Shown: positions 1 to 64,000 of the stretch, in pieces | How positions within the stretch are numbered: the stretch's first letter is position 1 | Layout: the number at the start of each line of letters is the position of its first letter | NCBI RefSeq assembly: GCF_000010405.1 | Contig: NC_009465.1 | Span: forward strand, 620,001-684,000 | DNA length: 64,000 nucleotides | Origin: Candidatus Vesicomyosocius okutanii | Lineage (GTDB): Bacteria; Pseudomonadota; Gammaproteobacteria; PS1; Pseudothioglobaceae | Reading direction: 5' to 3' | Notes under the pieces: generated by a model | The model's database searches: none | What the model was told of the DNA's origin: nothing | What the model saw: only the letters and a program-made list of their open reading frames with translations | Translations under genes and position numbers: made by a program

Positions 1-1466
1 CGTTTTGGCATAGAAAAATCAACCTGTAAAGTGCCACATTGCCACTGTCTATCTAAACAATCTTTTAATATAAATTCAATTTTAGGACCGTAAAATGCAC
101 CTTCACCTTCTTGTAACTCCCATACTATATTCTTAGCATTCAACGCTTCTACCAATGCTATCTCAGATTTATCCCATACTTCATCAGAACCAACCCGCTT
201 TTTAGGTCGAGTAGATAACTTGATATTAATCTTTTCAAATCCAAAGTATTTATATACATTAAATGTTAAATCAATAAAAGTTGAAACCTCATCTTGAATT
301 TGTTCAGGTGTACAAAAAATATGACCATCATCTTGTACAAAATTACGCACACGCATAATACCATGTAATGTACCTGAGGGCTCATTACGATGGCATGAAC
401 CAAACTCTGCTAGACGTAACGGTAAATTACGATAAGACTTTAAACCTTGATTATAAATTTGAATATGTGCAGGACAATTCATAGGTTTCACTGCATAATC
501 ACGATCACCACTAGTAGTGGTAAACATAACATCACCAAATTTATCCCAATGACCTGACTTTTCCCAAAGACTTTTATCAATTAATTGGGGGGTATGTACC
601 TCTTGATAACCATTATCTCTGAAAATACCGCGCATATATTGTTCAACTAATTGGTATAAGATCCAACCCTTGGCATGCCAAAAAACCATACCAGGCGTCT
701 CTTCTTGTATGTGGAACAAATCCTGAGTTTTTCCAATTTTACGATGATCTCGTCTCGCAACTTCTTCTAACTTATGTAAATATACTTTTAAATCTTGCTC
801 ATTCCCCCAAGCCGTACCATACACACGCTGTAACATTTCATTACTAGAATCACCACGCCAATAAGCACCAGCCAATTTCATCAACTTAAAATTCTTAAGT
901 TTAGCAGTTGAAGGTACATGCGGCCCACGACAAAGGTCAATAAAATCGCCTTGCTTATACAAAGATAGTATTTGATCAGTAGAAATTGACTCAATAATTT
1001 TAACCTTGTAATATTCGCCCTTATCTTTAAAAAACTGTAATGTCTCATCACGACTCATTTCAAATTTTTCAATCTTAAGATTTTGCTTAACCAATTTATG
1101 CATATTTTTTTCAATTTTAATTAAATCACCTTCTAAAAAGCCATTTTTATAAGCAAAATCATAATAAAAACCATTGTCAATTACAGGACCAATCGTCACC
1201 TGTGCATCTGGATACAGCATCTGAGTAGCTTGTGCCAATAAGTGCGCTGTAGAATGGCGAATAATCTCAAGCCCTTGATCATCATTTGCCGTAATAATCG
1301 TAAGATTAGCATCTGTCTTAATTAAAAACGAAGTACTAACCAATTCACCATCAACCTCACCAGCTAATGCAGCTTTAACCAAACCCATAGACTTTGCCAC
1401 TTGCTCAACACTAACTACTTGTTCAAATATTTTTTTTGTTCCATCTGGCAGAGTAATAATTGGCAT
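1..1466 (-). CDS. thrS: Threonyl-tRNA synthetase, C-terminus beyond window
   Basis: Charges tRNA-Thr with threonine in the cytoplasm. The reading frame starts at the ATG at 1466 (protein begins [18 protein letters not shown]) and stays open to base 1, giving about 488 codons of a protein usually near 640 residues, so only the anticodon-binding end is missing. In order I see the N-terminal TGS domain, the editing domain with the HxxxH motif ([10 protein letters not shown]), and the class II catalytic core, with motif 2 around [11 protein letters not shown] and the zinc-site Cys in KPMNCPAH. It is followed by recJ on the same strand upstream. Recognition is certain; only the end lies outside. 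Confidence 0.97.
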
Positions 1467-1520
1467 TACAGAATATTAAATCTAAAAAAGAAAAAACTAA
1501 ATTTTACCTTGATAATACTA

Positions 1521-3239
1521 TTATTTTAAGGCCTTTATTTGTACAATTATTAGTTGTAATGAAGTACTACCTCTCCAACTATTAATAGACAATTTATAAA
1601 CCGCCAAAACTTGCACAAACTCAAGTAGCGGTTGAAAGAATGCAATACCATCAAATACTTTGGTATTACCCTTAAATTTTAAGCGACATTTTAGATGTTT
1701 TTTACCAACCACTTTTTGCTCAATAATCTCAAATTTACCATAAAAAATAGGCTCGTCAAATCCTTGACCCCAAGGTCCAACATCAACTAATAATTGTGCA
1801 TTGTTTAAGGATAATTCAAATACCTCTAATTCACCATCAGTTAACAAATTAACTTTAGATATTTGGTTATCTAGATGAATTTGAATAGCGTCTGAAAAAA
1901 CTTGTTTAAAATTAGAAAAATTTTCAGATTTGATACTTAATCCTGCTGCCATAGCATGGCCGCCAAATTTTACAATTAAATCAGGGTTTTGCCTATCTAC
2001 TAAATCTAATAAATCTTTGACATGTACACTGGGAATAGAACGAATAGAACCTTTTAAATAATTACCTGACTGAGCAAATATCGCAACTGGACAATGATAG
2101 CTTTCTTTAAGTTTACCAGCCACAATACCCACAATACCCTCATGCCAAGATGGTTCAAATAAACTAATAGCAAATCTATCATGACCCATATCTTTTTGTG
2201 TAAAAGATAATTCTTGCATATCAACAATAGCTTGTGCTTGATCTTGCATACGGGCTTGTTCTTGTTTGCGCTGTTGATTAAACCTTTCTAACTCTTGAGC
2301 GTAACGCCTAGCATCATTTATATCATCAGTTAATAAGCAACGTATGCCACATGCAATATCACTTAAACGCCCTGCTGCATTTAAACGTGGAGCTATAGAG
2401 AAAGCTAAATCACTTGCACATAAGGTTGAACTTGGTCGACTTGAGATTTCTAATAACGCCAAAATACCTGGAGAACATTTTTGTTGTTGAATGCGTTTAA
2501 TACCCTGATCAACTAAAATTCTATTATTTTGATCAAATTTTACCACATCAGCCACTGTACCAAGTGCAACTAAATCTAATACATTTCGTAAGTCTGGGGG
2601 AACAATTTTTTGATGGATAAAATAATCACTCTCACTCAAATAAGTTTTTAAAGCAGAAAATAGATAAAAACAAACCCCAACACCTGCTAAATTTTTGCTT
2701 AAAAATTCACAATCTTTAAGATTTGGATTAATAATTGCATCTGCATTAGGAAGATTCTCATTGGGTAAGTGATGATCAGTTACAATAACCATAATACCTG
2801 ATAATTTTGCTAATTTTATCCCATCAAAACTTGAAATACCATTATCAACTGTAATAATCAAATCAGGCTGTTTTTCTTGAATAGCTAAGCTAACAATTTC
2901 TTCACTCAAACCATAACCATGTTCAAAACGATTAGGAACTAAAAAATCCACATATTTTGCCCCCATCATGCGCAATGACTTAACTGCCACAACAGACGCA
3001 GTTGCACCATCACAATCAAAATCACCAACAATCAAAATACGTTTTTGATTAAGTAAGGCTTGCTCAAGTAAGACAAGTGCGATATCTAGTTGAAGAAAAT
3101 TAGGCTTTAATAGACGACTAAGATTCAAAGACAAATGCGACTCATTAATTCCACGAGCTGCATAAATTTTCTTTAAAAAAATAGGAATATCATCTGAATA
3201 TGAATCAAATAAATTTTGATCTATTGTTCTAATAAGCAT
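1521..3239 (-). CDS. recJ: Single-stranded-DNA exonuclease RecJ
   Basis: 5'-3' exonuclease on single-stranded DNA, used in recombinational and mismatch repair. The DHH phosphoesterase motifs are visible: VGDFDCDGAT near residues 71-80, TDHH further on, and the DHHA1 glycine motif GGHAMAAG. About 572 residues, normal for the family. A longer frame to 3410 exists, but its extra N-terminus is unlike RecJ and lies over the neighbouring gene. I choose the ATG at 3239 (MLIRTIDQ), which overlaps the stop of the upstream gene by 11 bases and suggests translational coupling. Its retention is worth noting, because several related clam symbionts have thinned their recombination genes. Confidence 0.95.
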   Translation of the reverse strand: MLIRTIDQNLFDSYSDDIPIFLKKIYAARGINESHLSLNLSRLLKPNFLQLDIALVLLEQALLNQKRILIVGDFDCDGATASVVAVKSLRMMGAKYVDFLVPNRFEHGYGLSEEIVSLAIQEKQPDLIITVDNGISSFDGIKLAKLSGIMVIVTDHHLPNENLPNADAIINPNLKDCEFLSKNLAGVGVCFYLFSALKTYLSESDYFIHQKIVPPDLRNVLDLVALGTVADVVKFDQNNRILVDQGIKRIQQQKCSPGILALLEISSRPSSTLCASDLAFSIAPRLNAAGRLSDIACGIRCLLTDDINDARRYAQELERFNQQRKQEQARMQDQAQAIVDMQELSFTQKDMGHDRFAISLFEPSWHEGIVGIVAGKLKESYHCPVAIFAQSGNYLKGSIRSIPSVHVKDLLDLVDRQNPDLIVKFGGHAMAAGLSIKSENFSNFKQVFSDAIQIHLDNQISKVNLLTDGELEVFELSLNNAQLLVDVGPWGQGFDEPIFYGKFEIIEQKVVGKKHLKCRLKFKGNTKVFDGIAFFQPLLEFVQVLAVYKLSINSWRGSTSLQLIIVQIKALK

Positions 3240-3780
3240 TACTAACTGCTCGAATATAGGCATCAAAGGATTTATCAGAACTTTTACTACCACCATAAAA
3301 AAATGGCACATCAATTGCGATGTTGGTATCTTGTTCGTCCGCACTCCAGTAGGATTTACGTTTGGTATTCGGGAAAAAAAGTAGATTAATAAGCAAATCA
3401 TTATCACCATAAAGTAATAAGGTTCTTAATTCTGACTCACTAGGTAACCGCCAAGTATTTTGTTTACATAACTTAACTATATTTAGTGCGTTAATATATG
3501 CCTGAGTATTGCAATTTTTGCCCCAGTGACAATGGTGACTATAGTCACCATTGCTAACCCCTGATTGACCATCAAACCAAGTGTAACTACTATTTGCATC
3601 TTGTAATCCTTTATCGTTTAATTTAACCTCCCATACTAACTTGGACTGTTGATCAAGTACACATCGATGATCTTTAACCTCACTTTTAAGAATGTTTTCT
3701 CGTTCTGAAACCTTAATTAACTGTGCATTAATAATCAATGCATAAATAAATAATACTAAAAAGACAATTATTTTATGCAT
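3229..3780 (-). CDS. Secreted Lcl-domain (DUF1566-type) protein
   Basis: Function unknown. The 183-residue protein begins with a hydrophobic signal peptide (MHKIIVFLVLFIYALIINA, residues 1-19), so it is probably exported. The body carries the signature of the Lcl C-terminal/DUF1566 family: a Trp/Gly-rich region (TWFDGQSG), paired Cys around CHWGKNC, and the WRLPSESELRTLL motif, ending in SYWSADE and AYIRAVS. Members of this family are surface or periplasmic proteins, some binding carbohydrate. It sits between thiO and recJ with overlaps on both sides, so it is co-transcribed with them, but the pairing gives no functional clue. A perfect 24-bp palindrome lies within it. Confidence 0.7.
   Translation of the reverse strand: MHKIIVFLVLFIYALIINAQLIKVSERENILKSEVKDHRCVLDQQSKLVWEVKLNDKGLQDANSSYTWFDGQSGVSNGDYSHHCHWGKNCNTQAYINALNIVKLCKQNTWRLPSESELRTLLLYGDNDLLINLLFFPNTKRKSYWSADEQDTNIAIDVPFFYGGSKSSDKSFDAYIRAVSNAY
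3530..3553. repeat. Perfect 24-bp palindrome inside a gene
   Basis: Two 12-base arms (CAATGGTGACTA and its complement) meet without a spacer inside the Lcl-domain gene. It is one of several long perfect inverted repeats in this window. Confidence 0.9.
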
Positions 3781-4759
3781 TGATAATCAACTGTTTAATT
3801 CGATCTGAACTAGCAGGTGCCATATTCAAACCATTACAAAAATGTCCAGTATTTATGAATAAATGTTCAAATTGTTCATGTCTACCTAATATGACCTTAC
3901 CAGAAAGGCTTGCTGGTCGAAAACCAGACCAATGATGTTCAATTTTCACATTAAATAAAGATGGAAATCTTTGGTAAGCAAATTTATGAAGTGATTTTTG
4001 AACGCCAATATCGGTATGATTATCAAAACCAACATTTTCCATGGTAGAACCTACTAATACTCTCCCATCCTCCCTTGGAATAATATATCTACCTTGATCT
4101 AATACAATATTTTTTACCATACTTTTTGTAGATTTAAGAATAATCATTTGTCCTTTCATTGGAAAAACTTCATCAACAAGTTTTAACCATTTTGAACTCC
4201 ATGCGCCAGAGCAAACAATAACATCTTGTGCAAAATAATTTTTATCTTTAGTTCTTACGCCAATCACTTTATTGTTTTTTATCAATAAATTATTCACCTT
4301 AACATACTCGATGATATCCACCCCTTTATTTAAAATATCAACCTTTAATGCTTGTAACAACCTCGGATTACGAACTTGAGCAATATTAGAAAACAGTGCA
4401 CCATCAACATGAAATTGATAATCAACATGATATCTATTCATCCATTCTATTGCTAATGGCAAGTCATATTCATCCATCATTAACAAGCCAGATTGAATAT
4501 ATTGCGGATCAATACCCGTATCTTCAAAAATTTGTAAACATAGATCTTCATAAATTATTTGTGAAGCAAAACTTAATTCATTGGTTAAATCATCATAACG
4601 CCAAGGATACAATGGACTAATAATACCCCCACCTGCCCAAGATGACTCTTTACCACATTCACGTTGATCTAACAAAGTAACACTAACACCTTCCATTATC
4701 AATGTCCTTGCGCTCATCATGCCAATAATACCTCCGCCAATTACCAAACAATCAGTCAT
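3773..4759 (-). CDS. thiO: FAD-dependent glycine oxidase-type enzyme ThiO
   Basis: Flavoprotein of the D-amino-acid oxidase family. ThiO oxidises glycine to the imine used in making the thiazole of thiamine. The N-terminus shows the FAD-binding Rossmann fold (CLVIGGGIIGMMSARTL) followed by SSWAGGGIISPLYPW, typical of ThiO. The C-terminal part has GRVLVGSTME and the FRPASLSGKVILGRH/NTGHFCNGL region lining the flavin. About 328 residues. I start at the ATG at 4759 (MTDCL), whose ATGA overlaps the lspA stop by four bases, not the GTG/ATG nine bases earlier. A general D-amino acid dehydrogenase is the main alternative; no thiazole synthase gene is in view to settle it. Confidence 0.8.
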   Translation of the reverse strand: MTDCLVIGGGIIGMMSARTLIMEGVSVTLLDQRECGKESSWAGGGIISPLYPWRYDDLTNELSFASQIIYEDLCLQIFEDTGIDPQYIQSGLLMMDEYDLPLAIEWMNRYHVDYQFHVDGALFSNIAQVRNPRLLQALKVDILNKGVDIIEYVKVNNLLIKNNKVIGVRTKDKNYFAQDVIVCSGAWSSKWLKLVDEVFPMKGQMIILKSTKSMVKNIVLDQGRYIIPREDGRVLVGSTMENVGFDNHTDIGVQKSLHKFAYQRFPSLFNVKIEHHWSGFRPASLSGKVILGRHEQFEHLFINTGHFCNGLNMAPASSDRIKQLIINA

Positions 4760-5214
4760 TTTCCCCAATCCACTATTATCAATACTACCACACCAACACT
4801 GATAAAAATATCAGCAAAATTAAAAATTGGATAATTAAATCCACTGTAATGAAAATCAATAAAATCAACAACAAATCCATTAGTAATTCGATCAATCATA
4901 TTACCAATTGCACCTGATAAAATCAATACTAGACTGATAAGTTTAAACTTATATCTCAAAGGTGTTCTTAGAATCCAAATACTAATAATAACACTAGAAA
5001 TTGCAGAAATACCTGATAAAAAATAACGTTGCCAACCACTATTATCAGCCAAAAAACTAAATGCTGCACCATAATTATGGGAAAAAGTTAACGATAAAAA
5101 TTCATTAATGATAATTGAATTATCAATACCTAAATATTCATAAGCTAATAATTTTGTTAATTGGTCACAAACAACTAATAACACAACTAGTAAAAAATAA
5201 TGTCTTACTTTCAT
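4756..5214 (-). CDS. lspA: Lipoprotein signal peptidase
   Basis: Membrane aspartyl protease that removes the signal peptide of prolipoproteins after lipid attachment. 152 residues with four hydrophobic segments, and the family motifs in place: DQLTK near the N-terminus, NMIDR with the first catalytic Asp, and FNFADIFI with the second. Its start overlaps the stop of a 48-codon upstream frame (ATGA, 5211-5214), and its stop overlaps the thiO start in the same way, so the three are translationally linked. In many gammaproteobacteria ileS lies just upstream; here it does not. Confidence 0.96.
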   Translation of the reverse strand: MKVRHYFLLVVLLVVCDQLTKLLAYEYLGIDNSIIINEFLSLTFSHNYGAAFSFLADNSGWQRYFLSGISAISSVIISIWILRTPLRYKFKLISLVLILSGAIGNMIDRITNGFVVDFIDFHYSGFNYPIFNFADIFISVGVVVLIIVDWGK

Positions 5215-5357
5215 CTTGAATTTAGATTAAATTTTAATATAAAAATAATGAGTATTACAAACCCCAAACCAATAACAACCCAAAACAAACTACCAAATTT
5301 TGTATAACCTGATAAAACCTTAATAATTACAAGTTCAGTTAACTCAAATGCTGACAT
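5211..5357 (-). CDS. Small membrane protein upstream of lspA
   Basis: A 48-residue frame, MSAFELTELVIIKVLSGY and onward, with one strong hydrophobic helix (residues about 24-42) and a basic tail. Its stop TGA overlaps the lspA ATG by four bases, the same junction used by the neighbouring real genes. That is the main argument for translation. I do not recognise a family. In the same strand just upstream (about 5466-5344), another frame codes a second hydrophobic stretch ending PLPKILGKRYFAHVSI and runs into this one out of frame. The two could therefore be the halves of one frameshifted membrane protein. Confidence 0.45.
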   Translation of the reverse strand: MSAFELTELVIIKVLSGYTKFGSLFWVVIGLGFVILIIFILKFNLNSR

Positions 5358-5514
5358 GTGCAAAGTATCTTTTACCTAAAATTTTCGGCAATGGAAATAA
5401 AAACACTGCTACCATAAGAAAAATAAATAGGAAATAGAGAAATAGAGCTAATTCTAAACGTTCGAATAGATGTTAAGAAAACATATAACATATAACAATA
5501 GTAAAAATAGTTAG

Positions 5515-5542
5515 TTATTATAAGTGTTGTATAGGTTATAAT
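5515..5542 (+). promoter_or_regulatory. Possible fabI promoter
   Basis: A consensus TATAAT at 5537-5542 stands 33 bases before the fabI ATG, with a weak TTATTA at 5515-5520 as a possible -35. The rest of the 5358-5574 spacer has no recognisable element, and fabI lacks a clear ribosome-binding site. Confidence 0.4.
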
Positions 5543-5574
5543 TTGCTTTTTGTTAAAAACAAAATTATAGATCT

Positions 5575-6357
5575 ATGGGTTTCTTAACTGGTAAAAAAGC
5601 ACTTATTGTTGGTGTTGCATCAAATCGCTCTATTGCTTGGGGAATTGCACAAGCTATGGCTAAACAAGACTGTGAGATTGCACTCACTTATCAAAATGAT
5701 AAACTTAAAAAACGGGTTAATAAATGTGCAGTAATTTGTCACTCAAATATTGTTATTAAGTGTAATGTTGCTAGTGACAAGGACATTAAAAAAACTTTTA
5801 AAGAATTAAAAAACTATTGGGATAATTTTGATATTATTATCCATTCAGTTGCTTTTGCACCACGCGAAGCGCTAAATGGTAACTATATCCAAGCAACCAC
5901 TCGTGAAAATTTTGCTACAACACATGATATTAGTTCATACAGCTTTACTGCGCTCGCCAAATATGCATCCTCCATGCTTAATGATAATGGAGCATTATTA
6001 ACAGTTAGTTATTTAGGCAGTATTCGATCTATCCCAAATTATAATGTGATGGGAGTGGCTAAGGCTTCTCTTGAGGCTAATGTTCGTTATATGGCAACAG
6101 CTTTAGGACCTGAAAGAGGAATTCGCGTTAATGCGGTCTCATCAGGCCCAATTAAAACTTTAGCAGCATCTGGTATCAAAAACTTTGGCAAGCTACTTGA
6201 TTATTCTGCAGATAGTTCTGCACTCAAACGCAACGTAACCATTGAAGATGTAGGCAATGCTGCTGCATTTTTATGTTCTGATTTAGCCTCAGGCATCACT
6301 GGTGAAATCACTTATGTTGATTCTGGCTATAATTTCTATGACAAGGGTCCGAATTAA
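5575..6357 (+). CDS. fabI: Enoyl-[ACP] reductase (NADH)
   Basis: Last step of each fatty-acid elongation cycle: reduces trans-2-enoyl-ACP. 260 residues, the usual FabI length. The short-chain dehydrogenase fold begins with [14 protein letters not shown] for nucleotide binding. The catalytic region [19 protein letters not shown] holds the active Tyr and Lys, and [14 protein letters not shown] and [17 protein letters not shown] follow as in the E. coli enzyme. It stands alone on the plus strand, divergent from lspA and convergent with ppiD. Confidence 0.96.
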
Positions 6358-6741
6358 CAATATTTAGCAAACAAGCTAGCTTCTTATAATAGTGTATCTT
6401 TATAAATATATGAAAGTCTCACATTATTAATACACTTAATCAATAGTTTGTTATGTCCTGTAAATAATAAAATAGTTATAGCATTATGTAAAATAATAAA
6501 ATTCTAATTACCCCTAAAAAATATCATCTTAATATCTTTATTGAGTATTTAAACCATTTGATCTTATCTGTCTTTTTACAAAAGAAAGCTTAGTCCAATA
6601 TCTCCCTCTTATCTTCTTAAATTAACCTATGGAATTTAATGTTGCCTAACTCTCATTTTTCTATTAAAAATAGTTGCTATATTATAATTTCAAAATGAAG
6701 AATCTAATTAGATTAACTGACTGAATATCAGATAAGTTAAA
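6358..6741. other. Gene-free spacer between fabI and ppiD
   Basis: 384 very AT-rich bases between two convergent genes. I found no open frame of substance, no clear hairpin terminator and no recognisable gene remnant. Confidence 0.6.
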
Positions 6742-8589
6742 TTACAAGTTTCTACTAAAAATTTTAATTTCTGCTTGAGATTTAAGCATTTCAAGAATAT
6801 TTGAAAATACCTCATTTGACTCAAAACTTAGCAAAGATTTTTCAAGTACAGCGTTGACTATTTTAATATCTGTCGTTTTAACACCTAATAGATCAATCAC
6901 AATTGCATTACCCCTTTCTAAATTTTGAGCACTGTAGCTAGATTTACTATTAATTGGTTTAGCCAATGCAAACACTTTATTGACAATAGTAGTTTTAACT
7001 TTATTAGAATCTCGTTTTATCCAACCCACACGATGCCATTTTAGTTTATTTTTAATCATTATTTTTTCAAGTGTATCTTTATCATTATGAACCAATAAAT
7101 CAACAATATTCTTAGCTAAATTATCAACAAAAGTTTTAGCTAATAGTGTCATTAAATGTGTATTAATTTCACTTTTAACTTCAGAAAAAGATTTTTGTCT
7201 TTTTACTAATTTTTCTCGTACGCGAATAACCATTAATTTATCTTTTGATAATTCTAAAACCTCTGAATTTTCACCTTTATTAAGAACCATATCACTAAAT
7301 GCAGTGGTTACAATTTTTTGGTTTAATTGGGTGTTACGTTTATCAAAAAAATCACTCACTTGAAGCTTTAAATCCATTTGATCAACAATTTTCTCTAAAC
7401 TTGTCTCATAGGCTAAGCTGGCTAACTGTTCAGTTAAGTTATAAAATACTTTTTGTGCTTGTTTTTGAATATATAAATCAAGTATTTCCTGTTTAGCTAT
7501 ATCAAAAGATTTAAGAGTCTTAACTTTAATATTATTTAGTTTAATAATATGATAGCCAAATTTAGATTTAACTAAATCACTCACCTCCCCAGATTTCATA
7601 GCAAACACTTTTTTCTCAAATTCTGGCACCATAATACCCCGAGTAAAAAAACCTAAATTTCCTGCATCGTCTTTAGAACCTGAATCTTGAGAATATTGCT
7701 TAGCGAGCTTGACAAAATCACCACCATTATCTAATAATGTAACAACTTTTTGTGCGGTTAATTCGTCTGTAAGCAAAATATGCTGTGCTTGCCTTTCTTC
7801 TTCTGTAGTAAAATTTTCTTGCTCATTTTCATAAAAATTAAATAATTCGTTATCACTTACTTTAATTTTTTTTGCAATTTCATTCAATGACAATTCAATA
7901 AATTCTATTTTTACTTGTTCTGGTGCAAAAAATAACGACTTTTTATTATCATAAAAATCTTTAACACTTTGCGCATCAACCTTAACTTCTTTAATATGAT
8001 TATCAGTCTGAATAATAATATAACTAAATTTTCGTTTTTGATCGTTCAATTTTTGTAATCTTAAAAGTTGTGATGGTGTAATAAAAGCAGAATCTAATAG
8101 GTTAGATTTAATTTGAGTTCGCCTTAATTCTTGTAACTTTATTGTCTCATATTTTTCCGTTGTATAGCCATTAAGCCTTAATAATTTCTTATATTTTTCT
8201 AATGAAAATCGTCCTTCTTCTTTAAACAAATCATTAGCTCGAATAATATTGTTAAGCTCACTGGTAGTTGTTTCATAAGATAATTTTCTAGACAACTGCT
8301 CAAGCAAATGTTTATTAAGCATTTGATTAAGAATAGATTGCTTTAATATAAAATCAAATTTTTTATCATATTTTTTATCTAATTCTTTTTGTAACCATCT
8401 TTTTTGGGGGTTAAATTCTGAAAGAAATTCTTCTTTTGAAATATCAACACCATCAAAAGAAGCAACTTTAATATTTGAAGCACCAGTAAAATATTCACTT
8501 ATACCAAATAAAGCAAAAGGGATAATAATTAAACCAATAATTAAGTAGGATATCCAACCCTTGGTTTTGTTTCTAATTGAAACTAGCAT
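6742..8589 (-). CDS. ppiD: Periplasmic folding chaperone PpiD (SurA/PPIC type)
   Basis: Inner-membrane-anchored chaperone that helps outer-membrane proteins leaving the Sec translocon. 615 residues: a short cytoplasmic start, one transmembrane helix (YLIIGLIIIPFALFG, about residues 15-32), a SurA-like helical chaperone region with the opening signature FDGVDISKEEFLSEF, and one parvulin domain at about residues 265-355 (QAQHILLT, GNLGFFTRGIMVPEFEKKVF, KFGYHIIKL). A long helical C-terminal region follows. The hupB-tRNA-ppiD order echoes the hupB-ppiD order of enteric bacteria. Confidence 0.93.
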   Translation of the reverse strand: MLVSIRNKTKGWISYLIIGLIIIPFALFGISEYFTGASNIKVASFDGVDISKEEFLSEFNPQKRWLQKELDKKYDKKFDFILKQSILNQMLNKHLLEQLSRKLSYETTTSELNNIIRANDLFKEEGRFSLEKYKKLLRLNGYTTEKYETIKLQELRRTQIKSNLLDSAFITPSQLLRLQKLNDQKRKFSYIIIQTDNHIKEVKVDAQSVKDFYDNKKSLFFAPEQVKIEFIELSLNEIAKKIKVSDNELFNFYENEQENFTTEEERQAQHILLTDELTAQKVVTLLDNGGDFVKLAKQYSQDSGSKDDAGNLGFFTRGIMVPEFEKKVFAMKSGEVSDLVKSKFGYHIIKLNNIKVKTLKSFDIAKQEILDLYIQKQAQKVFYNLTEQLASLAYETSLEKIVDQMDLKLQVSDFFDKRNTQLNQKIVTTAFSDMVLNKGENSEVLELSKDKLMVIRVREKLVKRQKSFSEVKSEINTHLMTLLAKTFVDNLAKNIVDLLVHNDKDTLEKIMIKNKLKWHRVGWIKRDSNKVKTTIVNKVFALAKPINSKSSYSAQNLERGNAIVIDLLGVKTTDIKIVNAVLEKSLLSFESNEVFSNILEMLKSQAEIKIFSRNL

Positions 8590-8750
8590 AATAGTATGTA
8601 TTAACGGCTAATAATTAATAATCTAAGAACCGTTTATTTTTAATAAAAATAAGAATTATAAACGAAAACCTTTGTATTAATACGTAGGTTTTATTATGCT
8701 TTAAAAATTGAATTTTGAATGAATCAAAAAACATAATAAAGAAAAAATTA

Positions 8751-8827
<77 letters not shown>

Positions 8828-8838
8828 GAATTTATTTT

Positions 8839-8914
8839 TGGTGGGCGCTACAAGACTTGAACTTGTGACCCTCGCCTTGTAAGGGCGATGCTCTACCAAC
8901 TGAGCTAAGCGCCC
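8839..8914 (-). tRNA. tRNA-Val (TAC)
   Basis: A complete 76-base cloverleaf, 11 bases upstream of tRNA-Asp. Acceptor arm GGGCGCT pairs with AGCGCCC, the anticodon loop is CTTACAA, the D arm reads TAGCTCAGTTGGTAGAGC, and CCA is encoded. Confidence 0.97.
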
Positions 8915-8962
8915 AAAAAAAATACCTAGTATTATATAGCAAAGAATCAGGCATATTATACT

Positions 8963-9238
8963 TTAAGAATTAACTGATTCTTTAAGTAATTTACCTGCTT
9001 TAAATGCAGGCACTTTAGAAGCCTTAATTTGGATTGCTTCGCCTGTTTGAGGGTTACGGCCTGTGCGTGCTGCACGGTCACGAACAACAAAACTACCAAA
9101 ACCTGTAATAGCCACATTATCACCACTTGTTAATGCTGAGGTAATTGCACCTGTCATGGCGTCCAATGCACGAGCTGAATCTGCTTTTGTTAAATTGGAA
9201 ATTTGTGAAATTACTGCAACTAAATCTGATTTATTCAT
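8963..9238 (-). CDS. hupB: DNA-binding protein HU
   Basis: Small histone-like protein that bends and compacts DNA as a dimer. 91 residues starting MNKSDLVAVISQISNL. The beta-arm signature GFGSFVVRDRAARTGRNPQTG is intact. The frame extends upstream to 9286, but the ATG at 9238 has an AGGAG ribosome-binding site at the right distance and gives the standard HU length. One HU subunit is expected in a reduced genome; the beta name follows from its place beside ppiD. Confidence 0.95.
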   Translation of the reverse strand: MNKSDLVAVISQISNLTKADSARALDAMTGAITSALTSGDNVAITGFGSFVVRDRAARTGRNPQTGEAIQIKASKVPAFKAGKLLKESVNS

Positions 9239-9365
9239 TGACTTTATTCTCCTGTATGTAAACCTTTTTCGATTAAAAAATATCAAACTTGAAATTAAAC
9301 TTTAGTTGAATTATCCATTAAATATCAGTGCTGTCAATGGACTTTGATAAAAAATATACTAAATT

Positions 9366-9896
9366 TTATCTCATACTATTTCTTAACTCGTCAATAAGAG
9401 GAGAAATTTTACTTTCCCAAATTCGTGGAGTTAATTCACCAATACGCTTAAAACGAATAATACCTTGCTGGTCAGTGATAAAAGTTTCAGGTGTTGCATA
9501 TACACCTAACTCAAGGCCAAGCTTGCCTAATTGATCAAATACAATCGAATCATACGGATTACCAAGTCTAGTTAAAAATATATTTCCATCTTTTCTGGTG
9601 TCTTTATAATTGATTCCTAATATTTGTAATGAGTTGGTTTTAGCTATTTTCATTAATATTTCATGCTCAACTCTACAGGTAACGCACCAAGAAGCCCAAA
9701 CATTAACCAAAGATATTTTTCCCTGTAGTTTATCTTGAATAGCGTAAATTTTAGCACTATTGAAATCTTCTACTTGTAAATTTGGAAACGCTCTACCAAG
9801 TAATGGTGAAGGTAGTTTTGTAGGATCAAGTCCAAGACCTATATATAAAAAACTTGCTAGTACAAAAAATAAAATTAAAGGTAGAAATTTTTTCAT
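9366..9896 (-). CDS. ccmG: Thiol:disulfide interchange protein CcmG/DsbE
   Basis: Membrane-anchored periplasmic thioredoxin that keeps the CXXCH cysteines of apocytochrome c reduced for heme attachment. 176 residues, with an N-terminal anchor helix (residues about 4-22) and the active site WASWCVTCRVEH, Cys71 and Cys74. Later motifs GVYATPETFITDQQGIIRF match CcmG, including the cis-Pro after Thr. It overlaps ccmE by four bases (ATGA). The expected ccmF between ccmE and ccmG is not here. Confidence 0.92.
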   Translation of the reverse strand: MKKFLPLILFFVLASFLYIGLGLDPTKLPSPLLGRAFPNLQVEDFNSAKIYAIQDKLQGKISLVNVWASWCVTCRVEHEILMKIAKTNSLQILGINYKDTRKDGNIFLTRLGNPYDSIVFDQLGKLGLELGVYATPETFITDQQGIIRFKRIGELTPRIWESKISPLIDELRNSMR

Positions 9897-10315
9897 TGTT
9901 TATTTTTAGCTTTTTCCAACGCATCAGCCACTTCTGGTGGCATATAGTTTTCATCATGTTTAGCAAGTACCTCAGTTGCCATGAAAACGCCATCAACTAA
10001 AGAACCGGTTGTAATAACGCCCTGACCTTCTTTAAATAAATCAGGCAAAATTCCTGAATAATTGACACGAAAAGTGTTAGAATAATCAGTTACATCAAAT
10101 ACAACTTTAATGCCATCATGTTTAATGCTATCCTTAACAATCATACCACCTAAACGAAAATCTTTATCTTTGGGAGCTCTACCCTTAGTTACATCAGTAG
10201 GAGATAAAAAATACAATAAATTCTCGTTAAATGCTTTTAAACCTAAATAACCCGCTAAACTCACACCTATTACCAATAAAGCAACTAGTACCATTCTATT
10301 TTGTCGTTTTGTCAT
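9893..10315 (-). CDS. ccmE: Cytochrome c maturation heme chaperone CcmE
   Basis: Periplasmic chaperone that binds heme covalently and passes it to the cytochrome c ligase. 140 residues with one N-terminal membrane anchor (VLVALLVIGVSLAGYLGL), an OB-fold body, and the heme-binding His in the conserved LAKHDENYMPPE motif near the C-terminus. The start lies one base after the ccmD stop. Confidence 0.95.
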   Translation of the reverse strand: MTKRQNRMVLVALLVIGVSLAGYLGLKAFNENLLYFLSPTDVTKGRAPKDKDFRLGGMIVKDSIKHDGIKVVFDVTDYSNTFRVNYSGILPDLFKEGQGVITTGSLVDGVFMATEVLAKHDENYMPPEVADALEKAKNKQ

Positions 10316-10316
10316 G

Positions 10317-10487
10317 TTATTTTTCTCTTAAATACTTAATGCGTAATTGCTCGATTACATTTTTGTGAATAGAATATGTGCGTATAAATAAAGTTGCAAT
10401 TACAATCAAAGTCATTAAATAAGAAAACCAAATATAAAAAGCGTACTTTCCATACGGAAGAAAAGAAAAATATTCTGCTAACGTCAC
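10317..10487 (-). CDS. ccmD: Cytochrome c maturation protein CcmD
   Basis: Small single-helix protein that helps release heme-loaded CcmE from CcmC. The 56-residue frame reads GTG-initiated MTLAEYFSFLPYGKYAFYIW, followed by a transmembrane helix and a basic tail (IEQLRIKYLREK), which is the CcmD pattern. It fits exactly between ccmC and ccmE: its GTG overlaps the ccmC TAG by one base, and its stop is one base before the ccmE ATG. It is easy to miss because of its size and GTG start. Confidence 0.9.
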   Translation of the reverse strand: MTLAEYFSFLPYGKYAFYIWFSYLMTLIVIATLFIRTYSIHKNVIEQLRIKYLREK

Positions 10488-11227
10488 TATCTATGCTCCA
10501 TAATTATTCTTTTAACCCAACTAGAGTTTTGTTCTATGACCAACACTTCATCTCTAGCCCTCATTAACATAAGCGCACCATATAAAAACTTAAATGCCAT
10601 ACCCATTAATAATAATGCAATCAACATATCAACATCTTGGATGGCTACTTTATTAACACTAACTGACGCACTCTGATGTAATGTATTCCACCATTTAACC
10701 GAATAATGAATAATAGGTAAATTAACCAAACCCATAATAGCTAATACTGAAGAAGCCTTGGATGCAGTTTTAGGATTATCAAATGCATTATTAAGTGACA
10801 TATAAGCTAAGTATAAAAACAGTAAAATTAACTCTGAGGTTAAACGTGCATCCCACACCCACCAAGTACCCCACATTGGCTTACCCCAAACCGCACCAGT
10901 AGTTAAGGCTAAAAAGGTAAATGCTACCCCAATAGGCGCTGACACCTTAGCAATCACATATGCTAATTTAATTTTCCAAATTAGGCCAATACCCCCTGAA
11001 ATTGCTAACACCAAATAAACAAACATACTCATCCATGCAGCAGGTACATGAATAAACATAATGCGATAACTCTCACCTTGTTGATAATCAATAGGTGCTA
11101 CAATTAGTCCCCAATACAAACCGATCAACATTAGAATAATAAAAGGGATTAAAAGCCAAAGAATAATTTTTTGACTAATTTGATAGAAATTTTTAGGCGA
11201 GGCAAAAGTTTGAATCCATTTCCACAT
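10487..11227 (-). CDS. ccmC: Heme-handling protein CcmC
   Basis: Inner-membrane protein that loads heme onto CcmE. 246 residues with six membrane helices, the periplasmic tryptophan-rich WWD motif (WGTWWVWDARLTSEL), and His residues on either side of it (FIHVPAAW and IIHYSVKWW). ccmAB, normally upstream, are absent; tsaB lies there instead. This is a ccmCDEG fragment of the usual operon. Confidence 0.95.
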   Translation of the reverse strand: MWKWIQTFASPKNFYQISQKIILWLLIPFIILMLIGLYWGLIVAPIDYQQGESYRIMFIHVPAAWMSMFVYLVLAISGGIGLIWKIKLAYVIAKVSAPIGVAFTFLALTTGAVWGKPMWGTWWVWDARLTSELILLFLYLAYMSLNNAFDNPKTASKASSVLAIMGLVNLPIIHYSVKWWNTLHQSASVSVNKVAIQDVDMLIALLLMGMAFKFLYGALMLMRARDEVLVIEQNSSWVKRIIMEHR

Positions 11228-11265
11228 AAACCAATCCTGCTAGTTATTTAGCTTAATAAAATATA

Positions 11266-11925
11266 TTATTTTAGCGATTTATGTGCAACATTATTACGTA
11301 AATAAGTTGGCAGTGCCAACTTATTGCTAAATTTAATATGTTGGTTAACACAGGTTAAATAAAGTACTATAAGATTCTCAGCTTTTGGATAAAAATTGGC
11401 AAAACAGGTATTAATACCTGTTTGTTGAATGAGCTCATTATCATATACACCCCATCCATTTCCCACACCAATAAAATATTTCCCAAGAATATCCACTTCA
11501 TCAGGCTTTTGTAAACTTTCCTTACACAGGATTTGATTTTGATAAATACCCCAATATACCTCACTCATACGTGCATCAAGTGCAATAGCAACTTTGCTAG
11601 TATTGTACTTTTTAAACGCTCCAAACCCAAGTAACTCAAGTGTTGAAAAACCTAATGTAGGGATATTATACGCTAACGATATACCTTGAACTACACTAAC
11701 ACACATTCTAACACCTGTAAAAGATCCAGGGCCTTTAGTGTAAATAATACCATCCAAGGCAGAAGGTGACATTTGACTAGCTTTAAAAATTTCATCGCAA
11801 AGTGATAATATTAAACCTGAACTTTTCTTCTCGCTTTGAACAAAACGAGAAAAGGTTTCACCTTGAGTGTAAAGACTTACCGAGCACGTATTAGTACACG
11901 TATCAATTGCTAATAAATTTATCAT
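11266..11925 (-). CDS. tsaB: tRNA t6A modification protein TsaB
   Basis: Partner of TsaD and TsaE in making N6-threonylcarbamoyladenosine at position 37 of ANN-decoding tRNAs. 219 residues of the ASKHA fold: LLAIDTCTNTCSVSLY at the N-terminus, the GIIYTKGPGSFTGVRMCVS signature, and SVVQGISLAYNIPTLGFSTLELL. It lies 38 bases upstream of ccmC on the same strand. Two long perfect inverted repeats occur inside the coding sequence, which is unusual for so short a gene. Confidence 0.93.
   Translation of the reverse strand: MINLLAIDTCTNTCSVSLYTQGETFSRFVQSEKKSSGLILSLCDEIFKASQMSPSALDGIIYTKGPGSFTGVRMCVSVVQGISLAYNIPTLGFSTLELLGFGAFKKYNTSKVAIALDARMSEVYWGIYQNQILCKESLQKPDEVDILGKYFIGVGNGWGVYDNELIQQTGINTCFANFYPKAENLIVLYLTCVNQHIKFSNKLALPTYLRNNVAHKSLK
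11301..11325. repeat. Perfect inverted repeat in tsaB, 12-bp arms
   Basis: Arms AATAAGTTGGCA and TGCCAACTTATT flank a single G. It lies in the 3' part of tsaB. Confidence 0.9.
11402..11423. repeat. Perfect 22-bp palindrome in tsaB
   Basis: Arms AAACAGGTATT and AATACCTGTTT meet without a spacer, 77 bases from the other tsaB inverted repeat. Confidence 0.9.
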
Positions 11926-12486
11926 TTTTTTAAACTTATAATAGATTAAACAAATTATTTGTATTTAAACAGTTTAATAAATACCTAGCTGAGTGATAAT
12001 AATCAGAGCTTTTAACTAAAACTACAAGCTTTAAAATTTTTTTAAGTTATAATTATATCATTCAACATTATCTTTTTTAAAGAAAAACCAAGGTAAAATC
12101 ATTAATACTCTTATTACTTTTTTAACTAAAATACAAAATATTTATATAACTATTAAGCATGCATTCTTTGATTGAATAAATATAGCAATAATAACTTCAT
12201 CAATGTTTCTTTGACTTTTTATTTTAAAACTTCTCTTTCTTTAATAAGATATTTTTAATTAGATACATCCTTATTGATATTAGTTCCAAGAAATGACTTG
12301 TTATTTAAAATATGTATTATAATAAATTATCTGAATTTTAACAAAAGCTATACACAAAATATTTTTTATACAATATATAGAGTTAAGTGATTGTTAAAAA
12401 CAAATAATTAGTATAAAATTCTTTCTTCCTTGCTTGAGAGCACTATTTTCCAAGCTATTAAAACAATAACCATAAGGAGAAAACTC
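11926..12486. other. Divergent spacer between tsaB and rpsF
   Basis: 561 AT-rich bases with no gene that I can support. The only likely signal is a TTGTTA (12391-12396) with TATAAA (12412-12417), 15 bases apart, which could drive rpsF. A clear AAGGAG ribosome-binding site precedes the rpsF ATG. Confidence 0.5.
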
Positions 12487-12828
12487 ATGAGACATTATGA
12501 GATTACACTTATTGTCCATCCTGACCAATCAGCTCAGGTAGGTACAATGATGGACAAATACAAAGAAATCATCAATGCTGATGGTGGTAAGATTCATAAA
12601 GAAGAGGATTGGGGGCGTAAGCATTTAGCCTATCCAATCAAGAAAATTTATAAAGCACATTACTTAATGATGAATATTGAGTGCGACCAAGAGATGCTTG
12701 ATAAACTCAATTATAATTTTCGCTTTAATGATGCTATTCTTAGAAGTTTAATCATTTCTAAGAATAAGGCAATTACCACACCATCAATCATGATGGTTAA
12801 TAAAGATAAAGAAAAAGGGAAATCATAA
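12487..12828 (+). CDS. rpsF: 30S ribosomal protein S6
   Basis: Binds S18 in the small-subunit platform. 113 residues beginning [18 protein letters not shown]. The body [20 protein letters not shown] is the conserved S6 core. The frame extends to 12430, but the ATG at 12487 follows an AAGGAGAAAA ribosome-binding site and matches the family start. First gene of rpsF-rpsR-rplI. Confidence 0.97.
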
Positions 12829-13082
12829 TGGCCAAGCAAATAAAAAGAAAACGTAGACCTCAAATTAAAATTAACACTTTTTGCCGTTTTACAGCAGCAG
12901 GAGTTACAAAAATTGATTATAAGGATATTGACATATTACTTAAAAATATTGATGAAAGTGGAAAAATTACACCATCAAGAATGACGGGTACCAGTGCTAA
13001 ATTTCAGCGTAAACTAACAACTGCCATTAAAAGAGCTAGGTTCTTAGCTCTTATTCCTTATACTGACAAACACAAGAAATAG
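12828..13082 (+). CDS. rpsR: 30S ribosomal protein S18
   Basis: Partner of S6 on the 30S platform. 84 residues, with the conserved core [13 protein letters not shown], the [19 protein letters not shown] motif and the [14 protein letters not shown] end. The ATG overlaps the last base of the rpsF TAA (TAATG), showing coupling. priB, which sits between these genes in enteric bacteria, is absent. Confidence 0.97.
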
Positions 13083-13091
13083 GAGTCTATC

Positions 13092-13544
13092 ATGCAAGTA
13101 ATTTTATTAGAAAATATCCAAAAATTAGGAAACTTAGGTGATATAATCAACGTTAAAGCTGGTTATACTCGTAACTTTTTAATTCCTAAAGGTAAAGCTA
13201 AACTTGCAACTAAAACAAACTTAGTTGAATTTGAGTTGATTAGAGCTAAACTACAAATTGCCGAAGCTAAAACACTTAAAAATGCAAAAGCGATTGAAAC
13301 TAAGATGACTAATACTATTTGTATTATCCAAGCTAATGCAAGTGAAGAAGGTAAATTATTTGGCTCCATCAACACCACTGATATTCAAACAAGTCTTATA
13401 AAAAGTGGTTTTAAAATTGAAAAACGTAATATTGATATACCTGAAACAATTCGTCATACAGGTGAATATAAAATTAACATTAATTTACATACAAATATTA
13501 CAGTAAGTGTTAAAATTGTTATTGAAGCTCTTCAAAAAGTATAA
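13092..13544 (+). CDS. rplI: 50S ribosomal protein L9
   Basis: Long two-domain protein binding 23S rRNA. 150 residues. The N-terminal domain shows MQVILLENIQKLGNLGDIINVKAGYTRNFLIPKG, the classic L9 signature, and the C-terminal domain EEGKLFGSINTTDI is intact. Last gene of the operon, followed by a hairpin terminator. Confidence 0.97.
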   Translation: MQVILLENIQKLGNLGDIINVKAGYTRNFLIPKGKAKLATKTNLVEFELIRAKLQIAEAKTLKNAKAIETKMTNTICIIQANASEEGKLFGSINTTDIQTSLIKSGFKIEKRNIDIPETIRHTGEYKININLHTNITVSVKIVIEALQKV

Positions 13545-13571
13545 AAAACTAATTCATTGTACGTTAAAATT

Positions 13572-13602
13572 AAAAACCCTATAATGAGGGTTTTTAATTT
13601 TT
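13572..13602 (+). terminator. Intrinsic terminator after rplI
   Basis: Arms AAAAACCCT (13572-13580) and AGGGTTTTT (13587-13595) flank a six-base loop and are followed by a T-rich stretch. It separates the ribosomal operon from dnaB. Confidence 0.85.
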
Positions 13603-13629
13603 TAAAAGGTTCTTTAAAAAGAAAAGCCA

Positions 13630-15075
13630 ATGAATATCAAAAACACCAAAATACCACCTAATTCAATTGAATCAGAACAATCTGTTTTAGGTGGTTTATT
13701 GTTACATAATGAAGCGTGGGATCGTGTTGCAGATATTTTAACTCAGGTAGACTTTTACAACGCCTCACATAAAATTATTTTTAATGCTATTAGCACTCTA
13801 TTGCAGCACGACCAGCCTGCGGATATTCTCACTGTAAAAGAACAAGTAAAAAAAACAGATTCTGAAGAAATTATTGGTGGCTTTTTCTATTTAGCCCAAA
13901 TTGCTGAAAATACCCCTAGTATTTCTAACATTGAAGCTTACGCTAAACATGTGCGAGAATTATCAGTTTATCGTCAACTAATTATTGTTAGTCACCAAAT
14001 TGCTGATGCTGCATACCATCCAAAAGAAGTTGAAGTTCAAGAATTAATTGATCTTTCTGAGAAAAAAATATTTGAAATTGCCGAACAAATGACTCGTGGA
14101 AAACAAGATATTACTAATATAAAGGATATTATTAAAGATGTTGTTAATCGCATACAAGAAATGCAAGAATATAGCGGTATAAATGGCTTAGAGACTGGCT
14201 TTATTGAATTAGATAAGTTAACTTCTGGCTTACAAAATGGCGATCTAATTATTATTGCCGGGCGTCCATCTATGGGTAAAACAGCTTTTTCAATGAATAT
14301 TATTGAACATATTGCTATTACTGCTAAAGAACCCAAACCAGTTGTAATATTTAGTTTAGAAATGCCAACTGAACAATTAGTAATGCGTATGATTTCATCA
14401 TTTGGTCATATTGAAGGCTCAAAATTACGCAACACCATGACTGAAACTGACTGGAATAGTTTTAACCATGCTGTATTAGCTCTGGAAAAATCTACCGTTC
14501 TTATTGACGAAACCCCTTCTATTACACCAATAGAAATTCGCGCAAAATGTCGACGATTAAAACGTCAATACCCGAACTTAGCATTAATTATGGTAGACTA
14601 CTTGCAACTCATGACTGTACACGGAAAGAATGAAAATAGAGTGCAAGAAATTTCTGAAATTTCCCGTTCACTAAAAGCACTAGCTAAAGAAATTAACGTA
14701 CCAGTTCTTGCCTTATCACAACTTAATCGAGGAGTTGAATCACGCCTTAAAGCTAACAAAGGTCGTATGCCACAAATGGTTGATTTACGAGAATCTGGCT
14801 CGATTGAACAAGATGCTGATATTATTGGCTTTATCTATCGAGACCAACAATATCATGATGATACCTATTCAAACCCAGAAGAAATTGGTAAGGCAGATTT
14901 AAAGATTGTCAAACATAGAAATGGACCCACTGGGATAATCAAACTTGCCTTTATCGGAGAATATGCACGATTTGAAGACTTAGCTAACGAGGACCAATTC
15001 CACGGTATGAACGATGAACAAATAGATACAACTTATGCACATAATATAGCTAATTTTGACCAGGAACCTTTTTAA
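13630..15075 (+). CDS. dnaB: Replicative DNA helicase DnaB
   Basis: Hexameric 5'-3' helicase of the replication fork. 481 residues. The N-terminal DnaB domain starts with IPPNSIESEQSVLGGLLL. The RecA-like C-terminal domain has Walker A GRPSMGKTAF, FSLEMPTEQLVMRM, Walker B LIMVDYLQLM, and ALSQLNRGVESR with the arginine finger region, ending DADIIGFIYRDQQYH. It follows the rplI terminator, as in many gammaproteobacteria, and precedes alr. Confidence 0.97.
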   Translation: MNIKNTKIPPNSIESEQSVLGGLLLHNEAWDRVADILTQVDFYNASHKIIFNAISTLLQHDQPADILTVKEQVKKTDSEEIIGGFFYLAQIAENTPSISNIEAYAKHVRELSVYRQLIIVSHQIADAAYHPKEVEVQELIDLSEKKIFEIAEQMTRGKQDITNIKDIIKDVVNRIQEMQEYSGINGLETGFIELDKLTSGLQNGDLIIIAGRPSMGKTAFSMNIIEHIAITAKEPKPVVIFSLEMPTEQLVMRMISSFGHIEGSKLRNTMTETDWNSFNHAVLALEKSTVLIDETPSITPIEIRAKCRRLKRQYPNLALIMVDYLQLMTVHGKNENRVQEISEISRSLKALAKEINVPVLALSQLNRGVESRLKANKGRMPQMVDLRESGSIEQDADIIGFIYRDQQYHDDTYSNPEEIGKADLKIVKHRNGPTGIIKLAFIGEYARFEDLANEDQFHGMNDEQIDTTYAHNIANFDQEPF

Positions 15076-15089
15076 TAAAAACCTTGTCT

Positions 15090-16139
15090 ATGTGTACCAT
15101 TGTTTCAATTTCACAATCAGCATTAAAACACAATCTCTTAGTTGTAAAAGAAAATTCGCCTAATTCCAAAATAGTCTCTATGGTAAAGGCAAATGCTTAT
15201 GGTCACAAAATTAATTTAATAAATCCAATTATTAACCATTCTGATTTATTAGCTGTCAGCGAAATCTCGGAAGCAAAAAAATTACGTAAAATAACAAAAA
15301 AACCAATTTTGCTTCTATCAGGTGTTATTGAAGACCAAGAACTACAACAAGCCATTAAATTAAATTGCCAAATTGTTGTACATGATAAAACCCAAATTAC
15401 CACTATCAACAATACCAAACAACCAATCAATATTTGGATAAAAATTAACACAGGCATGCACCGATTAGGCTTGTCTACCCATGAGTACTTTGATTGCATA
15501 AAATTATTAGCAAACAACCCATTAATTAATACCCAATGTGTTATGAGCCATTTTGCTTGCGCTGATGAAATTAACCACCCAATGAACCAATCTCAACTAT
15601 TTGAATTTAAAAAATCAACATATCACACTACTAAACGTTCAATGGCAAATTCTGCTGCGATTTTGTCAAACCCAGCCTCACACTTTGATTATGTTCGTCC
15701 TGGTATTATGTTATATGGGGTTTCTCCTTTTGAAATTATTAATAATCATCTTAAGCCTGTTATGCAAATATCAGCACCAATTATGTCAATTAAAACCATT
15801 CAAACTGGTGATTCAGTTGGCTATGGCGCTACTTGGATAGCTAAAAAATCAACAACCATAGCAACTATCGGTATCGGTTATGGTGATGGCTATCCACGCC
15901 ATGCTAAAAATGGTACTCCTGTACTAATTAATAACAATTTATGTCCACTTATTGGTCGTGTATCAATGGATTTAATTTGCGTTGATATAAGTAATGTTAA
16001 AGCCTCTGTTGGAGATAATGTCATTCTTTGGGGGGCTCAGAAATTACGCATTGAAACTATTGCAAAATACAGCGATACTATTGCTTATGAACTACTCACA
16101 GGTATTAGTTCTCGGGTTGCTTTTGTTAGTACTATATGA
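15090..16139 (+). CDS. alr: Alanine racemase
   Basis: PLP enzyme that supplies D-alanine for peptidoglycan. About 349 residues. The cofactor lysine lies in MVKANAYGHK, and the second catalytic base Tyr in SVGYGATW, followed by IGIGYGDGYPR. I start at the ATG at 15090 (MCTIVSIS) instead of the TTG two codons before it. The dnaB-alr order is common. The stop overlaps the next gene by four bases (ATGA). Confidence 0.95.
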   Translation: MCTIVSISQSALKHNLLVVKENSPNSKIVSMVKANAYGHKINLINPIINHSDLLAVSEISEAKKLRKITKKPILLLSGVIEDQELQQAIKLNCQIVVHDKTQITTINNTKQPINIWIKINTGMHRLGLSTHEYFDCIKLLANNPLINTQCVMSHFACADEINHPMNQSQLFEFKKSTYHTTKRSMANSAAILSNPASHFDYVRPGIMLYGVSPFEIINNHLKPVMQISAPIMSIKTIQTGDSVGYGATWIAKKSTTIATIGIGYGDGYPRHAKNGTPVLINNNLCPLIGRVSMDLICVDISNVKASVGDNVILWGAQKLRIETIAKYSDTIAYELLTGISSRVAFVSTI

Positions 16140-16837
16140 ACTATAGTCTTATTCAGATTAGCGATTGTCACATTGATGATAATAAGTACTCTATGGGTGT
16201 TAATACCCATATCAATCTAAAAAAAATTATTAGTAGAATTAGCCATATTAACATTGATGTACTATTAATTACTGGTGATCTTACTCACAAAGGCTCAATC
16301 ACTTCTTACAAAGCTCTACAACAGATGCTATACCCCATTCAAATAAAACTGTTGATCATACCTGGTAATCATGATAACAAAAACAATCTGAGCGCTACTT
16401 TTTCTAAAAATTTATTTAGTCAATTCACACTTGGAAAGTGGGAAATTATTAATATAAATTCAGTGCAAGTATCAAAAACCAGTGGATTCTTAACAAAAGA
16501 TGAACTAATAAAACTAGAGCTTAATTTAGCACAATCAATTGCTCAATATATACTCATTACATTACACCACCCCACCGTACCAATGAATAGTACTTGGGAT
16601 GATTCATTGTCTTTAGAAAACCCAGAAGCATTGTTTAATGTACTTGATAAATACCATAAAATACAAGCTATACTATTTGGTCATGCGCATCAAGCAGCTG
16701 AATTTAAAAGATTAGGGGTAAAAATTATTTCATGCCCATCAACTGCCTTACAATTTAACAATGAGACTAGAATTGGCTTTAATTATTACACACTATATGA
16801 TAATGGACAACTAACAATTAATACACAATGGATATAG
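16136..16837 (+). CDS. cpdA: Metallophosphoesterase, CpdA type
   Basis: Calcineurin-like phosphoesterase resembling 3',5'-cyclic-AMP phosphodiesterase CpdA. 233 residues with all five metal-binding blocks: DCHID, TGDLTHKG, PGNHDNK, LHHPTVPM and GHAHQ. This is a little shorter than E. coli CpdA (about 275), the loss being in the C-terminal part. It is coupled to alr by a four-base overlap. The substrate cannot be read from sequence; cAMP is the family expectation, another cyclic or phosphate ester is possible. Confidence 0.8.
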   Translation: MNYSLIQISDCHIDDNKYSMGVNTHINLKKIISRISHINIDVLLITGDLTHKGSITSYKALQQMLYPIQIKLLIIPGNHDNKNNLSATFSKNLFSQFTLGKWEIININSVQVSKTSGFLTKDELIKLELNLAQSIAQYILITLHHPTVPMNSTWDDSLSLENPEALFNVLDKYHKIQAILFGHAHQAAEFKRLGVKIISCPSTALQFNNETRIGFNYYTLYDNGQLTINTQWI

Positions 16838-17053
16838 AGCAATACTTATTAACATTTTTATATAATCAAAAAAAGTCAAAAACTTACATTAAAGTTTCTC
16901 AAATATTTGAATTAAACTATCAAAAAAATTTAAAATTTATTCCCCCGTTAAAAACAAATTACTCACTATTGTACTAATAAGCATAATAGTTAAAATTAAA
17001 TACTTTTATCAAAAAATAATTGAATTATTTCTTAAGTAAATATCAAGGAAATC

Positions 17054-17977
17054 ATGAAAAATACTGTAAAAAAAAATCAAGAAAAAAATAAATTGGTCAT
17101 TACTATCTCATCAAGAGCCTTATTTAATCTTGATGAATCTCACAAAATCTTTAAAGAACAAGGAGTTAAAGCTTATACTCAACATCAAGAAGAAAACGAA
17201 AAAGTTATTTTAAAACCAGGAGTCGGTTTTTCACTAGTCAAAAAATTACTAGCACTAAATACCTCACAAAACCCTATTGATGTTATTTTACTTTCACGTA
17301 ATAGCGCTGATACAAGCTTGCGTATTTTTAATTCTATTGAAAATTATGGCTTAAATATTTCAAAAGCAGCGTTTACCCGTGGCGAAAGTACACATAATCT
17401 TGTAGGTGCATTTGGAGCAGATTTATTCTTATCAAGTAATTATCTAGATGTACAAAAAGCCTTAGAATCAGGTTTTGCGGCAGCATCAATTGTCGGTTCT
17501 AGCTCACAAAAACAACACAAAACCCAATTACGAATTGCTTTTGATGGTGATGCAGTTATTTTCTCAGATGAATCAGAACGAATTTTTCAAGAAAAAGGCT
17601 TGAAAGCCTTTATAGAAAACGAAAAAAATTCAGCCAATATTGCATTAAAAGCTGGACCATTTAAATGCTTTGTAATGTCGTTACAAAGAATACAGTCTTC
17701 TTTCCCAACGATAAATAACCCAATCAGAACCGCCCTAATAACCGCACGTTCTGCACCATCACATAAACGCGTTATTCACACCATGCGTAAATGGGGTATT
17801 CGTATTGATGAATCTTTCTTCCTAGGCGGGTTAGAAAAAGGTATATTTTTAAAAGAATTTAGTGCTGACATCTTTTTTGACGATCAACACCAACACTGCC
17901 AATCAGCCTCTAAATATGTACCTACAGGGCATGTTCCTAATAGAATTAGCAGTCAAAAAATCATGCTAGATAAATAA
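17054..17977 (+). CDS. Cytosolic 5'-nucleotidase (NT5C1-like)
   Basis: Resembles the 5-nucleotidase family that includes eukaryotic cN-I and bacterial relatives, removing phosphate from nucleoside monophosphates. 307 residues. I see LVITISSRALFNLDESHKIF near the N-terminus, DVILLSRNSADTSLRIFNSI, FTRGESTHNLVGAFGADLFLS and the acidic motif RIAFDGDAVIFSDESE in the middle, then TALITARSAPSHKRVIHTM and FFLGGLEKG. The start has a good AAGGAA ribosome-binding site. It stands alone, with 216 featureless bases upstream and 137 downstream. The exact nucleotide is unknown. Confidence 0.75.
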   Translation: MKNTVKKNQEKNKLVITISSRALFNLDESHKIFKEQGVKAYTQHQEENEKVILKPGVGFSLVKKLLALNTSQNPIDVILLSRNSADTSLRIFNSIENYGLNISKAAFTRGESTHNLVGAFGADLFLSSNYLDVQKALESGFAAASIVGSSSQKQHKTQLRIAFDGDAVIFSDESERIFQEKGLKAFIENEKNSANIALKAGPFKCFVMSLQRIQSSFPTINNPIRTALITARSAPSHKRVIHTMRKWGIRIDESFFLGGLEKGIFLKEFSADIFFDDQHQHCQSASKYVPTGHVPNRISSQKIMLDK

Positions 17978-18114
17978 TTATAACTTAACCTAATTTACGA
18001 AGAAAATAGCTACCAGAAATATCCATCTAAATTAAAAACGTTAGTAGTTAAATTTAGTATTAGTTTCTTTTTTTAATCTTCCTCTGCTTTAATTTATCTT
18101 TCAGAAGTAGACTC

Positions 18115-19053
18115 ATGAGCTTACAAAGTGTTAGAATGACACTTTTACAAATGCTTAAAATCCAAGTGAAAATATATATTTTAATACTTGCTATTATAAT
18201 TTTAAACGTCTTGAATCCTGTACAAGCTGAATATATATATAATAAAAATCTAGATTTAACAGAAATACCTATTAAAAAAGCATTATACAAACCTTTTATA
18301 GAACGATATATTTTAGATGAACTTAAACTATTGCGCCAAGAACAACAACAATTAAAGGTTGATTTTGCCGAAAAAGTCGCAAATGCAAGATTAGACGTTT
18401 CTGATAGAGCAATCAGATATACAGCAGATACTACCACTAATATTTTCTACATCATTACCATTGCTGCTACCTTACTTGTATTATTAGGATGGCGTTCATT
18501 ACAAGACGTTAGAGATAACATTAAAACTATTACTTCAAAACAAGTATCAGAGTTAACACAAAAATATGAAAAAAGACTAAGTATAATAGAAGATAAAGCT
18601 AGAATACGCTCTGAACAAATTATCAGTACACAACAAGATATTGCTAATACTAACCTAATTCATTCATTATGGGTACGCTCAGGCATTGCCAAAAGTGAAC
18701 AAGAAAAAATTAATATTTTTGATGAAATTTTAGATCTAGCTCCAGACGATATTGAAGCATTAACCTATAAAGCTGATACTTTATTAGATATTGATGAAGA
18801 CACTTGGTCACTATCTTTATCCAATCGTGCTATAGAAATAGATGATAAATATGCACTAGCTTACTGGCAAAGAGCTTGTGCAAAAGCCAAATTAAAACAA
18901 CATGATGATGCAGTAGCAGACATAAAACTAGCCACTGATTTAACAGACTCACTAAAAACAGAGGTTATGAATGAAGTTTATTTCGAGAACTTAAAGGATA
19001 ACAAGAAATACCAAGTTTTAATTGGTAAATTTGGTAACATTGAGAATAATTAA
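18115..19053 (+). CDS. Membrane-anchored TPR protein
   Basis: Function unknown. 312 residues: a hydrophobic N-terminus (YILILAIIILNVLNPVQA, about residues 21-38) that could be a signal peptide cleaved after PVQA; a charged region with heptad-like Leu/Gln (LRQEQQQLKVDFAEKV); a second membrane helix (IFYIITIAATLLVLLGW, about 109-125); another coiled-coil stretch (VSELTQKYEKRLSIIEDKARI); and about three TPR-like helix pairs (IFDEILDLAPDDIEALTYKA, SNRAIEIDDKYALAYWQRA). The layout suggests a membrane scaffold for a protein complex. No neighbour helps to identify the partner. Confidence 0.65.
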   Translation: MSLQSVRMTLLQMLKIQVKIYILILAIIILNVLNPVQAEYIYNKNLDLTEIPIKKALYKPFIERYILDELKLLRQEQQQLKVDFAEKVANARLDVSDRAIRYTADTTTNIFYIITIAATLLVLLGWRSLQDVRDNIKTITSKQVSELTQKYEKRLSIIEDKARIRSEQIISTQQDIANTNLIHSLWVRSGIAKSEQEKINIFDEILDLAPDDIEALTYKADTLLDIDEDTWSLSLSNRAIEIDDKYALAYWQRACAKAKLKQHDDAVADIKLATDLTDSLKTEVMNEVYFENLKDNKKYQVLIGKFGNIENN

Positions 19054-19499
19054 CACTCAATTTAAAAAATCTAATATTATATATTTAAACCAATTACTAC
19101 TTGTAAATAATAAAATTAATACATGATATATACCTTACAATATCATGATTATCAATAGCTTATCTAAAAACAAGTTATACCTTTTCTATAAATTTAAATA
19201 TATCAACTAGTTGTATAAATTTTATTCCTAATGAATCAATAGCTAATGCTAAACTAAAATTGACTGTTAGTATAATACTTCTTTGTAAGAGTAGCTTAAA
19301 TTCAACTATAATATAAGACTTATTATATATATGACCTACTTTTGTAATAATAGTACTTATTACAACAACTACAACTACTATAAAGTTGAAGATAAAATAA
19401 CTAATTTATGTACTTGTTGATACTCTTACCCTATCGTTAGCAAAACCAACAACGTTTAAAAGATAATTACTATTAGCATCATCTAGAATTCTAATATTT
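19054..19499. other. Gene-free spacer
   Basis: 446 AT-rich bases between convergent genes. I see no supported frame, repeat or hairpin. Confidence 0.5.
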
Positions 19500-19859
19500 T
19501 CATATATTTAACTGTGAATGAGTATGTCCAATATCTTTGAGTTTTTGTAAATATTTATGCCAAAGCTTATCATGATTCGAAGCAAGTTTATGTAAGTGTG
19601 ACCAAGAATAAATACCGCTATCGTGTTTATCACTAAAAAATAAAATTACAGCATAATTTCCCGTTGGTTGAATGCGCAAAATAGTGACATTTTCTTTATT
19701 AAGTTGCAATATTTCTTGTCCTGAAGCATGACCAACTACTTCAGCTGAAGGTGAATAAACTCTTAAATATTCGGCACTAAGCGGATAATTAATCTTATCA
19801 AAAGTAATAGTTAATAAAGTTTTTTCTTTATTTAGGCTGATGTTAGTTGGTGTTTGCAT
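19500..19859 (-). CDS. DUF971 (GBBH-like N-terminal domain) protein
   Basis: A 119-residue stand-alone DUF971 domain: LTITFDKINYPLSAEYLRVYSPSAEV, then VGHASGQEILQ, ILRIQPTGNYAVILFF and SDKHDSGIYSWSHLHKL. This domain is also found at the N-terminus of gamma-butyrobetaine hydroxylase. As a free protein it is common in proteobacteria near ubiquinone genes, but its job is not settled. Here it is isolated between long spacers. Confidence 0.85.
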   Translation of the reverse strand: MQTPTNISLNKEKTLLTITFDKINYPLSAEYLRVYSPSAEVVGHASGQEILQLNKENVTILRIQPTGNYAVILFFSDKHDSGIYSWSHLHKLASNHDKLWHKYLQKLKDIGHTHSQLNI

Positions 19860-20604
19860 TAGTTATCTTAATATGGAGCATCCAACAATATTTTATCATA
19901 AACAAATTAATTGAACATTAATAATTATAAGTGAACAATATCATAAAATATGTTGATTTATTTTAAAAAAATACATGAAGTTTAGTAACGACTTCATAGT
20001 AGTTGATAATTTTTCTAATAACATTACCTTTAATACTAGGAAAAAAGCAAATTTAGACAATCTCAGTATTTTAGTATTGGCTTTAATCAACTGTTAACAA
20101 TTAAAGTTAGCAGTATAATAGGTATTAATTTTCATTATGTTATTTATAATGTTTAACGGTTCAAAAAGAAGAATAATGAAATAATAACGTATATTGTTTT
20201 ATTAGTGATAAGAACTAACTAGTAGTTATTACTAATTAGTATCTAAATAATAATACAATGTGTATTGATATAGAATAACCAGGCTTTAGTCAGAATATGA
20301 TACTCCATTTCTAATACTCAAATAAAATACACATTATCAGATTGAATGGATATATATAACAAGAAAGCTAATAAAGTTAAATGCTGTTATCCTAATAGAT
20401 TATTTCAATAAAAAAAGATAATAACAATAACAAAAATAGTAATACTAAAAGATAGATAACGAACAGATATAAATATTCCTAAATATATTAGATAAACCCT
20501 AGTAATTTCATTATATAAATAAATATTGTATTTTGTTTCTTATTCTTCTAACTCTTAAGAGAGAAATTGGTAAAATCTTATAAACTTCTAATATTTATCA
20601 AAAA
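19860..20604. other. Gene-free spacer before hisS
   Basis: 745 AT-rich bases on the upstream sides of two divergent genes. I translated parts of both strands by eye and recognised nothing. No clear -35/-10 pair or ribosome-binding site stands out before hisS. Confidence 0.5.
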
Positions 20605-21873
20605 ATGAGTAAAAAAATCCAAGCCATTCGTGGTATGAACGACTTATTGCCAAAAAATTCTGCACTATGGTTATCGTTAGAAAAAACAATTTTTGATTTA
20701 TTTATTACTTATGGGTATCAAAATATTCGCACACCAATCGTTGAGAAAACAGATACTTTTTGTCGTGCCATTGGTGGAGATACAGATATTGTTGAAAAAG
20801 AAATGTATTCATGGAAGGAGACAAGTGGTGAGTCATTAAGCTTAAGACCAGAAGGCACAGCGGGTTGTGTACGTATGATGATTGAGCATAATTTACCTAG
20901 AGAAAGCATCCAAAAAGTCTTTTACCAAGGAGCAATGTTTCGGCATGAACGTCCGCAAAAGGGACGTTATCGTCAGTTTCATCAAGTAGGACTTGAGATA
21001 TTTGGTGTATTTAATGCCAAAGCAGATGCTGAGCTTATGATAATCATGCATGCTTTGTGGCAAACTATTGGTTTGAAAAATATTGTATTGGAGATTAACA
21101 CTTTAGGATCTAACGAAGTGAGGAATGCTTATAGAAAAATATTGGTTGCATATTTTAATCAGCATAAAAACCAGCTGAACGAAGATGGGTTAAAACAATT
21201 AAAAACTAACCCTTTTCGCATCTTGGATAGTAAAAATAAAGCAATACATTCTTTAATTAGCGATGCACCTAAGTTAATGGATTACTTAGATAAAAAATCT
21301 ATACAGCATTTTAAACAGTTTAAATCTTATTTAGACGCTTTAAATATTACTTATGTAATTAATACTAGCTTGGTTCGTGGGTTAGATTATTACAACCGTA
21401 CTGTCTTTGAGTGGACAACAACTGATTTAGGTACACAAAGTACAATTTGTGCTGGTGGTAGATATGACGGTTTAATTGAGAAGATGGGTGGTACGCCCAC
21501 ACCAGCAGTTGGTTTAGCAATTGGCTTAGAACGTCTAGTATTGTTATTAGAAGCACAAAACTTAATATCAACTAAATCCACTTTATCTATTTATTTGATT
21601 GCATTCGGCAAAAAGGAACAAATTAAATCAATACAAATAGCGAATGTTTTACATGATGAATTACCTAATGTAATACTTTATAATGACTTAACTTTAGGTA
21701 GTTTTAAGAGTCAATTTGAAAAAGCAGATAAAGCCAAAGCTAATTTTGCATTAATCTTAGGTGAACAAGAGCTAAATAATAATCAAATTAGTATCAAACC
21801 TCTGAGAAATCAAGGAACGCAACAAACTATGAATTTAGAAGAAGCCATTAAATATTTTAAGGAAAACCAATGA
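20605..21873 (+). CDS. hisS: Histidyl-tRNA synthetase
   Basis: Charges tRNA-His. 422 residues, with the class II motifs: IQAIRGMNDLLP at the start, motif 2 FRHERPQKGRYRQFHQ, the histidine-specific LVRGLDYYNRTVFEW and AGGRYDGL, motif 3 GLAIGLERL, and a C-terminal anticodon-binding domain. Its stop overlaps the yfgM start by four bases. Confidence 0.97.
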   Translation: MSKKIQAIRGMNDLLPKNSALWLSLEKTIFDLFITYGYQNIRTPIVEKTDTFCRAIGGDTDIVEKEMYSWKETSGESLSLRPEGTAGCVRMMIEHNLPRESIQKVFYQGAMFRHERPQKGRYRQFHQVGLEIFGVFNAKADAELMIIMHALWQTIGLKNIVLEINTLGSNEVRNAYRKILVAYFNQHKNQLNEDGLKQLKTNPFRILDSKNKAIHSLISDAPKLMDYLDKKSIQHFKQFKSYLDALNITYVINTSLVRGLDYYNRTVFEWTTTDLGTQSTICAGGRYDGLIEKMGGTPTPAVGLAIGLERLVLLLEAQNLISTKSTLSIYLIAFGKKEQIKSIQIANVLHDELPNVILYNDLTLGSFKSQFEKADKAKANFALILGEQELNNNQISIKPLRNQGTQQTMNLEEAIKYFKENQ

Positions 21874-22487
21874 GAAGTTTTATTAAAGTAAATAGAACTG
21901 AAGAAGAACAAATTAAACAAACCCAACAGTGGATTAAAAAAAATACACTACAAATTATTATTGCTATTACTGTGAGTTTGAGTGGTATTTGGGGGTTTAA
22001 TTATTATAAAAAATATCAACATTCACAAACTATTAAAGCACGAGATATTTACTTAACATTTAGATCTAAACCTCACAATATACAAGTCTATGAACAACTA
22101 AAAAATAACCATAAAAATAGCATCTACCTTGATCATGCAATATTAATTCTAGCTAAAAATGCAGTCACTAATAAGAATTATATACAAGCACTTGAATACC
22201 TTATCCCATTAAATAATACAAGTAATCCTTCCATTGCTAAAGTTATTAATATGAGAATAGCTGGCTTACATTTAGAAATGGGTAATTATAAAAAAGCACT
22301 TGATGCATTAAATACTGTTCCTAACAGTACATTTAACGGGTTGTATAATCAACTTAAAGGGGATATTTATTTGGCTAATAACAACATTGATAATGCTAAA
22401 AAACATTATAAATTAGCCTTAAATCAAATCTCTAAAAATTCTGAGTTACAAAATTTGATTAAAATTAAATTAAGCGATCTTAACTAA
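21870..22487 (+). CDS. yfgM: YfgM-type TPR protein of the Sec translocon
   Basis: Inner-membrane protein with a periplasmic TPR domain, in E. coli an accessory factor of SecYEG/PpiD. 205 residues: a short cytoplasmic start (EEEQIKQTQQWIKKN), one transmembrane helix (IIIAITVSLSGIWGF, about residues 29-45), then TPR-like repeats (YIQALEYLIPL, NYKKALDALNTVP, NIDNAKKHYKLAL). Its place between hisS and der is diagnostic. PpiD, its partner in E. coli, is also in this window. bamB, which normally follows yfgM, is missing. Confidence 0.88.
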   Translation: MRSFIKVNRTEEEQIKQTQQWIKKNTLQIIIAITVSLSGIWGFNYYKKYQHSQTIKARDIYLTFRSKPHNIQVYEQLKNNHKNSIYLDHAILILAKNAVTNKNYIQALEYLIPLNNTSNPSIAKVINMRIAGLHLEMGNYKKALDALNTVPNSTFNGLYNQLKGDIYLANNNIDNAKKHYKLALNQISKNSELQNLIKIKLSDLN

Positions 22488-22493
22488 TCACCT

Positions 22494-23891
22494 ATGGGGT
22501 TACCTATTATTTGCCTTATTGGACGACCTAATGTTGGTAAATCAACGTTATTTAATCGCCTAAGTCATTCACGACAAGCATTAGTGTCTGATTTTGCAGG
22601 GCTGACTCGCGATCGTCAATACGCAAAAGTGCTTTTGAATGATGACACACAAACTTTTACCACAATTATTGACACAGGTGGATTTACCAACAAAGTCAAT
22701 CTAGTTGACAGCGGTATACAGGATCAAATATTAAGTGCACTAGAAGAATCAGATGTTATTTATTTTATACTTAATAGCCGAGATGGTGTGATTAGTCTTG
22801 ATTTAGAAATCGCTTCACATCTTAGAAGGCTTAAAAAAAATATTATCTTAGTTTGTAACAAAGCTGAGGGTTTAAACCCAACCTTAACTACCGAATTCTT
22901 TGAACTTGGACTTGGAAAACCTATACTTATTTCAGCTGAACATGGTCAAGGTATTGATAATTTAATTAATACTACCTTACCTTTACTACCTAAAGTAACT
23001 GTTAATGAGGAAGTAGTAGAAGGCATTACTATAGCTGTACTTGGTAAGCCTAATGTGGGTAAATCAACTTTAATTAACCATATTTTAAGGGAGAAACGAG
23101 TAATAGCAATTGATTTACCAGGCACCACACGTGATAGTATTTACATTCCTTTTGAGCGTAAAGGACAGCAATATACACTTATCGACACAGCAGGCATTCG
23201 TCGTAAAAATTCAACCCATGAAAAAATTGAAATATTTTCTATTATTAAAACCATTAATGCTCTGGAAAGAGCTCATGTTGTTATTCTTGTATTAGATGCA
23301 CAAACTGGAGTAACTAAACAAGATGCAAGCCTATTAGGTATGATTTTAGATAAAGATAAGGCACTGTTAATTGTTATTAACAAATGGGATGGTTTAGATG
23401 ACTATCAAAAACAAGAAGTTAAACGCAAATTAGAAGTTAAACTTTCTTTTATAAGTTATACTAGCGTACATTATATTTCTGCACTACATGGATCTGGTGT
23501 GGATAAATTATTTACACCTATTAACCAATCTTATCAAGATGCTTGTAAACAACATTCAACTTCAATATTGAATAAAATTTTAGACAAAGCCAATCATGGT
23601 CATCAACCACCGCTTGTTAAAGGTAGAAGGTTAAAAATAAAATATGTCAATCAAACTAACATATTTCCGCTAACTCTTGCTTTTCATGGAAATCATTTAC
23701 AAAATGTACCAAATGCCTATGAGCGTTATTTAAAAAAATTTTTTATTAACTCTTTAAAACTAACTAATATCCCTATTAAAATTGAATATAAAAGTGGTAA
23801 TAACCCTTTTAAAAATAAAAAAAATATATTAAATGCTAGTCAAATTGCTAAAAAACGTCGTCTAATGAAATTTGTTAAAAGAAAACATTAA
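22494..23891 (+). CDS. der: Ribosome-assembly GTPase Der (EngA)
   Basis: Tandem GTPase needed for 50S subunit maturation. 465 residues with two G domains, each with its own P loop (GRPNVGKST near residue 10 and GKPNVGKST near residue 184), switch II (DTGGF and DTAGI) and NKxD motif (NKAEG, a variant, in the first and NKWDG in the second). A KH-like C-terminal domain follows (RRLKIKYVNQTNIFPL). The NKAE change in the first G4 motif is seen in some Der proteins. Six bases separate it from yfgM. Confidence 0.96.
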   Translation: MGLPIICLIGRPNVGKSTLFNRLSHSRQALVSDFAGLTRDRQYAKVLLNDDTQTFTTIIDTGGFTNKVNLVDSGIQDQILSALEESDVIYFILNSRDGVISLDLEIASHLRRLKKNIILVCNKAEGLNPTLTTEFFELGLGKPILISAEHGQGIDNLINTTLPLLPKVTVNEEVVEGITIAVLGKPNVGKSTLINHILREKRVIAIDLPGTTRDSIYIPFERKGQQYTLIDTAGIRRKNSTHEKIEIFSIIKTINALERAHVVILVLDAQTGVTKQDASLLGMILDKDKALLIVINKWDGLDDYQKQEVKRKLEVKLSFISYTSVHYISALHGSGVDKLFTPINQSYQDACKQHSTSILNKILDKANHGHQPPLVKGRRLKIKYVNQTNIFPLTLAFHGNHLQNVPNAYERYLKKFFINSLKLTNIPIKIEYKSGNNPFKNKKNILNASQIAKKRRLMKFVKRKH

Positions 23892-24058
23892 GACACTCTA
23901 AACATTGAACTAAATACTACAATTACACTGTTCTTATTATGCTTTTATAGCATTATTAAAATTACCAAATAAAAATAAACCACTATTATAGATCGTTTTA
24001 AGAGTTAACAATCCTTAATAAAAATACAACATTATTTACTAATAATGTTTTATAGCTC

Positions 24059-24091
24059 TTATGTATCTTATCGGCTAGATAAGATACATAA
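24059..24091. repeat. Perfect inverted repeat, 14-bp arms
   Basis: Arms TTATGTATCTTATC and GATAAGATACATAA flank the loop GGCTA. No T run follows on either strand, so it is not a typical terminator, although it lies just after the stop of the minus-strand mini-frame. Confidence 0.9.
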
Positions 24092-24097
24092 CTAACT

Positions 24098-24187
24098 TTA
24101 CACTTTTTCCTTAATAGCACTAAGTGGATTGTCATACAATCTGTCTTTTTGAATCTTTACACAGTTGCTTGTACATACCTCGCTCAT
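24098..24187 (-). pseudogene. 29-codon frame, possibly the start of a lost gene
   Basis: On the minus strand an ATG at 24187 opens MSEVCTSNCVKIQK, then DRLYDNPLSAIKEKV and a stop. The composition is gene-like: few AT-only codons, two Cys, a proline-centred motif. The DRLYDNPL phrase faintly recalls the N-terminus of CmoA-type tRNA methyltransferases (family pattern about D-[KR]-[LI]-[YF]-x-x-P), but the rest of such a gene is not visible downstream. It may equally be chance or a true micro-protein. Confidence 0.25.
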
Positions 24188-24612
24188 ATTTTAGAATCTA
24201 CATTTAAGTTACAACCTACCAATACTGAATAAATAACTAAATATTTATTCATTTTCCCTTATTTATTAACTATTCTGTTAACTTTATAGACTGCACTTAT
24301 AAACTTCTTATCAATTTATTTTATTTTTCATTGTCATATTTAGCTTTTACATGTACCAGAATAGATACCACCCATCATCACGATACACTAATAACTTTCC
24401 CTTAAACAACAATAAATTTACTTTGCATATGTACACATTAAATCTATTGCACTTGAGATCCAAATTTTATTTCACTTTTTCTTATAATTAGATCAACAAA
24501 ACTAATGGTGTTATTCACTGATATAAATTCCTTATCAATCAATTGATAGACATAAAATTAACAATGATTCACAAAATAAAGGAACGGTTTAGTCAATATT
24601 TTTATAAATAAA

Positions 24613-26307
<1,695 letters not shown>

Positions 26308-26330
26308 TTACTAAGATTAGTTATTTATAA

Positions 26331-28052
26331 ATGCAATACAAACAATTTATTTCTCATCTATTTATTCATTTAAAGCCCCACATTGGAAAATTTATTTTTA
26401 TTTCAACCATGATGATAATAGCAACAGTACTTGAAAGTTCTGTACCAGAAATTACAGGTAGAATTGTTGATGAATTATTTGCAACTGAGCGTAAATCAGA
26501 AACTGCATTTATTTATGCCCTTACTTTATTAGGTGCTATTGTTCTTAGTTCATTGTTTGCACTTACTTCTACTGCAGTTAGTTCTTGGGTATCCAATAAA
26601 GTTATTATGGATTTGCGTGTTATTATGTTTACTAAATTGCTAAAATTACCTAAATCGTATCTTGATCAACACCCTACAGGAAAAACACTATCTATACTAA
26701 CCTTTGATGTTGAACAAATTGCAGCTAGTGCTTCAACTATTTGGTTGGATTTTATTAAGTCGTCAATGACTGTTGTTATTCTAATTGGATATTTATTTTA
26801 TAAAAACTGGCAGTTGAGTTTAACACTTTTAATACTTTTACCGCTAGTATATCTAGCGGTAAAATTTTCCTCTAATCGTATGCGTCATTCGAATGTTAAT
26901 GTACAGAAATCAATGGGTGATATGACACATTTACTTAATGAAAATATCTCTGGTAACACATTAGTTAAAATTTATCATGCCCAATCTCAAATAAATGACA
27001 AATTTAACAGTTTGATTAAAAATATCCGTCAACAACGTTTTAAAGTTGATATGACCAGTAGTTTTAATACCGCTTTTGTTAATATTTTAATTGGTTTGTC
27101 TTTAAGTAGTGTAGTGTATTTTTCCTCTACTTTACTACAAATGAGTGCAGGTGAATTTTTGTCCTTTTTTACTGCAATGGGTATGTTGCTTAAACCTGCT
27201 AAAAGTTTGGTTAATATTAACAAGCCTTTACAAAATGCAATGGCAGCAGGTGAAAGTGTATTCGGACTTATTAACGAAAAAGAAGAATCCAATATTGGAA
27301 CTAAGGAGCTAATAAATCCCAAAGGTTTTATTCAATTTAATAATGTGTCATTTAGTTATAATAACAATACAACCATACTTAAACATATTAATCTAGATAT
27401 TAAAGCAGGTGAAACTATTGCATTTGTTGGTGCAACAGGTAGTGGCAAAACTACTATTATCCAATTATTGATGCGTTTTTATTCTCCTAAACAAGGAGTT
27501 ATTACTATCGATGGGGTGGATATTAACCAGTTTGAAATTGATTCATTACGCTCAAATATTTCCTTTGTTGATCAAAATATACAACTATTTAACGACTCTA
27601 TTAAAGGTAATATTGCCTTAGGTCAACTAGAAACTATATCAGATAAACAAATCAAACAATCAGCAATTATTGCTAATGCGGATGAATTTATTCAACAACT
27701 AGAGCATGAATTTGATACACAAATTGGTGAAAATGGCATATCACTATCAGGCGGACAACGCCAACGACTTGCTATTGCAAGAGCAATTGCCAAAGACAGT
27801 CCTATTTTAATTTTAGATGAAGCCACTTCAGCACTAGATAATGCGACCGAAAAAAAAGTGCAAAACGCCATTCATAAAATGCAAAAAAACAGAACAACTA
27901 TTATTATTGCCCATCGACTAAGTACTATTCAAAAAGCTAACCGAATTATTGTACTACGCCATGGCTATATTATTGAACAAGGAACACATCAAGAATTACT
28001 AGATTATCAAGGTGAATATGCTCAACTGTATAAGCACCAATTTAAGTATTAA
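26331..28052 (+). CDS. msbA: Lipid A/lipid-exporting ABC transporter, MsbA type
   Basis: Half-size exporter: six membrane helices (residues about 1-310) followed by an ATPase domain. Walker A GATGSGKTT, signature LSGGQRQRLAIARA, Walker B ILILDEATSALD and the switch His in IAHRLSTIQ are intact. 573 residues. MsbA flips lipid A core; the family cannot be told apart firmly from other type IV exporters by eye, and the usual neighbour lpxK is absent. A perfect 12-bp inverted repeat lies in the membrane-domain coding region. Confidence 0.8.
   Translation: MQYKQFISHLFIHLKPHIGKFIFISTMMIIATVLESSVPEITGRIVDELFATERKSETAFIYALTLLGAIVLSSLFALTSTAVSSWVSNKVIMDLRVIMFTKLLKLPKSYLDQHPTGKTLSILTFDVEQIAASASTIWLDFIKSSMTVVILIGYLFYKNWQLSLTLLILLPLVYLAVKFSSNRMRHSNVNVQKSMGDMTHLLNENISGNTLVKIYHAQSQINDKFNSLIKNIRQQRFKVDMTSSFNTAFVNILIGLSLSSVVYFSSTLLQMSAGEFLSFFTAMGMLLKPAKSLVNINKPLQNAMAAGESVFGLINEKEESNIGTKELINPKGFIQFNNVSFSYNNNTTILKHINLDIKAGETIAFVGATGSGKTTIIQLLMRFYSPKQGVITIDGVDINQFEIDSLRSNISFVDQNIQLFNDSIKGNIALGQLETISDKQIKQSAIIANADEFIQQLEHEFDTQIGENGISLSGGQRQRLAIARAIAKDSPILILDEATSALDNATEKKVQNAIHKMQKNRTTIIIAHRLSTIQKANRIIVLRHGYIIEQGTHQELLDYQGEYAQLYKHQFKY
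26836..26864. repeat. Perfect inverted repeat in msbA, 12-bp arms
   Basis: Arms TTTTACCGCTAG and CTAGCGGTAAAA flank the loop TATAT, inside the coding sequence. Confidence 0.9.
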
Positions 28053-28227
28053 TACTAAAAGAATAAGGCCTGTATGGCGTTAGGTTAATATTACTAATAC
28101 TAATAATCTTGAATTAATATGAATGAATAGATTTCAAATAAGTATTTATATCAGTACAACAATTATTTACACCTACGGTAGTGTCTATAGTTTTGATAAT
28201 AATTAGTAAAAAATAGATTGAACTCTT

Positions 28228-28797
28228 TTATTTAAAAAAACTCGAAAAATAATAACTTGAGTTAAAAATACCTGTGATAATTGAAATATAGATAATTGAA
28301 GTGATAGAGGTTCCAGCAATGACACCTATAAGAATATTTTTGAGTTTAATATCAATAACTGATAAAAAATAAATTAATACATTAATTGAAATACCAGGAA
28401 TAAAACATAATACAAAAATAATGGAAATTTCTTTGCTTTTAATTTTCTGTTCAAACTGAAGTATTTTTTCTGGCACTTTGAAATTAAGTTTATGAGAAAA
28501 ATTATAAATAATTAAACAATAACTTACAATCGCTATTTGAATAGCAAAAAACACCTGTATAAAAGAAAAAAGATAAATACCTGCTAGTAAGAATATAGCT
28601 CCAGGCAGAAATGTCAACCCCCTAATAATCAGTATTATAATATACACTAAATAAGAAGTTAAAAAATTTTTTCCACTTAGAAATTCTTTAAGCATAACTA
28701 GATCAATCTTATATCCATTTAAGTAAAAGTAAACTACCAAAGAAACATTAAGTAAAATAAAACTGTAAAAAAGATGTTTTGTGTTAATACTCTCCAT
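28228..28797 (-). CDS. VTT/DedA-like membrane protein, last gene of the cluster
   Basis: 189-residue integral membrane protein with five or six hydrophobic segments. The motif RGLTFLPGAIFLLAGIYLF and the later FIPGISINVLIYFLSV resemble the paired re-entrant halves of the VTT (SNARE-associated, TVP38/DedA) family, whose members move lipids or small solutes across the inner membrane. I start at the ATG at 28797 (MESINTK), not the TTG two codons earlier. It overlaps the ATP-grasp gene by 14 bases. As the final gene of the dioxygenase/decarboxylase/ligase operon, it may export the product or act on a lipid-linked form; that is inference. Confidence 0.7.
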   Translation of the reverse strand: MESINTKHLFYSFILLNVSLVVYFYLNGYKIDLVMLKEFLSGKNFLTSYLVYIIILIIRGLTFLPGAIFLLAGIYLFSFIQVFFAIQIAIVSYCLIIYNFSHKLNFKVPEKILQFEQKIKSKEISIIFVLCFIPGISINVLIYFLSVIDIKLKNILIGVIAGTSITSIIYISIITGIFNSSYYFSSFFK

Positions 28798-29683
28798 GAT
28801 CAAAAATTTGTATTTTATCTAATTGATGATAGAAAATTGATAAATCTTCACTTTTTCCATATCTGGGCTTGTTATGCATTGCTAAAAATGGACGTGAATT
28901 AAGTTCTAAAAAAATACACACTTGTGCATTAAAGTCAATCTCAATACCTTCCTTACAAATCACATCAATACCTAAAATATTAGCATCAAAAAAATTGAGT
29001 ATCTTTTTCAAGTCTTGTCTATTTTGTTTGGTTAATATTTTTTTATCAATAATTTCAACACTAGAACCTAATTTTAATGATATTTTATGATGTAAATACA
29101 CCTTTTGTCCAACGTTAGGAATACTAGATAAATTCATTTGTTGTTTCTTTAAATATTGTTTAATGGCTAAATTTTTAGGGATAGGCTTAATAATTGGCAA
29201 TAAATTCATCTTTTTTCTAACCAGATTCTCGTTATCAATCAACTTAGCTATATCACTCACATTATCACCGATCACAAAAGGAGGGTAACGTCTAAGTACC
29301 GACATTACCCCAAACTTAGTCATAACTATACGATAATTTTTACCCAATAAATATTTCTCAACAATACTTACTAACCACCATTTTTTAACGCTCAAACTAG
29401 CTTTAGCCAATTGCATATAAGTGTTAATAGGAAAATATGCTCCTCTAGAAAACCCACCAACATTAGGTTTAACAACTAAAGGAAAACCATTTTTTTTAGC
29501 AAATTTAAATGCACTAATAGGATTAATAAATATTTTACCTTGGGCATAAGGAAAATTATTTTCCTTAAAAGCCATTCTAGCTTGTGCCTTAGAACGACAA
29601 GCACGGCGTATTTTAAGTGGATTATAATCACTACATCCTGATAAAAAAAATCGTGACAAAAATCGATGTAGCCAATACTTCAT
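28784..29683 (-). CDS. ATP-grasp ligase, cyanophycin-synthetase-like
   Basis: 299 residues of the ATP-grasp fold, which joins a carboxylate to an amine or thiol through an acyl phosphate. Visible blocks are ARMAFKENNFPYAQG, the ATP-binding lysine strand FPLVVKPNVGGFSRGAYF, VEKYLLGKNYRIVMTKFGVMSVLRRYPPFVIGD, and the metal-binding end LGIDVICKEGI and FLELNSRPFLAMH. The VEKYL-GKNYRI and VIGDNVSDIAKLIDNEN segments match the ATP-grasp part of CphA and GshAB-type enzymes, implying an amino-acid or peptide substrate. There is no N-terminal or Mur-ligase domain. The four-base overlap with the next ATP-grasp gene suggests that the two work in sequence. Confidence 0.75.
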   Translation of the reverse strand: MKYWLHRFLSRFFLSGCSDYNPLKIRRACRSKAQARMAFKENNFPYAQGKIFINPISAFKFAKKNGFPLVVKPNVGGFSRGAYFPINTYMQLAKASLSVKKWWLVSIVEKYLLGKNYRIVMTKFGVMSVLRRYPPFVIGDNVSDIAKLIDNENLVRKKMNLLPIIKPIPKNLAIKQYLKKQQMNLSSIPNVGQKVYLHHKISLKLGSSVEIIDKKILTKQNRQDLKKILNFFDANILGIDVICKEGIEIDFNAQVCIFLELNSRPFLAMHNKPRYGKSEDLSIFYHQLDKIQIFDHGEY

Positions 29684-30489
29684 AATTCAACTTTTGATTG
29701 ATAATGTTTAATGACTTTTTTAAAAAATACGAAACGATTAAAATGTTCCTTAGGTGTTGTGTTACTAATTCTAACAAGGTGATACATATTGTCTTTAATA
29801 AACTGATGTTTATTTTTTTTTGAAATACTACTATCAAGTAGATTAATCGGAAATGGTGCAAATAAATTAACCTCAATAATATGAAACATACCTTTCAATA
29901 AATCTTGTTTAGAATTGGATCTAAGTCCCACTCTAGCGATTCGAAAATATGGTAATTCTTGCAAATGATTGTGCAATTTTTTAAGTTCACGGAGTGAGAA
30001 ATCTAATGTACAGTCTTGATAAATTACCTGTTTGTTATTAATACTATTCACAGGATAAGACTCGCCTGAATGGTTGATTACTTGAGTAATTGTTAGTGTG
30101 ATACAATGTGTTTCATTATCAGAATTTCGAATATAGAAAATCTCATATTCTTGCATTTCTATTGCTACTTCTTGAACAATGTAAGGAATTTTACTTTTTT
30201 TATGATTAAAAGCTAAAAATTCATCTCTTGAATCAATTCTTTTGATACCATTAGAATTCTGTCCCCACTCTGGCTTTAAAAACACAGGAAATTTACAAGG
30301 TGGATTGTTTTTATCAAGATAAGCTTGTTTTAATCTCCATTTTAAAGGGATGCGTTTATCCATATCAATTTTAGAATAAAACCCTTTTTTTTTATTATAC
30401 CATTCAGCGTTAATTTGAAAATAATACCAAGGTGGAATACCAAGTCTTAATGACCAATAAATATAGTAAAAAATTAACCTAAAAGTCAA
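29680..30489 (-). CDS. Second ATP-grasp-like protein
   Basis: 269 residues, more divergent than its neighbour. Blocks that fit ATP-grasp are FPVFLKPEWGQNSNGIKRI (nucleotide-binding lysine and glycine loop), IPYIVQEVAIEMQEYEIFYIRN (hinge and Glu), and GMFHIIEVNLFAPFPINLLD, where the Glu-x-Asn pair would bind magnesium. The N-terminus (FYYIYWSLRLGIPPWYYF) is aromatic-rich and may touch the membrane. The substrate is unknown. It overlaps the cupin gene by 11 bases and the other ATP-grasp gene by four, so all three are made together. Confidence 0.6.
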   Translation of the reverse strand: MTFRLIFYYIYWSLRLGIPPWYYFQINAEWYNKKKGFYSKIDMDKRIPLKWRLKQAYLDKNNPPCKFPVFLKPEWGQNSNGIKRIDSRDEFLAFNHKKSKIPYIVQEVAIEMQEYEIFYIRNSDNETHCITLTITQVINHSGESYPVNSINNKQVIYQDCTLDFSLRELKKLHNHLQELPYFRIARVGLRSNSKQDLLKGMFHIIEVNLFAPFPINLLDSSISKKNKHQFIKDNMYHLVRISNTTPKEHFNRFVFFKKVIKHYQSKVEL

Positions 30490-30967
30490 AAATTTCTCCT
30501 TTGATAGGGTTATCTGAATAAAAATGTAAACTTAAGCTTAACTCGGTAGCACTAATTTGATGAATATCATTATCCATTTTTCCTTTCACACTATTACTAT
30601 ATTTACACGTTCCATCAACAAGCGTACTACTACTAATCTTAGTCAATGGATTCTTATCAAAATCTTTGCATATTAACTGACCCTTAATTACATAAATAAA
30701 AGCACGGTCTGGATGTCCATGAATACGTGTTATTGCTCCTTTATCCCAATTTAATAGACCTAACCAATAACTTTTATTGTTAATAATAATATTTCTTGTG
30801 TAATTATACTGATCAAATAATAAAGTCTCTAAATCTATTTCTAAAATTAGTGTTTTTATTTTCTCAATAGCTAAAGTATATTTTTCCTCATGAAGTAATA
30901 CACACAACATCTTAAAATCAAAATTAGTTGAATGCGTATAATACGTATTTTGAATTTCTTTAAACAT
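30479..30967 (-). CDS. Cysteine-dioxygenase-type cupin
   Basis: 162-residue protein of the type I cysteine dioxygenase superfamily, non-heme iron enzymes that oxidise thiols to sulfinates. The pattern YNYTRNIIINNKSYWLGLL, then WDKGAITRIHGHPDRAFIYV, matches the family. Three candidate iron ligands are His83, His85 and His136 (NDIHQISA), with Tyr and Arg of the substrate pocket plausible at YTRN. The substrate could be cysteine, cysteamine, 3-mercaptopropionate or a peptide thiol; sequence alone does not decide. Its coupling to a decarboxylase gene (8-base overlap) favours cysteine to cysteine sulfinate. Confidence 0.75.
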   Translation of the reverse strand: MFKEIQNTYYTHSTNFDFKMLCVLLHEEKYTLAIEKIKTLILEIDLETLLFDQYNYTRNIIINNKSYWLGLLNWDKGAITRIHGHPDRAFIYVIKGQLICKDFDKNPLTKISSSTLVDGTCKYSNSVKGKMDNDIHQISATELSLSLHFYSDNPIKGEIFDF

Positions 30968-32348
30968 TATTTAATGTTCTTCCTCTCTTAACCAAACGAT
31001 TAAGTAAACTAACTAATTTCACTTTATTCATATTAATATTACTAATTAATAATCTAAATACTAATTTCTTTTCCACGTATGCTAAAGCCAGTAGGGCTTG
31101 TTGTCCCTGATATAAACTATCACGCAAACATTGATTAAAATTATTTTTATTAGAATGACTACTTTTAAAGCGAAAACATACATTAAAAGAAGTACGTTTA
31201 AGTACCATTTCTAAATCAACACTAGCGTTAATAAAATCTTCAGCAAATTTTGCCAGTTGATAGTAATTCTCAACTCTATCAGAAAACCCTTTCCTAGTAT
31301 AGAATTTCCAATCTAAAAACCATTTTAAACTATCAACACGACGACCACATTGCAATGAAGCAATACCCAAATCAGCCTCATTATCTCTAAAAATATAGCT
31401 ACCATCTCCATCTGCACAAGTACATGATAATAGATGTTTATGATTTAACAATAAAAAATTACACATTAAATTACTACCCAACATTTTGTGAAAGTCCATA
31501 GTAAAAGAATCTAGAGACTCAATACTTGTTAAAAATTTCTTTTTTAATTTCAAACTCATAATTGCCACACCGCCCCATGCACCATCACCATGTAACCAAA
31601 AATTGTGTTGCTTTTTCAGCATAGTTAACGCTTCAATATTGTCATAAGCACCTCGTACTGTTGTACCTAATGTTGCACAAACAAAAAATACTAAGCCACC
31701 TTGTTGTTTTATTTGCTTGATTTTCTCATTAAGCAATATTGTATTTATTGAGCCATCTTCAAGGGTAGATACCTTAATTAAATGATTGGTACCAATACCT
31801 AATATATTGCTTGCTTTGTCTAATGAATAATGTGCATCCTCATTAACAAAAGCAAACAAATATTTCTGGTTAAATAATCCTTGTTTTTTTACCTTTCTCA
31901 ATGCTTGATTACGTGCAACCATCATAGCAATCATATTGGCATTACTAGATCCTGTGGTCATCTGTCCTTCACCATTTTTAAAGCCTACTATATCAAGCAT
32001 TTGTTTAATCATGTATCTTTCCATTAACGTCGCAACAGGTGCAGACTCAAAAGTGCAATTTGAAGTATTGCTTAGCGCAGTTACAATTTCACCTACAATA
32101 GAAGGTTGATTAGCACCCGACCACATACGATTAGCAAAATTAGGATGACTAGTATTAGGAGAATATTCTAAATATTGTTCTACCCATGTAAATATCTCAT
32201 CCCAACACTGTGGATTTTGTTTGTTTAAATTTAAGGTTTTTTCCAACTTATTAATAGTTTGATAATTAATGAGTTGGTTAGATTTTTTAAAATTTGAAGT
32301 AGCTAAGACTTGGGTTATTTTTTGTAAAACATCCTGATTTTGCATCAA
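30960..32348 (-). CDS. Group II PLP-dependent amino-acid decarboxylase
   Basis: 462 residues, related to glutamate, cysteine-sulfinate, aspartate and diaminobutyrate decarboxylases. The family landmarks are present: ANRMWSGANQPSIVGEI, GQMTTGSSNANMIAM, stacking His173 in EDAHYSLDKA, Asp255 in WLHGDGAWGG, and the cofactor lysine Lys288 in DFHKMLGSNLM. The C-terminal small domain is complete. Because the next gene is a cysteine-dioxygenase-type cupin, cysteine sulfinate to hypotaurine is the natural guess, but glutamate or 2,4-diaminobutyrate cannot be excluded. Confidence 0.85.
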   Translation of the reverse strand: MMQNQDVLQKITQVLATSNFKKSNQLINYQTINKLEKTLNLNKQNPQCWDEIFTWVEQYLEYSPNTSHPNFANRMWSGANQPSIVGEIVTALSNTSNCTFESAPVATLMERYMIKQMLDIVGFKNGEGQMTTGSSNANMIAMMVARNQALRKVKKQGLFNQKYLFAFVNEDAHYSLDKASNILGIGTNHLIKVSTLEDGSINTILLNEKIKQIKQQGGLVFFVCATLGTTVRGAYDNIEALTMLKKQHNFWLHGDGAWGGVAIMSLKLKKKFLTSIESLDSFTMDFHKMLGSNLMCNFLLLNHKHLLSCTCADGDGSYIFRDNEADLGIASLQCGRRVDSLKWFLDWKFYTRKGFSDRVENYYQLAKFAEDFINASVDLEMVLKRTSFNVCFRFKSSHSNKNNFNQCLRDSLYQGQQALLALAYVEKKLVFRLLISNINMNKVKLVSLLNRLVKRGRTLNNV

Positions 32349-32349
32349 A

Positions 32350-32811
32350 TTAAGCTCGTTTATTGAGAAGAAACATTACAACGCCTAAAACTAAAATAGA
32401 AAAAACTACATTCACCAAGCCTGAATCAGTTTGTATTTGTCCATTCTGATTCCACTTAACTATCCAGTTCAATAGGATAAATAAATAAAACAAAACTGAA
32501 TACATCATCACTAATACCATTAAACCACTAATGAAATGTAAATCTTTTCTTAAATACCAAAAAATAATAGGAGATAGCACAATTAAAAAAGTAAATAACT
32601 TAGAACTATTAATAACATAAGAGCTGTATTGAACAAATAATTCACTTATCATACCGCCTAGAAAATAACTCATCCAAGCACCAAAAGTAAAAAAGATATA
32701 TAAGGATTCTATTGCATAACTAGTAAATGTATAAGGTAATGAGCTTAAAAAAACATACAATACCAATAAGAGAACCAACCAACCAGCAACAACTTTAATG
32801 GTATTATTCAT
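32350..32811 (-). CDS. Hypothetical four- to five-helix membrane protein
   Basis: 153 residues, unrecognised. Hydrophobic segments: VVAGWLVLLLVLYVFLSSL, IFFTFGAWMSYFLGGMI, LFTFLIVLSPIIFWYL, FISGLMVLVMMYSVLFYLF and VNVVFSILVLGVVMFLL. No charged motif within the helices suggests a catalytic site. It starts the six-gene run (its stop is one base before the decarboxylase start) and lies 44 bases after the TrpD2-like gene, so a promoter could sit in that gap. Confidence 0.6.
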   Translation of the reverse strand: MNNTIKVVAGWLVLLLVLYVFLSSLPYTFTSYAIESLYIFFTFGAWMSYFLGGMISELFVQYSSYVINSSKLFTFLIVLSPIIFWYLRKDLHFISGLMVLVMMYSVLFYLFILLNWIVKWNQNGQIQTDSGLVNVVFSILVLGVVMFLLNKRA

Positions 32812-32855
32812 GTTTTTATTCCCTTTTTTTGTTTTGTGATAATTTTATTATTTAA

Positions 32856-33920
32856 TTATAAACGACTCAATACTTTGCCAGAGTCTAAGACCGCTCTTGT
32901 TATACAGGCAGCCTCAATCAATGAGCTAGCCTTTCTAGTATGCCAAAGAATTAAACTAGCAGCTAAAACTAAACCATCATAAAACAGACCTTTTTCACCT
33001 GATAAAGCTGATTTTCCTAATTTAACTGTATAATCTGCTAGGGCTTTGATATCACTATATACATTTAGCCCACTAGGAAATGAAATGGCACGAATATCTT
33101 GATAGATACCCAACAACTTAGGGTCAATATCCACTTTATCTTGCTCAACCGAACCTTGGTAAGAAATCATTAACCCCTTTTGGCGAAGTGAAGGAATAAC
33201 GCCTCCTTCAACACCTCTAACTAACAACGATGTATCCATGCCTGAAGCGGTTACTAAATGCGCATAAATAGGAGGATAAGGCTTATGTACATAGCCTAAA
33301 ATAGAGTGTGTTTTTTTTCCGCGCATTGGACCAATTAAAGTTTCTACAGTATTAATCACACTACGCTTAATAATTTTATTACGCAAAGGCACAAGATTAT
33401 GCAAACCTTGGCAATAGTTTTCTTGATCAATATACGACCAACCAATACTGCTATCTTCAAGCCGGACCTTAGCTTGCTTAGTTGAGTTATTGATATTCAA
33501 ACCCAAAGCCTCATTAATATGTCGATGAGTAAGTCCATACTTTGGAGATACACTATCTAAACCATGAATAACGGTAGGCAAACCAAGCTCAGCCAACAAT
33601 GGCGGTAAAAATGATGATATTGGAATTGAACGACTATACCCACTATAAGGATCACCTAAATCTACCAAATTATCAACAATAACTTGTTGCTGATCAGACT
33701 CACAAAGAATAGCAGCAAGAATACCCTCACTTTCTTCACGTGTTTCACGTTTCATGCGTAGTGCAATTAAAAAAATAGCTATTTGCACCTCATTAATTTC
33801 TCCACGAAGAATACTTAACATACCTGCCTTTGCCTCTTCAAAATCAATATTCTTACTCAAATCAGGACCTGTTGCTATGCGTTGAATAATTGAGTGTATA
33901 AGTTTTTGAGATATTTTCAT
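32856..33920 (-). CDS. TrpD2/YbiB-like phosphoribosyltransferase-family protein
   Basis: 354 residues of the glycosyltransferase-3 fold shared by anthranilate phosphoribosyltransferase. The helical N-terminal domain (ILRGEINEVQIAIFLIALRMKRET) and the later ETLIGPMRGKK and GYVHKPYPPIYAHLV regions fit. The glycine-rich PRPP loop of true TrpD (GTGGD) is replaced by LVDLGDPYSGYSRSIP, as in the TrpD2/YbiB subgroup, which binds nucleic acid instead of making tryptophan. It overlaps the Rieske gene by four bases. In free-living relatives such genes often lie near nitrate/nitrite assimilation genes, a point I recall rather than see. Confidence 0.75.
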   Translation of the reverse strand: MKISQKLIHSIIQRIATGPDLSKNIDFEEAKAGMLSILRGEINEVQIAIFLIALRMKRETREESEGILAAILCESDQQQVIVDNLVDLGDPYSGYSRSIPISSFLPPLLAELGLPTVIHGLDSVSPKYGLTHRHINEALGLNINNSTKQAKVRLEDSSIGWSYIDQENYCQGLHNLVPLRNKIIKRSVINTVETLIGPMRGKKTHSILGYVHKPYPPIYAHLVTASGMDTSLLVRGVEGGVIPSLRQKGLMISYQGSVEQDKVDIDPKLLGIYQDIRAISFPSGLNVYSDIKALADYTVKLGKSALSGEKGLFYDGLVLAASLILWHTRKASSLIEAACITRAVLDSGKVLSRL

Positions 33921-34213
33921 AATTCTAAATAAATTTTATTATTTTCTTGCTTGATAGGATAAATACGTAAATTATCTACACTTTTCTGTGTACTATTTCC
34001 TGTAATTAAATCAAAACTAAATCCATGCAATGAACATTTGATTCGATCACCTTTTAAACAACCTAACGTTAATTTAATATCTTCATGTGGACAACGATTA
34101 TCTGCACAATACAACTTACCTTGGTTAAGTGTAACAAATAAATCCTTACCTTCTACAACAACTTCAACCATTTCTCCTTCTTTTGGTTCTTTATCTAGAA
34201 TTTTTACCCACAT
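33917..34213 (-). CDS. Rieske [2Fe-2S] ferredoxin
   Basis: 98-residue soluble Rieske protein. The cluster ligands are Cys41 and His43 in NRCPHEDIKL, and Cys60 and His63 in IKCSLHGFSFDL; the disulfide Cys of respiratory Rieske proteins are missing, as in oxygenase ferredoxins and NirD. It could carry electrons to an oxygenase or serve as the small subunit missing from NirB. It is coupled to the TrpD2-like gene and separated by five bases from the transglycosylase gene. Confidence 0.88.
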   Translation of the reverse strand: MWVKILDKEPKEGEMVEVVVEGKDLFVTLNQGKLYCADNRCPHEDIKLTLGCLKGDRIKCSLHGFSFDLITGNSTQKSVDNLRIYPIKQENNKIYLEL

Positions 34214-34218
34214 AAAAC

Positions 34219-34827
34219 TTAGAAGAATTTCCAGATATTGTTGTTATCCAATCGCGGAGCGCATTGTTTAAGTTGATGCTTATAACGTTTTGCATTATCA
34301 TCAACACCACCTGCGATTTTCATCAACCATGGCTTAACAAGATAAGTTTGTTTATTGAAACCGCTATGTCCATCATGATAAGCAAGATATTGATTGTATG
34401 TATCTGATTTATCAATACCAGAACGTTTACTGGACTGGTTAGCATACCAACCAATAAAATTTATAGCATCATCAAAATTATTACGATTGATATTTTGTTT
34501 ACCTGTTTTTAACTGATACCACTCCCAAGTTATGTCCCTAATTTGAGCAAAACCATAAGCACTACTCTGTCTAAACCATGGCACAACACCAAATAATTTA
34601 TCTCTTGGTGGTCTTGCATTTGATGCAAAATGCGACTCTTGGTACATAATAGCTAATTGCACATGCATAGGTATACCATACTTTTTCTCACTAGCTCTAA
34701 CTGCTTGATACCAACTCACTTTCTCATCCATTAAATGACAAATATTATTCACTTGTATTGCAGGTGTTGAAAAACACCCGCTAAGTGCTAATGAGATTAA
34801 TACAATAAGTAAAAGTTTACTCACCAC
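34219..34827 (-). CDS. Lipoprotein lytic transglycosylase (SLT fold)
   Basis: Cleaves peptidoglycan glycan strands, probably at the outer membrane. 202 residues: lipoprotein signal with lipobox LSGC (Cys18), then an SLT domain with the catalytic Glu in AIMYQESHF and the following SSAYGFAQIRDITW motif. The family is reminiscent of EmtA/MltE-like enzymes. Its stop is five bases before the Rieske start, and its start overlaps the cold-shock-domain gene by seven bases. Confidence 0.85.
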   Translation of the reverse strand: MVSKLLLIVLISLALSGCFSTPAIQVNNICHLMDEKVSWYQAVRASEKKYGIPMHVQLAIMYQESHFASNARPPRDKLFGVVPWFRQSSAYGFAQIRDITWEWYQLKTGKQNINRNNFDDAINFIGWYANQSSKRSGIDKSDTYNQYLAYHDGHSGFNKQTYLVKPWLMKIAGGVDDNAKRYKHQLKQCAPRLDNNNIWKFF

Positions 34828-35138
34828 CCAAATATTTTATAAACAATAATAGCTTGAATAATAAACAAAATAACAAACATACTTTTAATAGTGTTATATG
34901 ATAACGTCTTAGATTTAAGATTAGGCGTTTTAATGCTTTTTTCCAAATTAACATCCATTGCTACCCAACCTTTTTCAGAATTCTGCGTATTAAAAACAAC
35001 ACGTGTATTAACTTTCAAGCGAGATTTATTAAAAATATTTTTTTGATGAACAAAATATTTTTCACCATCATCACCCATAATAAAACCATACCCCTTAGTG
35101 CCAAATTGGGCAACTGTTCCCTGTACTTTCTTTACCAT
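34821..35138 (-). CDS. Cold-shock domain protein with C-terminal membrane helix
   Basis: 105 residues. The N-terminal 65 form a cold-shock OB fold: VQGTVAQFGTKGYGFIMGDDGEKYFVHQ, with the RNP1-like GYGFI and RNP2-like YFVHQ. A single hydrophobic helix ends the protein (SMFVILFIIQAIIVYKIF, about residues 86-103). This is neither a plain CspA (about 70 residues) nor the usual CSD-DUF1294 fusion, which has more helices; it may be a shortened form of the latter. It would place a nucleic-acid-binding domain at the membrane. Confidence 0.7.
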   Translation of the reverse strand: MVKKVQGTVAQFGTKGYGFIMGDDGEKYFVHQKNIFNKSRLKVNTRVVFNTQNSEKGWVAMDVNLEKSIKTPNLKSKTLSYNTIKSMFVILFIIQAIIVYKIFGW

Positions 35139-35780
35139 TCCTTCCTCTTATTTTTTTTACACAAACAATACGTTTTTTCTTAATAAAATCAACATTTTTA
35201 CGTTAAAATTTGAACTCATTTTTAATATCATCGAAACATTGTAACCGCTGACACTCAAACCCTTTAAAGGTTACCTCTGCCTATCATTAATTACATAAGA
35301 GGGCCACTTATTCGTAAGTAAGGATAAAGGTTAACCACAGTATTCTACAATCAGTAGATATTATATCGTATAAATAGGATGTATATTTTGCTCTTAAAAC
35401 TAAAGACAGTTCAATTCAAACTCTTTATCATATATAGTACTAACATGATTTAAAATGTTAGAATTAAGATTAAGATAATTACCATATATAGATATCAATA
35501 TCTTTTAAAAGATTACACAACAAATTTATCACTTTTATTAGTAGAAAACACAACTTAATTCTCTACAAAGAGCTGTTGATTACAAGTTAACTTAACACCC
35601 AATATCTTAAAATCTTTTCTTAAGAAATACAACATAATCAATACTTTAACCACATAATGATATAAATACACAATTACTAAAATTTAATTCCAGATAATTA
35701 ACTAATTTTGTTTTGAGCTAATTTGTATAATAGTCTATATTTACCTTATTACCAACGTATTATCTAATCACTCATATATA
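35139..35780. other. Divergent spacer with a structured segment
   Basis: 642 bases between divergent genes. Most is featureless AT-rich sequence, but about 35220-35345 is visibly richer in G and C. It contains a GTAACC/GGTTAC pair (35241-35246 and 35269-35274) and the palindromes CCTTTAAAGG, ACTTATTCGTAAGT and GGTTAACC. This could be the folded leader of the cold-shock-domain gene or a small RNA. It does not match SRP, tmRNA or RNase P signatures. Confidence 0.4.
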
Positions 35781-36272
35781 ATGATAAACCATAAAAAAAG
35801 AAAAATATTCTTACAATGGCTACTAGTCATTATTGCTATTTTTAGTTTTCGTGTTTATCAACAACATGACTTAAGTAGTGGTGTCATACCCAGTTTTAAT
35901 AGCAAAACTCTAAGCAATGTGGTTGTCTCATCACACTCAAATAAGCCAACTTTGATACATTTTTGGGCAACTTGGTGTAGGATCTGTCAACTTGAAAATG
36001 ATAACATACAAACCATAAGCAGTAATTATAGAGTGCTTAATATTGCCATACAATCTGGTTCTGACACTGATTTAAAAGCATATGCAAAAGAGCATGATAT
36101 GAAAATAGACAATATTATTAATGATAAATCTAGCTCTTTAGCAAAACTACTTGGTGTTAAAGCCACACCAACTAGTTTTTTCATCTCAAAGGATAATCAA
36201 ATTAAATTTAGCGAAGTTGGTTATGTGAGTATGCTAGGTTATCGCTTAAGATTATGGTGGACAAGTTTATGA
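35781..36272 (+). CDS. Membrane-anchored thioredoxin-like protein (TlpA/ScsD type)
   Basis: 163 residues: an N-terminal membrane anchor (FLQWLLVIIAIFSFRVY, about 10-27) and a periplasmic thioredoxin domain with active site FWATWCRICQLEN, and the cis-Pro strand VKATPTSFFISKDN. The CRIC active site and short length resemble ScsD-like disulfide reductases. The substrate is unknown; it may back up CcmG. It overlaps ung by four bases. Confidence 0.8.
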   Translation: MINHKKRKIFLQWLLVIIAIFSFRVYQQHDLSSGVIPSFNSKTLSNVVVSSHSNKPTLIHFWATWCRICQLENDNIQTISSNYRVLNIAIQSGSDTDLKAYAKEHDMKIDNIINDKSSSLAKLLGVKATPTSFFISKDNQIKFSEVGYVSMLGYRLRLWWTSL

Positions 36273-36928
36273 ACATACAAAATTGGCACCCAAGTATCAA
36301 AACATTACTGAAAACACAGTCAATAATCAATTTAAAACTTTTCTTGATACGACAAAGAAAAGCTAAAAAAGTTATCCTACCTAATTCTAACAACTGGTTT
36401 AAAGCATTTGAACTAACTGCGTTTGATAAAGTTAAAGTTGTCATTCTTGGACAAGATCCTTATCACGGACTAGGACAGGCGCATGGTTTGAGTTTTTCAG
36501 TAGTTCATGGCGTAAAAAAGCCACCATCACTTAATAATATCTTTAAAGAATTACATAATGATTTAAATATTGAACCTAAACAAAATAGCAATCTAACTCG
36601 TTGGGCAATACAAGGTGTTTTACTACTTAATAGCGTTTTAACTGTTGAAGTCAATAAAGCGGCTTCTCATTCTAATCAAGGTTGGGAAGTATTTACTGAT
36701 AGCGTTATTAGAACCCTAAGTAAAGAACAACAACATTTAGTGTTTATGCTTTGGGGCGCTCATGCAAAAAGAAAATCTATATTGATTGATAGAAATAAGC
36801 ATTTGATTCTCACTAGCACACACCCTTCTCCCTTGTCAGCACATCGTGGTTTTTTAGGTTGTCGGCATTTCTCAAAGGCCAATAATTATCTTAAAATACA
36901 CAACCAACAAGTGATCAACTGGCAATAA
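36269..36928 (+). CDS. ung: Uracil-DNA glycosylase
   Basis: Removes uracil from DNA. 219 residues from the ATG at 36269 (MNIQNWHPS), which overlaps the previous stop (ATGA); a frame start five codons earlier is less likely. The catalytic water-activating Asp is in [20 protein letters not shown], and the His-Ser loop is [17 protein letters not shown]. Retaining Ung makes sense where C-to-T drift is strong. Confidence 0.96.
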
Positions 36929-37965
36929 TGAAATTAGTCATTGACGATGCTTGCTATGCTCATAAAGAAATATTTAGCCACTTTGGTAATATCTCTACCA
37001 TCGCTGGTAGAGATATTAACTCCACCTCAGTTAAGAATGCAGATATATTAATTGTACGTTCACGTACTAAAGTTAATCATGTATTATTAGATGGTAGCCA
37101 AGTTAAATTTGTTGGCTCAACAGTTACTGGGCTAGACCATATTGATCAAGATTATTTAAAATCTAAAGGTATTAAATTTTTTTCAGCCCAAGGTTGTAAT
37201 TCAATGGCAGTAGCAGAATTTGTAATAAGTGCTATTGTTAATTTAGCAGATGAATTGGATTTTGATTATCAAAAGAAAACCTTAGGTATTATTGGCATAG
37301 GGAATGTAGGTGCAAGACTAGCAAAAAAAGCTAAATTAATGGGTATTAAAACCTTGCTTAATGATCCACCACGACAAATGTATGAGAACTTGCCAAACTT
37401 TGTGGATTTAAAAACAACATTAAGCGCTGATATTGTCACTTTTCATACACCGCTAACTGTTAATGGTAAATACCCATCCTATCAACTACTCAATGAAAAT
37501 AATTTTCATTATATTTTAGATAAAACTATTCTTTTTAACGTAGCACGTGGCGGTATAATAAAGGAGACAATATGGCAAGAATATAAAACACTTGCTAATA
37601 TTATTGATTGCTGGGAAGATGAACCAAACATCAACCTAAAATTACAAAATACTGCTTATCTAGCCACGCCACACATAGCTGGACACTCAATTGATGCAAA
37701 ATTTATAGGAAGTTTTATGGTATATGAAGCGCTGTGTGATTTTTTAGGTAAAAAACAAGATAGTAACATCAAAAATTTAATTAACCTTGATAAGTTATCC
37801 ATAAATAAGGATACCTTAAAAAATACATTAAATAAAATTTACGATTTTCGACAAGATGCAAAAGCTATTCAAGATATTAATAATTTTGAAGACTATCGCA
37901 GAAATTACCCTGTTCGTTATGAGTGGCATCATTTTAAAAGTAAAACTACCTTGCCAATTGCTTAA
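36928..37965 (+). CDS. pdxB: Erythronate-4-phosphate dehydrogenase
   Basis: Second step of the DXP-dependent vitamin B6 pathway. 345 residues: NAD-binding [13 protein letters not shown], catalytic Arg in VARGGIIKE, Glu in DCWEDEPNI and His in [12 protein letters not shown], plus the C-terminal dimerisation domain that distinguishes PdxB from other D-2-hydroxyacid dehydrogenases. The ATG overlaps the last base of the ung stop. PLP made this way would serve the decarboxylase and Alr in the window. A 14-bp perfect inverted repeat lies at codons about 20-30. Confidence 0.94.
36987..37018. repeat. Perfect inverted repeat in pdxB, 14-bp arms
   Basis: Arms TAATATCTCTACCA and TGGTAGAGATATTA flank a TCGC loop. 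It encodes part of the N-terminal domain and would form a very stable hairpin in the mRNA. Confidence 0.92.
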
Positions 37966-38019
37966 CCTTTAAAGCATGGTTGTTTAAAATATTTGTCTAA
38001 TTCAACTTTCTTTATCTTT

Positions 38020-38526
38020 AAATCACAGTATAATAGAATTTGTAAATAATATTCATCTTGAAATAGATAAATTAAATTTTTTTATAGTTCTTTTATATAA
38101 CATCAACACAAATCACAAAAGCTTTAAATATTTTGATATGGCATATATACAATATTACTATCAATAATAAAAATAGTTTGTGTTTGATAAATATCATCAA
38201 ACGATACAGACATAATATCAACTTCACAAAAATCTTCTGTTAATATTTACCCAAACAAATACAATACTATTTAGTGTTTTGATATTAACTCAAACACTTT
38301 AATCACTGCTTTAATGGTTTTTACAATTTACTCAATGAAAAACTAATCAATCTATCATTATCTATATACCTACTATGTCTAATAGAGTTTAACCTCTAAT
38401 GCAATGTATTACTTTATTGGCAGGAAAATTTTTCTCTCTTACCAAATTTAAGATAGATCCTAATCAAATAAACTCAATACTAAACCCTATTCCACAATAA
38501 GGACAGGTTGTTTTAAAACTTATCAT
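38020..38526 (-). pseudogene. nasA: Decayed assimilatory nitrate reductase (NasA/NarB catalytic subunit)
   Basis: The spacer after pdxB is a relic gene. From the ATG at 38526, ten bases after the kinase-gene stop, the frame reads MISFKTTCPYCGIG, the [4Fe-4S] start of the NasA/NarB family, then a TGA. The same frame continues to NFPANKVIHCIRG, equal to the family's HPAN-GRLCVKG block, where the first two cluster cysteines are still present. Further pieces in shifted frames are LLDIVG, NDRLIS, LTEDF (family TEDYY) and DIYQTQTIFIIDSNIV (family ADLVFLIGSN). Stops, frameshifts and deletions total perhaps three-quarters of the gene. Its place beside the NarK transporter and kinase matches assimilation clusters. 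The downstream limit is approximate. Confidence 0.78.
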
Positions 38527-38535
38527 TCTTTCATT

Positions 38536-40236
38536 TTACTTAATGAATAAAATTAACAATAGAATAAAATTTAATACAAGCAACAATACACTTAACAGTC
38601 GATATTTTATTGGTTTTAACTTTGACTGCTTGTTCTTTTTAGGTAATAAAAATATTGAATTTGGATGTTCTAAGTCATATAAAAAATCTGACAAAGCCTC
38701 ATACCTATTCATATAATCCAGATAACACGCCTTATGTATAGCACCATCAATCCATACAGGTAAATTCGAATTGTATATTAACACTGACTCATAAGTTAAT
38801 TTAGATAATGTTTTAACACTCAAATTCTTATCTAATTTATTCTGATAAGGTATATGAGATGAAAATATCTCATATACAATCACACCTAAACTAAATTGAT
38901 CAGAGGCTTGTGAAACAATTTCATTTAAAATTACTTCTGGTGCAGTATAACCCTGTGTACCTTGATTACCTATAAAATTAATAGGGTTGACTAATTCTGA
39001 TACACCAGCAATTCTGACTGAACCAAAATCAATGATTTTGATTTGACCAATTTCGTTAATCATGATATTTTCTGGTTTTAGATCACAGTGTAACATTTCT
39101 TGACGATGAAACGCTCTAAGACCTTGAATAATTTGTTTTACAAAACTAACAACCACTTCGATATTAGGCTGTTTATTTCCATTCATCCACGATCGTAAAG
39201 TTTGCCCCTTAACATATACCATGGCATAAGCTAAAAAGTTCGCTTTTTTATAACTATTGTAAATTTTAACGACATTGGGACTTTTAACGCGCTGCCCTAC
39301 CCACTTTTCATACATAAAATGTTGCAAATATTCTGGATCATCTTCAAAATTCACAGAAGGGGTTTTAAGAGCAACTAACTGTTTAGTCATAATATCTTTG
39401 GCCAGATACAGTTGCATTTTTGCACTTGAAATAATTAAAGATTCTATCTCAAAACCATTAATTTTCATTCCTTTAGTTAAATCAGGTGGTACAGGTTTTT
39501 GAGTTAATTCATCAAATACTTCACCTAGATTTTTATCTGGTAATTGCTCAATCATTATTATCATAGCTGAAATATTATCCTGGGAGTTTTTCTTAATCGC
39601 TTGTTCAACAATTTTATGAGCAGACGAGTCTTTATCCATTAAAGATGCCAATGATGCATGTTGCAAATAATCATGAACACCATCAGTTGTCATTAAAAAC
39701 TGATCTCCCAGTTCAAGATCAAAAATTTGATAGTCAACATTAATACTTAAATCAAAGCCCATTGCCCTTGATAGATAAGTTTTTTCCTTATTAAGGCTTA
39801 AAATATGATCTTTAGTCAGTTGTCTTAATACTTTGTTTCTATAACGATAAACTCGTGAATCTCCCACATGAAAAACATGTATAGCATTTGATTTAATAAT
39901 CACTACACTAAGTGTGCATAGCATAGATGAAACTTCACCAAAACGCATTGATTGAGAATACAGCCAATTATTAAGTGCTGAGATAACTGTACTAGCTGAA
40001 TGCTCAATACTCCAAGATTCAGGAGTTGAATAATAATCACTTAAAAACCCTTTAACACAACAGCCACTTGCTTCTTTTGCTCGTTCACAAGCACTAACAC
40101 CATCAGCAATAACACCTACAATTCCTTTGAATTGCAAGGTTTGAGGATTAGGTACATAATAGGCGCAAGCATCTTGATTTTCCCTCTTTACACCTGCAAT
40201 AGAATGTGAGTTAACAATAACCTTTAATTGTTTCAT
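38536..40236 (-). CDS. Fused PP2C phosphatase / Ser-Thr protein kinase, membrane-anchored
   Basis: 566 residues. Residues about 1-235 form a PP2C-type phosphatase (NQDACAYYVPN, IADGVSACERA, HVGDSRVYRYR, MTTDGVHDYL, QDNISAMII). Residues about 260-525 form a Hanks-type kinase with VALKTP, the catalytic loop LHCDLKPENIMI, DFGSVR and the APEV motif. One helix ends it (LLSVLLLVLNFILLLILFI). Both catalytic centres look intact. In other proteobacteria such fusions accompany nitrate transporters and NirB, and are thought to set nitrate uptake or assimilation by phosphorylation. Two bases separate it from narK. Confidence 0.9.
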   Translation of the reverse strand: MKQLKVIVNSHSIAGVKRENQDACAYYVPNPQTLQFKGIVGVIADGVSACERAKEASGCCVKGFLSDYYSTPESWSIEHSASTVISALNNWLYSQSMRFGEVSSMLCTLSVVIIKSNAIHVFHVGDSRVYRYRNKVLRQLTKDHILSLNKEKTYLSRAMGFDLSINVDYQIFDLELGDQFLMTTDGVHDYLQHASLASLMDKDSSAHKIVEQAIKKNSQDNISAMIIMIEQLPDKNLGEVFDELTQKPVPPDLTKGMKINGFEIESLIISSAKMQLYLAKDIMTKQLVALKTPSVNFEDDPEYLQHFMYEKWVGQRVKSPNVVKIYNSYKKANFLAYAMVYVKGQTLRSWMNGNKQPNIEVVVSFVKQIIQGLRAFHRQEMLHCDLKPENIMINEIGQIKIIDFGSVRIAGVSELVNPINFIGNQGTQGYTAPEVILNEIVSQASDQFSLGVIVYEIFSSHIPYQNKLDKNLSVKTLSKLTYESVLIYNSNLPVWIDGAIHKACYLDYMNRYEALSDFLYDLEHPNSIFLLPKKNKQSKLKPIKYRLLSVLLLVLNFILLLILFIK

Positions 40237-40238
40237 GC

Positions 40239-41705
40239 TTAATTTAGTTTGATTATCTCAACCGTACCATCATCTAAAATTTCAGTCATGTGTTCTTTTG
40301 GTTCTTCTAAAAAAATAACAATCAATACTAATACTACAGCACTAGTCATACTAATCAATATAAAAAATTCATCATAATCTACCAAAGAATTTGCAGTTAA
40401 AAATAAGACTGCACCCACATTTCCAAATGCACCTACCATACCTGCAATTTGACCTGTTAGTCTTCTCTGAATTAGTGGCACCATAGAAAATACTGCTCCT
40501 GATCCTGCTTTAGAAAAAATACCACCAACAATTGTCAATGCCACTACTAAATACATAGACCAGCTTTTATCCACATTACCTAATACTAAAAAACTTAAAG
40601 TAATACCAGAGAAAAGTACAACTAACGTTAGCTTTCGACCATATTTATCGCTCAAATAACCACCACCTGGCCTGGCAAATAAATTAATAAATGGATATAC
40701 GCCTGCCAATAAAGCTGCTGTAATTTTAGGCAACTCAAACCAATCAACATAAAACATAGCTAGAATTGAAACTACAGACAACTCAGCGCCAAAAGTAACC
40801 AAATAAGCCCAATCTAAAATCGCTACCTGTTTAAATTTATATTGATGTTGCTTAAGCGTAAAATGCTTTAAATATTGCGCATTAACAGTCCAGGTTTTAA
40901 ATATTTGTAAAACAAATACTAATACTAATACTATATATATGCTAAATTCCACGCCTAATGAAATCATATTCATTCTTTCAGGCGATAACTTCCAAGTAAG
41001 TAGTGACAAAGCAAGATACAAAGGTATGTTCATTAGAACATACAACCCCAAATCTGAATAACTACTCACTTCCATTGCTCCTATTTTTTTAGGCTTAAAA
41101 TAAGTTGAACCCTTGGGGGTATTGGTTACATTAAAATAATAAAAAATACCATAACTTATTGCCAACATACTAGCGATAGTAATAGCATAGCGCCAGCCAT
41201 TAACCTCACCAAAACTGCTTGCGATAAAAGGTAATGATATAGCTGCACCTGCTGAACCAAAATTACCCCAACCACCATAAATACCTTGTGCAGTACCTGT
41301 TTGTTTAGCCGGAAACCACTCAGAAATCATACGAATACCAACTACAAATCCAGCTCCAATAAAGCCTGATAAAAATCTAACAAGCGCAAGTTGCTCATAA
41401 GACTGCATCCAACTAAATACAATTGAAACAAACCCACCTAAAACTAAAATAGAGGAGAACATAATTTTAGGACCAAGTTTATCAACTAGCATACCAACTA
41501 CAATTCTTGCTGGAATCGTCATAGCCACATTAAGAATTAGTAATACTTTTGCTTGCTGTTCGCTCAATAATAATGCTTGTTGAATAAATGGCATCATTGG
41601 TCCCAAGCTAAGCCATACAACAAATGTCATAAAAAAAGCAAACCAAGTTAAGTGTAAAATATAGTATTTGCCTTTAAATGAAAATAAGTTTAATTTATCT
41701 TCCAT
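40239..41705 (-). CDS. narK: Nitrate/nitrite transporter (NarK/NasA type MFS)
   Basis: 488 residues, twelve membrane helices. The nitrate signature motifs are recognisable: GGWGNFGSAGA in helix 5, and AGMVGAFGNVGAV in helix 11, with Arg in helix 2 (MTIPARIVVGML) and in helix 8 (FARPGGGYLSDKYG) placed to bind the anion. Its position between nirB and the kinase/phosphatase gene points to the assimilatory branch (NasA). With the assimilatory reductase gone, it may now feed the Nar enzyme, no other nitrate transporter being in the window. Confidence 0.92.
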   Translation of the reverse strand: MEDKLNLFSFKGKYYILHLTWFAFFMTFVVWLSLGPMMPFIQQALLLSEQQAKVLLILNVAMTIPARIVVGMLVDKLGPKIMFSSILVLGGFVSIVFSWMQSYEQLALVRFLSGFIGAGFVVGIRMISEWFPAKQTGTAQGIYGGWGNFGSAGAAISLPFIASSFGEVNGWRYAITIASMLAISYGIFYYFNVTNTPKGSTYFKPKKIGAMEVSSYSDLGLYVLMNIPLYLALSLLTWKLSPERMNMISLGVEFSIYIVLVLVFVLQIFKTWTVNAQYLKHFTLKQHQYKFKQVAILDWAYLVTFGAELSVVSILAMFYVDWFELPKITAALLAGVYPFINLFARPGGGYLSDKYGRKLTLVVLFSGITLSFLVLGNVDKSWSMYLVVALTIVGGIFSKAGSGAVFSMVPLIQRRLTGQIAGMVGAFGNVGAVLFLTANSLVDYDEFFILISMTSAVVLVLIVIFLEEPKEHMTEILDDGTVEIIKLN

Positions 41706-41707
41706 AA

Positions 41708-44077
41708 TTATACCGAACTTTTATGAGTTGTTATTCCCCATGGATTTTTAACAGTTTTAGGTAGTAAATTTGCATAGTATTTAATCATTGAAGATGTATC
41801 TAGTTTAGATTGGATATAATCTAAACCTACACGCTCTTCAAAATGCATTACTCGTTCAAGATAGTTAGCCTCAATACGGTATAATTGCACAAAAGCTTTG
41901 AGATACTCAACCACTTCTTCTTCAGTTTCAAAAAATCTGTCTTTTAAACAGGTTTTAGTACGAATACCACAAGCACCTGCTACGTGGATTTCATAACCTT
42001 TTTCAGTACAAATAACTCCAAAATCTTTAATCGTAACTTCTGCACAATTACGTGGACAACCACTCACACCCATTTTAAATTTATGTGGCATAAAGTGTGA
42101 CCAAACTGCATCTTCCATTTTAATTGCAAGCCCCATAGAATCTTGCGTACCCATCATACAATGGTCTTTACCAACACAGGATTTACATGTTCTAGTGGCT
42201 TTAGCATAAGCGTAACCAGCCTCCATACCTGCCCCAGTAACTTCATCCCAAATATCGTTTAAATTTTCCTTAGAAACACCTAATAAATCAATACGTTGTC
42301 CTCCAGTTACTTTAACCGTTGGAACCTCATATTTAATAGCAATATCAGCTAATGCTTTAAGTTCTTTAGGTGTTGTCAGTCCACCTTGCATTTGTGGTAC
42401 AACAGAGTAGGTACCGTCTCTTTGTTTATTAGCATGCATTTTCTCATTGTGCGGTCGTTCATCATCATTATGAAGATATGTTTCATTAAATTGTGAAGAT
42501 AAATAATAGTTAATAGCAGCACCACAAATCTCACAAGTGTTATCAAAATCAAGCGCGTCTCTAACATTATCAACACTAACAACTTGGACTAATACTCTAA
42601 TATATTGACGCACCTCTTCTGTTGAGTATTTTGTACAATTACACAAGGTGTTTTTACTTAATATTTTAGTGCCAGAAACAAAACTAAATACTTGTTTAGC
42701 AACTGAAGTACAACCCCCACAACCTGTTGAACAGCCAGTTTCCTCCTGTAATGCCTCAAAAGTATTACAACCACCTGCTACTGCACTTACAATATCACCT
42801 TTATCAACACCCATACAACCACATACTTGCTCATCATTAGCCATCTTTTCAACACCTTTATCGCCTACGCCTAAGTCATTAATATTACCAAATAATAAAG
42901 TTTTACGGATACTGCTAATATCTGTTTCTTTTTTAATTAAGTTAAAATAAAATAATCCATCTGTTGAGTCACCAAATAAAACTGCACCAACTAATTTATT
43001 ATCTCTAATAGATAATCTTTTACGAGTGTTAAATGCATTGTCTTTAGAACACATAATCTCATCTTTAGGATTGTTAAACTCCCCTGCTGAAAAGACATCA
43101 ACACCTGAAATTTTTAGCTTAGTAGAAATATTTGAACCTGTGTATATATGATGAGATACCTCACATATCTGTTCAGCACATACGCGTGCTTGTTCAAATA
43201 ATGGCGCTACTAAACCATACGATATACCTCGGTGTTTAATACATTCACCTACTGAGTAAATAGCAGGATCTGAGGTCATCATTGTATCGCCTACAATAAT
43301 TCCTCGATCTGTATGTAACCCTGCAGCTTTAGCTAAAGAATCCTCAGGAATAATACCTACTGACATAATAACCATATCAGCATCCATTATTATTCCACCC
43401 TTAAATTCCAAAGCTTTTACTTTATTGAATCCAATAATTTTATTGATAATCATACCTAGCTTGAATTTAATATTCTTCTGTTCTAATACTTTTTGCAATA
43501 AGTCACCAGATAAAGCGTCTAGTTGCATATTCATAATAGAATCCATATTACCAATAACAGTTACATCAAACCCTAACTCATTAAGTCCATTAGCGGCCTC
43601 AAGTCCTAATAATCCTGTTCCAATTACTACTACTTTTTTAGCTTGGTTAACTTTTGATTGCATATATTCAACATCATAAATATCTCTAAACGATACTACG
43701 CCCTCTAACGTTTTACCTGGCAATGGTAAAATAACAGGCCTTGAACCAGTACAAATAACCAATCTATCATATTTTATTGAATACGACTCTTTTTTATTGG
43801 TTAATAAAATATTTTTATTAAATCTATCAATAGATGACACCAAACAACCCGGCTTAAAAATAATATTATTTTGAGAAAAATAAGACTCGTTATGCGTTTT
43901 TATATCTTCAAACTCTTTTTCTCCTGCCAAAACAAGTGAGAGCATAATTCTATTATATGGCAATACCTTTTCCTCTCCAATAATGATAATTTGATACATC
44001 ATTGGATCAATATTTAACACCTCATCAACCACCTTCATGGCGCTCATCCCCGATCCAACTATGACTAAATTTTTCAT
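41708..44077 (-). CDS. nirB: NAD(P)H-dependent nitrite reductase, large subunit
   Basis: Reduces nitrite to ammonium with siroheme. 789 residues (E. coli about 847). Order: FAD and NAD(P)H domains (VIVGSGMSAMKVVDEV, VVVIGTGLLGLEAANGL), a BFD-like [2Fe-2S] domain (CGCMGVDKG, TGCSTGCGGC), then the ferredoxin-fold sulfite/nitrite reductase module with TVKVTGGQRIDLLG and the siroheme-[4Fe-4S] ligands in CKSCVGKDHCMMGTQDS and GVSGCPRNCAE. No nirD follows; narK is two bases downstream. It gives the cell ammonium from nitrite. Confidence 0.93.
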   Translation of the reverse strand: MKNLVIVGSGMSAMKVVDEVLNIDPMMYQIIIIGEEKVLPYNRIMLSLVLAGEKEFEDIKTHNESYFSQNNIIFKPGCLVSSIDRFNKNILLTNKKESYSIKYDRLVICTGSRPVILPLPGKTLEGVVSFRDIYDVEYMQSKVNQAKKVVVIGTGLLGLEAANGLNELGFDVTVIGNMDSIMNMQLDALSGDLLQKVLEQKNIKFKLGMIINKIIGFNKVKALEFKGGIIMDADMVIMSVGIIPEDSLAKAAGLHTDRGIIVGDTMMTSDPAIYSVGECIKHRGISYGLVAPLFEQARVCAEQICEVSHHIYTGSNISTKLKISGVDVFSAGEFNNPKDEIMCSKDNAFNTRKRLSIRDNKLVGAVLFGDSTDGLFYFNLIKKETDISSIRKTLLFGNINDLGVGDKGVEKMANDEQVCGCMGVDKGDIVSAVAGGCNTFEALQEETGCSTGCGGCTSVAKQVFSFVSGTKILSKNTLCNCTKYSTEEVRQYIRVLVQVVSVDNVRDALDFDNTCEICGAAINYYLSSQFNETYLHNDDERPHNEKMHANKQRDGTYSVVPQMQGGLTTPKELKALADIAIKYEVPTVKVTGGQRIDLLGVSKENLNDIWDEVTGAGMEAGYAYAKATRTCKSCVGKDHCMMGTQDSMGLAIKMEDAVWSHFMPHKFKMGVSGCPRNCAEVTIKDFGVICTEKGYEIHVAGACGIRTKTCLKDRFFETEEEVVEYLKAFVQLYRIEANYLERVMHFEERVGLDYIQSKLDTSSMIKYYANLLPKTVKNPWGITTHKSSV

Positions 44078-44128
44078 TATATTTTCCTATCTTGTTTTAA
44101 TATTTTATGCTTTTTATGAAGCAAAAAA

Positions 44129-44291
44129 GCCAGTTACTACATTTATGTGCATAGACATAAAATACAATAACTGGCTTCAATACCAAATTATCAGCCCTAT
44201 CTTAGAACTGACGAAAAAAAACGCTTACTTAATAATTTAATCAAAAAACTAAGTAAACGTCTATGTTCATTGTTTCCCTTCATTAGGAAAC
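44129..44291. promoter_or_regulatory. Three stem-loops between nirB and moaE
   Basis: The 299-base divergent spacer holds a nested hairpin: outer arms GCCAGTTA (44129-44136) and TAACTGGC (44168-44175), inner arms TTTATGT (44142-44148) and ACATAAA (44155-44161). A second pair is CGCTTACTTA (44222) with TAAGTAAACG (to 44259, one G-U or mismatch), and a third is GTTTCC (44272) with GGAAAC (to 44291). They could form a leader of nirB or of moaE. I cannot match them to the known molybdenum-cofactor riboswitch. Confidence 0.5.
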
Positions 44292-44376
44292 TGAATAATA
44301 ATTATATCAATAAACTAAGTTATAATAACTTGATTTATCATATATATTTTTGTTTATTAAAAAACACTTTTTAAAT

Positions 44377-44826
44377 ATGGATAAAATAATTATACAACAA
44401 CAAGATTTTGACTTATCAACAGAGGTAGCATTAATAAAAAATACACGCTCTGATATTGGCGCAATAGTTAGTTTTGTTGGTTTTGTACGTGAGTTAAAAG
44501 ACAATCAAATTCAAAAAATGACGTTAGAATACTATCCTGGGATGACTGAAAAAACTCTAAAATATATTGTTAATAAAGCCAATAAACTTTGGCATATAAG
44601 CAATACAACCATTATTCATCGTGTGGGTGATTTAAATATTAAAGATCAAATTGTATTGGTTATTACAAGTAGCAAACACCGTCAAACTGCCTTTGAATCT
44701 TGTGAATTTATTATGGACTTTCTAAAAACCCAAGCACCTTTTTGGAAAAAAGAACATACTCAAAATAAAAGTACATGGGTTGAAGCTAAAAGTAGTGATA
44801 AAAATCAAAAAAAACGTTGGGAATAA
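44377..44826 (+). CDS. moaE: Molybdopterin synthase catalytic subunit
   Basis: With MoaD, adds the two dithiolene sulfurs to cyclic pyranopterin monophosphate. 149 residues from the ATG at 44377 (MDKIIIQQQDF); the frame extends nine codons further up but without family likeness. Landmarks: IGAIVSFVGFVRE, LEYYPGMTEK, IIHRVGDLNI, and the catalytic Lys region in QAPFWKKEHT. It lies apart from moaD and is convergent with mobA. Confidence 0.95.
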   Translation: MDKIIIQQQDFDLSTEVALIKNTRSDIGAIVSFVGFVRELKDNQIQKMTLEYYPGMTEKTLKYIVNKANKLWHISNTTIIHRVGDLNIKDQIVLVITSSKHRQTAFESCEFIMDFLKTQAPFWKKEHTQNKSTWVEAKSSDKNQKKRWE

Positions 44827-44828
44827 TT

Positions 44829-45413
44829 TTACTGCTTAATTTTCAAATCTTTAGGTGAATTTAAGTTCGTAAACATATTTACTTGATCTGAAAAATCAAC
44901 TTTTTGTGCATGATTACTTTCAAACCACACACTCATCTTACGGTTGCCTTGTTCTAGAAATTCGCTTAAATTATCTTTTAAATTGACACTAACTAATGAA
45001 AAAGTAGGATGCATTTTTTGCCCTTGCATTGCTACACAAATATTCACACTAGGTTGCTGCATATTTTTTAATAATCTAGTTATAAGACTTTGATTAATAA
45101 ACGGTCCATCACATGGCACAATTAATAAATATTTTGTCTTAACCTTGTTCAAAGCAGATAAAATACCAGCAAGCGGCCCCTGAAACCCAGGTAAACTATC
45201 AGTGATAACCTCGCCAAATCTTTGATACTCACTAATATTTCTATTGGCACTTATTAATATACTACACACATCTTGATGAACAATATCAACCACATAACTA
45301 ATCAAAGGTTTGCCATTAAATAAAATTAAACCCTTATCCTTATGATTCATACGTATGGACTGACCTCCTGCAAGTATAACAACAGTGATATCACTTTTAC
45401 CAATGTTTTTCAT
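44829..45413 (-). CDS. mobA: Molybdenum cofactor guanylyltransferase
   Basis: Attaches GMP to the cofactor, giving the bis-MGD form used by NarG. 194 residues: GTP-binding VVILAGGQSIRMNHKDKGLI, GPLAGILSAL, and VPCDGPFINQSL with the metal-binding Asp. It lies on the minus strand between moaE and moeA, its stop two bases past the moaE stop. Confidence 0.94.
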   Translation of the reverse strand: MKNIGKSDITVVILAGGQSIRMNHKDKGLILFNGKPLISYVVDIVHQDVCSILISANRNISEYQRFGEVITDSLPGFQGPLAGILSALNKVKTKYLLIVPCDGPFINQSLITRLLKNMQQPSVNICVAMQGQKMHPTFSLVSVNLKDNLSEFLEQGNRKMSVWFESNHAQKVDFSDQVNMFTNLNSPKDLKIKQ

Positions 45414-45491
45414 ATGGGTGTATTAGTGTCAAATCTATAAGCTATATGATACAATCAAACAATTAACTTTAATTATAAACTATAAAAATTT

Positions 45492-46763
45492 ATGATAGAC
45501 AACCAACATCAAGTTGATTATGAAAGTGATCAAACGCCAGAATTTTTACATTCTATTAATAAGGCTTTAGAAAAATTAATAAGCCTTGCCAAAGTTATTG
45601 ATAGTACTCAATTAATAGAACTCGATGACGCATTAAATAGAATTCTAGCTGTTGATATACATGCCAATATTTCTGTCCCTAGTTTTAATAATTCTGCTAT
45701 GGACGGTTACGCTATTAATCTTAAAGAAAATCAAATAAATACACCTGGTAAATTTGTATTTGAAATTACCGATCGTATTTCTGCAGGTAATACAGTAAGT
45801 ATACTAGAACCAGGCTGTGCAGCACGTATATTTACAGGTGCACCTATACCAAATGGTGCCAATACAGTACTCGTACAAGAGGAGTGCAAGGTAATTAAAA
45901 ACAAATTCAAAATTAAAGTTGATCGACCTATCCTACTTAATGAAAATATCAGACCTATAGGTAATGACATTCAGTCAGGTGATGTTATTCTATCCAAAGG
46001 AAAACAACTGCAACCACAAGATATTGCACTAGCTTCCTCCATAGGAATAGGAAAATTTGAAGTATTTAATAAAATTAAGGTCGGTGTTTTTTTTACAGGT
46101 GATGAGTTAGTCAAGCCTGGAAATACATTACAACAAGGACAAATTTTTAATTCTAATCGTTATTTATTAGTGGCACTATTAAACAAGCTTAGTTGTAACA
46201 TTATCAACTTAGGCAATATTAAAGATACCCTTAATGCCACTTGTGATGCATTAGAAACATTAAAATCTAATTGTGATTTAATTATAACAACAGGCGGAGT
46301 GTCTATTGGGGATAAAGATTATATTAAACCTGCTATAGAAAAACTAGGCCAATTAAACCTTTGGCGTATTAAGATAAAACCAGGAAAACCAATTGCTTTT
46401 GGCAATATAGGGCATTGCACTTTTATTGGACTACCAGGCAATCCAGTTTCTGCCATGGTAACTTTTTTACTCTTTGCTCGGCCTTTTATTAAAAAAATAC
46501 AAGGCGCAAATCACTATTTAAACAACGCTTTAAAAACTCAAACAAACTTTGATTGGCATAAACCTAAACCAAGATGTGAATTTGTACGTGTATGCCTTGA
46601 CCATACAACATTCCCTGCAAAAGCAAATATATATACAAAACAAGGATCCAACGTACTTAGTTCCATGGTATGGGCAGATGGACTAATGGAAATTCCAGAA
46701 AAAACTACTTTTAAAAAAGGTGAAATATTAAATTTTTACTCACTTAATGAGATGTTGTCATGA
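45492..46763 (+). CDS. moeA: Molybdopterin molybdenumtransferase
   Basis: Inserts molybdate into adenylated molybdopterin. 423 residues with [36 protein letters not shown], and the MPT-binding fold with [15 protein letters not shown] and [13 protein letters not shown]. It heads the moeA-moaC-moaA-moaD run; its stop overlaps moaC by four bases. Confidence 0.96.
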
Positions 46764-47266
46764 ATAACAAGCAAAATATAGTAATCCAGACAAATAAATT
46801 AACCCATATAAACAATAAAGGAAAAAGTAATATGGTGGATATTTCCAACAAAAATACCACCACACGTATTGCTAAAGCAACTGCAAAAGTAGTAATGAAA
46901 TTAGAAACCTTGCAAAAAATTAAAAACAATGATTTTAAAAAAGGTGATGTATTATCAGTGGCAAGAATTGCTGGTATCATGGCAGCAAAACAAACCCATA
47001 ATCTGATTCCAATGTGTCACAGTCTTAATCTTTCAAAAATTAATATTGATTTTAAGTTTGTTAAAAATGGTATACAAATTACCACATTAGCTAAACTAAA
47101 CGCGAAAACTGGCGTAGAAATGGAAGCGCTTACCGCAGCAAGTATAGCAGCACTAACTATTTATGATATGTGTAAATCAGTTGATCATTTTATCAAAATT
47201 AAAGATATTCAATTATTAGAAAAACAAGGTGGAAAATCTGGTTATTGGAAACTTGAATATGTTTAA
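46760..47266 (+). CDS. moaC: Cyclic pyranopterin monophosphate synthase
   Basis: Converts the MoaA product to cPMP. 168 residues: [33 protein letters not shown], and [24 protein letters not shown] with the active-site Lys and Asp, then GGKSGYW at the end. The ATG at 46760 overlaps the moeA stop (ATGA); the N-terminus is about 12 residues longer than usual. The 3' end overlaps moaA by eight bases. Confidence 0.96.
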
Positions 47267-48254
47267 ATTAATTGACAAATTTGGTAGAAAAATTAACTAC
47301 CTAAGACTCTCAGTAACTGAGCACTGTAACTACCGATGTTTTTATTGTCGTGATAATAAATATACCCCACACTGTAAACGCGAAGATATTCTAAGTTATA
47401 AAGATATTGAAAGAATCGTTCAACTTTTTGCACAATTGGGCATTAGTAAAGTTAGATTAACAGGTGGAGAACCTCTACTACGAAAAGACATATATAAAAT
47501 AGCTAGAATTATCAGCCATGTTGATGGTATTAATGATATACCTTTATCAACTAATGCACATCTTTTAGAAAAGTTCGCTAAAAAGCTTTACCAAAATGGT
47601 ATTAATAGAGTGAATATTTCTATTGATTCACTCATTCCTAAAAAGTTTGAAGAAATCACTCGTGGTGGGAATTTAACAAAAGTTATTAAAGGTATTGATG
47701 CAGCAATACAAGTAAACATGAGACCAATCAAAATTAATATGGTAACCATGCGTGGCGTCAATGATAATGAAATAGAATCAATGATTGATTTTGCCATTAA
47801 TAAGGGCATCGATATTCGCTTTATTGAAACCATGCCAATTGGATCATCAGGTATAAAAATACTCACTCACTACATTAGTGAAAAAAACATTCTTACTAAA
47901 ATAAATAATCACCTAAACAATAAATTAGTTCCCATTGCATCTAGTGATATCGATGGTCCTGCCCATAATTTTAAAATTATGGGCACGAACTCTACAATAG
48001 GGACAATTAGCGCCATGTCAAACCATTTTTGCCAAACTTGCAATCGTGTTAGACTTACTGCTAAGGGGGATTTAATCCTATGCTTAGGACAAAAAAATTC
48101 AATTTCTTTAAAAGATGCACTACACTCAAACTTAACAGATGATCAAATTAAAAACATAATTATAAATGCAATTAATAAAAAACCTGAAAAACACGAGTTC
48201 AACTCTGTTGTTGACAATATTAGCAACCGACAAATGGTAGAAATTGGCGGATAA
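47259..48254 (+). CDS. moaA: GTP 3',8-cyclase (radical SAM)
   Basis: First step of molybdopterin synthesis. 331 residues from the ATG at 47259 ([20 protein letters not shown]). Radical-SAM cluster [11 protein letters not shown]-side cluster [10 protein letters not shown] and Cys in LILCLG, and the C-terminal Gly-Gly (VEIGG). The upstream part of the open frame lies within moaC and is not used. A 26-bp perfect palindrome falls in the coding sequence (47960-47985). Confidence 0.96.
47960..47985. repeat. Perfect 26-bp palindrome in moaA
   Basis: Arms TGCCCATAATTTT and AAAATTATGGGCA meet without a spacer. Confidence 0.92.
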
Positions 48255-48272
48255 AATAATACTTAAAAAAAT

Positions 48273-48509
48273 ATGAATATTTTATATTTTGCCTCACTCA
48301 AAGAATCACTTAATCTATCAAGTGAGAAGATTATTCTTGCTGATAACACTACAATAACACAACTAAGAACACAACTTATTAACAAATATGGAAAACATAA
48401 TTTTCCAAATAACACTATTTGTGCAGTTAATCAAGAAATTGCTAATGATGCAGTTATTATTAAGAAAACAGATGAAGTAGCTTTTTATCCACCAGTTACT
48501 GGTGGATAA
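48273..48509 (+). CDS. moaD: Molybdopterin synthase sulfur carrier subunit
   Basis: Ubiquitin-like protein whose C-terminal thiocarboxylate donates sulfur in molybdopterin synthase. 78 residues ending EVAFYPPVTGG, with the essential Gly-Gly. It starts 18 bases after moaA. Its last codons and stop lie inside a 14-bp inverted repeat. Confidence 0.95.
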   Translation: MNILYFASLKESLNLSSEKIILADNTTITQLRTQLINKYGKHNFPNNTICAVNQEIANDAVIIKKTDEVAFYPPVTGG

Positions 48510-48511
48510 AA
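48483..48511. repeat. Inverted repeat over the moaD stop codon, 14-bp arms
   Basis: Arms TTTTATCCACCAGT and ACTGGTGGATAAAA flank one T and cover the Pro-Pro-Val-Thr-Gly-Gly codons and stop. There is no long T run after it (AATAATATCTTT), so termination would be weak. Confidence 0.85.
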
Positions 48512-49031
48512 TAATATCTTTAATTTCTTACAAATTAACCCTGACTAAAAATAATCTTCAAACAGATTTTTATCTCTAAAACCACCTATTTCAATAGCAA
48601 ATAATATGAAAGAATTAAAAAATAGACATAACAGCAAAGACATAATTTAATTGATGTATTACTTCGTTACTAATAATAGCATCGATTGCCGTTATATTGT
48701 AACATACATAGTAACGAATATAAGCGAAACAGTATAATATATTAGTAATCAATTAAAAATAAGTAGTGCTTATCTCAACAAAAATAATTATATGCGCTAA
48801 TGAAGTTACACAGATAAAAAGCTACAGCATGTAACAAGCTACAGCATGTAACAAGCTAAACAACTAATATATATAAAACAATAATTGTTAGAAAAAGATA
48901 CAGCTATAGCAATTACTATAAATTATCTGATAACCGATATTAATAATTCTTTATTGCTTCACCTTTATTAGTAGTTCAAACAGATAATCATAATATAATT
49001 AAATTCAACATTAAAGCCTTTATTCAGTACT
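48512..49031. other. Spacer after moaD with a small tandem repeat
   Basis: 520 AT-rich bases downstream of moaD. A 17-bp unit (AGCTACAGCATGTAACA) is repeated at 48820-48836 and 48837-48853 with a further partial AGCTA. Otherwise I see nothing. Confidence 0.6.
48820..48858. repeat. 17-bp tandem repeat, 2.3 copies
   Basis: Two exact copies of AGCTACAGCATGTAACA followed by AGCTA, in the spacer between moaD and the nar operon. Confidence 0.95.
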
Positions 49032-49175
49032 TTAACCACCTGGAGGTTTCATAACATATATTTCACAAGCTTGTTTTACATATCCATAAAGAAACAAGTT
49101 AAATAATTTAGCTTTAGTAAAGTTTCTATTTACACCAAAATTAATCAATATTTGTTTAGTTATATGAAGAAACAT
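49032..49175 (-). CDS. Possible small membrane protein downstream of nar
   Basis: A 47-residue frame from the ATG at 49175 (a GTG ten codons earlier at 49205 would give 57). The longer form begins with a hydrophobic helix (IIIYIALFLMFLHI), and both end in LFNLFLYGYVKQACEIY and VMKPPGG. Codon use looks protein-like, and it lies on the same strand as narGHJI, but there is no evident ribosome-binding site and I recognise no family. It could be the end of a decayed gene. Confidence 0.3.
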   Translation of the reverse strand: MFLHITKQILINFGVNRNFTKAKLFNLFLYGYVKQACEIYVMKPPGG

Positions 49176-49305
49176 CAGAAATAGCGCTATGTATATTATA
49201 ATCACTCTTAATAAAATTAAATATAACCCAAATAATCACACATTAGTGTTATATTTTCTAACTTAATCAATTCTAAATTATTTCTTTATGATTAATGTTA
49301 ATTTA

Positions 49306-49758
49306 TTATATTTTGATATTAGTAACACTAGGATCTTTAAAGTCAAATCCTTGTATATTTGCATCTACAGCAAGCATCTTAATGTATTCATTAATACCAG
49401 AAATTGTTGATTGATTTTGTAAATATTCTTTAATATACACCTTTACCATTTCAAACGGTAGTGTTTCGCCTCTTTCTTTATCTAAAAATTTAATTTTATT
49501 ATTATTATAATAACGTTTACAAAATTCTACACTTGCTGTAGGAATAACTATATTATCACTTAACAATTGATTAATTTTCTCCTCCTCATTAGGATTATTT
49601 TTTTTAATACCAACTGCCTGTAATAATAATTGTTGAACAACTAAAGCTTGTGCTGCTTTAAAAATAACTTCTTTTACATTTATAGCATCTGTTTGATATT
49701 GCATTTCTTGAAATACATCATCATCACTAATTTGTACGTGGTTAACTTTAATAGACAT
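49306..49758 (-). CDS. Nar-linked parvulin relic lacking its PPIase domain
   Basis: 150 residues. Nitrate reductase operons often end with a PpiC-type prolyl isomerase of about 280 residues. This protein has that family's beginning (MSIKVNHVQISDDDVFQEMQYQ, FKAAQALVVQQLLLQAVGI, ASVEFCKRYYNNNKIKF) and its end (LPFEMVKVYIKEYLQNQ, EYIKMLAVDANIQGFDF). The catalytic parvulin domain, which should lie between FCKRYY and LPFE, is missing, replaced by the join KFLDKERGETLPF. The frame is open across the join. It may persist as a chaperone-like dimer or be an early pseudogene. It lies six bases after narI. Confidence 0.75.
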   Translation of the reverse strand: MSIKVNHVQISDDDVFQEMQYQTDAINVKEVIFKAAQALVVQQLLLQAVGIKKNNPNEEEKINQLLSDNIVIPTASVEFCKRYYNNNKIKFLDKERGETLPFEMVKVYIKEYLQNQSTISGINEYIKMLAVDANIQGFDFKDPSVTNIKI

Positions 49759-49764
49759 AGTTAC

Positions 49765-50445
49765 TTATCTTCTTCTTACTATTTGATAATTTGTACGAGT
49801 TAAATATTGTACAGGCACACTCCAAATATGCACTAATCGAGTAAATGGAAAAATAGCAAAAAGCGTCATACCTAGGATTAAATGCAACTTAAACACCCAA
49901 GCCTCAGAAACAATAAAATCAGTAGCCCCCATTCTAAAAGAAGTGATATATTGTGCCCAATTAGCCAAAGCAATCATTGAACTACCATCTAAGTGTTGCG
50001 TTGAATAAGGAACAGTTAACAAACCTAATAATAATTGTACAAATAGATAGATCAAAATAAAAGTGTCACTAAACTTGCTGGTTTTTCTAATACGTTTATC
50101 AAATAAGCGTCTATTTAATAGAATTAACATACCAACTAAACACATTGTACCAAAAATGCTACCGACAGTCATTGCTATTATCTGCTTAGTACCAGCACTC
50201 ATAAATGGATGATACACCCATTCTGGGGTTAATAAACCAACAAAATGACCAAAGAATAATAAGATTATTCCAATGTGGAATAAATTACTACCCCATAACA
50301 TGCCTTTTTTTCGTAATAATTGTGATGAATCTGCTTTCCAGGTATATTGGTCTCTGTCATAACGTAGTGCACTGCCTACAATAAACATAGTCATAGCAAC
50401 ATAAGGATAGTAACCAAAAAAAAACTGATCTAAAAAAGTATTCAT
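49765..50445 (-). CDS. narI: Respiratory nitrate reductase gamma subunit (cytochrome b)
   Basis: Membrane anchor that oxidises quinol and passes electrons through two b hemes to NarH. 226 residues, five helices. The heme ligands are His57 and His67 (SNLFHIGIILLFFGHFVG) and two His in the C-terminal third (VFKLHLILG, RLVHIWSVPV). It has a clear GGAGGT ribosome-binding site. Last subunit gene of narGHJI. Confidence 0.96.
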   Translation of the reverse strand: MNTFLDQFFFGYYPYVAMTMFIVGSALRYDRDQYTWKADSSQLLRKKGMLWGSNLFHIGIILLFFGHFVGLLTPEWVYHPFMSAGTKQIIAMTVGSIFGTMCLVGMLILLNRRLFDKRIRKTSKFSDTFILIYLFVQLLLGLLTVPYSTQHLDGSSMIALANWAQYITSFRMGATDFIVSEAWVFKLHLILGMTLFAIFPFTRLVHIWSVPVQYLTRTNYQIVRRR

Positions 50446-50460
50446 AATATACCTCCGTAT

Positions 50461-51117
50461 TTAATTTTTTGTTGCATTAATTTCACAAGCACTACACTCT
50501 GACGAATCGCCACTAAACGCTTCTTGTTCTTGCCATAACTCATCTAATTCATCCAATGTTTCTGGCTCTTTTAGGCTGTTTTCTATTGCCTCTGCTACTT
50601 TAAATTGATTTGCCTTAATGTTAGATAATTCTTCTAATGCAAAAAAGATAATTTGATAAGGAGATTTATTCTTTTTAAGATGACCACCGATCAAAGCAAT
50701 AATATCAACCGTATCCCCTAATGATGTTATCGCTTCTTGAACATCACATAAAGACAAATACTCTAAAAATAAGGGCAAATAATCAGGTAACTCTTTCTTG
50801 TCAATAAATAAATTCTTCTTTGCATACATATCAATCAAGTCAACCATAGCCTGACCACGATCACGTGATTCACCATGAATATGCTCGAATAAATTTAAAC
50901 AATGAATACGACTTCTATCAAAGGTTGCCACAAAACGTTCCTGCAATTCTAAAAGATCTTTATTTTTATAATCCTCTATAAAAGACAATAATTCTTTAAT
51001 CTTCTTTTTAGATAACAAAGATTCTTGCTTTAAGACTTCAGTAAGCTCATCAATATTTTTATAAACATTAATATTCGGATAAGACAATAAAACAGCTAAA
51101 ACTTTAAGTATTTTCAT
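50461..51117 (-). CDS. narJ: Nitrate reductase assembly chaperone NarJ
   Basis: Dedicated chaperone that holds NarG for cofactor insertion. 218 residues, all helical: LLSYPNINVYKNIDEL, YVATFDRSR in its local form RFVATFDRSRIHCLNLFEHIHGESRDRG, and DYLPLFLEYLSL. The Cys-rich end SECSACEINATKN is a small oddity. It overlaps narH by four bases. Confidence 0.95.
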   Translation of the reverse strand: MKILKVLAVLLSYPNINVYKNIDELTEVLKQESLLSKKKIKELLSFIEDYKNKDLLELQERFVATFDRSRIHCLNLFEHIHGESRDRGQAMVDLIDMYAKKNLFIDKKELPDYLPLFLEYLSLCDVQEAITSLGDTVDIIALIGGHLKKNKSPYQIIFFALEELSNIKANQFKVAEAIENSLKEPETLDELDELWQEQEAFSGDSSECSACEINATKN

Positions 51118-52655
51118 GAAATGTTTCCATTCATTGTATTAGAATGTGTTTTACCACCAAATAAAGTCGCTGTTGTAGAGCCTTCAGAACAACCATTACC
51201 AAAGCTAAATCCACAAGAAGATCTAGTATCAAAAGCAATTTCATTATCAAAAGGCATCTCTCCTGCGTATTCTTTATGGTTAGTAGGAATCACAAATCTA
51301 TCTTCATAAGCAGCCAGCGCCATAGTTCTATACATATCATCAACCATATCTTCTGTCAAACCTACCTCATCCAATACCTCAGTTAAGATAACGTTATCAA
51401 CACGCTTTGCACGCATAAAGTTACGCATAGCAATCATTCTCTTTAAAGCAAATATAATAGGCTTGTCATCACCTGCTGTAAGCATATTTGCCAAATAACG
51501 AATTGGGATACGCAACTCTTCAACATTTGGAATAGGACCTCGATTGTTAATCACACCCTTTTCAATTGCGTTCTGAATTGGGGATAATGGTGGTATATAC
51601 CAAACCATAGGTAATGTTCTATATTCAGGATGTAACGGAAAAGCCACTTTCCAGTCAATTGCCATTTTATAAACAGGGGAATTTTGAGCAGCCTCTATCC
51701 AACTGTCAGGTATACCATCTTTTTTAGCTTCTGCTTGAATAGATTTATCGTTTGGATCTAAGAATATTTTTAATTGAGCCTCATATAAATCTTTTTCATC
51801 GCTCATGTTAGCCATTTCTTCAATTTTATCCGCATCATAAAGAATAACCCCTAATGAACGAATTCTACCAACACAGGTTTCAGAACAAACTGTTGGCTCT
51901 CCAGATTCTATTCTTGGGTAACAAAATGTACATTTTTCTGATTTACCAGACTGCCAATTGTAATAAATCTTTTTGTAAGGACAAGCGCTAACACACATTC
52001 TCCAACCACGACATTTATCTTGGTCAATTAGAACAATACCATCTTCTTCACGTTTATAAATAGCGCCAGATGGACATGCAGCTACGCAAGATGGGTTAAG
52101 ACAATGTTCACACAAGCGTGGTAAATACATCATAAATGTATTTTCAAATTGACCATAAATCTCTTTTTCTATAGTTTTAAAATTATAATCTTTTGAACGT
52201 TTTTTAAACTCACCACCTAAGATTTCCTCCCAATTAGGACCCCATTCTGGTTTTTCCATAACTTCACCAGTAATCATAGAGTGTGGCCTTGCCACAGGTG
52301 GTGTAATCATTTCAGGTGCATTTTGCAAATGAGCATAATTAAACGTAAACGGCTCGTAGTAATCATCAATTTCAGGTAAATCAGGATTAGCAAATATTTT
52401 TGCTAATAATCTAAATTTACCCCCAATTTTAGGCTGTAATTTACCATTTTTAGAAACCCAGCCACCATTCCATTTATCTTGATTTTCCCAATCTACTGGG
52501 TAACCAATACCAGGTTTTGTTTCTACATTATTAAACCAAGCATACTCAACACCTTGACGTGAGGTCCATACATTTTTACAAGTAACTGAACAGGTATGGC
52601 AACCAATACACTTGTCCAAATTTAAAACCATTCCTATTTGTGCTCTTATTCTCAT
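51114..52655 (-). CDS. narH: Respiratory nitrate reductase beta subunit
   Basis: Electron-transfer subunit with three [4Fe-4S] and one [3Fe-4S] clusters. 513 residues. Cysteine sets: CIGCHTCSVTC (Cys16, 19, 22, 26), CEHCLNPSCVAACP, CRGWRMCVSACP, where Trp replaces a Cys as expected for the [3Fe-4S] site, and CTFCYPR with CSETCVG. It overlaps narG by one base and narJ by four. Confidence 0.97.
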   Translation of the reverse strand: MRIRAQIGMVLNLDKCIGCHTCSVTCKNVWTSRQGVEYAWFNNVETKPGIGYPVDWENQDKWNGGWVSKNGKLQPKIGGKFRLLAKIFANPDLPEIDDYYEPFTFNYAHLQNAPEMITPPVARPHSMITGEVMEKPEWGPNWEEILGGEFKKRSKDYNFKTIEKEIYGQFENTFMMYLPRLCEHCLNPSCVAACPSGAIYKREEDGIVLIDQDKCRGWRMCVSACPYKKIYYNWQSGKSEKCTFCYPRIESGEPTVCSETCVGRIRSLGVILYDADKIEEMANMSDEKDLYEAQLKIFLDPNDKSIQAEAKKDGIPDSWIEAAQNSPVYKMAIDWKVAFPLHPEYRTLPMVWYIPPLSPIQNAIEKGVINNRGPIPNVEELRIPIRYLANMLTAGDDKPIIFALKRMIAMRNFMRAKRVDNVILTEVLDEVGLTEDMVDDMYRTMALAAYEDRFVIPTNHKEYAGEMPFDNEIAFDTRSSCGFSFGNGCSEGSTTATLFGGKTHSNTMNGNIS

Positions 52656-55600
52656 TAGTTATTTTTTTTTGCTGGTTCATCCTTCCAATCTACTTTATTC
52701 ATTTTACGTACAATTACAAATTCATCACGATTAGAACCTACTGTACCATAATAGTTAAATCCATAAGATAATTGTGCATAACCACCAATCATATGAGTTG
52801 GTTTAGTAATCGTTCTAGTAACAGAATTATGAATACCACCCCTAAATCCTGATTTTTCTGCTATAGGCGTAGTGGTAATTTTTTCTTGAGCATGATACAT
52901 AAGTGACATACCTTCTGGCACTCTTTGTGATACAACCGCTCTAGCAGCAATCGTACCATTAGAATTGTACAACTCAATCCAATCATTGTCTTCAACATTA
53001 ATTTTTTGAGCATCGACTTCACTTATCCACACTACTGGACCGCCACGATTAAGTGTTAGCATTAATAGATTATCAGAATAAGTGGAATGAATACCCCATT
53101 TCTGATGTGGTGTAATCCAGTTTAATACAACTTGAGAACGTCCATCATTATTTTCATTGATAATAGGTTCGACTGTTCTAGTATTAATAGGTGGCTTATA
53201 AGTACATAAATTCTCACCAAAATCTATCATCCATTTATGATCTTGGTAGAACTGCTGTCTACCCGTTAATGTTCTCCAAGGAATATATTCGTGCACATTA
53301 ATATAACCCGCATTATAACTAACATGTTCATCTTCAAGACCAGACCAAATGGGTGATGAAATAATTTTTCTAGGTTGTGCTTGAATATCTCTATAACGAA
53401 TCTGCTCATCTTCTTTTGATTTCGCTAGGTGCGTATGATCTTTACCTGTTATTTTCCCTAATGATTTCCAAGCTTTAACAGCAACTTTACCATTAGTTTC
53501 AGGTGCTAAAGATAAAATTACTTCGGTTGCATCAATATCAGTTTCTATTTTAGGAAGACCTTTAGACACGCCTTCTTCTTTAACAATTTTATTTAAATCA
53601 CCTAGAGAAGTAACTTCATCTTTAGTATCCCATTCAATACCTTTACCACCATTGCCCATCTTAGACATTAGTGGTCCTAATGAGGTAAACTTTTTATAAG
53701 TATCTGGATAATTCCTTTCAACTTCAATAAAATTTGGCATTGTTTTACCAGGAATAGCTTCACACTCACCATCAAACCAAGCTTTAACATCAGTTGCCTG
53801 AGCCATTTCTGCCGACGTATCATGCAAAATAGGTAAAGCAACAATATCCTTTTCTTTTCCTAAATGTCCAGGACAAAGTTCTGAGAATTTTTTAGCTAAG
53901 CCTTTATAAATTTCCCAATCACTTCTTGATTCCCACGCAGGATCTACTGCTTTAGACAACGGATGAATAAATGGATGCATATCTGAAGTATTTAGATCGT
54001 TCTTTTCATACCATGTTGCTGATGGTAGAACAATATCTGAATACAAACAAGTAGTTGACATCCTAAAATCTAATGTTACAAATAAATCAACCTTACCTTC
54101 TACGCCTTCACGCCACTTAACCTCAGATGGTTTTTTATCTGTCTCATTGCCTAAAACTGCATTTTGTGCACCTAATAAATATTTTAATAAATACTCATGT
54201 CCTTTACCACTAGAGCCTAATATATTAGAACGCCATATAAACATATTATGAGGAAAATTTTTTGGATTATCAGGGTCTTCACAAGAAAATTTTAAGTCCT
54301 TAGACTTAAGTTTCTTAACAATATAATCTTTAACATTTATGCCTGCTTCTTCTGCTTGCTTAGTAATTTCTAATGGATTATCTTCAAACTGTGGCGCAGA
54401 AGGCAACCAGCCCATTTTTTCACTACGAACATTGCAATCTATTATAGAATAGTTTTTCCATTTTGTCTTATCAATCAGTGGAGATAAAATCTCATCAACC
54501 TCTAGTTTTTCATATCTCCATTGACTAGAATGGTTATAAAAAAATGAAGTGCCGTTCATTTGACGAGGTGGACGATGCCAATCTAGACCGAATGCTAATG
54601 GTAACCATCCTGTTTGTGGACGCAGTTTTTCTTGACCTACATAATGAGACCAACCCCCACCAGATTTACCAATACAACCACACATCATTAACATATTAAT
54701 AATACCGCGATAGATCATATCCATATGGTACCAATGATTAATAGCAGCGCCTAGAATAACCATAGACTTACCTTGTGTTTTATCTGCATTTTCTGAAAAT
54801 TCTCTAGCAATACGCACGGTCTGCTCTCTTGGAACTCCTGTTACTTTTTCATTCCAAGCTGGTGTATAAGGAACATCATCATTAAATGAAGCAGCAACAT
54901 TATCACCACCTAATCCTTGGTCAACACTATAATTTGCCATCATTAAATCAAACACTGTTGAAACTTTAACTTCCTTACCATTAACCAATGTTAACTGTCT
55001 AATTGGAACATTTCTCATTAAAATAGAATCATGCGTTGTATTTGTAAATATTTCTTGATCATGTACTTTGTTATTAAAATATGGAAAACCAACGGATATA
55101 ATCTCATCATTGTTATCTTTTAAAGTAATTTTTGGATCAATATCCGCATCATTCATAGCATTCTTATTTTCAATATTCCACTTACCAGAACCATCCCAAC
55201 GAAATCCTATTGTTCCTGTTGGAACAACAATTTCATTAGTATTTTGATCAATGAGTAGTGGTTTCCATTCGGTATTATCTTTTTCACCTAAAGTGTCATG
55301 AATATCTGAAGCTCGAAGAGTTCTTCCAGGCACAAATACCTCTTTTTTCTCTTCCAATATTACCAAAAATGGCATATCTGTATATTGCTTGATATAATTA
55401 GTAAAATATTTACTTTTATTGGTTAAATGATACTCTTTTAGGATGACATGTCCCATTGTCATAGCAAGTGCTGCATCTGTACCTTGAGTTGGACTCATCC
55501 ACTCATCAGAAAGCTTAGCAACTTCACTAAAATCAGGTGTTACTGCAATAGTTTTAGTACCATTATACCGAGATTCCGTAAAAAAATGAGCATCTGGAGT

Positions 55601-56386
55601 ACGAGTTTGAGGAACATTAGAACCCCATGCTATAATATAGGATGAATTATACCAATCAGCACTTTCTGGTACATCGGTTTGTTCACCCCAAGTTTGAGGT
55701 GAGGATGGTGGTAAATCACAATACCAGTCATAAAAACTTAAAGAAGTACCGCCAATTAATGACAAATAACGAGAACCAGCTGCATAAGATACCATTGACA
55801 TAGCTGGAATAGGTGAAAAACCAACAACTCTATCTGGTCCATAGGTTTTAGTTGTATAAATATTAGAAGCTACAATAATCTCATTCACTTCATCCCAATC
55901 AACACGAACCATCCCACCTAAACCCCGAACTTGTTTATATTCTTTTGTTTTAGCTTTATCATTCATGATTGACTTCCATGCATCAACAGGATCAATATTT
56001 TGCTTTTTAGCTTCGCGCCATATTTTTAACAACCTAGAACGAATTAGAGGGTATTTAAGACGAGTGGCGCTATACAAATACCATGAATATGTTGCACCTC
56101 TTTGACAACCTCTAGGTTCATGATCTGGCAAGTCTGGACGAGTTCTAGGATAATTAGTTTGTTGAGTTTCCCAAGTTACTAAGCCATTTTTTACATAAAT
56201 TTTCCAACTACATGAACCTGTACAATTAACACCATGAGTCGAACGAACAACCTTATCATGTCCCCAACGATTACGATAAGCTTTTTCCCAACTTCTATTT
56301 TCATGTACTAATTTTCCATGGCCATTAGAAAAATATTCAGGCTTTGACTGGGTAAAAAACGTTATTCTATCTAATAAATAACTCAT
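52655..56386 (-). CDS. narG: Respiratory nitrate reductase alpha subunit (Mo-bisMGD)
   Basis: Catalytic subunit that reduces nitrate to nitrite at the cytoplasmic face of the inner membrane. 1243 residues, the usual length. The N-terminal [4Fe-4S] site has His51, Cys55, Cys59 (STHGVNCTGSC) and Cys94 (PRGCQRGATYSW), the His-for-Cys pattern of NarG. Further landmarks are SYAAGSRYLSLIGG, WGSNVPQTRTPDAHFF and VTPDFSEVAKL. The start follows a strong AGGAGGT (56391-56397). First gene of narGHJI. There is no twin-arginine signal, as expected for the cytoplasm-facing enzyme. Confidence 0.98.
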   Translation of the reverse strand: MSYLLDRITFFTQSKPEYFSNGHGKLVHENRSWEKAYRNRWGHDKVVRSTHGVNCTGSCSWKIYVKNGLVTWETQQTNYPRTRPDLPDHEPRGCQRGATYSWYLYSATRLKYPLIRSRLLKIWREAKKQNIDPVDAWKSIMNDKAKTKEYKQVRGLGGMVRVDWDEVNEIIVASNIYTTKTYGPDRVVGFSPIPAMSMVSYAAGSRYLSLIGGTSLSFYDWYCDLPPSSPQTWGEQTDVPESADWYNSSYIIAWGSNVPQTRTPDAHFFTESRYNGTKTIAVTPDFSEVAKLSDEWMSPTQGTDAALAMTMGHVILKEYHLTNKSKYFTNYIKQYTDMPFLVILEEKKEVFVPGRTLRASDIHDTLGEKDNTEWKPLLIDQNTNEIVVPTGTIGFRWDGSGKWNIENKNAMNDADIDPKITLKDNNDEIISVGFPYFNNKVHDQEIFTNTTHDSILMRNVPIRQLTLVNGKEVKVSTVFDLMMANYSVDQGLGGDNVAASFNDDVPYTPAWNEKVTGVPREQTVRIAREFSENADKTQGKSMVILGAAINHWYHMDMIYRGIINMLMMCGCIGKSGGGWSHYVGQEKLRPQTGWLPLAFGLDWHRPPRQMNGTSFFYNHSSQWRYEKLEVDEILSPLIDKTKWKNYSIIDCNVRSEKMGWLPSAPQFEDNPLEITKQAEEAGINVKDYIVKKLKSKDLKFSCEDPDNPKNFPHNMFIWRSNILGSSGKGHEYLLKYLLGAQNAVLGNETDKKPSEVKWREGVEGKVDLFVTLDFRMSTTCLYSDIVLPSATWYEKNDLNTSDMHPFIHPLSKAVDPAWESRSDWEIYKGLAKKFSELCPGHLGKEKDIVALPILHDTSAEMAQATDVKAWFDGECEAIPGKTMPNFIEVERNYPDTYKKFTSLGPLMSKMGNGGKGIEWDTKDEVTSLGDLNKIVKEEGVSKGLPKIETDIDATEVILSLAPETNGKVAVKAWKSLGKITGKDHTHLAKSKEDEQIRYRDIQAQPRKIISSPIWSGLEDEHVSYNAGYINVHEYIPWRTLTGRQQFYQDHKWMIDFGENLCTYKPPINTRTVEPIINENNDGRSQVVLNWITPHQKWGIHSTYSDNLLMLTLNRGGPVVWISEVDAQKINVEDNDWIELYNSNGTIAARAVVSQRVPEGMSLMYHAQEKITTTPIAEKSGFRGGIHNSVTRTITKPTHMIGGYAQLSYGFNYYGTVGSNRDEFVIVRKMNKVDWKDEPAKKNN

Positions 56387-56397
56387 TTTTACCTCCT

Positions 56398-57170
56398 ATT
56401 ATCATTACATTTTTTATTCGATGATTTTAATAAGAACTTTAATGTAAAGCAATCAATCCAATTACTAAACAAGTATACTTATTATTTATTTAATAAAAAG
56501 AAATAATTCAAATTACTTTAATTAATTTTTAAAATTAATACTTGTGTATTATAATTAAAAACAACCAAAAGCTCTTTTTACATAATACCTCTATAAACTT
56601 ACTTTATAAATAAACTATACCTAACATTATAAAAATCATTTATGCTACCTTAGAGCCTATAAACATATTATGCTAATAATAGATCAAATAAGTACATCAA
56701 AAAGAATATTAATCCATATATAAATTAATGCTAACGAGTCATGTAAATTTATAATATTACTTAGTATAACGCCATTATTAACATAATATGTTAAAAATTA
56801 AATATCCATATAATTAATAAATAGCATTAATAAGAAATACTCACAAATTGAAACTATGCAATACCAACACAAATAATTAGGAAATATCATCCATACAGAA
56901 AACATGTTATAGATAAAACTAAATTAGCTTATAATTTTTAACTACGTAAGCATTAACAATTCTATACTTGATTTAATTTAAAAAAATAATTAGAATAATT
57001 TTGCATTCAATTCAGTTGGGCTTAGAAAGATATAAGTTTTTATATTTATATCACAATAATCTAGAAAAATAATTTTAATTTAGTAAAATTAACTATTTAG
57101 ACTTGTTTTTACTATTCAAGAGAATGGTAAAATTAAAACTTAAAAAGTAACTAACTGGCCTTTGAAATAT
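56398..57170. other. Divergent spacer between narG and mog
   Basis: About 770 AT-rich bases. I looked for an FNR box (TTGAT-N4-ATCAA) and found only a poor half-site near 56450. No frame or hairpin that I can support. Confidence 0.5.
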
Positions 57171-57701
57171 ATGAGAAAAATAAACATTAAAATTGGTTTT
57201 ATTACTATATCTGATCGTGCTGCTAGAGGTGAATATGAGGATATCAGCGGTCCTGCTATGCAAAATTGGATTAAAAATGCTGTACTATCTCCCTACACAG
57301 TAGAAGATATAACTATTGAAGATAATCAACTTCTAATTGAAAAAACCATGATTGATTTTGCTGATAATAAGCATTGTAACTTAATTCTAACTACCGGGGG
57401 TACTGGAGTTACAACGCGTGATGTAACGCCAGAAGCAACACATATCGTATGTGAACGTATCTTTGATGGATTTGCTCAACAAATGCGTAATATATCATTA
57501 CGCACGGTTCCCACGGCGATTTTATCCCGCCAAACAGCAGGTACACGTGGTAGTAGCTTAATTATCAATCTACCAGGAAAACCCGCTGCAATTGCAATAT
57601 GTTTAGGTGCAGTATTTTTAGCGGTGCCTAAATGTTTAGAATTACTTGACCAATCTAATATTCAAATTGATTTAGATTTTATCGAACAAAATTTAGAGTA
57701 A
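57171..57701 (+). CDS. mog: Molybdopterin adenylyltransferase
   Basis: Adenylates molybdopterin before molybdenum insertion by MoeA. 176 residues from the ATG at 57171 (MRKINIKIGFITISDRA); an upstream TTG is less likely. Landmarks: GFITISDRAARGEYED, LILTTGGTGVTTRDVTPEA, SRQTAGTRGSSLIINLPGKP. With the genes at 44-48 kb, the molybdopterin path from GTP to MGD is nearly complete in this window. Confidence 0.95.
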   Translation: MRKINIKIGFITISDRAARGEYEDISGPAMQNWIKNAVLSPYTVEDITIEDNQLLIEKTMIDFADNKHCNLILTTGGTGVTTRDVTPEATHIVCERIFDGFAQQMRNISLRTVPTAILSRQTAGTRGSSLIINLPGKPAAIAICLGAVFLAVPKCLELLDQSNIQIDLDFIEQNLE

Positions 57702-57705
57702 AAAT

Positions 57706-58095
57706 TTAACTAGATTTCTTACCTAATAGGTAAGAGTCTACTAGTGCGATAGTGATGTTGTCGTGGATTTTAAATTGCTCAGCAATGACTTTAATCTTAG
57801 ATAAATATTCTGTTTGTTGATGCTTTTTTCTTAACAATGTTAAATCTAGCTTACCATTATTTACACAATCTTCTACACAACCTTTTGCATTAGCAAATAT
57901 AATAGTTTGATCCAAAATAACATCTAGTTGATAAGAATACAAGTCAATATTATTTGCTCGAGCAATTGATAAATATACAGCATTAAAAAAATCATCATGA
58001 TAAATAATATGCTCAATATCAATCACATTACTTAACTCATAATGTTGGCCCTGATAATCAAATCCAACATTTGCTGTAACTGTATTAGCAGACAT
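57706..58095 (-). CDS. Unknown protein coupled to cbbO
   Basis: 129 residues, unrecognised. It begins MSANTVTANVGFDYQGQHYEL, contains an acidic His-bearing stretch DIEHIIYHDDFFNAVYLSIAR, a single CVEDC Cys pair near residue 75, and ends in a basic KKSS. There is no signal peptide or membrane helix. Its ATG overlaps the cbbO stop by one base (TAATG), so it is translated with CbbO, which implies a part in RuBisCO activation or assembly. Its end is five bases from the mog end. Confidence 0.7.
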   Translation of the reverse strand: MSANTVTANVGFDYQGQHYELSNVIDIEHIIYHDDFFNAVYLSIARANNIDLYSYQLDVILDQTIIFANAKGCVEDCVNNGKLDLTLLRKKHQQTEYLSKIKVIAEQFKIHDNITIALVDSYLLGKKSS

Positions 58096-60341
58096 TATTT
58101 AGTCAGTGATAAAAATAATTTTGGTAACTCTTGAGGTAAAGATTCAATACGATCAATTACCGAGTAATGGGAGCCGAAAATATCAACAATGTATTCATCT
58201 GCTTTTTTATCTAAACTAATACAATAAGGATATATGCCTTTTTGTTGAACTTCTTGCACAGCTTTATGTGCATCCTGAATTAAGGTTTTTGGATCATAAA
58301 TATCAATATCAGCAGGTTCTCCATCAGTTAAAACAAGCATTAATTTTTTATCACTTTGCTGCAAGTCTAAATAATGTGCACCATGGCGAATAGCAGCACC
58401 CATTCTAGTAGAAAATTCAGCCCTTAAATCAGCTAAACGTGCCTTTACTGTATCATCCCAATGCTCACCATAGCCTTTGATATGATAATACATGACCTTC
58501 TGTCTGGTATTAGAATTAAACCCAGAAATAGAAAAATTATCACCCAACTGTTCTACCGCCCAAGCCAACAAAGACACTGCCTCTTGTGATAGTTCTAAAA
58601 TAGTCTGTCCAAATTTCCCAACAACTTTATTTAATGACTCCGATAAATCTAACAACAATAAAACTGATACACTGCGAGAATCATGTTCAAAATCAACATT
58701 AATTCTGGTATCAGGCTGAGAACCATTTTTAATATCAATTACACTGCGTAATGCAATATCAAGGTCTAACTCAGCACCCTCTTCTTGATAACGAAGACGT
58801 TTCTTATTTTGTGGTTTAAGCAAATCTAATACTTTTTTCAGCTGTTTAACCAAAGCTGAGTGCTTGTCAAGAATTCTATCAATCTTTGATGCATCACTAT
58901 GCGAATGTAATCGTTCATATACAGCCACCCAATCTGGTTTATAAGTTTCATAAGAATAATCCCATTCGTCATAATAATGCGGAGGTATTACTTCAACTTG
59001 ATCTTCGTCCTCCTCTTCAGATTTTTTTTGATGTTCAAAAATATTATCTTCTTCATCAAACTTTTCAATAAACAACCACATTGAACGGTTATCATCTCGA
59101 TAAGTCACTTCAGTATTTTCAAAATACATATTAGCTAACGCATCTGAAGCACTTCTTGTTTTAATTAAATATTTTAATCCAAGATTTAAACTATCTGATG
59201 TACTTGTTTTCCCTGTGTTCATTAATGTCTTAAATTTTTCAACATAATCTAAGAGAATTTTATTCTTATAATGGTGATTATCATCAAGTAAAGCGTATGT
59301 AAGCATAATAGCACGATGTCGCAAGCAAGATTGATACTTATCATCACAATCAAACTCATCTACTATTGGAATTAAGTTTAACCATAAATTTTTTAAACCA
59401 GGATACTCTTGCATAGCTAAATATTCGACACGAGCATCTTCAAAAATTTCAGTAAAAAATCGTTGCTGCGGTGAAACATTATCAGCAATAATCTTAGTGG
59501 TAAATTGATGATGTGCAATCAAATGTGCCATTAAAGCCATATAACGCTTGCAAGCATTAACACCGTTAAATAATTCATAAATATCTGGCAGACGAATAAT
59601 ATTATCTTCTAAATAAGGACGAAAGTGTTCTAATTTTTCAAAATCTGGAGAATACGGTGCATACATAAATTCTGTTTTCCAGAGTGCACGCTGAAATAAA
59701 TTAATTTTCCGCTCAACATCAATAAACAACAAACCCTTTCTTTGCCGTTGAAATACGGCTTTTGAATCAGCACTTAATAATGAAAAATATTCCTCTTGTC
59801 GTTTAGGATGGTCTTGAAAATATCTTAAACCATAATTAATCCACTTATAAATACCTTCAAATTCTAATTGTTCCAACAACAAACGCATATTAGCAAGCAT
59901 AGATAATAATGATGGAGAAGCGTGCGTATCATGAATACCATGTATTGAAAATGTAGTTTTATTCAAATGATATTCAATTAGATTCAAGTACTCATCAAGT
60001 TGATCATTATTTGTATGTTCAATAACATCAATAAAACTGTTTAAAAACGGTTTAACTGCATCTTTATTAGGTGTCCTAGATATTTTTTGATAAGCAAAAT
60101 CTACAATTTTTTGAATACTACCATCACCATAAAATTCACCTATCCAAGGCATGGTTTTTAAAAAAACAATAGATAAAGTATCGCCTTGTCCAATTTTTGC
60201 TAAAAGTTCAGCACCTTTATAATACTCAATTAAACCTTGTTCTGAAAGTCTTTTGGCAGCTTGTTCAATATTTTCAACAAATACTCCTTGAATCGTATTA
60301 AAAGCACAATTTAAAGGTTTATACTGACTTACTTCAGGCAT
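58095..60341 (-). CDS. cbbO: RuBisCO activase subunit CbbO (VWA domain)
   Basis: Adaptor of the CbbQO RuBisCO activase, which uses CbbQ ATPase work to free RuBisCO from tight inhibitors. 748 residues. A long helical N-terminal region is followed by an acidic linker (KKSEEEDEDQVEVI) and a C-terminal von Willebrand A domain. The metal-site motif DLSES (LLLLDLSESLN) and the later VLTDGEPADIDIYD are intact. It lies 15 bases after cbbQ, as in other form II RuBisCO operons. Confidence 0.93.
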   Translation of the reverse strand: MPEVSQYKPLNCAFNTIQGVFVENIEQAAKRLSEQGLIEYYKGAELLAKIGQGDTLSIVFLKTMPWIGEFYGDGSIQKIVDFAYQKISRTPNKDAVKPFLNSFIDVIEHTNNDQLDEYLNLIEYHLNKTTFSIHGIHDTHASPSLLSMLANMRLLLEQLEFEGIYKWINYGLRYFQDHPKRQEEYFSLLSADSKAVFQRQRKGLLFIDVERKINLFQRALWKTEFMYAPYSPDFEKLEHFRPYLEDNIIRLPDIYELFNGVNACKRYMALMAHLIAHHQFTTKIIADNVSPQQRFFTEIFEDARVEYLAMQEYPGLKNLWLNLIPIVDEFDCDDKYQSCLRHRAIMLTYALLDDNHHYKNKILLDYVEKFKTLMNTGKTSTSDSLNLGLKYLIKTRSASDALANMYFENTEVTYRDDNRSMWLFIEKFDEEDNIFEHQKKSEEEDEDQVEVIPPHYYDEWDYSYETYKPDWVAVYERLHSHSDASKIDRILDKHSALVKQLKKVLDLLKPQNKKRLRYQEEGAELDLDIALRSVIDIKNGSQPDTRINVDFEHDSRSVSVLLLLDLSESLNKVVGKFGQTILELSQEAVSLLAWAVEQLGDNFSISGFNSNTRQKVMYYHIKGYGEHWDDTVKARLADLRAEFSTRMGAAIRHGAHYLDLQQSDKKLMLVLTDGEPADIDIYDPKTLIQDAHKAVQEVQQKGIYPYCISLDKKADEYIVDIFGSHYSVIDRIESLPQELPKLFLSLTK

Positions 60342-60356
60342 ACTATTAAGTAATTT

Positions 60357-61166
60357 TTAGTCAAAAATAGCATCAATTGCACTACCCATAGTGGTACGAA
60401 TTTCTACATCATCAGTGATTGGGCATACTAATGCCATATTACAAGCATCTTTTACTCCAACACCTGAAGCAATCAATGTACCTGCATAATTAAGCAAACG
60501 AGTTGATGCACCTTCATCAATACCATGTCCTACTAAATTACGAGTGACCTGTGCAAGTTTGACTAACTTAGTTGCAATATCACCACCAACACCAGACTCT
60601 CTAACAACAATACTGGTTTCTAACTCAGCCGATACATAATCAAAATCCATACCAGTAAAACGTTGCTTAGTTGATTGTTTAAGGTCTTTCATAAGTGATT
60701 GATAAGCTGGGTTATATGAAATTACCAATTGGAAGTCAGAATGTGCTTTTACAAGCTCGCCTTTTTTATCTAACATTAACTCACGTCTATGGTCAGTAAG
60801 AGAATGAATAACAACCATCGTATCTTGGCGTGCTTCTACAATTTCATCAAGATAACAAATTGCACCATGACGTGCTGCTAATGTTAACGGACCATCTACC
60901 CAACGAGTGCCATTGGTATCTAGTAAAAAACGACCAATCAAGTCTGAAGCAGTAATATCTTCATTACAAGATACTGTAATAATAGGCTTGTCTAATTTAT
61001 AGGCCATATATTCAATAAAACGAGACTTTCCACAACCTGTTGGTCCTTTGATCATTACTGGTAATCCTAAATTATATGCTGCAGTATATAATTCTACTTC
61101 AGTTGATTGGGCTTTATAAAAAGGCTCTAATATAATTTTAAATTGGTTGATATCGAAATTTGACAT
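60357..61166 (-). CDS. cbbQ: RuBisCO activase ATPase CbbQ (MoxR-type AAA+)
   Basis: AAA+ motor of the CbbQO activase. 269 residues. Walker A GPTGCGKS (41-48), Walker B AICYLDEIVEA, sensor 1 around LVISYNPAYQS, and the arginine finger in STKQRFTGMDFDY. It is separated from cbbM by 87 bases that include a terminator hairpin, so cbbQO probably depend on read-through or on their own start. Confidence 0.95.
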   Translation of the reverse strand: MSNFDINQFKIILEPFYKAQSTEVELYTAAYNLGLPVMIKGPTGCGKSRFIEYMAYKLDKPIITVSCNEDITASDLIGRFLLDTNGTRWVDGPLTLAARHGAICYLDEIVEARQDTMVVIHSLTDHRRELMLDKKGELVKAHSDFQLVISYNPAYQSLMKDLKQSTKQRFTGMDFDYVSAELETSIVVRESGVGGDIATKLVKLAQVTRNLVGHGIDEGASTRLLNYAGTLIASGVGVKDACNMALVCPITDDVEIRTTMGSAIDAIFD

Positions 61167-61199
61167 AACTCTATCCTAAATGTATCTTTTTTAAATTTT

Positions 61200-61231
61200 A
61201 TAAAAAAGCCTCTGCATGTAGCAGAGGCTTT
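61200..61231 (-). terminator. Intrinsic terminator between cbbM and cbbQ
   Basis: Read on the minus strand, arms AAAGCCTCTGC and GCAGAGGCTTT (61231-61221 and 61215-61205) flank a five-base loop and are followed by six T. It sits just after the cbbM stop and before cbbQ. Partial termination here would make much more RuBisCO than activase. Confidence 0.9.
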
Positions 61232-61253
61232 CATTAACTATTTACTACAAACT

Positions 61254-62636
61254 TTACTTGTGAACGCCTAATTTATCTCTCCAACCAGGATATAAAGAAT
61301 CGGCATCCCCTGGAAAAGATTCAAATGCACGAGCAAATTCATTATTATCTCTAGCAAACTCAATTGGATCAGCTTTAGCCATCCAACAATCATATGCTTG
61401 ACGTAATGACTTAGCACCCGCTGAAGGCGAATCAATATGACCATAAGAACCACCACCAGAAGTGTTAATTACGTTACCATGACCAAGGTTTTCAAAGAAA
61501 CCAGGAAGACGTAACGCATTCATACCACCAGAAATAATTGGTGTTGTTGGCTTCATACCAAACCACTCTTGATGATAAACTGGACCATCAGCGCTATCTC
61601 GCTCAATCATGTATGCAATGTTTCTATCATCAGCACCACCTTCCATCTTACCATAACCCATTGTACCCACATGAATACCAGATGCACCCATAAGGCGAGA
61701 AAGTTTAGCAAGAACCAGTGCCGTATAACCACGAACTGAACTTGGAGATGTAATCGCACCATGACCAGCTCTATGATAATGTAGGTACTGACCGGGGAAG
61801 TTACGACGTGCAGTAGTAACCATACCACAACCACCCACATAACCATCAACTAAAAAAGCAACATGATGCGCATTCTCGCCAAATGCTTCTAAAATATATT
61901 CACCACGAGCAATCATTTCATGATAGTCATCAGCAGTAATATTAGCAGAGAAAATTTTAGCTTCACCCGTTTCGTCTTGTGCACGCTTCATAGCATCAGA
62001 AACTAAAGGCATTACATCCTTCATACGTGCATAAACTTGGTTACCTTGAGGTTCATCATTCTTAATAAAGTCACCACCTAACCAGAATTGATATGCTGCT
62101 TCAGCAAAAGGCTGAGGACGTAATCCCAACTTAGGCTTAATAATCGTACCAGCGATATAACCACCATTTTTACGATCACGGCCCAATAGATTCCATAAAT
62201 CTGTAATATCAACAGAGGGACCGTCAAAAATATCTAACATTTGCTTAGGAACGTGGAAATCAATCATTTGCGCGCATTTCACATCACCCATACCTTGGTT
62301 ATTACCAATGGCAAGTGTTAGGAAAGATACAACCATTGCACGACCGTCAATTAAATTACGATCGAATAAGCCACATGGATAGGCAATCTTCATAATACCT
62401 TTAACTTCATCAATCTCATAAACCATAGCATCTAAATCTTTAGTAAAATCATCTGTAGTTGATACTTCAACATTTGTACCAGTAGATGATTCCGCTGCAA
62501 AGTGAGCAGCAGTTTCTAAATAACCACCAAAATTAGGCATTATGTTCATTGTGTAGGCAACAAGAATATGCCCGCCTTCAGCTAATAGCGTATCTTCGTC
62601 TAATGACAAATCTGCATATCTATTTGATTGATCCAT
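61254..62636 (-). CDS. cbbM: Form II ribulose-bisphosphate carboxylase
   Basis: Fixes CO2 in the Calvin cycle. 460 residues, close to the R. rubrum type with no small subunit. Catalytic residues are in place: Lys167 (GTIIKPKLG), the carbamylated Lys192 with Asp194 and Glu195 ([14 protein letters not shown]), His in HYHRAGHGA, and the loop-6 lysine in [10 protein letters not shown]. The start follows an AGGAGT site. Form II suits high CO2 and low O2, and separates this organism from the mussel symbionts, which use form I. Confidence 0.98.
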
Positions 62637-62737
62637 AATGGACTCCTATTTATTAAATAAACGTTCATGATACAAGACACTATCAATAATGTAAAATAAT
62701 ATTTATTTATGATTTTATACAAATATATCTTAACGAT

Positions 62738-63243
62738 ATGATCAACTTTACATTAAAACAGCTATACAGCTTTGAAGCAGTAATCCGTCTATCTAGTTTT
62801 ACCAAAGCCAGCAAAGAACTTAATATTACTCAACCTGCTGTGTATATGCAAATTCAACAACTACAAAAAAATATTGGCTCTGATTTAGTTAATATTAAAG
62901 GCAAAAGCATTCATCCCACTTTTATTGGAAATAAACTATATCAAACTTGCTTAAAGGTCATTAATAAGCTAGAACGAACCAAATCTGATATTGAGAAAAC
63001 ACTAAATCCAAACTCTGGACACCTATAAATTGATGTTATCAGCACAACCAAACTCATTCACTTAGTCATGTCTTAATAAAATTTAAACAGAAATATACCA
63101 AGAGAGTTTTTCACTTAGAAGTAACTAATCATAAATTACTACTTGAAAAACTAAGTAACAATTAACAACAAAACTCTTTATGGAGAATCCACATCTCTAT
63201 TGCTTATCCTAAAAATATTCCCCCATTATTCATTATTGGTATA
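62738..63243 (+). pseudogene. cbbR: Broken LysR-type regulator CbbR
   Basis: Divergent from cbbM, where CbbR normally lies. The intact first part (62738-63028, 96 codons) holds the winged helix-turn-helix: LKQLYSFEAVIRLSSFTKASKELNITQPAVYMQIQQL. After GHL the frame meets a TAA, then reads on in the same frame as IDVISTTKLIHLVMS (family: sensor domain start) to two more stops. A shifted frame gives KYTKRVFHLEVTNHKLLLEK and, after another stop, ISIAYPKNIP, both matching the CbbR co-inducer domain. So nonsense, frameshift and deletion have removed the sensor. The first fragment might still bind DNA. Confidence 0.85.
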
Positions 63244-63623
63244 TGGTACAAAATAATAATGACACACTCTCACTCATTGTAAAATATTTTAAAACGTTTA
63301 TCATTAAAAATAATTAAAAACAATAACTTTTTAAAAAAATCGCTACCAAAATAAGTAATATCAACAATGCTTGTATAAATACAATGGTTTTATTATGGAT
63401 AATTAATACCCAGGTCTTCCATATGATATTGCAAACCTTTTACTAGCGTAATTTTTTCAATTTATTATATCTAATATGGGACATGGGTTGCTCTACATTC
63501 AATAATTGAATTTTCGTTACGCTAGTAACATTAAGAACAAGTTACACCAATTAACTTAACCCCATATTATTCAGCTTACACATATGGATATGAAATTAAA
63601 AATCTATAAACACTCATACTAAT
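63244..63623. other. Spacer between the cbbR relic and argJ, with long inverted repeat
   Basis: 380 bases. Arms TTACTAGCGTAA (63440-63451) and TTACGCTAGTAA (63517-63528) are perfectly complementary across 65 bases. Faint further CbbR-like phrases may lie before them, but I cannot support them. Confidence 0.5.
63440..63528. repeat. Inverted repeat, 12-bp arms, 65-base loop
   Basis: Arms 63440-63451 and 63517-63528. The loop itself contains TTCAATAATTGAA. It may be a folded RNA or the ends of a small mobile remnant. Confidence 0.8.
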
Positions 63624-64000
63624 TTAGGTTCGATATGCTGAATTAATTTTTATATAATCATAAGAAAGATCAGTTGTCCATACACTTTCTGTTAATTCAC
63701 CTTTGCCAATCTCAATAGTAATGACAATTTCAGATTTCTTCATTTGTGCCTCACCTTGAGCTTCGGTATAATAAACATTCAACTCTCCAGCTTTAATCAA
63801 ACAAATCTTACCTAAATAAATACTCACATCTTCAATTCTCAAATACTTGATATTAGCACGCCCTACTGCTGCTAAAATTCTCCCCCAATTTGCATCAGAA
63901 GCAAATAAAGCAGTTTTAACCAAAGGTGAATGCGCAACCGTATAAGCCACCTCAAGACAATCCTTAACACTTATTCCACCCTTAACACACACTTCAACGA
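63624..64000 (-). CDS. argJ: Ornithine acetyltransferase/N-acetylglutamate synthase, N-terminus beyond window
   Basis: Recycles the acetyl group in arginine synthesis. About 125 codons of the C-terminal half are visible, the frame staying open through base 64000. VEVCVKGGISVKDCLEVAY, AHSPLVKTALFASDANWGRI and AAVGRA match the ArgJ beta chain, and the end YDYIKINSAYRT is typical. The catalytic Thr that starts the beta chain lies outside. Confidence 0.94.
   Translation of the reverse strand, partial: VEVCVKGGISVKDCLEVAYTVAHSPLVKTALFASDANWGRILAAVGRANIKYLRIEDVSIYLGKICLIKAGELNVYYTEAQGEAQMKKSEIVITIEIGKGELTESVWTTDLSYDYIKINSAYRT

Follow-up and report, generated by a model that had tools for sequence, protein, structure and literature searches.

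A conserved operon of a vesicomyid symbiont links a cysteine-dioxygenase-like cupin and a CSAD-like decarboxylase to two ATP-grasp ligases

A six-gene operon of Candidatus Vesicomyosocius okutanii probably converts cysteine to hypotaurine and joins hypotaurine to other building blocks, as judged from sequence comparison. The window analysed comprises 64,000 nucleotides (positions 620001–684000) of the closed genome of 1,022,154 bp. In our preferred reading, to which we assign a probability of roughly 0.5, a module of the cysteine dioxygenase (CDO)–CSAD type would supply hypotaurine to a pair of ATP-grasp ligases making an exported amide. The substrates, product and export in this reading are proposed on the basis of features that the comparisons establish, namely the gene set and its order, conservation and co-inheritance, folds, catalytic residues and selective constraint. 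The operon is not a chance arrangement: its gene order recurs in 25 loci from three phyla among the best 80 of 163 relatives, and its four enzymes have dN/dS values of 0.06–0.18. The ligase pair is apparently an undescribed family that recurs across marine bacteria.

Operon layout and predicted enzyme functions

Six open reading frames were confirmed at positions 28228–32811 of the window, all on the minus strand and transcribed leftward in the order TM153, DEC, CUPIN, GRASP1, GRASP2 and VTT (Table 1). The first-pass annotation had described six genes on one strand with tight junctions, possibly from a vesicomyid symbiont, and both points held: the organism is such a symbiont, and a 1-bp gap (TM153/DEC) is followed by overlaps of 8 bp (DEC/CUPIN), 11 bp (CUPIN/GRASP1), 4 bp (GRASP1/GRASP2) and 20 bp (GRASP2/VTT). 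The trpD-like GT3, Rieske and lytic transglycosylase-like genes upstream are still present in same-genus genomes without the operon and are therefore neighbours, not operon members. A promoter and terminator scan of the operon gave results no better than shuffles, and no regulatory RNA family was found near it.

Table 1 Genes of the operon in order of transcription, with coordinates in the window
Gene	Predicted product and key residues	Coordinates	Strand	Basis
TM153	Four-helix membrane protein of 153 aa, DoxX-like; operon gene 1	32350..32811	-	Weak DoxX_2 matches in relatives
DEC	PLP group II decarboxylase, CSAD/GAD/GADL1 group; K288; R74-W76-S96-C98, R432	30960..32348	-	Pfam, PDB matches, tree, alignment
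CUPIN	Arg-type cysteine-dioxygenase-like protein; H83/H85/H136, R58, Y56, S146-x-H148-x-Y150	30479..30967	-	Pfam, PDB matches, alignment
GRASP1	ATP-grasp carboxylate-amine ligase, no curated family; K72, R186, E206, N208	29680..30489	-	Fold model, alignment
GRASP2	ATP-grasp ligase resembling the ATP-grasp domain of cyanophycin synthetase/GshAB; remaining domains of those enzymes absent	28784..29683	-	Profile matches
VTT	VTT/DedA-type membrane protein of 191 aa, in the place of the MFS transporter of most other clusters	28228..28803	-	Pfam VTT, neighbourhoods

CUPIN matches Pfam CDO_I (7.9e-8), and its top PDB match is mammalian CDO. The metal-binding histidines H83, H85 and H136 (CDO H86, H88 and H140), named in the initial assignment to CDO-type cupins, are invariant in 18 relatives. 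R58, equivalent to the substrate-carboxylate arginine of CDO (R60) and located within YTRN/YSRN, is nearly invariant (one Lys, in L079), and S146-L-H148-F-Y150, equivalent to CDO S153-x-H155-x-Y157, is conserved in nearly all relatives, with Ser instead of the CDO tyrosine in some Desulfobacterota cupins (L102, L116). The crosslink cysteine is absent, F90 occupying the position of Cys93 in mammalian CDO; the Cys93–Tyr157 crosslink is mammalian and is not known to be required in bacterial CDOs. These comparisons place CUPIN as an Arg-type cysteine-dioxygenase relative with predicted activity on L-cysteine.

DEC matches Pfam Pyridoxal_deC (2e-69), and its catalytic PLP lysine (K288, motif DFHK) is present and invariant in relatives. 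The top PDB matches are human CSAD (272 bits), GAD65 (271 bits) and GADL1 (268 bits); structures with a diaminobutyrate-enzyme annotation score well lower (151–186 bits). In the tree, the cluster decarboxylases lie beside the CSAD/GAD/GADL1 clade, with decarboxylases of stand-alone DEC–CUPIN pairs as their sister group. The Pfam match and K288 uphold the original call of a group II decarboxylase, but the pocket, compared with those of CSAD and GAD, carries W-S-C plus an Arg and not the CSAD motif. Three positions, which we take to be S192F/N212S/F214Y in hGAD numbering, reportedly separate GAD (S-N-F) from CSAD (F-S-Y) in the account of Agnello et al. from 2013. At these positions DEC has W76-S96-C98, Ser alone matching CSAD, and the position of GAD67 Gln190, which is Gln in both CSAD and GAD, is an invariant Arg in the cluster family. 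Cluster members are mainly W-S-C and one relative genome has F-S-Y; the sister pairs have W-S-Y with Gln, a motif intermediate to CSAD. The C-terminal arginine for an acidic side chain (R432) is invariant. We therefore regard cysteine sulfinate as the likely but not certain substrate of this CSAD-like family with an altered pocket, since that pocket differs from the published CSAD motif. High-scoring decarboxylases encoded elsewhere in Neptunomonas and Osedax symbionts carry a different motif, Y-T-H, and were left out of the CSAD count. A role of DEC as sole beta-alanine source in Ca. Vesicomyosocius okutanii was ruled out, as the genome has panD.

Both ATP-grasp proteins fall below Pfam cut-offs, but the proposal of two adjacent ATP-grasp proteins, one of them CphA/GshAB-like, was confirmed by a fold model for GRASP1 and a profile match for GRASP2. 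The AlphaFold model of GRASP1, built from 58 sequences (pLDDT 92), is closest to LysX/ArgX (VIA Z 14.5, rmsd 3.2 over 206 residues), synapsin, CphA and Ddl, with nearly tied Z values. K72, R186, E206 and N208 are invariant in 58 relatives, so that the Lys and the Mg-binding Glu/Asn are present in GRASP1 (K72, E206, N208), as they are in GRASP2 (K72, E260, N262). GRASP2 matches cyanophycin synthetase (7.8e-36, residues 30–281) and also GshAB; of its 299 aa only the ATP-grasp region aligns with CphA, and the three-domain architecture of cyanophycin synthetase is absent. Model and alignments together indicate that both are complete ATP-grasp ligases with predicted activity.

The two membrane proteins are less well defined. 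Weak DoxX_2 matches were obtained for 13 of 33 TM153 relatives (best 4.7e-5) and none for the window member itself, and a fold search returned low-Z helical-bundle matches only; we class TM153 as a poorly conserved, putatively DoxX-like membrane protein. VTT matches Pfam VTT at 3.2e-8, with 34.5 bits against a cut-off of 33.9.

Distribution, linkage and selective constraint

A GRASP1 profile scan of about 85,000 species genomes yielded 163 relatives, of which the best 80 loci were retained, so that locus counts describe those 80; the search patterns were taken from SUP05-group GRASP1 sequences and favour SUP05 relatives, and many of the loci are MAG contigs. Within this best 80 of 163, GRASP2 adjoins GRASP1 in 75 loci, DEC is present in 28, CUPIN in 29 and both in 25. 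All 25 loci holding the three genes have the order DEC-CUPIN-GRASP1 on one strand, and they span three phyla (Gammaproteobacteria, Desulfobacterota and SAR324). The loci with DEC and CUPIN come from SUP05/Bathymodiolus symbionts, Sedimenticola, Thiolapillus, Chromatiaceae, Desulfobacterota and SAR324, for the most part bacteria that cycle sulfur, and three of the 80 (L086, L099, L119) have DEC without a cupin. DEC presence switches at least nine times on the GRASP1 tree, and two mussel symbionts (L076, L083) retain intact ligases and VTT with DEC remnants only and no full cupin.

Clusters of Colwellia, Psychromonas, Neptunomonas, Endozoicomonas and Osedax symbionts consist of the ligases, TM153 and an MFS gene, with no DEC or CUPIN in the cluster, and such clusters often carry YHS, DinB or TANGO2 proteins. 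Genome-wide, no convincing CDO or CSAD was found in the Colwellia, Psychromonas and Endozoicomonas genomes with the ligase pair, and the ligases are therefore not strictly dependent on the cupin–decarboxylase module. Ligase-only genomes mostly lacked a CDO by three profiles, and the Osedax symbionts have one outside the ligase cluster; Pfam alone was judged unreliable for CDO absence because PF05995 does not detect the cupins of G247 and G314, whereas profile A9 does. For taurine uptake as an explanation of clusters without DEC and CUPIN, TIGR01729 gave generic binding-protein matches, none above cut-off.

Of the best 80 of 163 loci, 52 have an MFS protein in the cluster with the ligase pair and 19 have VTT; no locus has the two together, an exclusion confounded with phylogeny. 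VTT takes the MFS place only in the SUP05 group, one related Arcobacteraceae locus and, upstream, two Cocleimonas loci. The earlier suggestion of VTT as exporter is weak, as its place is held by MFS in most relatives; export is proposed on the strength of the MFS gene in most clusters.

Of 369 gammaproteobacterial genomes, 11 carry GRASP1, 7 carry an intact DEC or one of its sisters and 6 carry both (Fisher 1e-9, ignoring relatedness; 8e-7 without the window's family), and the co-occurrence genomes outside that family represent four different families. In the seventh genome with DEC, G395 (71% complete), the gene sits at the edge of a contig. The DEC–CUPIN and GRASP pairs lie on different contigs in G247, G314 and G105, and G070 has a cluster without DEC and CUPIN and, elsewhere, an F-S-Y decarboxylase beside a CDO. 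G070 looks like the same genome as G105. Recurrent linkage and co-occurrence thus support the view of the first-pass annotation that a thiol dioxygenase, a CSAD-group decarboxylase and two ATP-grasp ligases form one conserved pathway. Separate travel of the genes, which would have spoken against it, was seen in part: the modules are unlinked in three genomes (G247, G314 and G070/G105) and many heterotrophs are ligase-only, but the modules still co-occur in the same genomes.

Among 58 relatives, vesicomyid symbionts and SUP05 relatives that live freely or with mussels have an intact cassette, and it survives in four genomes of about 1.0 Mb. Other genomes of the genus show it in decay or lack it; one of these, of 1,160,782 bp, is presumably that of Ca. 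Ruthia magnifica. Values of dN/dS against Ruthia relatives are 0.06–0.08 for GRASP1, 0.14–0.18 for GRASP2, 0.09–0.12 for CUPIN, 0.10–0.12 for DEC and 0.12–0.14 for VTT, similar to those of neighbouring housekeeping genes, and about 0.55 for TM153; CUPIN compared with the closest relative (L054) gives 0.5, based on few changes. The operon enzymes in the symbionts are under purifying selection, though several relatives have lost the operon.

Candidate pathway and competing explanations

In the proposed pathway, CUPIN would oxidise cysteine to cysteine sulfinate, as its Arg-type active-site residues suggest, and DEC would remove the alpha-carboxyl group to give hypotaurine, a step suggested by its phylogenetic place, its arginine for an acidic side chain and its frequent pairing with CUPIN. 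GRASP1 and GRASP2 would then form two successive amide bonds with ATP, and hypotaurine, because it has an amine and no carboxylate, would cap the end of a short peptide-like amide through its amine. The product might be exported by a membrane protein, the MFS protein in most relatives and possibly VTT in the SUP05 group, with the DoxX-like TM153 as an accessory. The ligase module would be the core and the cupin–decarboxylase pair an add-on in sulfur-cycling bacteria making the amine themselves; ligase-only heterotrophs would take up taurine or hypotaurine, or draw on a different amine, environmental taurine feeding being a guess. The enzyme classes and conserved linkage favour the original idea of oxidation, decarboxylation and two ligations, but the departure of the DEC pocket from the CSAD motif makes cysteine sulfinate likely only.

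That departure also leaves room for other substrates. DEC could be an aspartate or mixed aspartate/cysteine sulfinate (GADL1-like) decarboxylase whose beta-alanine is built into a peptide by the ATP-grasp pair, with the cupin oxidising a cysteine residue or other thiol in the product. GADL1, which decarboxylates acidic amino acids, matches DEC as closely as CSAD does (268 vs 272 bits) and has been reported active on aspartate and cysteine sulfinate (PMC5947694), and the DEC pocket is unlike that of CSAD. Within the genus, a genome without panD (G005) and one with a truncated panD (G009) keep DEC, and the six genomes without intact DEC all keep panD, a pattern that is not significant. We consider this explanation unlikely, given that the panD of Ca. 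Vesicomyosocius okutanii makes beta-alanine available, that some family members have neither panD nor DEC, and that the sister decarboxylases pair with the same cupin type without adjacent ligases, which fits CDO–CSAD better. Improbable to much the same degree is that DEC acts on another acidic substrate (cysteate, homocysteine sulfinate, or an amino acid that is phosphorylated or otherwise anionic), that the thiol oxidised by the cupin is not cysteine, and that the ligases make an unrelated metabolite, for instance a metal chelator or a toxin-like dipeptide. The invariant Arg for Gln and the Trp/Cys changes across 21 decarboxylases would suit such a substrate, the YHS, DinB, TANGO2 and VTT-MerA neighbours of the ligase clusters suggest metal or redox biology, and bacilysin-type systems likewise combine ATP-grasp with an MFS exporter; however, CUPIN keeps the Arg-type cysteine-binding residue and a near-CSAD pocket is kept in the stand-alone sister pairs.

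It is very unlikely that the symbiont carries the operon as a non-functional, decaying remnant. Its breakage or loss in several same-genus genomes, including the 1,160,782-bp one, and the fast evolution of TM153 point that way, but all six frames are open, the four enzymes are as constrained as neighbouring housekeeping genes, and four genomes of about 1.0 Mb keep the operon. That the ATP-grasp proteins act on a ribosomal peptide, as in a graspetide (RiPP) system, seems extremely improbable: ATP-grasp ligases with a transporter are reported as typical of graspetides (PMC8939145), but the gapless operon leaves no room for a precursor gene, none is obvious in the 175 bp after it, and GRASP2 matches the cyanophycin/GshAB type.

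Implications and relation to known systems

Hypotaurine and thiotaurine of vent and seep animals are treated as host-made. If hypotaurine supply to the ligase pair is the correct reading, symbionts may make the type of sulfur compound that their hosts use against sulfide. A cultured SUP05 relative grows on thiotaurine (PMC6509183), and this chemistry is therefore relevant to the SUP05 group. More tentatively, and with considerable doubt, GRASP1–GRASP2 clusters could represent an undescribed marine biosynthetic family making exported (hypo)taurine-capped peptides, the product in vesicomyid and other sulfur-oxidising symbionts carrying or buffering sulfane sulfur, so that symbionts would be one source of hypotaurine/thiotaurine chemistry that is ascribed to hosts. 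As a selected hypotaurine-type operon is kept at 1.0 Mb and lost in sister lineages, whether host or symbiont is the maker is testable by species comparison. The ligase pair also marks a type of cluster that recurs in Colwellia, Psychromonas, Neptunomonas and Endozoicomonas; these can be cultured, and the product could be found in them.

A bacterial CDO–CSAD taurine pathway was reportedly described from Synechococcus sp. PCC 7335 by Agnello et al. in ACS Chem Biol in 2013, a study listed among the references of PMC10356861 and PMC8153620. As there, a cysteine dioxygenase and a CSAD-group decarboxylase are encoded together in marine bacteria; here, in contrast, the operon adds two ATP-grasp ligases and membrane proteins to the pair, and the DEC pocket is R/W-S-C instead of Q/F-S-Y. 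GRASP2 resembles CphA/GshAB in that residues 30–281 align with the ATP-grasp region of CphA and share its RYPPFVIGD loop, but it is a stand-alone protein without the N-terminal, Mur-ligase and glutamate–cysteine ligase parts. GRASP1 shares its fold and ATP/Mg residues with LysX/ArgX, RimK and D-Ala-D-Ala ligases, but at about 10–14% identity, below all Pfam/NCBIfam cut-offs, and with GRASP2 as its partner in 75 of the best 80 of 163 loci.

Metal cupins also occur with ATP-grasp ligases, and sometimes PLP enzymes, in the operons of Iyer and Aravind 2010 (PMC2922099) and in SbzM-type clusters (PMC9113183), but those are an oxygenase–cupin fusion or the SbzM cupin in actinomycetes, and the passages concerned describe no CDO_I cupin with a CSAD-type decarboxylase and a GRASP1–GRASP2-like pair. 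A term search of the vesicomyid comparative genomics paper (PMC2642828) gave no mention of the operon genes, and no description of a gene set joining ATP-grasp with hypotaurine or CSAD was found in the open-access papers covered. The first-pass statement that it knew of no described pathway with this exact set holds within those papers, but its CDO–CSAD half was already known from bacteria. What is apparently new is the joining of a hypotaurine-type module to a new ATP-grasp pair, and what is known is the CDO–CSAD operon of marine bacteria.

Neighbours of the ATP-grasp ligase pair

VTT proteins recur around the ligase pair GRASP1 and GRASP2, and they take a second form, since a mercuric-reductase-like flavoprotein with a fused VTT domain lies near the ligase genes in 8 loci (L103, L107, L113, L124, L132, L136, L141 and L144) among the best 80 of 163 GRASP1 relatives. 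TANGO2/NRDE-family proteins with a Met-Cys start adjoin the pair at L087 and 9 more loci within the same best 80 of 163, possibly representing an Ntn-type hydrolase tied to the putative product. At L087, an Arcobacteraceae contig from a Campylobacterota genome, GRASP1 is 59% identical to its window counterpart and is accompanied by GRASP2, VTT, DinB and TANGO2; this GRASP1 locus was likely transferred to or from the SUP05 group.

TM153 and operon integrity

The putatively DoxX-like membrane protein TM153 (dN/dS about 0.55) evolves ~3–8 times faster than the operon's enzymes, and is widespread in the wider family despite this. In one SUP05-group genome, a 565 bp stretch containing frame-shifted, apparently transposase-like fragments separates CUPIN and DEC.

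Coordinates of individual features
Feature	Sequence	Coordinates
TM153	window	32350-32811
TANGO2/NRDE-family protein	L087	7149-7904
Stretch between CUPIN and DEC	L060	7903-8467

Decarboxylase and panD distribution

Among same-genus genomes, panD is kept in all those without intact DEC (6/6); G005 lacks panD and G009 retains only 32 aa of it, both with DEC intact. This distribution, a pattern that is not significant, is suggestive of substitution. A distinct decarboxylase clade with the pocket motif Y-T-H, near CSAD/GAD, occurs in Neptunomonas, Parendozoicomonas and Osedax symbionts (L152, L153 and L156).
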